DNA of 40,280 bases from Elusimicrobia bacterium GWB2_63_22 (GCA_001799735.1 MGUA01000012.1:1-40280), one strand, 5' to 3'. Counted from the first letter of the stretch, positions 1-40,280 are shown. Notes: generated from the letters alone by a model not told the origin. Program-made: numbers and translations.

Positions 1-1185
1 CCCAACATGGACGAGCTTATAGACAAGCAGCGCCTTGTGGCCGACATCCGCAAGATAGACGTGGCCGACCTTATGCACCGCCGGATAGTGAGCATAGATA
101 TGGGGTCAGTGCGCTCCGCTGTAGAGGGCAGGACCATACTTGTTACCGGCGCCGGCGGCACCATAGGCGGGGAGATCTGCCGGCAGGTTGCGGCGCTTGC
201 TCCCGCTAAGGTTATACTGTTGGAAAACCACAATACCGCGCTGTTCTATATAGACAAAGAACTGCGTGAGCGCGGTTACGGCGGTTCTATTGTGGCCGTG
301 CCGGGCGACGTGCGGGACGAATCTCTTTTAAAGAATGTTTTTGAAAAATTCCGCCCGGCCTGGGTGCTGCACGCGGCCGCGCATAAACACGTGGCGCTGA
401 TGGAAGATAATCCGCAGGAAGCCGTTAAAAACAATACGCTCGGCACCTACATCCTGGCCAAAACTGCGGCTGCCTACGGTACAGAGCGGTTCCTGTTTAT
501 CTCCACGGACAAAGCCGTGCGGCCCACCAGTGTTATGGGGGCCAGCAAGCGCCTTGGCGAGATGGTGCTGCGGTCCCTTATGGGGGAAGCCACCACAAAA
601 TTCATGTCAGTGCGGTTTGGCAATGTGCTGGGGAGTTCCGGCAGCGTGGTTAAGATCTTTCAGGAGCAGATAGCTAACGGCGGGCCTGTTACCGTTACCC
701 ACCCCGATGTTATCCGCTACTTTATGACCACGGAAGAGGCCGTGTCCCTGGTGCTTAATGCCTGCGCCATGGGCAACGGCGGCGAGATCTTTGTTCTTAA
801 TATGGGCGAGCCGGTTAAAATTGTGGACCTGGCCCGCAACATGATTGTGCTTAACGGCCTTGAACCGGAGAAAGACATACAGATAAAGTTCACCGGCCTT
901 AAGCGCGGCGAAAAAATGTACGAGGAACTGTTTCGCCCCGAGGATATCCGCAAGGATACCGGGCATCGGGATATTTTTTCGGCTATTCCGGAAGAGGCCG
1001 GAGCCGGGCTTGCGGATGCGCAGATACATGAGCTTAAGCACCTGGCCGCCATGCCGGATATCGCCCCTGTTTTAAAGAGGATAAAAGAACTTATCCCTTC
1101 TTACACCGGCTGGCCGAGAAAGAGCTTGGGTGCTGCCGGGAAGCCCCAGGCGGGGGTTGAGGTGACTGAGGAGTTGGACGGGTAG
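1..1185 (+). CDS. CapD/PglF/WbpM-type nucleotide-sugar 4,6-dehydratase, 3' part
   Basis: This is the catalytic half of a membrane-type UDP-N-acetylhexosamine 4,6-dehydratase, which makes the 4-keto-6-deoxy precursor of amino-deoxy sugars. The frame is already open at base 1, before the ATG at base 7. The first residues read like the linker that precedes the Rossmann domain in long PglF/CapD proteins, so the 5' end with its membrane segments lies outside the window. Visible motifs, numbered from the ATG at 7, are the NAD-binding TGAGGTIG near residue 47, STDKAV near 166 and VMGASK near 176. Met stands where short FlaA1-type enzymes have the catalytic Tyr, which is typical of the long membrane forms. 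The exact substrate cannot be read from sequence. The last codons (T-E-E-L-D-G-stop) lie inside a repeat that recurs downstream. Confidence 0.9.
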   Translation, partial: PNMDELIDKQRLVADIRKIDVADLMHRRIVSIDMGSVRSAVEGRTILVTGAGGTIGGEICRQVAALAPAKVILLENHNTALFYIDKELRERGYGGSIVAVPGDVRDESLLKNVFEKFRPAWVLHAAAHKHVALMEDNPQEAVKNNTLGTYILAKTAAAYGTERFLFISTDKAVRPTSVMGASKRLGEMVLRSLMGEATTKFMSVRFGNVLGSSGSVVKIFQEQIANGGPVTVTHPDVIRYFMTTEEAVSLVLNACAMGNGGEIFVLNMGEPVKIVDLARNMIVLNGLEPEKDIQIKFTGLKRGEKMYEELFRPEDIRKDTGHRDIFSAIPEEAGAGLADAQIHELKHLAAMPDIAPVLKRIKELIPSYTGWPRKSLGAAGKPQAGVEVTEELDG

Positions 1186-1354
1186 GTGGGGGACTGGACC
1201 CCGGCTTTCGCCGGGGTGACGAGGCCCCCGGGGAGACGGAGGGGTGATGGAGAGGCCGAGGGTGACAAAGGTTATCCCGGCCTCTTTCCATTAGGGGGGC
1301 AACCCGACAGGAGGGTGTCGGGTTGGTGTGCTATACTATTTTCGGGTGATGTGG
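1165..1354 (+). repeat. Composite direct repeat, copy 1 (capD tail + REP hairpin + wzi-tail hairpin)
   Basis: About 185 bases recur at 2766-2947. In order, the unit holds the last capD codons, a REP-like hairpin (CCCCGGC-TTTC-GCCGGGG, 1199-1216), a segment matching the 3' end of wzi with inverted arms AGAGGCCG (1251-1258) and CGGCCTCT (1278-1285), a second hairpin with 9-base arms AACCCGACA/TGTCGGGTT (1301-1324), and TATACTATTTTCGGGTGATG. Compared with copy 2, this copy lacks five bases between the AGAGGCCG/CGGCCTCT arms. The hairpins may stop transcription, but there is no clear T-run after them. The stretch 1186-1444 holds nothing else apart from the promoter at its end. Confidence 0.85.
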
Positions 1355-1398
1355 GCAATGTTTGATGCTATAAGTGCATGAAATATTATATAAAATAC

Positions 1399-1427
1399 TT
1401 GCATAATGCGGAAAAGTGCTGTATACT
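1399..1427 (+). promoter_or_regulatory. Sigma70-type promoter of first AbiE module
   Basis: TTGCAT (1399-1404) and TATACT (1422-1427) are separated by exactly 17 bases. Transcription would start near 1434, only about 11 bases before the ATG at 1445. This supports 1445, rather than the upstream in-frame ATG at 1406 that lies inside the promoter, as the start of the antitoxin gene. Confidence 0.7.
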
Positions 1428-1444
1428 ATGAATATAGAGGCATT

Positions 1445-2017
1445 ATGAAGAACGCGGAGAAACTTAAGTGTTCTATGCAGCCGGGCCGGGTCTATAGGCG
1501 TCAGGACCTGGAAGGCTTCTCAACTGCCGTGGACCGGGACTTGCATACTCTTGTGGCAAGCGGGGAAGTGCGGAAACTGGCCGGAGGGCTTTATTACCGT
1601 CCCGGCAATAATGCTTTTGGTGTTGCTCCGCCTGAAGAGCGGGAGCTGGTACGGGCCTTCCTTAAAACAGACGATTTTCTGCTGACTTCCTATAATTATT
1701 TTAATCAGTTCGGCCTGGGCCTTACGCAGGTTTACAGCTCCGCTCTGGTTTATAACCATAAGCGGGCGGGCGAGTATTCGCTTGGGGGGAAACGGTTTCA
1801 ATTTCGACTGGTGCCGGCGTATCCGGCCAGGCTAAGCAGGGAATTTTTGCTGGTCGACCTGTTGAATAATCTTAAGCGTTTGCCGGACAATACCGCGGGG
1901 GTTCTTGAAAACTTAAAAAACCGCTTAAATGAATTTGACGGAGCTTTGCTGGCTGCCTGCCTGCGGTTGTATGGAAGGCCCGGGGCTAAAAGGGCTTTCC
2001 GGGAAATTCATGCTTAA
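1445..2017 (+). CDS. AbiEi-like (DUF6088-type) antitoxin of first AbiE module
   Basis: A 190-residue protein resembling type IV antitoxins of the AbiEi/DUF6088 group. The N-terminal winged-helix part (about residues 10-55) includes VYRRQDL and ends in the turn GGLYYRP, where related proteins have a GLY motif. The C-terminal part is the domain that usually precedes an AbiEii nucleotidyltransferase. By family knowledge it represses its own promoter and neutralises the toxin. The ATG at 1445 is preferred because the promoter ends at 1427; GAGG lies at 1437-1440. The end overlaps the downstream toxin reading frame by 8 bases, as in a coupled pair. The gene looks intact although its partner is broken. 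Confidence 0.8.
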   Translation: MKNAEKLKCSMQPGRVYRRQDLEGFSTAVDRDLHTLVASGEVRKLAGGLYYRPGNNAFGVAPPEERELVRAFLKTDDFLLTSYNYFNQFGLGLTQVYSSALVYNHKRAGEYSLGGKRFQFRLVPAYPARLSREFLLVDLLNNLKRLPDNTAGVLENLKNRLNEFDGALLAACLRLYGRPGAKRAFREIHA

Positions 2018-2763
2018 CTTCTTTCACTCCAGGCCCGATGCCAAAGAGCTTTTTGAGACGTTGGCCGCCCAGAAAGGCCTGCCTCCGGCTGTGGTGGAAG
2101 GCGTTTTATGACGCGCTTGCGGCGAGGATAAAGATTCCGGGGATTACGGTTAGCAGGAGCCGCGTCTATGATGATGATAAGGCTCAAAACGGAGGGATAA
2201 GTCTTAAGTACGATTCCTCCTTTGCGCCGGATCCCGGCCTTGGGCTGAAGCCCGAGGTTCTGCTGGAAGCTGGCTTCGCAAGGACCGCGCCTAATGAACC
2301 CAGGGATTTCAGCAGTTGGGCGCTGGATAAGGCCCTGGCTGCCGGGCTTGAGGTTGCCGATAACCGCGCGTCTGGCGTTAAGTGTTTTAATCCCGAGTAT
2401 ACTTTCGTTGATAAACTCCAGACCGTCTGCAGGCGTTTCCGCCAATGGCGTGACCGCAATGACCCGCAGCAGGACAGGCCGCGGCAGTTCAGCCGCCATT
2501 ATTACGACCTTTACATGCTGCTCGCCGTCGCCAGGGTTGAGCGGTTTATGGGAACCCCGGCGTATGAAACATACAAGAAGGAAAAGATAAAAGGGGCGGA
2601 CGCCCTGGAATTTGCGGCGCGCAGCGCTTTTACGCTTCCGGATGCCGGGGTTTACACGCTATTTGAAAAAGAATTTAAAGCGCTAAGCAGCCTGCTGCTC
2701 GCCCCGGGCCCGTCCTTCAAAGATGTAATCGAAAGATTGCGGGAGTATTCTTCCCGGTTTTAA
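2010..2763 (+). pseudogene. Broken AbiEii-type nucleotidyltransferase toxin
   Basis: The frame opens at an ATG overlapping the antitoxin stop and reads like an AbiEii N-terminus (PDAKELFETLAAQKGLPPAVVE), then hits TGA at 2109-2111. The rest of the protein continues in another frame from about 2100 (FYDALAARIKIPG) to 2763. It keeps the AbiEii C-terminal half, including the FVDKLQTV region and the RHYYDLYML motif. The part that should lie between, with the GG(S/T) and paired-aspartate motifs of the catalytic core, is missing. This looks like an internal deletion that also shifted the frame, so the toxin should be inactive. A sequencing error would explain the shift but not the missing core. Confidence 0.8.
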
Positions 2764-2765
2764 AA

Positions 2766-2947
2766 ACTGAGGCGTTGGACGGTTAGGAGGGGGACTGGAC
2801 CCCGGCTTTCGCCGGGGTGACGAAGTGGGGTGACGGAGAGGCCGAGGGTGACAAAGAAATTGTTATCCCGGCCTCTTCCCATTACGGGGGGCAACCCGAC
2901 AAGGAGGCTGTCGGGTTGGTGTGCTATACTATTTTCGGGTGATGTGG
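2766..2947 (+). repeat. Composite direct repeat, copy 2
   Basis: This starts three bases after the toxin stop and matches 1165-1354. It even preserves a second copy of the capD end in frame (T-E-A-L-D-G-stop, to 2786). It contains the REP hairpin (2800-2817), the wzi-tail arms AGAGGCCG (2837-2844) and CGGCCTCT (2869-2876), and the AACCCGACA/TGTCGGGTT hairpin (2893-2917). Together with copy 1 it brackets the first AbiE module. It forms the left part of a 583-base gap without a gene (2764-3346). Confidence 0.85.
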
Positions 2948-2970
2948 TTAATGGTTGAAGTTCTGTTTTG

Positions 2971-3020
2971 TAGGCAAATATCTACATGTATTTGTTTGCT
3001 TATAGGCAAATAAATACATG
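2971..3020 (+). repeat. Two 18-base direct repeats in AT-rich spacer
   Basis: TAGGCAAATATCTACATG (2971-2988) and TAGGCAAATAAATACATG (3003-3020) differ at two positions and lie 32 bases apart, about three helical turns. They are in the AT-rich part of the gene-free stretch 2764-3346. They may be a protein-binding pair or remnants of an older insertion. No gene is visible in them. Confidence 0.6.
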
Positions 3021-3047
3021 CTTTCTTCTTTATGACTAGGAATATTA

Positions 3048-3094
3048 GGAATTGGCGATTCCATAAATGGGTCATAAATGGAATTAGCAATTCC
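3048..3094 (+). promoter_or_regulatory. Pair of palindromic boxes, candidate AbiEi operator
   Basis: GGAATTGGCGATTCC (3048-3062) and GGAATTAGCAATTCC (3080-3094) are near-identical palindromes 32 bases apart, each followed by ATAAA. Published abiE promoters carry paired inverted repeats bound by the AbiEi antitoxin, so an operator role is plausible. They lie about 180 bases upstream of the promoter of the second AbiE module, which is far for simple repression. They could belong to a lost gene. Confidence 0.4.
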
Positions 3095-3130
3095 ATAAAA
3101 TCAGAAGATATGTTGCGTGGGGAATGATTC

Positions 3131-3153
3131 GGTTACAAAATGTAACCAACTGA
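3131..3153 (+). repeat. Palindrome/direct repeat GGTTACAAAATGTAACC, copy 1
   Basis: GGTTACA-AAA-TGTAACC is a perfect inverted repeat with 7-base arms (3131-3147). Its right part plus the following bases (ACAAAATGTAACCAACTGA) recurs at 4886-4904 with one difference. The two copies bracket the second AbiE module. Confidence 0.6.
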
Positions 3154-3217
3154 GATTGCAGGCGGCTGACCTCCCCACTGTAATTCATCCCAGTAGAAAG
3201 GTTTAGTCGCTTCGTCG

Positions 3218-3235
3218 CCCCGGCGAAAGCCGGGG
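3218..3235 (-). repeat. REP-like hairpin CCCCGGC-GAAA-GCCGGGG, inverted copy
   Basis: A 7-base GC stem with a GAAA loop, flanked by GTCG and by GGCCAGATCCAG. It is the reverse complement of the hairpins in the composite repeats (1199-1216, 2800-2817). It belongs to the widespread class of intergenic repeats that contain a GCGAAAGC or GCTTTCGC core. Confidence 0.7.
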
Positions 3236-3277
3236 GCCAGATCCAGACGAGTATAGAATGCAGGCAGTTGGCGGCAC

Positions 3278-3306
3278 TTGACAGAAGAGATACGCCCTGT
3301 TATACT
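3278..3306 (+). promoter_or_regulatory. Strong sigma70-type promoter of second AbiE module
   Basis: A perfect TTGACA (3278-3283) and TATACT (3301-3306) are separated by 17 bases. Transcription would begin near 3313, giving a leader of about 34 bases before the ATG at 3347. The sequence around the -10 (TATACTATTT) resembles the end of the composite repeats (TATACTATTTTC), which may be decayed relatives of this promoter. Confidence 0.8.
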
Positions 3307-3346
3307 ATTTCTGTAGATAATCAAAAAAGATTACTTAAAGAAATAT

Positions 3347-3976
3347 ATGAAATTCGGGGATTTTAAAGTTAAGTTCAGAAATTTACCGCTGCTGCCTACC
3401 AGGGTTGTCTTTGGCAAACCCAGCCGGGAGGACCTTAATCAGCTTGGGCGTTGGTGTAAACAGGGGCTTTTGCTGCAACTGCGGCGGGGCTTATATATCC
3501 TTAACAAGGATGACCGGAAGATTGAGCCGAGCAGGCTTTACCTGGCGGAGCAGCTTTATCAGCCTTCCTATGTAAGTTTGGAATACGCCCTGAGCCGGTA
3601 CGGCCTTATTCCGGAGAGGGTTGCTGATGTGACCTCGGTTTCAACAAAGAAAACAGCGAGATTCTCCAATGACTTTGGTACTTTCAGCTACCAGACGGTG
3701 AAACCTTCCGCTTTCCGGGGGTTTATCTCGGGCAAAGATGAGGCCGGGCTGCCGTACTTTATTGCCGAACCGGAAAAAGCCGTTGCTGATTTCATCTATC
3801 TTAATCTCAGGAAGATCGCCGCGGGCCTGGTTGAAAAAACGCTGTTGGAATCGTTCCGTTTTCAGCACCTGGAGTCGTTGAATAAAAATAAGGTTACGGC
3901 CTATTTCGGCTTGTTCAATAATACAAAGATGCGTGAGATCGGCGCTGTTTTGAGGGGCATGGGGGGAAAGCTATGA
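3347..3976 (+). CDS. AbiEi-family antitoxin/transcriptional regulator, second AbiE module
   Basis: A 209-residue protein of the type IV antitoxin AbiEi family. The N-terminal winged-helix region ends in LRRGLYIL (about residues 45-52). It is followed by LAEQLYQPSYVSLEYALSRY and YGLIPE, the signature of the AbiEi middle domain, and by AEPEKAVADFIYL. Expected roles are autorepression and neutralisation of the adjacent nucleotidyltransferase. The stop overlaps the toxin start by 4 bases, so the two are translationally coupled. It is not a recent duplicate of the antitoxin at 1445: the two are clearly different subfamilies. Confidence 0.88.
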   Translation: MKFGDFKVKFRNLPLLPTRVVFGKPSREDLNQLGRWCKQGLLLQLRRGLYILNKDDRKIEPSRLYLAEQLYQPSYVSLEYALSRYGLIPERVADVTSVSTKKTARFSNDFGTFSYQTVKPSAFRGFISGKDEAGLPYFIAEPEKAVADFIYLNLRKIAAGLVEKTLLESFRFQHLESLNKNKVTAYFGLFNNTKMREIGAVLRGMGGKL

Positions 3977-4776
3977 TCGAGGCCTTAAAGCAGGAATTGG
4001 CGGGCGGAGTTTCGGCTGAAGATAAGCTCAATAAGGCCAGGGAGTTCCTTCAGGTGCTGGCGCTAAAATCTCTGTCGGACCAGGACGCGTTTTCCCGGAT
4101 CGCTTTTATCGGCGGCACGGCTTTGCGCATTGTTTTTGGGCTGAGGCGGTTTTCGGAGGACCTGGACTTTTCTGTTGTTAACGCCGCAGGGTATAACTTT
4201 GGAGGCCTCTGCGGCAGGCTTGAAAAAGATTTTCGGCTGAACGGGCTTAGCGCTGTTTTGGAAAAGGACAGAGAAAAAACCGTGAATTCCGCTTTTTTGA
4301 CTTTCCCGGGACTGCCGCACGCTTTGGGTTTGTCGGGGCATAAGCTGGAAAAGCTGTCTATTAAACTTGAGATCGATACTAATCCTCCTGCCGGGTGGAA
4401 AACGCAGGCTGCCGTGCTGAATAAAACCTATCTGTTCAGTGTGGCGCATTATGACCTGCCGTCAATGTTTGCGGGGAAGCTGCACGCCTCTTTTTACAGG
4501 AGCTATACAAAGGGGCGCGATATTTATGACCTCTTCTGGTATTTAGGCAGGAAGGTGCGGCCGAATTTTGAAATGCTCAACAATGCTGTAGCCCAAAGCC
4601 AGGGGAAGGCGCCGGGAGTGAACGCCGGTAACTTTAAGGAATTCATGCTGGAAAGGGCTGAGCGTATAAACCTGGACGCGGCGAAGAAAGATGTCGAAAG
4701 ATTTTTGGAGGATAAATCCGAGCTGAGGCTTTTTAGCAAAGCTACGCTCGCCGCCGCTATTAATTCAGCCGCCTGA
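3973..4776 (+). CDS. AbiEii/AbiGii-family nucleotidyltransferase toxin
   Basis: A 267-residue type IV toxin with a complete nucleotidyltransferase core: FIGGTALR at residues 45-52, FSEDLDFS at 60-67 (the GG and paired-acid motifs), KLEIDTNPP at 131-139, and KGRDIYDLFWY at 180-190. Proteins of this family transfer nucleotides to RNA targets or act in abortive infection; the precise target here is unknown. All active-site motifs are present, unlike in the neighbouring module at 2010-2763. It is expressed from the promoter at 3278-3306 together with its antitoxin. Confidence 0.9.
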   Translation: MIEALKQELAGGVSAEDKLNKAREFLQVLALKSLSDQDAFSRIAFIGGTALRIVFGLRRFSEDLDFSVVNAAGYNFGGLCGRLEKDFRLNGLSAVLEKDREKTVNSAFLTFPGLPHALGLSGHKLEKLSIKLEIDTNPPAGWKTQAAVLNKTYLFSVAHYDLPSMFAGKLHASFYRSYTKGRDIYDLFWYLGRKVRPNFEMLNNAVAQSQGKAPGVNAGNFKEFMLERAERINLDAAKKDVERFLEDKSELRLFSKATLAAAINSAA

Positions 4777-4810
4777 AAACTCCGGCGCCGGCGGCCGCGC
4801 GCAGGGTCGC

Positions 4811-4904
4811 TTAAAATTTACGGGTGGTAGAGAGGCCGAGGGTGACAAAGAACTTGTTATCGCGGCCTCTTTCCGTTGTGGTGATACAAAATGTAACCGA
4901 CTGA
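4811..4904 (+). repeat. wzi-tail hairpin copy 3 plus ACAAAATGTAACC copy 2
   Basis: Between the second AbiE toxin and the YoeB-like gene lies a third non-coding copy of the wzi 3' end. Arms AGAGGCCG (4831-4838) and CGGCCTCT (4863-4870) have the same 24-base interval as in wzi itself (5486-5525). It is followed directly by ACAAAATGTAACCGACTGA (4886-4904), which matches 3135-3153. The whole intergenic stretch 4777-4921 consists of this material. Confidence 0.75.
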
Positions 4905-4921
4905 AAGGAGAACTTTGCTGG

Positions 4922-5188
4922 TTACTCGTAGTGGGGCCACATCCGCAGCACCTTTACTGTGTGCTCGGTTTTGTAGACCTGGTAGACGAGGCGGTGTTTA
5001 ATGCTGATGCGCCGGGAATAGGCGCCGGCGAGGTCGCCGACGAGGTGTTCATAGGGAGGGGGATTCTGGAACGGGTTTGCGCGCAGGACGGCCAGTAGCG
5101 TGTCCACTCGGCCGCGCAGGCCCGCAGACTGAATTTTCTTTGCGTCCTTGCAGGCGTCTTTGGTGAAGACGAGTTTCCAGGCTACCAT
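4922..5188 (-). CDS. YoeB/Txe-family mRNA interferase toxin
   Basis: An 88-residue toxin of the RelE/YoeB fold, which cleaves mRNA in the ribosomal A site. Family catalytic positions are visible: Glu47 (PPYEHL), Arg66 (KHRLVY), and the C-terminal His86-Tyr87 (WPHYE). The ATG at 5188 is preferred over an in-frame ATG 18 bases earlier. It overlaps the antitoxin stop (ATGGTAG), and it gives the usual length of 84-90 residues. It is the second gene of a minus-strand antitoxin-toxin pair. Confidence 0.92.
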   Translation of the reverse strand: MVAWKLVFTKDACKDAKKIQSAGLRGRVDTLLAVLRANPFQNPPPYEHLVGDLAGAYSRRISIKHRLVYQVYKTEHTVKVLRMWPHYE

Positions 5189-5424
5189 GGCAGCTTCTTG
5201 GCGCACTTGGAGAGAGGGGCCTTCATGTTTTTAACCAGGGACTCGCGCATGCCGGGGACGGACAGGAGGTAAAGCGTTTCCTGCATGGCTTCCCAGTCCT
5301 CGGCCGAGACAAGTACGGCGGAGGCGCGGCGGCCCTTTATCTGCACCGGGTGGTGAGAGGCCAAGGTGGCGTCCACAAGGTGGAAGAGCTGCGCGCGGGC
5401 CTGGCTGGTGGTTAGAATAGTCAT
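5182..5424 (-). CDS. YefM/Phd-family antitoxin
   Basis: An 80-residue antitoxin. The N-terminal MTILTTSQARAQLFHLVD and the GRRASAVLVSAEDWEAMQET block are the DNA-binding, dimerising Phd/YefM fold. The C-terminal part (LVKNMKAPLSKCAKKLPW) would wrap the toxin. It precedes and overlaps the YoeB-like gene by 7 bases, the standard order for this type II system. By family knowledge, antitoxin and toxin together repress their own promoter. Confidence 0.92.
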   Translation of the reverse strand: MTILTTSQARAQLFHLVDATLASHHPVQIKGRRASAVLVSAEDWEAMQETLYLLSVPGMRESLVKNMKAPLSKCAKKLPW

Positions 5425-5430
5425 ATCTCT

Positions 5431-5458
5431 ATTGTACCAGATATAGTACCACTGTCAA
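5431..5458 (-). promoter_or_regulatory. Promoter/operator of YefM-YoeB pair
   Basis: On the minus strand TTGACA (5458-5453) and TACAAT (5436-5431) are separated by 16 bases. Only 6 bases lie between the -10 and the ATG at 5424, so the transcript would begin at or next to the start codon. Two GGTAC elements lie within the promoter. YefM operators are known to contain GTAC cores, so autoregulation here is likely. Confidence 0.75.
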
Positions 5459-5462
5459 GGGC

Positions 5463-6743
5463 CTAAAAAAACTTAAGGGTCGTGGAGAGGCCGAGGGTGA
5501 CAAAGAAATTGTTGTCCCGGCCTCTTTCCGTTATGGTGGGGAGCGGGTTGGGGTCGCGGTTTACGGCGTAGGCCAGGGAGGCGTAGGGGGAGAATGTGAG
5601 GCTGCCTGACGGCAGCTTGCCGGACAGCGCCAGGCCCCAGCGCTCCATGGCGGCGTCGGGATAGGCGTATTGCTTAAGGTAAAGCAGGCGGTATTCAAAC
5701 GCGTTGCCGCCGGTAAAGCGCAGCTCGTGGTTGAAGGTAAGCGAACGGTAGTTTATGCCGTAAGGCGCGCCCAGGGAAAGCCCGCCGTTGGTGTAGCCTT
5801 CCACAGGGTACCAGGAGTGAGTGTAAAACAGGCGGGGGGTTTTTAGGAACTCCAGCCGCAGCGTGTGGCTGGCTGTTTCCATCACTGCCCCGGCCAGGTA
5901 GGCGGGGATGGTGGGGTTTATGCCGAAGGGGAAATAATATTTACCTTTGTCCTCGCTCTGCCAGGAGGCCTGCATATCGGTGGCGGCGCTTTCGTAGTAG
6001 ATCTTTGCGCTTTTAGCGGCCGGCGGGCGCCAACCGCGCGGCAGGTTTACCGCAGCGTCGTAGGAAAGGTAGCCGTCGGTGTTGTATTTGCCGGTTGAAC
6101 TGTTCTCGTCGGCGCCCAGCAGCATGCGCGGGAGCTCCCAAGGCATAAGGGAGGGCCTGCCGGCGCCGCCGTACTGGCTGGCGCGGGTAAGGCCAACCTC
6201 AAAAAGCGGGATAGGCGCCCAGCCCAGGCGGCCTATGAAGATCTTGGGGTTATCCCTGTCCTGCCGTTCCTCCAGCAGCCAGCCGTTGACCATTACAAAA
6301 TTCCAGCGGCCGGCCCATTCCAGCGGGCGCTCGGTCTTTACGCGCAGCATTAGGAAAGGTGCTGCGTTCTTTGAAAGCAGCAGGGACTGGCGGCCGGGGC
6401 CGATATGTTCTGAATCTTTGCCGAAGGTGAGGGAGAATTTGCCGGCTTGCTGCTTAAGGTAGGCCTTGTGCAGGCCGCCCTTGGCATAATGGCCGTTTAT
6501 GTCCTGGCGCAGGGTGTAGCGCAGTTCGCCGTTCTTCCAGGGGGTAAGGCCGCCGTCGGCGAGGAACAAGGCGTTGAGCCCGCGGCGGAACTTAAGACCT
6601 TCGGCGTTCTCTACAAAAGAGTGGTCTTCCCCGGCGTAATACGCGCCGGCGGTAACGGAGTCCAGCGGCTTTACCTGGGCCGCGGCGGGGCAGGTTAGGC
6701 CGGCCGCTAAGGCAATTATTGTTGAAAGTTTTCCGCGCAACAT
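5463..6743 (-). CDS. wzi: Wzi-like capsule-associated outer-membrane beta-barrel
   Basis: A 426-residue exported protein. The start at 6743 begins a signal peptide (MLRGKLSTIIALAAGLTCPA, then AAAQ), and a longer in-frame extension upstream would spoil it. The mature part has alternating beta-strand patterns, a GKDSEHIGPGR segment typical of the capsule assembly Wzi family, and a C-terminal strand ending in Phe, the signal for outer-membrane insertion. By family, it anchors or organises polysaccharide at the cell surface. It diverges from galE. Its last codons recur as non-coding copies at 1251-1285, 2837-2876 and 4831-4870. Confidence 0.82.
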   Translation of the reverse strand: MLRGKLSTIIALAAGLTCPAAAQVKPLDSVTAGAYYAGEDHSFVENAEGLKFRRGLNALFLADGGLTPWKNGELRYTLRQDINGHYAKGGLHKAYLKQQAGKFSLTFGKDSEHIGPGRQSLLLSKNAAPFLMLRVKTERPLEWAGRWNFVMVNGWLLEERQDRDNPKIFIGRLGWAPIPLFEVGLTRASQYGGAGRPSLMPWELPRMLLGADENSSTGKYNTDGYLSYDAAVNLPRGWRPPAAKSAKIYYESAATDMQASWQSEDKGKYYFPFGINPTIPAYLAGAVMETASHTLRLEFLKTPRLFYTHSWYPVEGYTNGGLSLGAPYGINYRSLTFNHELRFTGGNAFEYRLLYLKQYAYPDAAMERWGLALSGKLPSGSLTFSPYASLAYAVNRDPNPLPTITERGRDNNFFVTLGLSTTLKFF

Positions 6744-6812
6744 TACTGAATTATAACATTTCACCGCGGCCGGCTTATTTATAAACCCGAAGTAAATTGT
6801 TATTATATAGGC
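6744..6812. promoter_or_regulatory. Divergent wzi/galE promoter region
   Basis: On the minus strand TATAAT (6755-6750) lies 6 bases before the wzi ATG. On the plus strand TATTAT (6801-6806), with a weak TTTATA 17 bases upstream, lies 6 bases before the galE ATG at 6813. Both predicted transcripts would be leaderless, and no ribosome binding site is seen before either gene. Confidence 0.55.
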
Positions 6813-7808
6813 ATGTCCAAGGTGCTTATTGTGGGCGGGGCGGGCTATATTGGGTCCCACGCTAATAAACTATTTACGGCTAAAGGCTATAAAACTGTAG
6901 TCTTTGACAACCTTTCTACCGGCCACCGCCGGCTGGCGCGCTGGGGGGAGTTCTTTAAAGGAGACCTCGCCAACCCGGCAGACTTGGCCCGTTGCTTTAA
7001 GAAACACAAGATCTCCGCGGTAATGCATTTCAGCGCTTTTGCTTATGTGGGGGAATCCGTTACGGACCCCGCCAAGTATTACCGCAATAACGTAGCCAAC
7101 ACCATAAACCTGCTGGACGCCATGCGCGCAGCCAGAGTGAATAAATTTATTTTCTCGTCGTCCTGCGCCGTTTATGGCGTGCCGGCCAGGTTGCCGATGC
7201 CGGAAACCCTGCCTTTTGCCCCGGTAAACCCTTACGGCCGCACCAAGAAGATGGTAGAAGAGATACTGGCCGACTACAGCGCGGCCTACGGCCTTAAATA
7301 CGCGGCCCTGCGCTACTTTAACGCCGCCGGGGCGGACCCCGCCGCCGAGACGGGCGAACTGCATTTCCCGGAGACGCACCTGATACCCCTGGCGCTGGAT
7401 GCCGCGGCCGGCCTGCGCAAGAACATAAAAGTATTCGGCAGCAATTACCCTACGCCCGACGGCACCTGCCTGCGGGATTATATACACGTTACCGACCTGG
7501 CGGAAGCCCACTTGCTGGCACTGCGCTACCTTGAAAAAGGCGGCGCCAGCGGCGGCTTTAACCTGGGTAACGGCAAAGGTTTTTCCGTGCTGGATGTGGT
7601 GCATGCCGCCGAGAAAGTGACCGGCGGCAAGATAACCGTGGTAATGGCCCCGCGCCGCCCCGGCGACCCGCCGGCGCTGGTGGGCTCGGCAGCGCGCGCC
7701 CGCCGCATACTCGGCTGGCGCCCCAGCCGCTACAAGCTTGAAACTATTCTCGCCGACGCCTGGCGCTGGCACCGCAAAACCCTTAAGGAGAGAACATGTC
7801 AAAAGTAG
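6813..7808 (+). CDS. galE: UDP-glucose 4-epimerase
   Basis: A 331-residue short-chain dehydrogenase that interconverts UDP-glucose and UDP-galactose in the cytoplasm. The NAD-binding GGAGYIGSH is at residues 8-16, SSSCAVYG at 115-122, and the catalytic Tyr141-Lys145 pair in YGRTK. LRYFNAAGA and LRDYIHVTDLA are GalE hallmarks. It opens the long plus-strand operon. Its end overlaps the next gene by 13 bases, where an AAGGAG ribosome binding site for that gene lies inside galE. Confidence 0.95.
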   Translation: MSKVLIVGGAGYIGSHANKLFTAKGYKTVVFDNLSTGHRRLARWGEFFKGDLANPADLARCFKKHKISAVMHFSAFAYVGESVTDPAKYYRNNVANTINLLDAMRAARVNKFIFSSSCAVYGVPARLPMPETLPFAPVNPYGRTKKMVEEILADYSAAYGLKYAALRYFNAAGADPAAETGELHFPETHLIPLALDAAAGLRKNIKVFGSNYPTPDGTCLRDYIHVTDLAEAHLLALRYLEKGGASGGFNLGNGKGFSVLDVVHAAEKVTGGKITVVMAPRRPGDPPALVGSAARARRILGWRPSRYKLETILADAWRWHRKTLKERTCQK

Positions 7809-8542
7809 TAATAGTTCTGCCCGCCTATAACGCGGCCAAGACGCTTCCGCAGACCATAGCCGACATCCCCGAGCAGTACCGCAAGGACGTGATACTGGTG
7901 GACGACTGCTCCAAGGACGACACCGTGGCGGTGGCCGAGGGCCTTGGTCTTAAGGTGGTGCGCCACGAGAAGAACACCGGCTACGGCGGCAACCAGAAAA
8001 CCTGCTACCGCATGGCACTGGAGGCCGGCGCCGACATTGTGGTGATGGTGCACCCCGATTACCAGTACAACCCCAAGATAGTACCGCACCTGGCCGGCGT
8101 GATAGAAAAGAACATCTGCGACGTCATGCTGGGCAACCGCATCCGCACCCGCCGTGAGACGCTTTCCGGCGGTATGCCGGTGTACAAATATATCTCCAAC
8201 CGGTTCCTGTCCTTGTTCTGCAACGTGGCCACCGGCGAGAACCTGGGCGAATGGCATAGCGGTATGCGCGCCTACTCCGCTAAAGTGCTTAAGACCATCC
8301 CGTGGGAGGGGAACTCCGACGACTTTATCTTCGATATGCAGTTCCTGGCGCAGGCCTCTTACTTCGGCATGCGCATGGGCGACATCCCGGTGGAGACCAA
8401 GTACTTTGAGGAAGCTTCGTCTATAAACTTTAAGCGCAGCCTTACCTACGGCCTGCTGACGCTGTGGGTGATGACGCAGTTTATGCTGTGCAAAGCCGGC
8501 CTGGCCTCGCCGGCCATATTCGACAATAGCGGCAAGAAATAA
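7796..8542 (+). CDS. GT2 glycosyltransferase, dolichol-phosphate-mannose-synthase-like
   Basis: A 248-residue GT-A fold transferase. VVIVLPAYNAAKTL opens the domain, VDDCSKDDT holds the nucleotide-binding acids, and MVHPDYQYNP is the DPM1-like metal-binding motif. GEWHSGMRAYSAKVL resembles the acceptor-side region of polyprenyl-phosphate sugar transferases. The C-terminus has one moderately hydrophobic stretch and no multi-span domain. It probably transfers a hexose to a lipid or glycan acceptor; donor and acceptor are not known. AAGGAG lies a few bases before the start. Confidence 0.85.
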   Translation: MSKVVIVLPAYNAAKTLPQTIADIPEQYRKDVILVDDCSKDDTVAVAEGLGLKVVRHEKNTGYGGNQKTCYRMALEAGADIVVMVHPDYQYNPKIVPHLAGVIEKNICDVMLGNRIRTRRETLSGGMPVYKYISNRFLSLFCNVATGENLGEWHSGMRAYSAKVLKTIPWEGNSDDFIFDMQFLAQASYFGMRMGDIPVETKYFEEASSINFKRSLTYGLLTLWVMTQFMLCKAGLASPAIFDNSGKK

Positions 8543-8554
8543 CGGGAGACTTTG

Positions 8555-9430
8555 ATGAAAGGCATAATACTGGCCGGCGGTTCCGGCACGCGGCTTTACC
8601 CTATTACCAGCGTGGTGTGTAAACAACTGCTGCCGGTTTACGACAAGCCGATGATCTACTACCCGCTGTCGGCGCTGATGCTGGCCGGCATACGGGAGAT
8701 ATTGATAATCTCCACGCCGGCGGACCTGCCGCGGTTTAAGGCTATATTCGGCGACGGCTCTGCCTGGGGGCTTAAGCTGACCTACAAAGAACAGCCCGCG
8801 CCCAACGGCATAGCGCAGGCGTTCATTATAGGCGAAGAATTTATCGGCGACGACGAGGCTTGCCTGGTGCTGGGCGATAATATCTTCTACGGCCACGGCC
8901 TGCCCGAGGCTTTCCAGAAGGCTGTGGTTGCGGCTAAGGCCGGCCAGGCCACGGTGTTCGGTTATTATGTCACCGACCCGGAGCGCTACGGCGTGGTAGA
9001 CTTTGACGCGGCCGGCAAGGCGCTCTCCATAGAGGAAAAGCCCGCCAAGCCCAAGAGCAATTACGCGGTTACCGGCCTGTATTTTTATCCCAAGGGCGTG
9101 GCAGGCGTGGCGCACAGCATAAAACCGTCCGCCCGCGGCGAGCTGGAGATCACCGACGTAAATAAAGAGTATCTTAAGAAAGGCGTGTTGAAGGTTGAAC
9201 TTCTGGGCCGCGGTTACGCCTGGCTGGATACCGGCACCTTTGACAGCCTGCTGGAAGCGGGGGAATTTATAGCCACCGTAGAGCGCCGCCAGGGCCTTAA
9301 AATAGCCTGCATAGAGGAAATAGCCTATGGCTCCGGCTGGATAACCAAGGACGCGGTGCTGCGCCTGGCCGACGGCCTGAGCAAGAACAGCTACGGCGCC
9401 TATCTTAAGAAACTGGTGAGCGAGAAATAA
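8555..9430 (+). CDS. rmlA: Glucose-1-phosphate thymidylyltransferase
   Basis: A 291-residue enzyme making dTDP-glucose from dTTP and glucose-1-phosphate, the first step to dTDP-L-rhamnose. The signature [11 protein letters not shown] is near residue 8, followed by [25 protein letters not shown], and [18 protein letters not shown]. The ATG at 8555 is chosen over a TTG one codon upstream; GGGAG lies at 8544-8548. Its stop overlaps the rmlC start (TAATG). Confidence 0.97.
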
Positions 9431-9972
9431 TGCCTTTTGAATTTGAAAAGACCAAGCTGGAGGGCGCGGTGATTGTAAAACCGCGCGTGTTCCCCGACAA
9501 CCGGGGCTTTGCGATGGAGTCCTTTAAAAAGAGCGACTTTGTTAAGGCCGGCCTGCCGGGGGATTTTGTGCAGGATAACCATTCGCAGTCTACCAAGGGC
9601 GTGCTGCGCGGCCTGCATTACCAGCGCGGCGCTGCCGCGCAGGGCAAGCTGGTGCGCTGCTCGGTAGGCGCCATACTGGACGTGGGCGTGGACATACGCA
9701 AGGGCTCTGCCACCTTTGGGCAGTGGATAACCGTAGAGCTGAGCGCCGCCAATGCGCGGCAGCTTTATCTGCCTGCGGGGTTCGCCCACGGCTTCTTTGG
9801 GCTTACCGAAGTGGTGGAGGTGCAGTACAAGTGCACCGTCGAGTATTCTCCCAAGGACGAGGCCGGCATACGCTGGGACGACCCGCAACTGGCTATAGAC
9901 TGGGGCGTTAAAGATCCTGTGTTGTCCTCCAAAGACCAGGTGTGGCCCTTGCTTAAGGACGCGCAATTCTGA
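9430..9972 (+). CDS. rmlC: dTDP-4-dehydrorhamnose 3,5-epimerase
   Basis: A 180-residue cupin that epimerises C3 and C5 of dTDP-4-keto-6-deoxyglucose. GVLRGLHYQ contains the catalytic His63. LPAGFAHGF and VQYKCTVEYS, with the Tyr133 position, follow as in the family. It is translationally coupled on both sides (TAATG with rmlA, TGATG with rmlD). It differs from the second RmlC-like protein at 21708, which sits in the rfbFGH context. Confidence 0.96.
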   Translation: MPFEFEKTKLEGAVIVKPRVFPDNRGFAMESFKKSDFVKAGLPGDFVQDNHSQSTKGVLRGLHYQRGAAAQGKLVRCSVGAILDVGVDIRKGSATFGQWITVELSAANARQLYLPAGFAHGFFGLTEVVEVQYKCTVEYSPKDEAGIRWDDPQLAIDWGVKDPVLSSKDQVWPLLKDAQF

Positions 9973-10811
9973 TGCGGGTATTTATTACCGGCTCTAAAGG
10001 TCAACTGGGCGCGGCCTTTGTTAAACACTTCCAGACAAACGGTTGGGACTACGCCGCCGCCGACGTGGACACGCTGGATATCTCCAACGTGAACGCGGTG
10101 ATGGACGCCGTTATGCCCTACCGGCCCGGCATGATAATTAACTGCGCCGCCTATAACCTGGTGGACAAGGCCGAGGCCGAACCGGCCGCGGCCTACACCG
10201 TTAACGCCGAGGGCGTGCGTAATATCGCCATAGCCGCCCGCAGGTTGGAATCCACTTTTGTGCACTTTGGCACCGATTACGTTTTTGACGGGGCCAAGAA
10301 AGCCCCTTACACCGAGAAAGACGCGGTAAACCCTCTTAATAAATACGGCGCCTCCAAACTGAAAGGAGAGGAGTACGCGCTGGAAGTGCCCGGTGCGCTG
10401 GTGCTGCGCCTTAGCTGGGTATACGGCGCCGGCCACCAGAACTTTATGCATAAGCTGCTGGGCTGGGCCAAGAACCCGGGCCCGCTGCGCGTTGCTGACG
10501 ACGAGGTTTCGGTGCCGACCAGTGTGGGGGATATTGTTGACGGCACTCTGGAAGCTTTAAAGGCGGGGCTGTTTGGCCGCTGGAACTTAACCAATAGCGG
10601 CCTCTGCTCGCGCTACGACTGGGCAAAGGTGGCTTTAAAAGAGTTCGGTGTGGATAAAGAGATAGTGCCGGCTAAAATGGCAGACTTTAATCTGCCGGCC
10701 CCCAGGCCCGGCTATTCCGCCATGTCCAACGCGGCGTTGTCGTCGGAATTGGCCATAACAATACCGCATTGGCAGGAATCCGTTGAGAAATTCATCAGGG
10801 AGAACAAATGA
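9972..10811 (+). CDS. rmlD: dTDP-4-dehydrorhamnose reductase
   Basis: A 279-residue short-chain reductase for the last step to dTDP-L-rhamnose. ITGSKGQLG is the cofactor site, GTDYVFDG and [11 protein letters not shown] contain the catalytic Thr/Tyr/Lys residues, and LRLSWVYG is a family hallmark. The ATG overlaps the rmlC stop, and its own stop overlaps rmlB by 4 bases. Confidence 0.96.
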
Positions 10812-11896
10812 ACAAGACCATGCTTGTCACCGGCGGCGCCGGCTTTATAGGTTCCAATTTCATCCGTTACGTCTTCGAGAGGACGGGCTTTAAAGGCAAG
10901 ATCGTAAACCTGGACAAGCTCACCTACGCCGGGAACCCTGAGAACCTGGCCGACATCCGCAAAAAATACGGCGAGCGCTATGTGTTTGTAAAAGGCGACA
11001 TCTGCGATTTTAAACTGCTGGGGCAGCTCTTTAAAAAACACAATTTCGACACGGTGGCGCATTTCGCCGCCGAGAGCCACGTGGACCGCTCCATCTTCGG
11101 GCCGAAAGATTTTATAGAGACCAACATCCACGGCACCTTCGCCCTGCTGGAGACCGCCCGCCAGACCTGGCTGGCAACCCCCGGCGGAGCCAAGGGGAAA
11201 CGCTTTCACCATGTCAGCACCGACGAGGTTTACGGTTCGCTCGGTAAGACCGGCAAGTTCAAAGAGACCACCCCTTACGACCCGCGCAGCCCCTACTCGT
11301 CGTCCAAAGCGGCGTCGGACCACCTGGCGCGCGCGTACTTCCACACCTACGGTCTGCCTGTAACCATCTCCAATTGTTCCAATAACTACGGGCCTTACCA
11401 TTTCCCGGAGAAGCTTATCCCGCTGATCATCCTTAACGCGCTGGAAGGTAAACCGCTGCCGGTTTACGGCGACGGCCTGCAGGTGCGCGACTGGCTTTAC
11501 GTGGAGGACCACTGCGCGGCTATCTGGCGCATCATCAACAAGGGCCGTGTCGGCGAGACTTACAACGTGGGCGGCAACTGCGAGATGGCCAACATAGACG
11601 TGGTTAAAGGCATCTGCGCAGCCCTGGAGAAATTCTCGCCTTCGGCCGGCAACGCCGCGCTGGGGAGTAAAAAGTATCTTGGCCTTATAAAATACGTTAA
11701 AGACCGCCCCGGCCACGACCGGCGCTACGCCATAGATTTCTCCAAGATAAAGCGTGAGCTGGGCTGGCGCCCGTCGGTAACCTTTAAAGAAGGGCTAACG
11801 CGCACCGTGGTGTGGTACCTGGCCAACGGGGTTTGGGTGCGCAGCGTGCGCACCGGCGAATACCGCAAGTGGATAGACAAGAATTATAAACGCTAA
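10808..11896 (+). CDS. rmlB: dTDP-glucose 4,6-dehydratase
   Basis: A 362-residue enzyme converting dTDP-glucose to the 4-keto-6-deoxy sugar. GGAGFIGS is at residues 9-16, the catalytic Thr-Asp-Glu in STDEVYG at 137-143, and Tyr-Lys in YSSSK at 163-167. LDKLTYAGN is specific for RmlB. The order A-C-D-B is unusual compared with the common B-D-A-C, but all four genes are intact and coupled. Confidence 0.97.
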
Positions 11897-11900
11897 AACG

Positions 11901-12644
11901 ATGGAACTGGTTTTCTTAGGCACTAACGGCTGGTACGACAACAGGGACGGCAACACCGTCTGCGCCCTGCTGCGCACTAAGAAGTACGACATTGTGCTGG
12001 ACGCCGGCAACGGGCTTTACAAACTGGACCAGTATATCGACGGGAAAAAGCCGGTTTTTATCCTGCTCAGCCATTTTCACATTGATCATATCGCCGGCCT
12101 GCATACGATAGTTAAATTCAAATTGAAAGAGGGGCTTACCATCTGCGGCGGGCGCGGCGCGCGGCGCATACTGGGCAAGTTCATCAACCGGCCTTTTACC
12201 GTGCCGCTGAACAAGTTGCCTTACCCGGTGCGGCTGCTGGAGCTGCCTAGGGAGGCGGGGCAGTTGCCTTTTAAAATTTACACCCTGCCGCTGGAGCACG
12301 CCGACCCGGTGCTGGGCTTCCGTATAGAGTTGGAGGGGAAAACGGTAACCTATATAACCGACACCGGCCCTTGCCCCAACGCGCTTAAGTTGGCTAAAGG
12401 CGCCGACCTGCTGATAACCGAATGCGCCAACCTGCCCGGCGAGTTTAACCCCGGCTGGCCGCATTTTAACCCTGAGGCCGCCGCCCGCCTTGCACTGGAG
12501 TCCGGGGCTAAAAAGCTGGTGATGACCCATTTTTCCGCCTCGCGCTACCCGCACCGGCGCGACCGCGCCCTGGCCCTGCGCCACGCCCGCCAAGTCTTCC
12601 CCAAAACCGTCGCCGCCCTGGACGGCATGAAAATTACAGTTTAA
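11901..12644 (+). CDS. Metallo-beta-lactamase-fold hydrolase (RNase Z-like)
   Basis: A 247-residue MBL-fold protein. The metal-binding motif HFHIDH (His58, His60, Asp62, His63) is complete, followed by LEHADP, TDTGP, TEC, and HFSASRY, which correspond to the remaining ligands. No long exosite arm for tRNA binding is apparent. It starts four bases after rmlB, without a clear ribosome binding site of its own, so it appears coupled to the rhamnose operon. The substrate is unknown; it could be a phosphodiester or an ester linked to glycan synthesis. Confidence 0.8.
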   Translation: MELVFLGTNGWYDNRDGNTVCALLRTKKYDIVLDAGNGLYKLDQYIDGKKPVFILLSHFHIDHIAGLHTIVKFKLKEGLTICGGRGARRILGKFINRPFTVPLNKLPYPVRLLELPREAGQLPFKIYTLPLEHADPVLGFRIELEGKTVTYITDTGPCPNALKLAKGADLLITECANLPGEFNPGWPHFNPEAAARLALESGAKKLVMTHFSASRYPHRRDRALALRHARQVFPKTVAALDGMKITV

Positions 12645-12680
12645 CGTCGCCCCCGCATCCCGTACCCCCGTATCCCGTCA

Positions 12681-12728
12681 CCCCCGCGAAAGCGGGGGGC
12701 CAGTTCTGGATTCCCGCTTTCGCGGGAA
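12681..12728. repeat. Two-hairpin REP-like element
   Basis: Hairpin 1 is CCCCCGC-GAAA-GCGGGGG (12681-12698) and hairpin 2 is TTCCCGC-TTTC-GCGGGAA (12711-12728). They point in opposite orientations and can also pair with each other. They are related to the single hairpins at 1199, 2800 and 3218. Placed after the MBL gene and before gmd, the element may also terminate or protect the upstream transcript. Confidence 0.75.
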
Positions 12729-12742
12729 GGACGACCTTTTGA

Positions 12743-12760
12743 TATAATATCTATATTATA
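12743..12760 (+). promoter_or_regulatory. AT-rich palindrome with -10 element upstream of gmd
   Basis: TATAATATCTATATTATA is a perfect inverted repeat with 8-base arms around CT, and it contains TATAAT on both strands. It lies 20 bases before the GTG start of gmd and probably includes the gmd -10 element. No convincing -35 is seen, because the REP hairpin occupies that position. Confidence 0.45.
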
Positions 12761-12779
12761 AGGGTTGCTGGAGGAACAT

Positions 12780-13907
12780 GTGAAAAAGGCTTTAATTACC
12801 GGTATTACCGGCCAGGACGGCTCCTATCTTGCGGAATTGCTACTAAATAAGGGCTACGAGGTGCACGGCATACGCCGCCGCTCGGCCTCGCATAATACCA
12901 CCCGCATAAACCACCTTTGCGACCTGGCCAACCCCAAGGCCTCCCGCCTTAAACTGCATTACGGCGACCTGACCGACAGCACCAACCTGACCCGCCTGAT
13001 AGCCGAGATAAAACCCGACGAGATATATAACCTGGGCGCCCAGAGCCACGTGGCCGTAAGCTTTGACGCCCCGGAGTATACCGCCGACTGCGACGGGCTT
13101 GGCACCATGCGCCTGCTTGAAGCCATACGCCTGCTGGGCCTTACCAAGAAGACCCGCATCTACCAGGCTTCCACCTCCGAACTTTACGGCAAGGTGCAGG
13201 AGATACCCCAGAGCGAAAAGACCCCTTTCTACCCGCGCAGCCCCTACGGCGTGGCCAAGATGTACGCCTACTGGATAACGGTTAACTACCGCGAGTCCTA
13301 CGGCATGTTCGCCAGCAACGGCATTCTTTTTAACCACGAAAGCCCGCTGCGCGGCGAAGAATTTGTGACGCGCAAGATAACCCGCGCCATGGGCCGCATA
13401 CTGCTGGGCGTACAGCCCTGTCTGTATATGGGCAACATGAACGCCCTGCGCGACTGGGGCCACGCCAAAGACTACGTGCGTGCGATGTGGCTTATTCTGC
13501 AGCAGAAGAAGTCCGAGGATTTTGTGATAGCTACCGGCAAGCAGTTCTCTGTGCGCAAGTTTATAGAACTTGCCGCCAAAGAAGTGGGCATAACCATAGC
13601 CTGGAAGGGCAAGGGCCTGGGCGAGACCGGCGTTGTGAAAAACGTAGCCGCGCCTGCCGGCGTTAACCCGGCCGACGTTAAAGTGAAGAAAGGCGACGTG
13701 ATAGTGCGGGTGGACCCGCGCTTCTACCGCCCCGCCGAAGTGGAGACCCTGCTGGGCAACCCGGCCAAGAGCCGTAATGTGCTGGGCTGGAAAACCGAGA
13801 TATCATTCGACCAGCTGGTGTCCGAGATGGCCGCCAGCGACCTGCAGCTGGCCCTGAGCGAGCTGCATATGAAGAAAGGCGGCTACGCCAACCTGAAGAA
13901 CTGCTAA
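12780..13907 (+). CDS. gmd: GDP-mannose 4,6-dehydratase
   Basis: A 375-residue enzyme that converts GDP-mannose to GDP-4-keto-6-deoxymannose. [16 protein letters not shown] and HGIRRRS form the NADP site, STSELYGK carries the catalytic Thr/Ser-Glu, and [10 protein letters not shown] the Tyr-Lys pair. [17 protein letters not shown] is diagnostic for Gmd. The start is GTG at 12780, set by GGAGG at 12770-12774; the overlapping ATG at 12778 is followed at once by TGA. The C-terminal region has an extra stretch (about [20 protein letters not shown]) compared with typical Gmd. The stop overlaps the next gene (TAATG). Confidence 0.95.
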
Positions 13908-14200
13908 TGACCTTCTACGACATTAAATCCCGCATTGTTCCGGTCCTTATGCGCCAAGGAGTGCTGAAAGCGGCACTATTCGGTTCTTATGCCCGTAATG
14001 AAGCGGGGCGGAATAGTGATATCGACATCTTGGTGAAATTGGGGCGGGGCAAGACACTTCTGGACCTTGTGTCGTTGCGCCTTGAGCTGCGGGAGACACT
14101 TGGAAAAAAAGTGGATGTCCTGACATACGATGCAATAAGTCCCCTGCTTAAGGCCCGAATACTGAAGGAGCAGAAACTGATATATGAAAAAAGAGCCTGA
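13907..14200 (+). CDS. MNT-domain nucleotidyltransferase (MntA-like antitoxin)
   Basis: A 97-residue minimal nucleotidyltransferase. FGSYAR (residues 25-30) and SDIDILVKL (37-45) form the GSX10DXD active site, which is intact. In MntA/HepT systems this protein AMPylates and silences the HEPN RNase encoded next to it. Here the HEPN gene (14184-14294) is only a fragment, so the antitoxin is apparently orphaned. It begins on the gmd stop codon (TAATG) without a separate promoter. Confidence 0.88.
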   Translation: MTFYDIKSRIVPVLMRQGVLKAALFGSYARNEAGRNSDIDILVKLGRGKTLLDLVSLRLELRETLGKKVDVLTYDAISPLLKARILKEQKLIYEKRA

Positions 14201-14294
14201 AGTCTTTATCCGCCATATACTGGAAAGCATAGGCGAGATAGAAGGCTATACCAGCGGCATGTCCGCCAGGGAATTCCTTAAGGTCATTTTGTAA
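14184..14294 (+). pseudogene. Truncated HEPN (HepT/DUF86-like) toxin remnant
   Basis: A 36-codon frame overlapping the MNT gene by 17 bases, in the position of HepT. VFIRHILESIGEIEGYTSGM then SAREFL matches the first helices of DUF86/HEPN proteins. The frame stops where the family continues for about 80 more residues, including the RX4-6H RNase motif. No continuation is seen in other frames before the next gene starts at 14294. It is therefore a deletion remnant without toxin activity. Confidence 0.7.
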
Positions 14295-14878
14295 TGAAAA
14301 AAGCCTCCCGCAACGTCTACGTGGTAGCCGGCCCCAACGGGGCCGGTAAGACCACGTTCGCCCGGGAGTTCCTGCCCAACTACGCGCATTGCCCCAACTT
14401 CGTTAACGCGGATCTTATCGCCCAAGGGCTGTCGCCGTTCCGGCCGCGGGCGGCGGCGATAAAGGCGGGGAAACTGGTCTTAAAAAGCATTGAGGAGTTC
14501 TCTTCGGCCGGAGTAGATTTCGGATTTGAAACTACGCTTTCCGGGCGGACGCACCTGAGTTTGTTCAGGCGGCTGGAGGCCAAAGGTTACAAAGTACACC
14601 TGTATTTCCTGTGGGTACCCGCTCCGGAACTTTCTTTGCTGCGTGTTAAGAATCGGGTGCTGACTGGCGGACATGACGTTCCCTCTGGTGATGTTGTGCG
14701 GCGCTTCGCCCGGTCCGTAAGTAATTTTTTCGGGGTTTGCAAAGACGCGGTGTCCACCTGGATGCTTTTTGACAACTCTGGCAGAAAACCACTCCTCGCC
14801 GCCAGGCGGACTAACGGCACGGCTGTGGTAGAGAATCCGGCCGCTTACGCCAGGATAATGACCGGAATTAAATTATGA
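14294..14878 (+). CDS. Zeta-toxin-like P-loop kinase
   Basis: A 194-residue P-loop protein of the zeta toxin/AAA_33 group. The Walker A motif GPNGAGKT is at residues 13-20, NADLIA at 38-43 and FETTLSG at 78-84 give the acidic substrate and catalytic positions, and NRVLTGGHDVP then VVRRFARS form a lid with arginines. Zeta toxins phosphorylate UDP-N-acetyl sugars, which is striking inside a nucleotide-sugar operon, but the real substrate here is unknown. It starts on the stop of the HEPN fragment (TAATG) and overlaps the following small gene by 4 bases. Confidence 0.85.
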   Translation: MKKASRNVYVVAGPNGAGKTTFAREFLPNYAHCPNFVNADLIAQGLSPFRPRAAAIKAGKLVLKSIEEFSSAGVDFGFETTLSGRTHLSLFRRLEAKGYKVHLYFLWVPAPELSLLRVKNRVLTGGHDVPSGDVVRRFARSVSNFFGVCKDAVSTWMLFDNSGRKPLLAARRTNGTAVVENPAAYARIMTGIKL

Positions 14879-15024
14879 AAAAAAGACTGACATTGCAGGA
14901 TAAGGCCGAGATAGCCATTAGGGTGGCTGTGCGCAAGGCTATAGCCGAGCATAAGAAGAACGGCAGGCCGATAGCTGTTTGGGAGAATGGCCGCGCAGTA
15001 AACATCCCGGCGAACAAGATTTAA
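14875..15024 (+). CDS. 49-residue small protein, candidate partner/antitoxin of the zeta-like kinase
   Basis: A short gene that overlaps the kinase stop by 4 bases (ATGA) and ends just before the next ATG. It reads MKKRLTLQDKAEIAIRVAVR at the start: a charged amphipathic helix, then AEHKKNGRPIAVW and ENGRAVNIPANKI, a short beta-hairpin-like tail. The codon pattern and tight overlaps on both sides support a real gene. The arrangement toxin-then-small-protein suggests an antitoxin. No function is established from sequence. Confidence 0.65.
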   Translation: MKKRLTLQDKAEIAIRVAVRKAIAEHKKNGRPIAVWENGRAVNIPANKI

Positions 15025-15026
15025 AT

Positions 15027-16055
15027 ATGAAAAAAGCTCTTATAACCGGGTATCGCGGTCAGGACGGGGCTTACTTAAGCCGCCTCCTGCTGGAGAAAGG
15101 CTACGAGGTGTACGGCGCCGACCGGGCCGGGGATTCCGGCCAGTGGCGTCTGCGGGAACTGGGTATTGAAGGCCAGGTTAAAGAAATTGCACTAGACCTG
15201 CTTGAGACGTCCAACATAATAGACGCGCTGGAGAAAGTTAAACCCGACGAGATCTACAACTTCGCCGCGCAGAGTTTTGTTCTGATCTCTTTTGCCCAGC
15301 CCGTGCTGACGGCCGAAGTTAACGCCGTGGGCGTGGCGCGTCTGCTGGAAGCCATGCGCAAGGCTGCGCCTAAGGCAAAGTTCTTCCAGGCCAGCACCGC
15401 CGAGCTGTTTGGCAGCACCGGCAGCGCCCAGAAGAACGAGACTACCGACTTCCATCCCCGCAGCCCCTACGCCGTTTCCAAGCTGTACGCGCATTGGCTG
15501 ACGGTTAACTACCGCCAGGCGCAGGGCGTATACGCCTGCAACGGCATCCTGTTCAACCACGAGAGCCCCCTGCGCGGCGAGGAATTTGTTACCCGCAAGA
15601 TCACCACCTCGGTAGCCCGCATAAAGAAAGGCCTGCAGGATAAGGTGACGGTGGGTAACCTGGACGCTAAGCGCGACTGGGGCTATGCCAAGGAATATGT
15701 GGATGGCATGTGGCGCATGCTGCAGCAGCCCACCGCCGACGATTATATACTCGCTACGGGCGAGGTTCATTCCGTCCGGGAATTTATACGTACAGCTTTC
15801 GCCGCCGCCGGGATACGCCTGGAGTGGAAAGGCAAAGGCCTGAACGAGAAGGGCGTGGACGCCAAAACGGGCAAGGTGCGGTTGGAGATTTCTAAAGAGT
15901 TCTACCGCCCGGCGGATGTTAAAGAATTAGTGGGCGACGCCAGCAAGGCCCGCAAGGTGTTGGGGTGGAAACCTAAAACAAAGTTCGGGGACCTGGCCGC
16001 CATAATGGTAGACGCGGAACTGCGGCGCCTCGAGGGGAGAAAGGTGAAACTATGA
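15027..16055 (+). CDS. Second GDP-mannose 4,6-dehydratase-type enzyme
   Basis: A 342-residue paralogue of Gmd. TGYRGQDGAYLSRLLLEKGY is the cofactor loop, STAELFGS the catalytic region, SPYAVSKLYAHW the Tyr-Lys pair, and [18 protein letters not shown] the Gmd signature. It lacks the arginine-rich RRRS stretch that follows the first beta strands in the gene at 12780, having ADRAG instead. It may be a second Gmd, or a related enzyme with another substrate or a reductase activity. The start at 15027 (M-K-K-A-L-I-T-G) is chosen because upstream codons lie inside the small gene before it. It overlaps manC by 4 bases. Confidence 0.85.
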   Translation: MKKALITGYRGQDGAYLSRLLLEKGYEVYGADRAGDSGQWRLRELGIEGQVKEIALDLLETSNIIDALEKVKPDEIYNFAAQSFVLISFAQPVLTAEVNAVGVARLLEAMRKAAPKAKFFQASTAELFGSTGSAQKNETTDFHPRSPYAVSKLYAHWLTVNYRQAQGVYACNGILFNHESPLRGEEFVTRKITTSVARIKKGLQDKVTVGNLDAKRDWGYAKEYVDGMWRMLQQPTADDYILATGEVHSVREFIRTAFAAAGIRLEWKGKGLNEKGVDAKTGKVRLEISKEFYRPADVKELVGDASKARKVLGWKPKTKFGDLAAIMVDAELRRLEGRKVKL

Positions 16056-17452
16056 AAGCTGTAATACTAGCCGGCGGTTCCGGTACACGCCTGTGGCCTG
16101 TTTCCCGCTACGGCCTACCGAAACAATTTATAAAGCTTAACGGCGGGAAGTCCCTGCTCTGCCAGACCGTAGAGCGCCTGGCCGCCGTGGTGCCGCTGCA
16201 CGATATCTTTGTTATAACCAACTCCGACTACCGCTTTCACGTGCAGGCCGATCTGCGCTCGGTGTCTCCGGCCATAGAGAACAACGTAATCCTGGAGCCA
16301 GTTGGCCGCAATACCGCCCCGGCTATAGCGCTGGTGATGCGCTACTGCCTGGAACAGCTGAAATGTGCCAAGGACGAGGTGGTATTCATCTGTCCGTCGG
16401 ACCACATAATTGAACCTATAGAGAAATTTGCCCGTTACGCCCGCCAGGCCGAAGCCGCGGCCAAGGCCGGCAGCATAGTCACCTTCGGCATAAAGCCCAG
16501 CCGGCCCGAGACCGGCTATGGCTATATCAAGAAAGGCGGCAAGGCCGGCGCCGACGGCGTATGCCGCGTGGAGCGCTTTGCCGAGAAGCCCGATCTAAAG
16601 ACCGCCGAGAAGTATGTTAAGGACGGCAGCTATTACTGGAACTCAGGCATGTTCGCCTTCACCATAGCCACCATGCTGGCCGAGTTTAAGGCCTATTGCC
16701 CGGAGATCAGCCGCCGCATGCCGCAAAAGCTGGCCAAGATGATAGCTGATTTTAAGAATATGCCGTCTATCTCCATAGACTACGCGGTTATGGAGCGCTC
16801 CAAGCGCGCGGCAGTACTGCCCATAGATATACTCTGGTCCGACGTGGGGTCCTGGGATTCCCTGCCAGAGGTCATAGCCCCCGACGGTGACGGCAACGTT
16901 AAGGTGGGCGACGTGCTGGCCCTGGACACTAAGAAGACGATAATCATGGGTGAGGGTCGCCTGATCTCCACCATAGGATTGAAGGACCTGATAATCATAG
17001 ACACCACCGACGCGCTGCTTATTGCCAAGCGTGGCGAGGCCCAGCGCGTGAAAGAGGTGGTGGACATCCTGAAAGAGCGCAAGCGCAAGGAAGTGGTGGA
17101 GCACATGACCACCTACCGCCCCTGGGGCAGCTATACCATACTGGAGGAAGGCCCGCGCTACAAGATTAAACGCATAGTGGTAAAACCCACCCAGAAGCTG
17201 AGCCACCAGTTGCATTACCATCGCAGCGAGCACTGGATAATAGTAAAAGGCACAGCCAAGGTTACCATCGGTAAAACCACCTCGTTGGTACACGAGAACG
17301 AGAGCACCTATGTGCCCAAGTCCACCATGCACCGCCTGGAGAACCCGGGCAAGGTGCCGCTGGAGATGATAGAGGTGCAGAACGGCGAATACGTGGGGGA
17401 AGACGACATTGAGCGCTTTGACGACGTGTACGGGCGCGGCGCTAAGAAGTAA
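16052..17452 (+). CDS. manC: Mannose-1-phosphate guanylyltransferase / mannose-6-phosphate isomerase
   Basis: A 466-residue bifunctional-type enzyme. The N-terminal nucleotidyltransferase has GGSGTRLWPVSR near residue 8, LPKQFIKL, FAEKPD, and YYWNSGMFAF. The C-terminal cupin (about residues 350-460) has RPWGSYTILEEG and LHYHRSEHWIIVKGTA, the isomerase metal site. It supplies GDP-mannose to the two Gmd-type enzymes and the fucose synthase beside it. No phosphomannomutase gene is seen in the window. Confidence 0.96.
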   Translation: MKAVILAGGSGTRLWPVSRYGLPKQFIKLNGGKSLLCQTVERLAAVVPLHDIFVITNSDYRFHVQADLRSVSPAIENNVILEPVGRNTAPAIALVMRYCLEQLKCAKDEVVFICPSDHIIEPIEKFARYARQAEAAAKAGSIVTFGIKPSRPETGYGYIKKGGKAGADGVCRVERFAEKPDLKTAEKYVKDGSYYWNSGMFAFTIATMLAEFKAYCPEISRRMPQKLAKMIADFKNMPSISIDYAVMERSKRAAVLPIDILWSDVGSWDSLPEVIAPDGDGNVKVGDVLALDTKKTIIMGEGRLISTIGLKDLIIIDTTDALLIAKRGEAQRVKEVVDILKERKRKEVVEHMTTYRPWGSYTILEEGPRYKIKRIVVKPTQKLSHQLHYHRSEHWIIVKGTAKVTIGKTTSLVHENESTYVPKSTMHRLENPGKVPLEMIEVQNGEYVGEDDIERFDDVYGRGAKK

Positions 17453-17463
17453 CGGGGTATCCT

Positions 17464-18525
17464 ATGACAGAAAAAAAGATCACATACGTAGCCGGCCATA
17501 CAGGGCTTGTTGGCTCGGCCCTCTGCCGCCGCCTTACCAAGGACGGGGGGGGACTGCTTACCCGGGATTCCAAATCTTTGGACCTCTGCCGGCAGGCGGA
17601 AACCGAGAATTTCTTTGCAGCCAACAAGATAGACAGGGTCTTCCTGGCCGCGGCCAGGGTGGGCGGCATCTACGCCAACAGCACCTACAAGGCCGAGTTC
17701 ATCTACGATAACCTGGCCATAGCCATGAACGTTATACACGCCGCACATAAGACCGGCGTTAGAAAACTCCTTAACCTGGGTTCCTCCTGCATCTATCCCA
17801 AGCTCGCCCCGCAGCCGATGACTGAGGCCGCCCTGCTGACCAGTGCCCTGGAACCAACCAACGAGCCTTACGCCATAGCCAAGATAGCCGCGCTTAAGCT
17901 TTGCCGCTACTACAACGAGCAGTACGGCACCAACTACATCTCCGTCATGCCTACCAACCTGTACGGCCCCGGGGACAATTACAACCTGGAGACCGCTCAC
18001 GTGCTGCCGGCCATGCTGCGCAAGTTCCGTTTGGCTAAATTGCTTGCCGACGGGAATATGGATGGCATTAAGAAAGACATTTCAAAATGCCCTATCGGTT
18101 TCGGCCTGGAGAAGAAGACGGACCTGAGCGACCCCGCGGCCATTACGGCCATGCTGGGGCAGCTGGGCATTACCACCGCGGCGGTAAAGCTGTGGGGAAC
18201 CGGCGCTGTCTACCGCGAATTCCTCTACGTGGACGACCTGGCAGACGCCTGCGCCTACCTGATGGACAACTGCGACTACAAGGATATAGGCGAGATAGTA
18301 AACATCGGCACCGGCCTGGACCTGCAGCTTAAGGACCTGGCGGAAATAATACGCCGCGTGGCCGGGTTCAACGGCGCTATAGATTACGACAAGACCAAAC
18401 CGGACGGCACGCCGAAGAAACTGCTTAACGTGGACCGCATGACGGCGCTGGGCTGGAAACCGAAGATAAGCCTGGAAGAAGGCATAAAGCTGGAGCATGC
18501 GCGTTACCTGACGGAAACCAATTAA
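17464..18525 (+). CDS. fcl: GDP-L-fucose synthase
   Basis: A 353-residue epimerase-reductase making GDP-L-fucose from the Gmd product. [15 protein letters not shown] is the NADP site. [11 protein letters not shown] and [13 protein letters not shown] hold the catalytic Ser and Cys region, and [12 protein letters not shown] has the Tyr-Lys pair. [10 protein letters not shown] and [14 protein letters not shown] are family hallmarks. Compared with short Fcl proteins there is an insertion of about 40 residues around residue 200 that is also seen in some other bacterial members. It is preceded by 11 bases after manC. Confidence 0.94.
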
Positions 18526-18545
18526 ACACAGTTGAGAGGTCAGAT

Positions 18546-19322
18546 ATGAAAGTTGTCATACTTGCGGGCGGCATGGGCACTCGGCTGAGCGAAGAGACCG
18601 ACGTGAAACCCAAGCCGATGGCCGAGATAGGCGCCAAGCCCATGCTCTGGCACATCATGAAGATTTACTCGCATTACGGCTTTAACGACTTTGTTCTGTG
18701 CCTTGGCTACAAGGGCTACATGATAAAGGAATATTTCGCAAACTACTTCCTGCACCAGGCCGACGTAACCATAGACATGAAGAACAACAGGATGGAAGTG
18801 CATCACAAGAAGGCCGAGCCTTGGAAGGTAACTATGGTGGACACCGGCCTTGGGACTTTGACTGGGGGCCGTATAAAGCGGGTTCAGGAATACGTGGGCA
18901 AAGAGCCTTTCATGCTGACCTACGGCGACGGCGTGGCCAACGTGGACATAAAGAAACTGATCGCCTTTCACAAGGCGCAGGGTAAGCTGGCCACCATGAC
19001 GGCCATACAGCCGCTGGGCCGCTTTGGCGCCGTGGACATAGCCGACAACGGCACCGTGCGGGCCTTCCAGGAGAAGCCGCAGGGCGACGGAGCCTGGATA
19101 AACGGCGGCTTCTTTGTGCTGGAGCCGAAAGTTTTTGATTACATCAAGGACGGGGACTCTGCCATCTGGGAGCGCGCTCCGCTGGAGACCCTGGCCGCCA
19201 AAGGCCAGCTGGCCGCCTATACAAAGACTGACTTCTGGAAGTGCATGGACACGCTGCGCGACAAGACCGAACTGGAAAACCTGTGGCAGAGCGGCAAGGC
19301 GCCGTGGAAGGTCTGGAAATGA
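18546..19322 (+). CDS. rfbF: Glucose-1-phosphate cytidylyltransferase
   Basis: A 258-residue enzyme making CDP-glucose. [18 protein letters not shown] is the cytidylyltransferase signature, followed by [22 protein letters not shown], and NGGFFVLEP. It starts the CDP-3,6-dideoxyhexose branch (rfbF-rfbG-rfbH). GAGAGG precedes the start, and the stop overlaps rfbG (ATGA). Confidence 0.96.
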
Positions 19323-20380
19323 ACTTCTGGAAGGGCAAACGTGTTTTCCTGACTGGGCATACCGGCTTTAAGGGCGCCTGGCTTAGCATCTGGCTGGATT
19401 CACTCGGCGCCCGGGTGACGGGCTACGCGCTTAAGCCGCCTACCAAGCCCAGCCTGTTCGAGCTTGCCCGCCTGGACCGGCGGATGAAGTCCAATATCGC
19501 CGATGTGCGCGACGGGGCCAGGCTCCGCAAGGCCATGCAGGCCGCGCGGCCCGAGATAGTTATACATATGGCGGCCCAGCCGCTGGTGCGCGAATCCTAC
19601 CGCATCCCGGCCGAGACCTACGAGACCAATGTGATGGGCGTGGTGAACGTGCTCGAGGCCGTACGCGCCTGCCCGTCGGTGAGGGCCGCGGTTAACGTTA
19701 CCACCGACAAGTGCTACGAGAACAAAGAGCACGCCCGCGCCTTCCGTGAGGAAGAGCCCATGGGCGGCTACGATCCTTACTCGTCGAGCAAAGCCTGCTC
19801 GGAACTGGTGACGGCCACCTACCGTAACTCTTTTTTTAACCCGATCGACTTTAAGAAGCACGGCGTGGCGCTGGCCAGCGCCCGCGCCGGCAATGTGATA
19901 GGCGGTGGCGACTGGGCGGCGGACCGGCTTATCCCCGATATGATACGCGCAGCGCTTAAGGGGGAAAAGGTGCGCATACGCAACCCGCGCGCCATACGCC
20001 CCTGGCAGCATGTGCTGGAACCTCTGTCCGGCTACCTCTCGCTCGCCGAGCATCTTTATAAGCATGGGCCCAAATACGCCCAGGCCTGGAATTTTGGCCC
20101 TGACGCCGGCGACGCCAAGGATGTGGAGTGGATAGTAAAGCGCCTGTTCGACAAGTGGACGGAAGCCCCCGGTTACACTATAGACAAAGGCCGCCACCCG
20201 CATGAGGCGCATTACCTGAAGCTCAATTCCTCCAAGGCCCGCCGTGAGTTGGGCTGGGCGCCGCGCTGGCATATAGGCACGGCTATAGACAAGATCATCT
20301 CGTGGACGCGCGCCTACCAGGCCAAAGAAGATATGCGCGAGGTTTGCCTGAAACAAATAGCGGAGTATAACAACATATGA
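19319..20380 (+). CDS. rfbG: CDP-glucose 4,6-dehydratase
   Basis: A 353-residue short-chain dehydratase. [17 protein letters not shown] is the NAD site typical of RfbG, followed by [20 protein letters not shown], and the Tyr-Lys pair in [26 protein letters not shown] is diagnostic. The ATG at 19319 overlaps the rfbF stop; an earlier in-frame ATG at 19241 lies inside rfbF and is not used. Its stop overlaps rfbH by 4 bases. Confidence 0.96.
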
Positions 20381-21711
20381 CCCAGCAGGAAACAAAAGCC
20401 CGCAGAGAGATCTTCAAGAAGGTTTCGGCCTACTACAAGAAGTTCCACCAGCGCCCGGCCTTTAAGCCCGGCGAAAGCTTTGTTAATTACGGTGGGCGCG
20501 TGTACGACGACAAGGAACTGATAAACCTTACCGACACGGCGCTGGACTTCTGGCTGACCGCCGGCCGCTACTGCGCGGAATTTGAGAAAGAGCTGGGCGC
20601 CTACCTGGGCGTTAAATATGTTTCCCTTGTTAACTCCGGCTCCTCGGCCAACCTTATCGCCTTTATGGCGCTGACCTCGCCCAAACTGGGCGCGCGGCAG
20701 ATAAAGCCCGGCGACGAGGTTATAACAGTTGCGGCGGGTTTCCCTACCACTGTTACGCCGGTAATACAGTACGGCGCGGTGCCGGTGTTCGTGGACGTGG
20801 CGCTGCCTTCCTACAACATAGACTGCTCCCTGCTGGAGAAGGCCGTCTCCAGGAAGACCAAGGCCGTAATGATAGCCCATACGCTGGGCAACCCCTTTGA
20901 TATTGACAAGGTTAAGAAGTTCTGCGACAAGCATGGCCTGTGGCTGATAGAGGACAACTGCGACGCGCTGGGCAGCCGCTACGCCGGCAAGTTTACCGGC
21001 ACCCACGGCGACATAGGCACCTCCAGCTTCTACCCGCCGCATCACATGACCATGGGCGAGGGCGGTGCGGTGTATACCAACGACCCGCTGCTCAAAAAGC
21101 TGATAGAGTCCTTCAGGGATTGGGGCCGCGACTGCTGGTGCGCCTCGGGCAAGGACAATACCTGCCATAACAGATTCACCCGCCAGTACGGCGAGCTGCC
21201 GCTGGGCTACGACCATAAATACGTGTATTCCCATTTCGGCTATAACCTTAAAGCCACCGAGATGCAGGCGGCCATAGGCCTGGCCCAGCTTAAGAAGTTC
21301 CCGGCCTTTGTGGAGGCCCGCAAGAAGAACTGGGCTTACCTCAGGAAGGCACTGTCGCCTTATGCCAAACAGCTTATTCTGCCCGAGGCCACGCCCAAGG
21401 CCGACCCCAGCTGGTTCGGTTTCCTGGTTACCGTGCACGAGAACGCGGGCTTTAAGCGCGACGCCTTGGTGGCCCACCTGGAGAATAACAAGGTGCAGAC
21501 GCGCATGCTGTTTGCCGGCAACCTTATAAAGCACCCGTGCTTTGACGCCATGCGCAAAAGCGGCAAGGACTACCGCGTGGCCGGCAAACTGGAGAATACC
21601 GACCGCATACTCAACAGCACTTTCTGGGTAGGCGTTTACCCCGGCATGAAGCCGGAGATGCTCAAGTACATGGCCAAAACTTTTACGGACTTCCTGAAGG
21701 TTAATAAATGA
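20377..21711 (+). CDS. rfbH: CDP-4-keto-6-deoxyglucose 3-dehydrase (E1)
   Basis: A 444-residue PMP/PLP-dependent iron-sulfur enzyme that removes the C3 hydroxyl. The usual aminotransferase lysine is replaced by histidine in PHHMTMGEGG (residues 221-230), the hallmark of E1. Cys195, Cys253, Cys255 and Cys263 have the C-X57-C-X-C-X7-C spacing known for the [2Fe-2S] site of the Yersinia enzyme. The reaction needs an E3-type reductase; none is seen in this window. The last codons overlap the start of the RmlC-like epimerase. Confidence 0.96.
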   Translation: MTQQETKARREIFKKVSAYYKKFHQRPAFKPGESFVNYGGRVYDDKELINLTDTALDFWLTAGRYCAEFEKELGAYLGVKYVSLVNSGSSANLIAFMALTSPKLGARQIKPGDEVITVAAGFPTTVTPVIQYGAVPVFVDVALPSYNIDCSLLEKAVSRKTKAVMIAHTLGNPFDIDKVKKFCDKHGLWLIEDNCDALGSRYAGKFTGTHGDIGTSSFYPPHHMTMGEGGAVYTNDPLLKKLIESFRDWGRDCWCASGKDNTCHNRFTRQYGELPLGYDHKYVYSHFGYNLKATEMQAAIGLAQLKKFPAFVEARKKNWAYLRKALSPYAKQLILPEATPKADPSWFGFLVTVHENAGFKRDALVAHLENNKVQTRMLFAGNLIKHPCFDAMRKSGKDYRVAGKLENTDRILNSTFWVGVYPGMKPEMLKYMAKTFTDFLKVNK

Positions 21712-22253
21712 ACTTCGGAAAGAAGCCTTCGCCCATCCCCGGGTGTTTCGAAATTCTACCGGTAGTTCGGGAAGACGAGCGCGGAAGGTTCGTTAAGACT
21801 TTTCACGAGCCGGATTTTAAAGAGCTTGGCTTGGAAACCCGGTTTTTGGAGGAGTTCTATTCCGTTTCCCGGAAAGGCGTCCTGAGGGGATTGCATTTTC
21901 AGCGCCCACCGCACGACCATGTGAAACTGGTCTATTGCGCCGCCGGAAAGGTCTTCGATGCGGTCTTGGACCTGCGTAGAGATTCGCCTACATACGGAAA
22001 ACACGCCGTTTTTGAGGTGAGCGCAGAAAAAGCCAATTCGATATATATCCCCCGCGGATTGGCTCACGGTTTTTTTACGCTAAGCGAAAACGCTGCGGTT
22101 GTGTACAAGGTCTCTACGGTCTATTCCCAGGAGCATGATAGCGGCATCCTGTGGAATTCCGCCGGTATCCACTGGCCGGATAACTCCCCGACCATATCCG
22201 GGCGGGATGCGGGCTTTGTCCGTTTTGGGGATTTTACGACCTGTTTCTTGTGA
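21708..22253 (+). CDS. RmlC-like cupin epimerase, possibly for the CDP-3,6-dideoxyhexulose
   Basis: A 181-residue protein of the dTDP-4-dehydrorhamnose 3,5-epimerase family. GVLRGLHFQ holds His63, IPRGLAHGFF and VVYKVSTVYS, with the Tyr133 position, are conserved. It directly follows and overlaps rfbH, and a complete rmlC exists at 9430. It is therefore a candidate C5 epimerase of the CDP sugar, as in the ascarylose pathway; this is inferred from context. Codon use changes here: isoleucine shifts from mostly ATA to ATC, marking the start of the variable segment. Confidence 0.8.
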   Translation: MNFGKKPSPIPGCFEILPVVREDERGRFVKTFHEPDFKELGLETRFLEEFYSVSRKGVLRGLHFQRPPHDHVKLVYCAAGKVFDAVLDLRRDSPTYGKHAVFEVSAEKANSIYIPRGLAHGFFTLSENAAVVYKVSTVYSQEHDSGILWNSAGIHWPDNSPTISGRDAGFVRFGDFTTCFL

Positions 22254-22317
22254 TCCTGTGGGACTTTTGTTCGTTTAGCTGTAGACAGAAGCTCTTCGCG
22301 GCAATAGAGGACTAGTC

Positions 22318-22959
22318 ATGGTTGAGATCATCGCTCATCGCGGTTATTGGATAAAAGAAAGTGAGAAGAATACTCTGAAGGCTTTCAAGAGGGCTTTCTC
22401 TTTTAATTTCGGAATTGAGACCGATATCCGGGACTATAACGGAGAACTGGTGGTTTCACATGACATCCCCGGCGGGCACAGCGTAAAACTTGAAACTTTG
22501 TTCGCCTTATACAGGAGCTGCTCCCAGAAAGGCGTTTTAGCGCTGAATATTAAAGCCGACGGCCTGCAGGGTAAATTGCGCGGGCTGCTTGAAAAATTCA
22601 AGATCTGCAACTATTTTGTGTTTGATATGTCCTTTCCCGAGCAGTTATTGTACTCTAAGCTCCGCTTTAACGTTTTTACGCGCCAGAGCGAGCACGAGAA
22701 GGTCCCGTTGCTGTATGCCCCGGCGAACGGGGTCTGGCTGGATGAATTCAGCGACCGTTGGATAAAGGGCGATGTGATTAAGAGACATATCCGCAAGAAC
22801 AAAGCGGTGTGCCTTGTGTCCCCGGAGCTGCATGGTCGCGGCTTTTTCGGGATGTGGAAAGACTATCGTGATTGGAGCGGGCAGAACAGTGCCGTGAAAA
22901 TGTTCCTCTGTACGGATTTCCCTGAAAAGGCGGGAGGTTATTTTAATGAAAAAAATTAA
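22318..22959 (+). CDS. GDPD/PI-PLC-like phosphodiesterase
   Basis: A 213-residue TIM-barrel protein similar to glycerophosphodiester phosphodiesterases. AHRGYW has His7, IETDIRD has Glu34 and Asp36, and VVSHD has His48, so the metal and catalytic residues are present. LALNIKADG corresponds to the next conserved strand. There is no signal peptide, so it acts in the cytoplasm. It starts a five-gene group with overlapping ends. Possible roles are hydrolysis of a phosphodiester precursor or recycling of a glycerol-type substituent; neither is shown by sequence. GAGGA precedes the ATG. Confidence 0.8.
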   Translation: MVEIIAHRGYWIKESEKNTLKAFKRAFSFNFGIETDIRDYNGELVVSHDIPGGHSVKLETLFALYRSCSQKGVLALNIKADGLQGKLRGLLEKFKICNYFVFDMSFPEQLLYSKLRFNVFTRQSEHEKVPLLYAPANGVWLDEFSDRWIKGDVIKRHIRKNKAVCLVSPELHGRGFFGMWKDYRDWSGQNSAVKMFLCTDFPEKAGGYFNEKN

Positions 22960-23584
22960 GGCGATAATCTTTGATATGGACGGCGTCCTTATTGACGCGA
23001 AGGATTGGCACTATGAGGCTTTAAATAAGGCTCTCGGCCTTTTCGGGATGCAGATCAACCGGTACGACCATCTGGTCACCTACGACGGCTATCCCACGCA
23101 GAAGAAGCTGGACCTGTTGAGCATGGAATGCGGGCTGCCGCTGGAACTGCAGCCGTTCATCAACGAATTAAAACAACTGTTCACGATGGAGATCGTGGAG
23201 ATGCGCTGCAAACCCAAGTTTCAGCATGAATACGCGCTGGCTAAACTAAAACAGGAAGGCTATTCCCTTGCGGTATGTTCCAATTCAATTCGCGGAACTA
23301 TAGAGCTTATGCTTAGGAAAGCCAACTTGTTGAAATATTTTGATTTCTACTTGTCGAATCAGGACGTGGTTAAATCCAAACCTGACCCTGAAATATATGT
23401 TAAGGCCATAAAAAAACTCGGGCTACGTCCCGAGGAGTGCCTTATCATAGAGGATAACGAGAAGGGGATCAAGGCCGCCCTCGCCAGCAAGGCGGGCCTT
23501 CTTGAGGTGGATACCGTGGAGGACGTTAATTACCAGAATATCAAATCCCGTATTCATAAACTGGAAGGAGCGAAAAATGCTTAA
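22946..23584 (+). CDS. HAD-superfamily hydrolase, beta-phosphoglucomutase-like
   Basis: A 212-residue HAD protein. Motif I IIFDMDGVLID has Asp10 and Asp12, motif II is the serine of VCSNS, motif III the lysine of KSKPDPEIY, and motif IV IIEDNEKGIKAA. A helical cap between motifs I and II is consistent with a phosphatase or sugar-phosphate mutase. It overlaps the gene before it by 14 bases and the next by 8. It probably processes the sugar or polyol phosphate used by the two nucleotidyltransferases. Confidence 0.85.
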   Translation: MKKIKAIIFDMDGVLIDAKDWHYEALNKALGLFGMQINRYDHLVTYDGYPTQKKLDLLSMECGLPLELQPFINELKQLFTMEIVEMRCKPKFQHEYALAKLKQEGYSLAVCSNSIRGTIELMLRKANLLKYFDFYLSNQDVVKSKPDPEIYVKAIKKLGLRPEECLIIEDNEKGIKAALASKAGLLEVDTVEDVNYQNIKSRIHKLEGAKNA

Positions 23585-24320
23585 TATCCTTATGCCCATG
23601 GCCGTAAAGTCGGCCTTTTTTGAAGGTAAAGATTATCCGTTCCCGGCCCCGCTTATAGAGGTGGACGGAAAGTCTATCGTGGAATTAGCCCTGCAAAATT
23701 ATAAGGCGATCAAGGGGCCTAAAAGGTTCATTTTCGTGGTTACCAAGGCGGATTGTGTCAAATATCATATCGATAGCGTCTTGGAGCTTCTGACCGAAGG
23801 GGAATGCGACATTGTTAAGCTGTCTGGGGAAACCAAGGGGGCGGCGTGCAGCTGTCTTATGGCCGTTAAGTTCATAAATAACGATGAGCCCTTGATAATC
23901 GCGAATGGAGACCAGATCATAGACGAGCGGTTGGGTGATATTGTTAAACAGTTGGACAAAAATTACGACGCCGGAGTGCTGTCCTTTGAAACCGTGCACC
24001 CGAGATGGTCTTACGTGCGGCTGGACGAAAAAGGCCTGATAACAGAAGCGGCGGAAAAAAGGCCCTTAAGCAATAACGCTATCGCCGGATTCTATTATTT
24101 TAAAAAGGGGCGCGATTTTGTCCGCGCCGCAATGAGTTCCATAAAAAAAGACTCCAATGTTAACGGGATTTACTATATAGCCCCTACGCTCAATGAGCTG
24201 GTGCTGGAGGGGAAGCGCTTGGGGGTATATAAGATAGATAAGACCAAGTATCACACGCTCTATTCCCCGCAAAAAATACAGGAGTATGAAAAAACTGTCG
24301 CGAGAAGGGTAGCGCAATGA
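23577..24320 (+). CDS. Divergent NTP-transferase-fold protein (A of a tandem pair)
   Basis: A 247-residue protein with the nucleotidyltransferase fold. The first loop reads MPMAVKSAFFEGKDYPFPAP, so the usual GxGxRF and PKP signature is missing. The later metal-binding block IIANGDQIID, the AAEKRPLSNNAIAGFYYF region and the C-terminal helix pattern are kept, and are shared with the gene that follows. It may use a different nucleotide, be catalytically weak, or serve as partner of B. The ATG at 23577 is set by AAGGAG at 23565-23570. Confidence 0.75.
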   Translation: MLNILMPMAVKSAFFEGKDYPFPAPLIEVDGKSIVELALQNYKAIKGPKRFIFVVTKADCVKYHIDSVLELLTEGECDIVKLSGETKGAACSCLMAVKFINNDEPLIIANGDQIIDERLGDIVKQLDKNYDAGVLSFETVHPRWSYVRLDEKGLITEAAEKRPLSNNAIAGFYYFKKGRDFVRAAMSSIKKDSNVNGIYYIAPTLNELVLEGKRLGVYKIDKTKYHTLYSPQKIQEYEKTVARRVAQ

Positions 24321-25057
24321 TCAATATCGTCATCCCGATGGCCGGGGAAGGCTCCCGGTTTGTAAAGGCGGGCTATGCCAAACCCAAGCCGTTCATCGAT
24401 GTCTGTGGCAAACCCATGATCGTCCGGGTAATGGAAAACTTGAGATATAAGAACGCTAGGTTTATCCTGCTGGGCAGGAAAAGCCACCTTGAGCGTGAGA
24501 AGAAGGTTGTAAAAGCCATTTCTAGGCGTTTCAACGCGGTCTTTCTCCCGATTGACAGGCTGACCGAGGGGACAGCGTGTACCGTGCTGTATGCGAGACG
24601 TTATATAAACAATAACGCTCCTCTTCTGATCGCCAATTCCGACCAGATCGTGGACGTGGACATCAGCGCGTTCATAGGGAAATGCCTGAAGGGAGGTTCG
24701 GACGGGGAGATACTGACCTTCATTGATCCTCACAAAGATAAAAAATGGTCGTTCGCCAAGGTCAACAGGGCCGGCCTGGTAACGGAGGTAAAGGAAAAAG
24801 ATCCCATCTCCAAATACGCCACCGTCGGGATCTATCTGTACCGCCGCGGGGCTGACTTCATTAACGCCGCGATAGATATGATCGCCGCCAATGACAGGGT
24901 GAATAACGAGTTCTATACTTGCCCCACTTATAATTATGCAATCAGGGAAAAGCTTAAGATCGGTGTTTTTAATATCGGGTTTTCTCAAATGCACGGAATC
25001 GGCACTCCGGAGGACCTGGCCCGATATACGGCGGTTCTGGGCGGGGAGAAAAAATGA
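24317..25057 (+). CDS. NTP-transferase (sugar nucleotidyltransferase-like, B of the pair)
   Basis: A 246-residue protein with a complete signature: MAGEGSRFVKAGYAKPKPFI at the N-terminus, IANSDQIVDVD for metal binding, and KEKDPISKYATVGIYLY in the sugar side. It should couple a nucleoside triphosphate to a phosphorylated sugar or small molecule; which one is not apparent. It overlaps A and the cupin gene by 4 bases each. The two NTP-transferases align over their length and look like an old tandem duplication. Confidence 0.82.
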   Translation: MINIVIPMAGEGSRFVKAGYAKPKPFIDVCGKPMIVRVMENLRYKNARFILLGRKSHLEREKKVVKAISRRFNAVFLPIDRLTEGTACTVLYARRYINNNAPLLIANSDQIVDVDISAFIGKCLKGGSDGEILTFIDPHKDKKWSFAKVNRAGLVTEVKEKDPISKYATVGIYLYRRGADFINAAIDMIAANDRVNNEFYTCPTYNYAIREKLKIGVFNIGFSQMHGIGTPEDLARYTAVLGGEKK

Positions 25058-25374
25058 AAACAGGCAAGCTGGCAGAAATGAAGGGCGGATGGTTTGTCGG
25101 GGATTTTGACCCTGTCTGTCTTAAGGCCAAGGAGGCCGAGGCCGCCTGCAAGTACTACAAGGCCGGAGACAAAGAAGGGAAGCATGTCCACCGTATTGCC
25201 ACGGAAGTCACGGTGATAGCCAGTGGCAAGGTTAAAATGAACGGGCATTTGTTAGGCGCCGGGGATATCATCGTCCTTTCCCCGGGGGAAGCCTCTGATT
25301 TTCAGGCCATAGAGGATACGATTACCATGGTCGTCAAGTTCCCAAGCGTGATGGGGGATAAGTACCCTGCTTAG
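25054..25374 (+). CDS. Small cupin protein
   Basis: A 106-residue single-domain cupin. GKHVHRIATEVTVIASGKV contains the two histidines and the glutamate of cupin motif 1, and GDIIVLSPGEASDF corresponds to motif 2. A similar short cupin often accompanies nucleotidyltransferase genes in capsule loci. It could be an isomerase or a binding protein for the product of the five-gene module. It overlaps the preceding gene (ATGA). Confidence 0.8.
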   Translation: MKTGKLAEMKGGWFVGDFDPVCLKAKEAEAACKYYKAGDKEGKHVHRIATEVTVIASGKVKMNGHLLGAGDIIVLSPGEASDFQAIEDTITMVVKFPSVMGDKYPA

Positions 25375-25429
25375 GTGTCCGGAGCTCCAGATTGAACCGC
25401 ATGAAACGCCCCACGCATAAGAGCATCCC

Positions 25430-26935
25430 ATGAGTACCAAGAAAAAGGTTTTCTATGGTATTTCTGTGGACTATGTCGGCACAATTCTGGTCGCAATAGC
25501 GGGGTTTGTTGTTGTGCCGTTTTATTTTAAATATGTCTCCGTGGCGGAGTATGGCGTCTGGCTTGCGATCCAAGGGGTAATTGGCATGTTGTCTGTTGCG
25601 GAATTTGGCGGGGATGTATACCTGATTACCAAAATATCTGACGATTCTGTTTTTAATGACGCCTCTGCGGTTACTGCCCAAATTTCCACAATGATATTGC
25701 TTAAGTCTGTTTTGTCTGTGTTATTCATTGTTTCCGGGGTGGTTGTGTTTTTTAGTTTGGATAGGATTATATCTTCAGGCATTGATGTTTCGATAGTTAA
25801 CAGGATTTTCGTTCTGGCTTTGGCTGTGTTGGTTATAGGGACTTTTTCCAGTACTCTTAGCACAATTCTTAGTGCCAGGCATCATTATTCGCTGGTTAAT
25901 TCTATTACCTCTTTTTTTGCTATTTTTGCTGCCGCACTTCCCTTGCTTTTTCTCGCGCAGGGGTTAGGGGTCTTATCCTTTGCATTGGCGTTGTTTATCT
26001 CTGTGGTTGTGCAGGCGCTTCTCCTGCTGGGAAGTGTGATGCTGAAATACCCAACCTTGAGGGTCAAGTTATCTTCGGTTTCTATCGGTTCCATAAAGGA
26101 CACGTATAATTATTCTAAAAAGTTTTACTTTCTGCGTTTGGCCGCAATGTTCCGGACAAACTATATGGTCCTGGCAATTTCCCATTTAACCTCCGCCTCT
26201 TATGTCACTATTTACACGATTACAAACCGTATCCCTTCGGTTGTCCCCATGTTCTTTTCCAAGATAGGTACCGGGCTGTTCCCGACATTCGCCAAATTCT
26301 ATGCTGCGGGAGATATGGCTAAGATCAAGAGCATTTACTTGCGCCTAGCCAAGATCGTCTGGCGGCTTGTGCTGTTTTTCTTTATCCTGGTTGTGGGGCT
26401 AAACGGGGATTTTGTGAGATTGTGGGTGGGCACCGATAAATTTGGCGGGTTCTGGATGATGGTTTTTCTTGCAGTGAACATGCTTGTGTTGTCTGTTAAT
26501 AACCCTTTGGGTACTATCGTGTATTCTACCGGCAAGTATGAAAAATGGCCGCAATGGGCGGTTGTGGAGATATTTTTATCGGTGGTCGCCTCTTATGTTT
26601 GTGCAAAGATATGGGGTGTGGACGGAATAGTGTTCGCATTCATGCTGGCCTCCATGGTTACGGCTGTATATCTCTTTCAGATGGTTAATCGTGTTCTTGG
26701 GATAACAGTTCGGGAATTCTTCCGGAACACTCTCTCTTACGCATTGCTCCCTAACGTGGTGACCATCTGCCTTATGTCCCTGTTGTTAGTTTTTGGGATA
26801 CATACCTGGAGGTCAATGATTTTTGCTGTAGTGGCCTTGACCGTATCTCATGTTCTGTTCTATGAGGGTGTAAAAGTATTTTTATCAAAAGAAGTCGGAT
26901 TCAAAAAAAAGATTCTGGCGGCTCTTCAAATATGA
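25430..26935 (+). CDS. wzx: Wzx-type oligosaccharide flippase
   Basis: A 501-residue integral membrane protein of the MATE/PST (MVF) superfamily with a dozen or more hydrophobic segments. The N-terminal YVGTILVAIAGFVVVPFYF and the sequence AEYGVWLAIQGV, followed by AEFG, are typical of Wzx proteins. It would flip the undecaprenyl-linked repeat unit across the inner membrane. It is the first gene after the five-gene module, with a 55-base gap that shows no clear promoter. Its base composition is AT-richer than the core genes. Confidence 0.92.
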   Translation: MSTKKKVFYGISVDYVGTILVAIAGFVVVPFYFKYVSVAEYGVWLAIQGVIGMLSVAEFGGDVYLITKISDDSVFNDASAVTAQISTMILLKSVLSVLFIVSGVVVFFSLDRIISSGIDVSIVNRIFVLALAVLVIGTFSSTLSTILSARHHYSLVNSITSFFAIFAAALPLLFLAQGLGVLSFALALFISVVVQALLLLGSVMLKYPTLRVKLSSVSIGSIKDTYNYSKKFYFLRLAAMFRTNYMVLAISHLTSASYVTIYTITNRIPSVVPMFFSKIGTGLFPTFAKFYAAGDMAKIKSIYLRLAKIVWRLVLFFFILVVGLNGDFVRLWVGTDKFGGFWMMVFLAVNMLVLSVNNPLGTIVYSTGKYEKWPQWAVVEIFLSVVASYVCAKIWGVDGIVFAFMLASMVTAVYLFQMVNRVLGITVREFFRNTLSYALLPNVVTICLMSLLLVFGIHTWRSMIFAVVALTVSHVLFYEGVKVFLSKEVGFKKKILAALQI

Positions 26936-26947
26936 ACTGTCCCGGCA

Positions 26948-27781
26948 ATGTTGGGGATTAAAACTATGCAGGCCTCTGCGAAAGTAAGTTTTACGGATAT
27001 CATTAACTGCTTGCGATTTTTTGTGAAATCGCTGCCGCGGCGTATTGCATTCCCTGGGCGGAAGTGTGTCCTGGGACGTACAGCCTGCTTGGGCAATGAT
27101 GTGATCTCCATCCTTGATCCATCTGCCTGTTTTTTTAATATGCAGAAGGGCCGCGTGGACTACCTGTCTGATGTCGTTTCGGATCCCAAACTTTCCGCAA
27201 GCCCCTGGGACGTCCTCCAGTTTTTGCAACGAAAAGACATTTTCTCCCTGATAATCCAGCAGTCCAGTCCACTTTGGTTTAAGTCCACCCCGCCTGCGGC
27301 TTTGTTTATGGATTCCTACTCTGAATTGACGGACCAGCTGTTTGTTCATCGCCGCGATAATTGGCGGTTCTTGTGCAATTATTCAGACTTGGACCATTCT
27401 CGGGAATTTAAGGAACAGTTCTTGCCCGCAGGCCTTCTGCCCTGTGATGACTTGGGTATGCAGTATCAGAGATTTTTCTTGTTTGTCCGGAAAATGTGGG
27501 GGGATATCCCCATAGTATTTATGCACTTCCCCGTTAAGCTGGACAAGCGTGAAAAATTTAAGTTGCGCTACCAGGCTATATATAAAGCTATTTCTGAATT
27601 GCAGGGGCGGTTTCAGCCGTTTTACTCTTTAGCGATAGATGAAACCGTAGTGGACTGGCCGGAAGTTAAGGTTCCAGGGTTGGAAGAATTCCCATACCAT
27701 TTTAACCTTAAAACGTACCAAGCTTTCGCGGAGAAGGTTCGGGCGACAGGCGCGTTAAATCCTGATGGTGGCATGCGGTAG
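26948..27781 (+). CDS. Unknown protein, possibly SGNH/DUF6270-like
   Basis: A 277-residue soluble protein that I do not recognise with confidence. KCVLGRTACLGNDVIS near residue 38, FMDSYSELTDQLF in the middle, PIVFMHFPVKLDKREKFKLR, and a terminal EEFPYHF then YQAFAEKV recall the order of blocks in DUF6270/SGNH-like proteins of capsule loci. The nucleophile motif of such hydrolases is not conserved (GRTACLGND). A start at 26966 is equally possible; GGGG lies before it. The location between Wzx and a WavE-like gene suggests a role in modifying or assembling the glycan. Confidence 0.6.
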   Translation: MLGIKTMQASAKVSFTDIINCLRFFVKSLPRRIAFPGRKCVLGRTACLGNDVISILDPSACFFNMQKGRVDYLSDVVSDPKLSASPWDVLQFLQRKDIFSLIIQQSSPLWFKSTPPAALFMDSYSELTDQLFVHRRDNWRFLCNYSDLDHSREFKEQFLPAGLLPCDDLGMQYQRFFLFVRKMWGDIPIVFMHFPVKLDKREKFKLRYQAIYKAISELQGRFQPFYSLAIDETVVDWPEVKVPGLEEFPYHFNLKTYQAFAEKVRATGALNPDGGMR

Positions 27782-27807
27782 ATACTGTTTGCGGAAAAAT
27801 ATTAATA

Positions 27808-28875
27808 ATGAAACCATATTTTAAGAAAGTCGCTGGTGCCATAGAGGTGTTTCTGGGAGCTCTTTTATCCTGGGGCGCCGTTGTTGCGTTCCGGGTTGTA
27901 GGGGATAAGTATCGCCGGAGATTGGCCTGGATTTTCTTGGGCGCTGGTGATAGCGAATCATTTATCACATTTCATGTCCGCCCACAGGAGGGAGCACATG
28001 TCAGCACAGTTAATGACCAGTTGAGTGTTTCCCCTAAAATTGCGGTGGTTATACAGGGGGGGCTGCTTTCCGACAACCACTTTACTATCGAAACACTTAA
28101 CGCGTATAAAAATATTTTTCGCGGTCACCCGCTAATCTTGTCGACTTGGGACGGTGAGTCTGAAGCTGTTCTCAAAGAGGCGGAGCGGATCGGGGTGCAT
28201 TGCTGTGTAAATCCTAAGCCTAAATATTTCGGGGTTAGCAACATAAACCTTCAGATCGTTTCCAGCCGGGCGGGGGTAAGGGCGGCCCATAAACTCGGGT
28301 GCGAATATGTCCTCAAAACCAGGACTGACCAGAGAATATACGCTCCCGATACGGGGGAATACTTGTACAATCTCTGCGAAACTTTCCCGGTCGCCGGCAA
28401 CTATCCAAAGCAAAAAAAGAGGATTGTCGGAGTTAGTTTGAATACGTTTAAGTACCGGATGTATGGCCTGTCTGATATGCTTGTCTATGGCCATATCGAG
28501 GATATGCTTTTGTATTGGGATATAGATACCGATACGCGTGTCTTTACCCGCGAGGAAACGGAGAAATCCCGCACCTTGGCTTCTTTTGCCAAATGGAGAG
28601 TGTGCGAGGTTTATCTGGCTACGGAATTCCTCAAGAAAATAGGCCGGGAGTTGCAGTGGACGCTGCAGGATAGCTGGCGGGCTTATGCCGAGAATTTCTG
28701 CGTTGTCGACAGAGAGCAGTTCGATCTCTTCTGGCCCAAGTATGGGCGGGAGGAGTATAGATGGCGGTCCTACGGACAGAATTATAAAACCCGGGAAATG
28801 ACCTTCCGCGATTGGTTCAATATATATCGCGGCCTCAATAACAGGGAAATAGATGAGCGCCTTCTGGACCAGTGA
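27808..28875 (+). CDS. WavE-family polysaccharide synthesis protein
   Basis: A 355-residue protein with the WavE pattern: VVIQGGLLSDNHFTIET, then ILSTWDGE, then YVLKTRTDQRIY in the central part. WavE proteins of Vibrio are involved in LPS core synthesis and are believed to be glycosyltransferases. The first 35 residues contain a hydrophobic stretch (FLGALLSWGAVVAFRVV) that may attach it to the membrane. It overlaps or abuts the methyltransferase gene. Confidence 0.82.
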   Translation: MKPYFKKVAGAIEVFLGALLSWGAVVAFRVVGDKYRRRLAWIFLGAGDSESFITFHVRPQEGAHVSTVNDQLSVSPKIAVVIQGGLLSDNHFTIETLNAYKNIFRGHPLILSTWDGESEAVLKEAERIGVHCCVNPKPKYFGVSNINLQIVSSRAGVRAAHKLGCEYVLKTRTDQRIYAPDTGEYLYNLCETFPVAGNYPKQKKRIVGVSLNTFKYRMYGLSDMLVYGHIEDMLLYWDIDTDTRVFTREETEKSRTLASFAKWRVCEVYLATEFLKKIGRELQWTLQDSWRAYAENFCVVDREQFDLFWPKYGREEYRWRSYGQNYKTREMTFRDWFNIYRGLNNREIDERLLDQ

Positions 28876-28888
28876 CAGGATTATACTT

Positions 28889-29845
28889 ATGGCTAAAAAT
28901 ATCGCAATCGTGGATTCTTTGCGCGGCGTGGCCGCGGATGTTTATGGCAGGCTTTTCCTTTTGCCAAAGCTGAAAGAGGCCGAGTCAGAAAGGCGTTTTT
29001 TTGAAGTCGCCCCGGATTATAAGCGGTTGACCGCCGAATTCTACGCGGAAACCGCCGTGCCAGGCGCGAACCCGGCCTACCAATGGGATTCCTGGCGTAA
29101 GAATATCAGGGATGCCTTCGATAAGGGGGTGCCGGTGAATTTCCTGTCGATGTCTGTTCTTGCCAAGACCATGGTCTTCGGGCGAAAGCGCGGAAAGAAA
29201 CATGCGGATATGCGGATAGAAAAGGTCAGGGAGGTATTCGGGGACGAGATAGCCAAACGCCTTCTCCTCGAGGATTATCTGGGGGCTCCTGCGGTTACGG
29301 ACTCCGAGTGGATGACTTCCGCCAACAGAGCTCACCTCGCCTCTCATTTGGCTCATTACAGTGATAAGGCTAAAACTCATTTGTGGGACGCCGGGACCGT
29401 GCTGGAATGGGGCGCAGGTTACGGGTGTATGGCGCGCTTACTGCGCCGCATGAACCCAGGGCTTACGTATATCATAGTGGACCTCCCGGAGCTCCTGGCC
29501 CTGCAGTATGTTTATCTGTGCGCCCTTGAGGGGGCTTCGGCGCTGAATGTCGCTACCCAGCCTCAGGGAATACTAAAGGGGAAAATTAATTTTATCCCGT
29601 ATGAGTCCTTGGTTGCCGGAAAGGTTGTCCCCAGTTGCGACGCGTTTATCTCTACCTGGGCTGTAACGGAAAGCCCGATAGAGGCGCAGAAAAGCGTTAT
29701 TGACGCGCGGTTTTTCTCCGCGAAAAAAGTGCTTTTGGCGTATTTTAAAAAAGACGGGAATATGTTCCAGAGCCATGGCGATACTCTTGGCCTTTCGGAG
29801 GACGCCATCCCCGCACAGCCGGGGAATGCCTATGCCTGCAGGTGA
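28889..29845 (+). CDS. Putative sugar O-methyltransferase
   Basis: A 318-residue protein of the family called putative sugar O-methyltransferase. VLEWGAGYGCMARLL is the S-adenosylmethionine-binding loop, and YIIVDLPELLALQYVYL and ISTWAVTESPIEAQ are the next conserved strands. It would methylate a hydroxyl of a sugar in the repeat unit. I chose the ATG at 28889 because AGGA lies in front of it and the start at 28853 lies inside the WavE-like gene; the longer form cannot be excluded. Confidence 0.82.
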   Translation: MAKNIAIVDSLRGVAADVYGRLFLLPKLKEAESERRFFEVAPDYKRLTAEFYAETAVPGANPAYQWDSWRKNIRDAFDKGVPVNFLSMSVLAKTMVFGRKRGKKHADMRIEKVREVFGDEIAKRLLLEDYLGAPAVTDSEWMTSANRAHLASHLAHYSDKAKTHLWDAGTVLEWGAGYGCMARLLRRMNPGLTYIIVDLPELLALQYVYLCALEGASALNVATQPQGILKGKINFIPYESLVAGKVVPSCDAFISTWAVTESPIEAQKSVIDARFFSAKKVLLAYFKKDGNMFQSHGDTLGLSEDAIPAQPGNAYACR

Positions 29846-29879
29846 CGGGCCCCCGCGGTTTTAAAGGAAATAGCGTAAA

Positions 29880-30962
29880 ATGCTGAAAAAAATAAAGAAT
29901 GCTCTCGCGAATCCCGGGAAGGTTCTCAATAAGATCAATTCCCGGCTTACCCAGGGTTTGAATGTGGATTCCGTGCTGGACGAACTGGTGCGGTATTCCC
30001 CGTCCGGCGGACGGCGGCCCCGGGTTATGCTTGTTGCCCCGAAGTACGATTATGGCGACAAAAAGCGCGGGCTAAGCGTAGAGGAGAACTATTTCCGCCA
30101 TACCCTTATCAATTCTGGGTACGATCTCGTTTCTTTTGACTCGCTTTACGGCGCCCGCCGCTTCGGCGCTAAAGTCATGAATAAGATGCTGCTGGAAAGC
30201 GTTTACAGGGAAAAACCTGATATCGTGTTTTTTATCCTTTTTCGAAATGAGATCCGCAAGGACACCCTGCTCGAGATCCGTGACGAACTTGGCGTCACCA
30301 CCCTTAACTGGTTCTGCGACGATCATTGGCGGTTCGATAGCTTCTCCAAAGATTATGCCCCTTGCTTTAGCCGGGTCATTACGACCGACATCCGGGCCGT
30401 AGAAAAGTACCGTGCCATAGGGGTCAGTAACGTCATCCTTTCTCAATGGGCCTGCAATCATTTTTTGTATCGAAAGTTCGATATCCCGTATAAATACGAC
30501 GTTAGTTTTGTCGGGCAGCCTCATGGGGACAGGGTAAAAGTTATCTCCAGCCTCAAGCGGGCCGGGATAAGAGTGGATACTTTTGGCTACGGTTGGCCGG
30601 GGGGAAGGGTCTCGACATACGAGATGAACCGGATCTTCTGCCAATCACGTATCAATCTCAATTTAAGCAACGCTTCGGTCGGGACTGCGAACCAAATAAA
30701 GGGGCGAGATTTTGAAATTCCGGGATGCGGCGGGTTCATGATAACTGGAGAAAATCCTGCTATCTCAGACTATTTTGTCCCCGGTAAAGAGATTGTGACA
30801 TATAAAAATATTCCGGAGCTGCTAGAAAGAATTCAGTACTATCTTGCGCATGAGACGGAACGGGAAGCTATACGTGAAATGGGGCACAAGCGTTCTTTGC
30901 GGGAGCATACCTACCAGATGAGATTGGCTAGGATTTTCGCTGAATGTGAGCGGGGGCGCTAA
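29880..30962 (+). CDS. CgeB-like glycosyltransferase
   Basis: A 360-residue GT-B type protein. LVAPKYDYGD opens the N-terminal domain, NWFCDDHWRFDSF is the acidic patch often seen in CgeB-like enzymes, DVSFVGQPHGDRV starts the second domain, and IKGRDFEIPGCGGFMIT contains the E-x7 type donor motif of group 1 transferases. Donor and linkage are unknown. AAGGAAA precedes the ATG. A second protein of the same type is encoded at 34178. Confidence 0.82.
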   Translation: MLKKIKNALANPGKVLNKINSRLTQGLNVDSVLDELVRYSPSGGRRPRVMLVAPKYDYGDKKRGLSVEENYFRHTLINSGYDLVSFDSLYGARRFGAKVMNKMLLESVYREKPDIVFFILFRNEIRKDTLLEIRDELGVTTLNWFCDDHWRFDSFSKDYAPCFSRVITTDIRAVEKYRAIGVSNVILSQWACNHFLYRKFDIPYKYDVSFVGQPHGDRVKVISSLKRAGIRVDTFGYGWPGGRVSTYEMNRIFCQSRINLNLSNASVGTANQIKGRDFEIPGCGGFMITGENPAISDYFVPGKEIVTYKNIPELLERIQYYLAHETEREAIREMGHKRSLREHTYQMRLARIFAECERGR

Positions 30963-32219
30963 ATGCTGGAAAAAGCGGCCTGTTATTGTCTTTATTTGAC
31001 CGTGTTTTTTGCTTTTATTTCAGATAACGCTATTTTTGGGCCTATTCTGGGCAGGGGGGGGGCTCTATTGTCGGGGCTATTGCCCGTTTCTTTGTTCGCG
31101 GTGCTGGTTAAGCGGGAGAAGCTTGTAAAAGCTTTTCAGCAAATATTTGAAGACCGCCTGGCTGTGGCTATCACTGCGTGCGGAGCCGGGCTTTTAGCAT
31201 GGCAGTTTACCGCCAACACGCTCGCCGGCTGGACTTTATCGGCCGCTAAAGTACAACTTTACTGGGCTTCCGGAATAGGGAGCGTGGTTGCGCTGCTGGC
31301 TGTCGGCAAGACCGGGTTGTTGAAGGATTTACAGGTGGGGTATCTCCTGGCCGCATTTTGCGCCGGACAGACATTGAACCTTATTATAGCTTTAGCGGCG
31401 CTGCCTGAGCTCATCCGGTACTCCGGGGTAGGGCAATACTATCCTGGTGGCGCGGTTGGGGTGCTGACGTGTTCTATCAGCAGCCTTGTTTGCTGGTGCG
31501 CAGCATATTCGGACTTTGCCAAAGGTAGCAAGTACTGGCGGATCGGAGGGATAGTCCTAAGCCTGCTTTCCGCTTTCTTTATTCCAACGACAGGAACCCG
31601 CACCGGGACTTTATGCTTTATCTCGCTGCTGTTGCTCTGGCCATTTATATTCCGCAAGCGGCTTCCGCTTCTGTTCCTTTCGGCTGCGTTCGTTTCCGGT
31701 TTACTGTTTATGCATAGCATACACAACACTCGGGCCCTTACGATAATGAATCCATCCACATCAGCCAGGGGATACTTATACTTGAATGACCTGGCCATCA
31801 TATCAGGTAGCCCCCTTGGTGGTATCGGGATGGACCTGCCGACCTACCAGGAGCGCACGCGGACGGGTCCTTATTTTGCCGCGTTCTCTGTTATTGACCC
31901 ATGGGTAGCTGAATATCCGGCGCCGCACAGCTGGACGCTGGCAATAGCTATTCAGTCCGGTATAATGGCGCTAATCATCTATCTGGCCTTCGCGTCAGGA
32001 GTTATCATCTTTATGTTCCGCGCTTCTCTGAGTCTTCGGGCAGGAGCATCAGACGTGAAATCCTTTATGTTCGCGTATATCCTGGTCAATATCGGGTTAT
32101 TGTTCTATCCAATTTCTGATTCGTTCCCCTGGATATTGCTGGCGGCAGGTTTTGCCATTGCGTCCTCCATCCTGTCTGACGCGGAAACTGCTTCGGCGCA
32201 TATATATGGTTCAGCATGA
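30963..32219 (+). CDS. wzy: Wzy-type O-antigen polymerase
   Basis: A 418-residue membrane protein with about ten or more hydrophobic segments and a large periplasmic loop after LFMHSIHNTRALTIMNPSTS, including GGIGMDLPTYQERTR and PAPHSWTLAIAIQSG. This is the layout of the O-antigen ligase/polymerase superfamily. In the company of wzx and several glycosyltransferases it is the best candidate for the repeat-unit polymerase. It starts directly after the stop of the preceding gene (TAAATG) and overlaps the next one by 4 bases. Confidence 0.82.
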   Translation: MLEKAACYCLYLTVFFAFISDNAIFGPILGRGGALLSGLLPVSLFAVLVKREKLVKAFQQIFEDRLAVAITACGAGLLAWQFTANTLAGWTLSAAKVQLYWASGIGSVVALLAVGKTGLLKDLQVGYLLAAFCAGQTLNLIIALAALPELIRYSGVGQYYPGGAVGVLTCSISSLVCWCAAYSDFAKGSKYWRIGGIVLSLLSAFFIPTTGTRTGTLCFISLLLLWPFIFRKRLPLLFLSAAFVSGLLFMHSIHNTRALTIMNPSTSARGYLYLNDLAIISGSPLGGIGMDLPTYQERTRTGPYFAAFSVIDPWVAEYPAPHSWTLAIAIQSGIMALIIYLAFASGVIIFMFRASLSLRAGASDVKSFMFAYILVNIGLLFYPISDSFPWILLAAGFAIASSILSDAETASAHIYGSA

Positions 32220-33019
32220 ATAAAGCCCCTCTGATAAGCGTTGTTATGCCGGTGTATAACGGCGAGGCCACAGTTTTGGCCTCTATAACCAGCATATTGG
32301 CCCAGACTTATAAAAACCTCGAGTTGATAGTTGTGGATGATCAATCTACGGATGGCACTTTAAGGCTCATCAATTCCGTCAGGGATCCGCGGGTGCGGGT
32401 CATCTCCCACCCTAAACGCAACGGCGTCGGCGCGATCAGGCGCTTTGGGACAGGCCATGCCAGGGGGGAATACGTAGCGGTACTGGACTCCGACGACATC
32501 GCTTTCCCGGAGCGGCTTGAGGCCCAGTTGGACTATATGCGGCGCAACTCGCTGAAGCTATGCGGCACCTGGGCTTATTTGGTGGGGCCGGATGGGCAGC
32601 GGCGCGAATTCCGTCATCCGGTTAAACCGGAAGATATCAGGAAGAACATTATTTGTACGAACTGCTTTGTTCACAGCACGGTGATGTTTACAAAAGAGGC
32701 CTATGATCTTGTGGGCGGATATAATCCGTCTCCGGCGTTAAGTTATGTGGAGGATTATGACCTTTGGCTGCGGATGGTCGCCAGGTATCCCGCGGGGAAT
32801 CTCCCGCGGATCCTTGCGGAGTACAGCGCGCCTAAAGACAATTTAAGGTATCTCTGGCGCGAACAAACCAGGACCGCTTATGTCCGGCTCCGCGCGATAC
32901 TCCGATATGGCTATCCGCTGCGAAGCCTGTTCTTTGTTTTTACCCCGCTGTTCCTGGCTTTCATCCCCAAAAAGGTGAAACTTCTGGCCAGGAAATTTTT
33001 ATTCAAGGGTTCATTTTAA
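32216..33019 (+). CDS. GT2 family glycosyltransferase
   Basis: A 267-residue GT-A transferase: SVVMPVYNGEATVLASITSI, IVVDDQSTDGT, VLDSDDIAFPERL (the DxD motif) and SYVEDYDLWLRM (the catalytic ED). The C-terminal tail has a hydrophobic stretch (LFFVFTPLFLAFI) followed by basic residues, which probably binds the inner membrane. It would add one sugar to the lipid-linked unit. It is coupled to both neighbours by overlapping stop and start codons. Confidence 0.93.
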   Translation: MNKAPLISVVMPVYNGEATVLASITSILAQTYKNLELIVVDDQSTDGTLRLINSVRDPRVRVISHPKRNGVGAIRRFGTGHARGEYVAVLDSDDIAFPERLEAQLDYMRRNSLKLCGTWAYLVGPDGQRREFRHPVKPEDIRKNIICTNCFVHSTVMFTKEAYDLVGGYNPSPALSYVEDYDLWLRMVARYPAGNLPRILAEYSAPKDNLRYLWREQTRTAYVRLRAILRYGYPLRSLFFVFTPLFLAFIPKKVKLLARKFLFKGSF

Positions 33020-34173
33020 TGATTGAGCAGGTGCACGTACTACAGATAGTCGGAGATCCGGTCGGAGGCATCCGTCGGCATGTCCACGCCCTGCTCTTCG
33101 GACTTTCCGAAAGAGGGATACGCCAGAGTTATGCGTATTCAGCTTCTTCCTGTGACCTTGTTTTCCGGAAGGAACTTCCTGGCTTGGAGAGAACACTTGA
33201 GGGGCGTCTGCTTCCCTTGAGGATTTCCAAGAAACCGGCGTTCGGGGATATTGCAAATCTAATCCGACTGCGGCGCTACGTGAACGCGAATGGCATTACC
33301 GTCGTGCACGGGCATGGGGCCAAGGGCGGCGCCTATGCCAGACTGCTTGCCATGCTGTGCAAGGTCAGTGCCGTCTATACCCCGCATGGCGGGGCCGTTC
33401 ATAACATGTTCGGGAAACTAGAGGGATTTGTCTATACCCTTGCCGAAAAAGTGTTCCTTCCGATGACGGACAGGTTGGTTTTCGAGTCTAAATATTCGGC
33501 GCGGGCTTATTTCAATAAAGTCGGCAAGCAGCCGCCTAATTGGACGGTTAACCATAACGGTATCTCTCTGCCGGCTGCGAGGGAGCCTGAAAAAAGTTTC
33601 CCGGGGCCGGGGGAAATAATAAATGTCGGAGTCTTTGGGATGCTGCGCGCTCAGAAAGGGCAAATATATGCCGTGAGGGCTGTAGAAAAGCTGGTGCGTT
33701 CCAACAGTAATATCCTGCTTCATGTTTACGGAGATGGCCCTGACAGGGCGCAACTCGCCAGCGAGGCACAAAAGCTCGGCGTGGCGGACAAGGTTGTTTT
33801 TCATGGAGAGACGGATGTCCCTTTGGCTCACATGGCGGAGATGGATATCGTCCTTATCCCTTCCCTTTTTGAGTCGTTTGGCTACGTCGCCATAGAAGCT
33901 TTTTCCCTGAAGCGGCCCGTAGTGGCCTCTGACGCTGGAGGCTTGCCTGAGATTGTTTCCGAGGGTTTGGACGGATTGTTGGTAGAACGCGGCTCGCCGG
34001 ATGGAATCGCGGGAGCTATCCTCAGACTTATCGGGGAACCTGGTCTGGCAGGAAAAATCAGCGCTGGCGGCTATCGTAAATTGGCGGCAAACTTTTCGCT
34101 TGATGGGATGCTTGACCGTCTGGCGGAAATCTATAAAAATGCGGGCACAGAGGGGACACGGGCCCTCTCCTGA
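33019..34173 (+). CDS. GT4 family glycosyltransferase
   Basis: A 384-residue GT-B transferase. GGIRRHVHALLFGLSERG is the N-terminal acceptor side, VHGHGAKGGAYARLL follows, and the donor side has GMLRAQKGQ, VYGDGPDRAQL and the E-x7-E motif in FESFGYVAIEAFSLKRPVV. It is typical of capsule and LPS retaining transferases. The specific sugar cannot be derived from sequence. Confidence 0.93.
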   Translation: MIEQVHVLQIVGDPVGGIRRHVHALLFGLSERGIRQSYAYSASSCDLVFRKELPGLERTLEGRLLPLRISKKPAFGDIANLIRLRRYVNANGITVVHGHGAKGGAYARLLAMLCKVSAVYTPHGGAVHNMFGKLEGFVYTLAEKVFLPMTDRLVFESKYSARAYFNKVGKQPPNWTVNHNGISLPAAREPEKSFPGPGEIINVGVFGMLRAQKGQIYAVRAVEKLVRSNSNILLHVYGDGPDRAQLASEAQKLGVADKVVFHGETDVPLAHMAEMDIVLIPSLFESFGYVAIEAFSLKRPVVASDAGGLPEIVSEGLDGLLVERGSPDGIAGAILRLIGEPGLAGKISAGGYRKLAANFSLDGMLDRLAEIYKNAGTEGTRALS

Positions 34174-34177
34174 CTAA

Positions 34178-35392
34178 ATGGTTAAACTTCCTTCCGTATA
34201 CTTTAAAAAAATAGGCCGCCTGATAAAACGGATAGGTCAGGAATTTAAATTCATGCTTTTCGTGATGAGGATAGACTCGCGTACCTGGGAAAGGCATGAG
34301 TCTATATTAGACTGGGCCCATGCGCAGTCCGATCAATCGGATTCAGGCGCTAACAACATCGTAAAGCGGGGCAACGAGCTAAGGTCCCAGGTGCTTGAGG
34401 TATTTAAAGATAAATGCCGGGCCGTTTCTAACTTGAGGATAATGATCCACGTCCCGCCCAAGCACATATCCCCTGGAGGTTTTTCTCTTTTCAGCAATCT
34501 GGCCGACAGCATTGATTATCTCGGCGTGCCCGTAAAGAAACTTTTCTGGAGTGATAATTTTGCCGCCGTGCTTGGAGACTTTTCTCCTACACATCTGCTG
34601 ACAAGTGATCATCGCGCTTACCTGGACCGTATAGACTGGGGCCGGGTAGCAGAATATTCAAAGTCTCATAATTTTTCTGTGGGCTTAACGGCTTCCATCG
34701 AGCCGCAGGGAGCCCTGACTCTGAGAGACCGTCTTAGCTGGGGGGAGTCCCATAAGATCGCTTTTTATTACGGGTTCCGCGCTCAAGAGTACTATGCAGA
34801 ACTGGAGGGTTACCGCCACTACTCTGAATTGGGATATGATATTTTCAGCCTCGAATTCGGGGCTAACCCGTTGTTGTACTACCCGGTTTCTGTGCCTGAA
34901 AGGGACCTGGACTATGTTTTTCTGGCGTCCTCCAATATTGACAAGCACGATCAGTATTTTGAATGGCTGCCCGGAATTGTGTCAGGAAACGCGGGTTTTA
35001 TAGACGGACCGGGGTGGTATAGAATCAAGAGGTATGCCCCGAGGGAAATACACCGGTTCTTGTACTCCCGTGGAAAGGTCGGCCTTAATCTGCATATCAA
35101 CGACAGCCTGAAATGGGCCTCTGAACTTAATGAACGGACTTATATCCTTGCGGCATGCGGAATTCCGCAATTGATAGATAATCCGAAACTCCTGTTTAAA
35201 AGATTTAGCAAGGAAGCTGTGTTCAGCGCGAGCACTCCGGAAGAATATGCCGATCTGTATCGCTATATCTTAAGCAATCCGAAGGAGGCTGAACAAAAAG
35301 CTTTGAAGTCTTTAGAGGAAGTGTATTCGAGGCACACGACTTTTCATCGCGCTGAAAGTCTGATCAACAGACTGTGGTCAGGGTTCCGATAA
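34178..35392 (+). CDS. CgeB-like glycosyltransferase, second
   Basis: A 404-residue protein with a CgeB-like C-terminal half: LDYVFLASSNIDKHDQYFEW, then FLYSRGKVGLNLHIND, SELNERTYILAACGIPQL, and the EEYADLYRYILSNPKEAEQK tail. The N-terminal 90 residues are basic and not recognised. Family resemblance points to a GT-B transferase without a known donor. It is the last gene of the variable plus-strand segment, ending 22 bases before the convergent wbaP-like gene. Confidence 0.72.
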   Translation: MVKLPSVYFKKIGRLIKRIGQEFKFMLFVMRIDSRTWERHESILDWAHAQSDQSDSGANNIVKRGNELRSQVLEVFKDKCRAVSNLRIMIHVPPKHISPGGFSLFSNLADSIDYLGVPVKKLFWSDNFAAVLGDFSPTHLLTSDHRAYLDRIDWGRVAEYSKSHNFSVGLTASIEPQGALTLRDRLSWGESHKIAFYYGFRAQEYYAELEGYRHYSELGYDIFSLEFGANPLLYYPVSVPERDLDYVFLASSNIDKHDQYFEWLPGIVSGNAGFIDGPGWYRIKRYAPREIHRFLYSRGKVGLNLHINDSLKWASELNERTYILAACGIPQLIDNPKLLFKRFSKEAVFSASTPEEYADLYRYILSNPKEAEQKALKSLEEVYSRHTTFHRAESLINRLWSGFR

Positions 35393-35414
35393 TCCCGATG
35401 CTAAAACTTATCAA

Positions 35415-36851
35415 TTAGTGCGCGCCGTCGCGGCGTAGCACCACCCCGAAGGTCTTAAACACTATCATCACATCCAGCCACAGGTCCCAGTTCTTCACGT
35501 ACCAGCTGTCCATGGCCAAACGGAAATTGTAGTCGGTGTTGCTGCGGCCGCTCACCTGCCACAGGCCGGTTATGCCGGGGGGGAGGCGCAGTATGGTGTG
35601 GGCTTCTTCGGCGAGGAATTCCTGCTCGCGGGGCAGGTAGGGGCGGGGGCCTATCAGGCTCATCTGGCCTTTAAGGATGTTGAATACCTGCGGCAGTTCG
35701 TCGAGAGAGCTGGAACGCAGCCAGCCGCCAACTTTGGTAATGCGCGGGTCGTTCTTTAGCTTCCAGAATTTTTCCCATTCCTCTTTGGCCGCCGGGTCGG
35801 TGGCTAATATTTCATCCAAGCGCTCTTCGGCGTCTTCATACATAGTGCGGAATTTGTAGCACATGAAAAGGCGGCCGTCTTTGCCGATGCGCTCCTGCTT
35901 TAATATGGCGGGGCCGGGGGAGTCTTTCTTTATCTGCCGGGAGATGTATATTAGTGCCGGGATAGAAACTATGAACACCGCCATGCCGGCCACATAGTCT
36001 ATGAGGCGTTTGGTGAGGTAGTTGAGTGGCTGCGAGAGATTGTTCCGAATCTCAATAATCATCGTCTGCTCTTTAAAGAAGTGTCTCAACTCCGTGCCGC
36101 TTACCGCTATGCCGCCCAGGTCGGGGATGAAAAGGGTGTTGTCCGCTTTGTGCTGCACCACGTTGACCAGTTTTATCAACTCGTCCTTCGGGAGTTCCGG
36201 TTTGGCTACTACCACGTCGTGGATGTCTGCAGCTTTTATGTAACGGCTTATCTTTTCTATCCCCGTGTGTATTTTGAAGCGATCTATCTGCCCGGGCTTA
36301 TCGTCTACGAATCCCGTTACCTCATAGCCGAGGTTGGGCTCGTGAATTATGGCGGAGTAGGCGCTGCGGGCGGCCGCGCCCGAGCCGACGATGAGCAGTT
36401 TGCGGCGCATAAGCCCTGCGGAATATAGCAGTTTCTTGGCGCGCAGGCGGATCAGTGGGAGAAATATTATAGCCAGCGTAAACATTGCCCCAACCAGGAT
36501 GCGGGAGTAAAGCTGGCCTCGCCGCATAAGGAATAGCATGGTTAAGATGGCTAGAGTGGAGAAAAACGCCGATCTCCAGACGAATTTCACTTCGTCCCAG
36601 ACCGCGAAACGGCGGGAATAGCCGTCCTCGTATAGCATTACGCCCAGCCAGACCGCGAACAGCCACCAATATGCGCCGAACTGGTAGGTGAATTCCGGCA
36701 GGCCGACTAAGATATGTGGCAGGATGAATCTGCGCAGTAAGACGGCGGTTAAGAATATTCCCAAAAGTGCTGCAGCGTCCAAAGTAAAAAGCGCGATCAC
36801 ACCTAAACTGTTTTTAAACTTCGCAGGGGTGAAATGTCTTTTTAGTGGCAT
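35415..36851 (-). CDS. WbaP/WcaJ-type undecaprenyl-phosphate sugar-1-phosphate transferase
   Basis: A 478-residue initiating enzyme that loads a sugar phosphate on undecaprenyl phosphate. Several N-terminal membrane segments come first, then a CoA-binding-like domain (LLIVGSGAAARSAYSAI), another membrane helix near residue 290, and the bacterial sugar transferase domain (KRLIDYVAGM, CYKFRTMYEDAEERL, SSLDELPQVFNILKGQMSL, GPRPYLPREQE). The start is the ATG at 36851; the frame reaches a TTG farther upstream, which overlaps the -10 element. Whether galactose, glucose or another sugar is used is not certain. Confidence 0.92.
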   Translation of the reverse strand: MPLKRHFTPAKFKNSLGVIALFTLDAAALLGIFLTAVLLRRFILPHILVGLPEFTYQFGAYWWLFAVWLGVMLYEDGYSRRFAVWDEVKFVWRSAFFSTLAILTMLFLMRRGQLYSRILVGAMFTLAIIFLPLIRLRAKKLLYSAGLMRRKLLIVGSGAAARSAYSAIIHEPNLGYEVTGFVDDKPGQIDRFKIHTGIEKISRYIKAADIHDVVVAKPELPKDELIKLVNVVQHKADNTLFIPDLGGIAVSGTELRHFFKEQTMIIEIRNNLSQPLNYLTKRLIDYVAGMAVFIVSIPALIYISRQIKKDSPGPAILKQERIGKDGRLFMCYKFRTMYEDAEERLDEILATDPAAKEEWEKFWKLKNDPRITKVGGWLRSSSLDELPQVFNILKGQMSLIGPRPYLPREQEFLAEEAHTILRLPPGITGLWQVSGRSNTDYNFRLAMDSWYVKNWDLWLDVMIVFKTFGVVLRRDGAH

Positions 36852-36860
36852 GTGTGGATT

Positions 36861-36866
36861 ATTATA
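36861..36866 (-). promoter_or_regulatory. -10 element of the wbaP-like gene
   Basis: TATAAT on the minus strand lies 9 bases upstream of the ATG at 36851. No convincing -35 is seen because the upstream gene ends there. A transcript starting here would have a leader of only 2-3 bases. The gene may also be read from the ligase-like gene upstream. Confidence 0.4.
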
Positions 36867-36886
36867 CAACTAAGGCGCAGTCCGGG

Positions 36887-38083
36887 CTAGGCGGAGCGAG
36901 AATCCTCGGCTGGGCCAGACATTGCCGCCATAAGATAGATGCAGAAAGCGGTGCGGGGGAGGTCGAAAGATGAATCAGTGAGCATCATGACAAGGAAGCC
37001 TAAGAAAGCGGCCACCCCCCAAAGCGAGTACGGGTCGCGATATTTAAAGAAAGAGGATGCGGCCCTTTTAAGTATAGTCCATAGCAGCAACATCAGGGCC
37101 AGCAGGCCAGGCAGCCCGGAGTCGGCGGCCCGCTGTATGTAGAGGTTGTGCAGATCAGGGAAGTCTATGACGCCGTCCACCGGACGATTGTGATAGGAAT
37201 TGAAGACCCTGCGCAGGCTGTACGGGCCGGTGCCTGTAAGCGGGTAGTCCCGCAATATGTCCATGCCGGCTTTCCACATTGTAAGTCTTACGTTGGCGGT
37301 GTAGTCGATTTTGTCCCCGCCGGTAACTGTAGCTATTCTTTCCCTGCCTGCCTTGTTTAGCAGTGCCGAGGCCCCGAAGACCAGAACTATTATCGCTAGT
37401 CCGGCAATTATGAACTTCCTGGCATTACGTTGGAGAAAGAAGGCGATAGCCATGGCAAAACAGAGTCCAAGGGCGGGGCCGCGAGAAAGACTGGCGGCAA
37501 AGCCAAGCGAGAGAATGAAAAAAGAGGCTATATAAAAATGCCGCAAGCGGCCTTTAGCGGCACCAATTAAAACTCCGGCTAAAACCATTGCGACTGCCAT
37601 TATTTCGGCGTGGCTGACTGCGTGCATGGTTCCGCTGGCGCGTGTAAGGCTTCCCGGAACACCTTTGAAAATCCCGTACATAAACTGTCCGATGCCAATC
37701 AGCGCGGCGGCGGAGGCACCGACGAGGAACCAGATGCCCGCCTTTTCCCTGCCGGAGCGTGTTACGGCGGAGAACACAAGTACCGCAGACAGCGCTTTTA
37801 TTATTTCCGTGTCCAGGCGAGAGAAGCTGTGTTCGGGGTCCAGCGAGAAGATGGAGGAAAAAATATAGGCGATAATGTACAGTGCCAGGGGGAAGACCAG
37901 CGGGTTGGCGTGCAGTTCTCTTAAGGGCTGGGCGAACCCCTCGGGGGAAGTGAAGGCCTTCCACAGTATTGCTCCCAGCATCAGCACCAGGGCTCCCTCT
38001 GCCGCGGTTATGGAAAGGATGCAGGACGCCGCGAAGAGAAGCAGCGAGAAGTTAAGAAGTTTGTCGGCTTTGTGGTCGCCCAT
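36887..38083 (-). CDS. O-antigen ligase/polymerase-like membrane protein
   Basis: A 398-residue protein with about ten membrane segments and the Wzy_C/WaaL pattern: [43 protein letters not shown] and [19 protein letters not shown]. These contain the Arg and His positions that are functionally important in O-antigen ligases. Because a Wzy candidate exists at 30963, this may be the ligase that transfers the polymer, or a second polymerase. It lies 35 bases upstream of the wbaP-like gene on the same strand. Confidence 0.85.
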
Positions 38084-38122
38084 ATCGCAACAATTATATC
38101 TTTTTGTACAATAATTCTAATT
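38084..38122. promoter_or_regulatory. Divergent promoter region between ligase-like gene and ugd
   Basis: Only 39 bases separate the two start codons. On the minus strand TATAAT (38098-38093) lies 9 bases before the ATG of the ligase-like gene. On the plus strand TACAAT (38107-38112) lies 10 bases before the ugd ATG. The -10 elements are close together and -35 elements would overlap the opposite gene starts, so the two promoters may compete. Confidence 0.5.
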
Positions 38123-39493
38123 ATGAAAAGCAAGAAAACTTTCAACAAATCCATTTGCTGCATAGGCGCCGGCTACATTGGCGGGCCCACCATGGCGGCC
38201 ATAGCCGACCACAACCACGACCGCAAGGTGATAGTGGTAGACATTAACAAGGCGCGCATAGACGCCTGGAACTCCGACAAGATGCCAATCTTCGAGCCGG
38301 GTCTCGACGAGGTGGTAAAGCGCCGCCGCGGCAAGAACCTTTTTTTCTCCACCGATATCGACGGGGCCATAAAGCAGTGCGATATCATCTTTGTCGGCGT
38401 GAACACGCCCACCAAGACCTTTGGCCGCGGCGCCGGCTGCGCCTCTGACCTGCAGTACTGGGAGGCCACGGCCCGCAATATTGTTAAGGTGGCCAACCGC
38501 GACAAGATCGTAGTGGAGAAGAGCACCCTCCCCGTGCGCACCGCCGAGGCCATGGAGCGCATACTCAGCAACCATCCCAAGTTTCATTTTGAAGTGCTGT
38601 CCAACCCGGAGTTCCTGGCCGAGGGCACGGCCGTAAAAGATCTTGAGGCCCCGGACCGGGTGCTTATAGGCGGGCACCAGACGCCCCGCGGCAAGGCCGC
38701 CATAAAGGCCCTGGCCGAAGTGTACGCGGCCTGGGTGCCGAAAGAAAAAATTCTTACCACCAACCTCTGGTCGGCGGAGCTCTCCAAGCTGGCGGCCAAC
38801 GCCATGCTGGCGCAGCGCATCAGCTCGGTCAACTCGCTATCGGCGCTCTGCGAGGCGACGGAGGCAGACATAGACCAGGTGGCCAAGGCCATAGGCATGG
38901 ACAGCCGCATAGGCCCCAAGTTCCTCAAGACCGGCCCCGGCTTCGGCGGCAGCTGTTTTAAGAAGGACATACTGAACTTGGTGTACATCTGCGAGAATTA
39001 CGGTCTGAAAGAAGTGGCCGACTACTGGCGGCAGGTGGTGCTGATAAACGACTACCAGCAGGAACGCATGGTGGCGGGCATTATAAAGACCATGTTCAAT
39101 ACGCTGGCCAACAAGAAGCTGGCGGTGTTTGGTTTTGCTTTCAAGGCCAATACCAGCGACACGCGCGAAAGCCCGGCGATAGCCATAACCAAACTGCTGG
39201 CCGCGGAGCGCGCGCAGATTGTGATCACCGACCCCGAGGCGCTGGGCCATGTGTCCGGCGACCTGGGCGAACTGGCGGCCAATGTTGAGACCACCGAAGA
39301 CCCGTACGAGGCCGCCAAGGGTGCCGACGCCATTATCCTGCTTACCGAATGGGAACAGTATAAGGCGCTGGATTATAAGAAGCTCTACAAGGCCATGCGC
39401 AAACCGGCCTTCCTGTTTGATGGCCGCAATATCCTTAACCACGTCGAGCTCAAGAGCATCGGCTTTGAAGTGAAGGGGATAGGCAAGCCGTAA
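38123..39493 (+). CDS. ugd: UDP-glucose 6-dehydrogenase
   Basis: A 456-residue enzyme oxidising UDP-glucose to UDP-glucuronate. The NAD site [40 protein letters not shown], and the catalytic Cys278 in [10 protein letters not shown] are clear. The length and motifs ([25 protein letters not shown]) are those of the longer, animal-type UGDH rather than the shorter common bacterial form. The ATG at 38123 is chosen because upstream codons are part of the divergent promoter region. UDP-glucuronate decarboxylase follows after 9 bases. Confidence 0.95.
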
Positions 39494-39502
39494 AGGACTA
39501 AC

Positions 39503-40280
39503 ATGCACAAGCTTAAGATACTGGTTACCGGCGGGGCGGGGTTCATAGGGTCCCACCTGTGCCGGCGGCTGCTGGCCGAGGGGCACGACGTGTTGTGCGT
39601 GGACAGCCTGTTCACCGGGAGCAAGGACAATATAAGCGACCTGCTGGACAACAAGAGCTTCGAGTTCCTGCGCCACGACATTGTTGAGCCCCTTACCGTG
39701 GAAGTGGACCAGATCTACAACCTGGCGTGCCCTGCCTCGCCGGTGCATTACCAGTTTAACCCGGTGCATACCACCAAGACGTCGGTGAACGGCGCCATCA
39801 ACATGCTGGGCCTGGCGCGGCGCACCAAGGCGCGCATACTGCAGGCCAGCACCAGCGAGGTGTACGGCGACCCCGAGGTGCACCCGCAGCCAGAAAGCTA
39901 CTGGGGCCGCGTAAACACCGTAGGCCCGCGCGCCTGCTACGACGAGGGCAAGCGCTGCGCCGAGACGCTGTTCTTTGACTACCACCGCCAGCATAAGCTG
40001 GAGATAAAGGTGATCCGCATCTTCAACACCTACGGCCCTAACATGCACCCCAACGACGGGCGCGTGGTGAGCAACTTTATAGTGCAGGCCCTGCAGAACA
40101 AGGACATCACCATCTACGGTACCGGCTTGCAGACGCGCAGCTTTCAGTATGTGGACGACCTGCTGGAGGGGATGCTGCGGCTGATGAACAGCCCGGCCGA
40201 CTTTACCGGCCCGGTGAACATCGGCAATCCCGACGAGTTCACCATAAAGCAGCTGGCCGAGAAGGTGCTGGAGCTTATCC
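39503..40280 (+). CDS. UDP-glucuronate decarboxylase (UDP-xylose synthase), partial at the right edge
   Basis: The first 259 residues of an extended short-chain dehydrogenase that makes UDP-xylose from UDP-glucuronate. [17 protein letters not shown] is the NAD site, [13 protein letters not shown] and [16 protein letters not shown] are diagnostic for [14 protein letters not shown] holds the Tyr-Lys pair, and [20 protein letters not shown] follows. The frame is open at the window end. It uses the product of the ugd gene directly upstream. Confidence 0.95.

Follow-up and report, generated by a model that had tools for sequence, protein, structure and literature searches.

In ADP- and GDP-heptose biosynthesis an isomerase, a PfkB-type kinase, a HAD phosphatase and a nucleotidyltransferase (NT) act in turn, so that a sugar-1-phosphate is made and then activated. 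Dedicated capsule decoration with NT or HAD enzymes is also described in Campylobacter jejuni, in the phosphoramidate, serinol and ribose modules (PMC12096443). For jumbo phages and cyanophages, the review PMC7824862 describes sugar clusters containing cupin isomerases, PfkB kinases, HAD phosphatases, nucleotidyltransferases and glycosyltransferases, and place the nucleotidyltransferases in the HIGH superfamily.

The set of genes reported here would share the logic of the heptose pathway and is found in Elusimicrobia bacterium GWB2_63_22 (GCA_001799735.1 MGUA01000012.1:1-40280). The whole 40,280-nt stretch is termed the window, and the set occupies positions 22318-25374 counted from its first letter. 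The first gene encodes a GDPD-like TIM-barrel phosphodiesterase of 213 aa with a predicted atypical metal site (22318..22959), assigned by fold and conserved motifs. It is followed by a 212 aa HAD hydrolase of the beta-phosphoglucomutase/YqaB subfamily (22946..23584), two NTP_transferase-fold paralogues, NT1 (23577..24320) and NT2 (24317..25057), and a 106 aa single-domain cupin (25054..25374). An earlier note, made from the sequence alone, took the five genes to be coupled by overlapping starts, and this holds: all are on the + strand, successive starts overlap the preceding gene by 14, 8, 4 and 4 bp, and a purine-rich stretch lies 5′ of each of the five starts.

The module is separated by 64 bp from the upstream gene and by 55 bp from the downstream one. 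Upstream are O-antigen/capsule precursor genes, i.e. glucose-1-phosphate cytidylyltransferase, CDP-glucose 4,6-dehydratase, an RfbH-type enzyme and an RmlC-like epimerase, and downstream are a flippase gene and a WavE-family gene. At 22 kb the GC content drops from ~0.56 to 0.48, and it remains low up to ~29 kb; thus the module probably sits in a horizontally acquired block or island. Over window positions 22000-29000 the GC content is 0.45-0.49, compared with 0.54-0.63 across the preceding 8 kb. The product of positions 26948-27781 is a protein of 277 aa that matches no Pfam family. A homologue of it (6e-28) lies directly after NT2 in viral contig L083 (5710-6390), and for this reason the 277-aa protein may be part of the wider set of the module.

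Comparison with plasmid records and with 295 Elusimicrobiota genomes shows that the five genes are a conserved module. GDPD-like and HAD genes are found side by side with an NT in plasmids of Azospirillum, Rhizobium, Ruegeria, Acetobacter, Pseudomonas and Scandinavium, and GDPD-like, HAD and NT genes are also grouped in other Elusimicrobiota. In the plasmid neighbourhoods the three are tightly ordered, often together with a cupin and a WavE gene. The GDPD is present in 27 plasmid records, and these include each of the 24 with a close HAD; from their neighbourhoods, the other three appear to carry a cousin module. Cultivable carriers of the module include Azospirillum lipoferum 4B and Rhizobium rhizoryzae. 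Among the 295 genomes, HAD is found in 6, cupin in 8 and both in 6 (hypergeometric 3e-11); module-type GDPD is found in 5, in each case together with HAD (3e-10). Similar genes had at first been thought to occur singly, but neighbourhood comparison shows the set recurring together in several phyla and in phages.

The composition of the set varies. UBA1202 displays a minimal GDPD-NT2-HAD-cupin-WavE arrangement between household genes, away from a capsule locus. NT1 is missing in L010 and in two other Elusimicrobiota loci (L045, L046), and NT2-type genes are also found without GDPD or HAD. The cupin is missing from Rhizobium, Azospirillum and Tropicibacter loci, where a third NT-like protein is present, thus the cupin is not essential everywhere. 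In these cupin-less alphaproteobacteria the third NT-like protein is still more degenerate and follows an NT1-NT2 fusion (L005 11898-12578, L004 11949-12671, L027 11797-12501, and also L033 and L034).

The cousin module is found in L029 (6013-14984), L030 (5707-16266), L031 (7120-14504), L047, L048 and L049. It consists of a tandem NT-NT fusion, a GT2, a GDPD-like protein and a large membrane protein (GT-C), the latter with a PRK-type kinase domain in L031. Annotated plasmid copies add GtrA, HAD and class II aldolase, and one copy is on an E. coli plasmid. The arrangement resembles a gtr-type glycan modification locus. The GDPD and NT families are common to both modules but the partners differ, and the cousin module was set aside.

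Reduced versions of the module are also present in many marine phages. With the NT2 alignment as query, 520 stretches in viral contigs were found to encode a relative of NT2, and at least 591 encode a relative of a mini-GDPD. The NT-anchored set is made up of 80 loci drawn from the 520, and an 85-locus set adds L036 and four cyanophage loci. Module versions are present in the sequenced cyanophages S-CAM9, B23, Bellamy and SynMITS9220M01. In the two locus sets, whose members were selected for their resemblance to genes of the window and do not represent a random sample, a mini-GDPD of 150 residues is found in 72 of 85 loci and directly adjoins the NT in 38 of the 72, the HAD is fused to the NT in 46 of 80, and a cupin is present in 28 of 80. 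In non-redundant sets, linkage is seen whichever gene serves as anchor. The mini-GDPD model matches 48 of 57 NT-anchored loci and HAD is likewise found in 48; NT is present in 65 of 73 mini-GDPD-anchored loci; and the 61 cupin-anchored loci show NT in 45 and mini-GDPD in 39, NT being absent from about a quarter of them. In viral contig L036, which may be bacterial DNA, the five genes occur together next to genes for dTDP-rhamnose and an ABC exporter. Among the PHROG families to which module proteins match, a function is assigned to just one, a HAD family. Viral contigs L055 (6019-7113) and L065 (5728-6831) encode a further NT-phosphatase fusion, in which a PNKP-like/type-III HAD phosphatase domain forms the C-terminal part.

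The drop in GC at 22 kb, as expected of a probable acquired island, would also fit ordinary co-located capsule genes that were swept together by horizontal transfer and share no pathway. This is highly improbable, as the same families are found together in several phyla and in phages with the order shuffled and with several kinds of fusion, and the reciprocal linkage in viral loci contradicts it.

The HAD protein is matched by the HAD_2 (5.5e-32) and PGMB-YQAB-SF (1.7e-32) profiles, the second match being under that model's curated cut-off. Across 65 relatives its motifs (DxD, Ser, Lys, ED) appear intact, with the consensus FDlDGVl, sNsir, KP.pe and ED. The one pointer to a mutase-like role comes from gene content in phages. 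In Bellamy the NT and an RpiB-type isomerase form one fusion protein, and the neighbouring genes encode a PfkB kinase and a HAD that by sequence reading is KdsC-like; some phage variants of the module are heptose-like in combining RpiB, PfkB, KdsC-like HAD and NT. In the cupin-anchored set, PfkB/RpiB is present in 14 non-redundant loci and a bPGM-type HAD in 33, and no locus has both. The 14 PfkB/RpiB loci contain NT in all cases, and mini-GDPD and a second, KdsC-like HAD in 12 each. As the net effect of kinase and phosphatase is that of a phosphomutase, we infer from this exclusivity that the HAD supplies the 1-phosphate used by the NT. It could also be a plain phosphatase.

The HAD may instead act after transfer, X being moved as a phosphate and then dephosphorylated. 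There is a precedent in the C. jejuni capsule, where Cj1435 and the middle domain of Cj1432 are phosphatases acting after transfer (PMC12096443), and the HAD motifs appear catalytically complete. However, in the 46 viral fusions the partner of the HAD is the NT and not a transferase, and a kinase and second HAD can replace it. Both observations place the HAD before the NT, and action after transfer appears unlikely.

NT1 and NT2 both match NTP_transferase (PF00483) above its cut-off of 21.2 bits, NT1 with 29.3 bits (7.9e-07) and NT2 with 45.6 bits (8.5e-12). NT2 looks catalytically complete. The window sequence has the GxGxR...PKP loop, and the GxGxR nucleotide-binding loop is found in 38 of 38 NT2-type sequences, bacterial and viral. 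NT1 of the window lacks the loop, as do all 15 NT1-like sequences that were judged (one further fragment was not judged). The remaining half of the site (GA.C, NxDQ, EAAEK..IS, AG.YYF) is retained in NT1. A single polypeptide combines NT1 and NT2 in Rhizobium, Azospirillum, Tropicibacter and Sinorhizobium. Lacking the loop and fused to NT2 in rhizobia, NT1 is probably a non-catalytic partner of NT2. Thus of the nucleotidyltransferase pair first proposed, NT2 stands as an active-looking enzyme and NT1 is degenerate. The nearest analogy would be the GDP-mannose pyrophosphorylase alpha/beta complex GMPPA/GMPPB, also a paralogous NTP_transferase pair, in which GMPPA is the non-catalytic partner; chains of 7d72 belong to the closest solved relatives of NT2, and its solved relatives include both a GMPPB and a GMPPA chain. 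NT1 and NT2 differ in having no C-terminal beta-helix domain, in a length of ~250 aa each and in their other partners. In plasmid records the module NTs are labelled 'glycosyltransferase family 2 protein', e.g. L006 10255-11001 and L007 10337-11071, which is likely a systematic misannotation.

The first protein of the set does not reach the PF03009 gathering score in Pfam and is not detected by NCBIfam profiles, though it shows weak sequence matches to solved GDPDs. Two of its relatives do score above the PF03009 cut-off of 23.6 bits, L043 with 39.3 bits and L044 with 30.9 bits. Structure models were made from window, L010 and viral-contig sequences. The AlphaFold2 model of the window protein (pLDDT 83.4) predicts the GDPD TIM-barrel fold, aligning by VIA-align with 2pz0 at Z 20.6 over 196 residues (rmsd 2.6). 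The protein shares with the PF03009 family (GlpQ, UgpQ, T. tengcongensis GDPD 2pz0) this fold as well as HRG, ExD and the second His. In the window these are H7-R8-G9, E34-x-D36 and H48; the catalytic His pair (H7, H48) and the ExD ligands (E34, D36) are invariant across 12 relatives. L012 is an exception at HRG, reading HK, and its N-terminus may be mis-started.

Differences from the PF03009 family are found at the third metal ligand, the Glu of NxExK. This residue is replaced in the window family (N77-x-K79), and L043 and the phage mini-GDPDs have HxK at the same site, whereas L134, a canonical GDPD of the same genome, has NIETK. A new conserved Glu is found in SPEL (E170) of the window protein. 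When set against L134, every NT-linked GDPD retains HRG, ExD and the second His, L012 excepted as above, and a Glu in (S/M)PE is common to them. Genetic linkage to nucleotidyltransferases further separates the module GDPD from the family. Thus the protein, initially described as GDPD-like, is by its model a real TIM barrel, and the description needs correction in that the third metal ligand is replaced. As the source genome has three other PF03009 genes, the window copy is probably specialised. In Elusimicrobiota genome G089 a different, true PF03009 GDPD takes the place of the module GDPD, adjoining HAD, NT1, cupin and NT2; this is an argument that the locus requires an activity of GDPD type.

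The GDPD may supply the building block, as the earlier note implied for the phosphodiesterase. A glycerophosphodiester, e.g. from lipid head-groups, would be cleaved to X-phosphate, the HAD would trim it, NT2 would form CDP-X and a transferase would add X-phosphate or X, giving a decoration similar to phosphocholine or polyol phosphate. The fold with both catalytic His and ExD, the replacement by a true PF03009 GDPD and the fact that NTs of ~240 aa include cytidylyltransferases are consistent with such a supply. However, the GDPD is kept where a kinase and phosphatase (with or without an isomerase) replace the HAD and make the NT substrate otherwise, the canonical third metal ligand is replaced, and the genome has the other PF03009 GDPDs. 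In addition, the WavE protein looks GT-A-like in its model, and is presumably not a transferase of LicD or TagF type. Because GDPD and cupin are common to the HAD and kinase routes, the GDPD is unlikely as the source of the starting phosphate, and the supply of a building block by this enzyme seems doubtful.

The cupin has a conserved HxH...E metal motif, the His of motif 2 is absent, and the Cupin_2 match is weak (0.019, under its cut-off). The WavE-family (PF07507) gene at 27808..28875 on the + strand, which the earlier gene set missed, is often part of the module. The profile match is 48.6 bits (8.7e-13) against a cut-off of 27. WavE adjoins the module in L004, L006, L007, L009, L010 and L028 and accompanies several bacterial copies, the rhizobial ones excepted; in viral loci it is found in 11 to 14 of 80 per set and is absent from most. 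The WavE model shows Z ~11 to GT-A and nucleotidyltransferase folds with a mean pLDDT of 59.6, and the GT-A likeness is limited to the confident N-terminal part, the C-terminal half being too weak. With moderate confidence, WavE is the best candidate for a transferase using the module product, and may be of GT-A type.

The reading preferred here, with a probability of about one half, is that of a module for a glycan precursor. The HAD would convert a phosphate of a sugar or similar compound to X-1-phosphate in a net phosphomutase step. NT2, complexed with non-catalytic NT1, would combine X-1-P with a nucleotide to give NDP-X, and the cupin would isomerise or epimerise X at some stage. The GDPD with its rebuilt metal site would act later, on a pathway intermediate that is either a phosphodiester or NDP-linked, and not as supplier of the starting phosphate, and the WavE transferase would add X to the surface polysaccharide. 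The analysis shows the gene set with its overlaps, conservation, fusions, folds and motifs; we infer these reactions, their order, the nucleotide and the identity of X. In outline the genes resemble a pathway that activates a non-standard substituent with a nucleotide, much as the earlier note proposed, while its implied role for the phosphodiesterase is weakened by the retention of the GDPD in the kinase variants. A further suggestion, put forward tentatively, is that the GDPD acts on an NDP-linked or cyclic-phosphate building block, an undescribed activation chemistry by which bacteria and hundreds of phages may make the same unusual component of surface or virion glycans. As HAD-NT and NT1-NT2 also occur as fusions, single polypeptides would allow the step order to be tested. 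Solving one copy would provide annotation for all bacterial and viral copies, the latter in at least hundreds of viral contigs, and would reveal a new activated sugar or polyol as well as a new reaction for an old phosphodiesterase fold.

A literature search for the gene set, WavE and the cyanophage sets, in which subscription journals were thinly covered, yielded no described pathway with a GDPD-containing set, in agreement with the initial view that no known pathway has these genes. Described pathways were also compared individually and rejected: CDP-ribitol/CDP-glycerol synthesis, as the reductase and TagD are absent from the set; the phosphoramidate pathway, as its kinase and amidohydrolase are absent; and the canonical heptose pathway, as phosphoheptose isomerase and heptose kinase are unmatched by any of the five genes in Pfam/NCBIfam.

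The phosphoramidate (MeOPN) enzymes of C. jejuni (Cj1415-1418) and the serinol and ribose modules resemble the window set as dedicated decoration systems, but their glutamine kinase, amidohydrolase, PLP enzyme and PRPP transferase are absent from the five window genes. We know of no GDPD in these three modules. Relative to heptose biosynthesis, the window set is without isomerase and kinase, its HAD is of bPGM/YqaB type, and it contains a cupin and a GDPD-like enzyme in addition. As for the jumbo-phage and cyanophage clusters, PMC7824862 does not contain the words GDPD or glycerophospho-, and its passages on these clusters make no link to bacterial loci. Systems of this general kind, in which a pathway is dedicated to one activated component of a glycan, are already known; the variant containing a GDPD would be new, and the chemistry of the GDPD step is possibly new as well.
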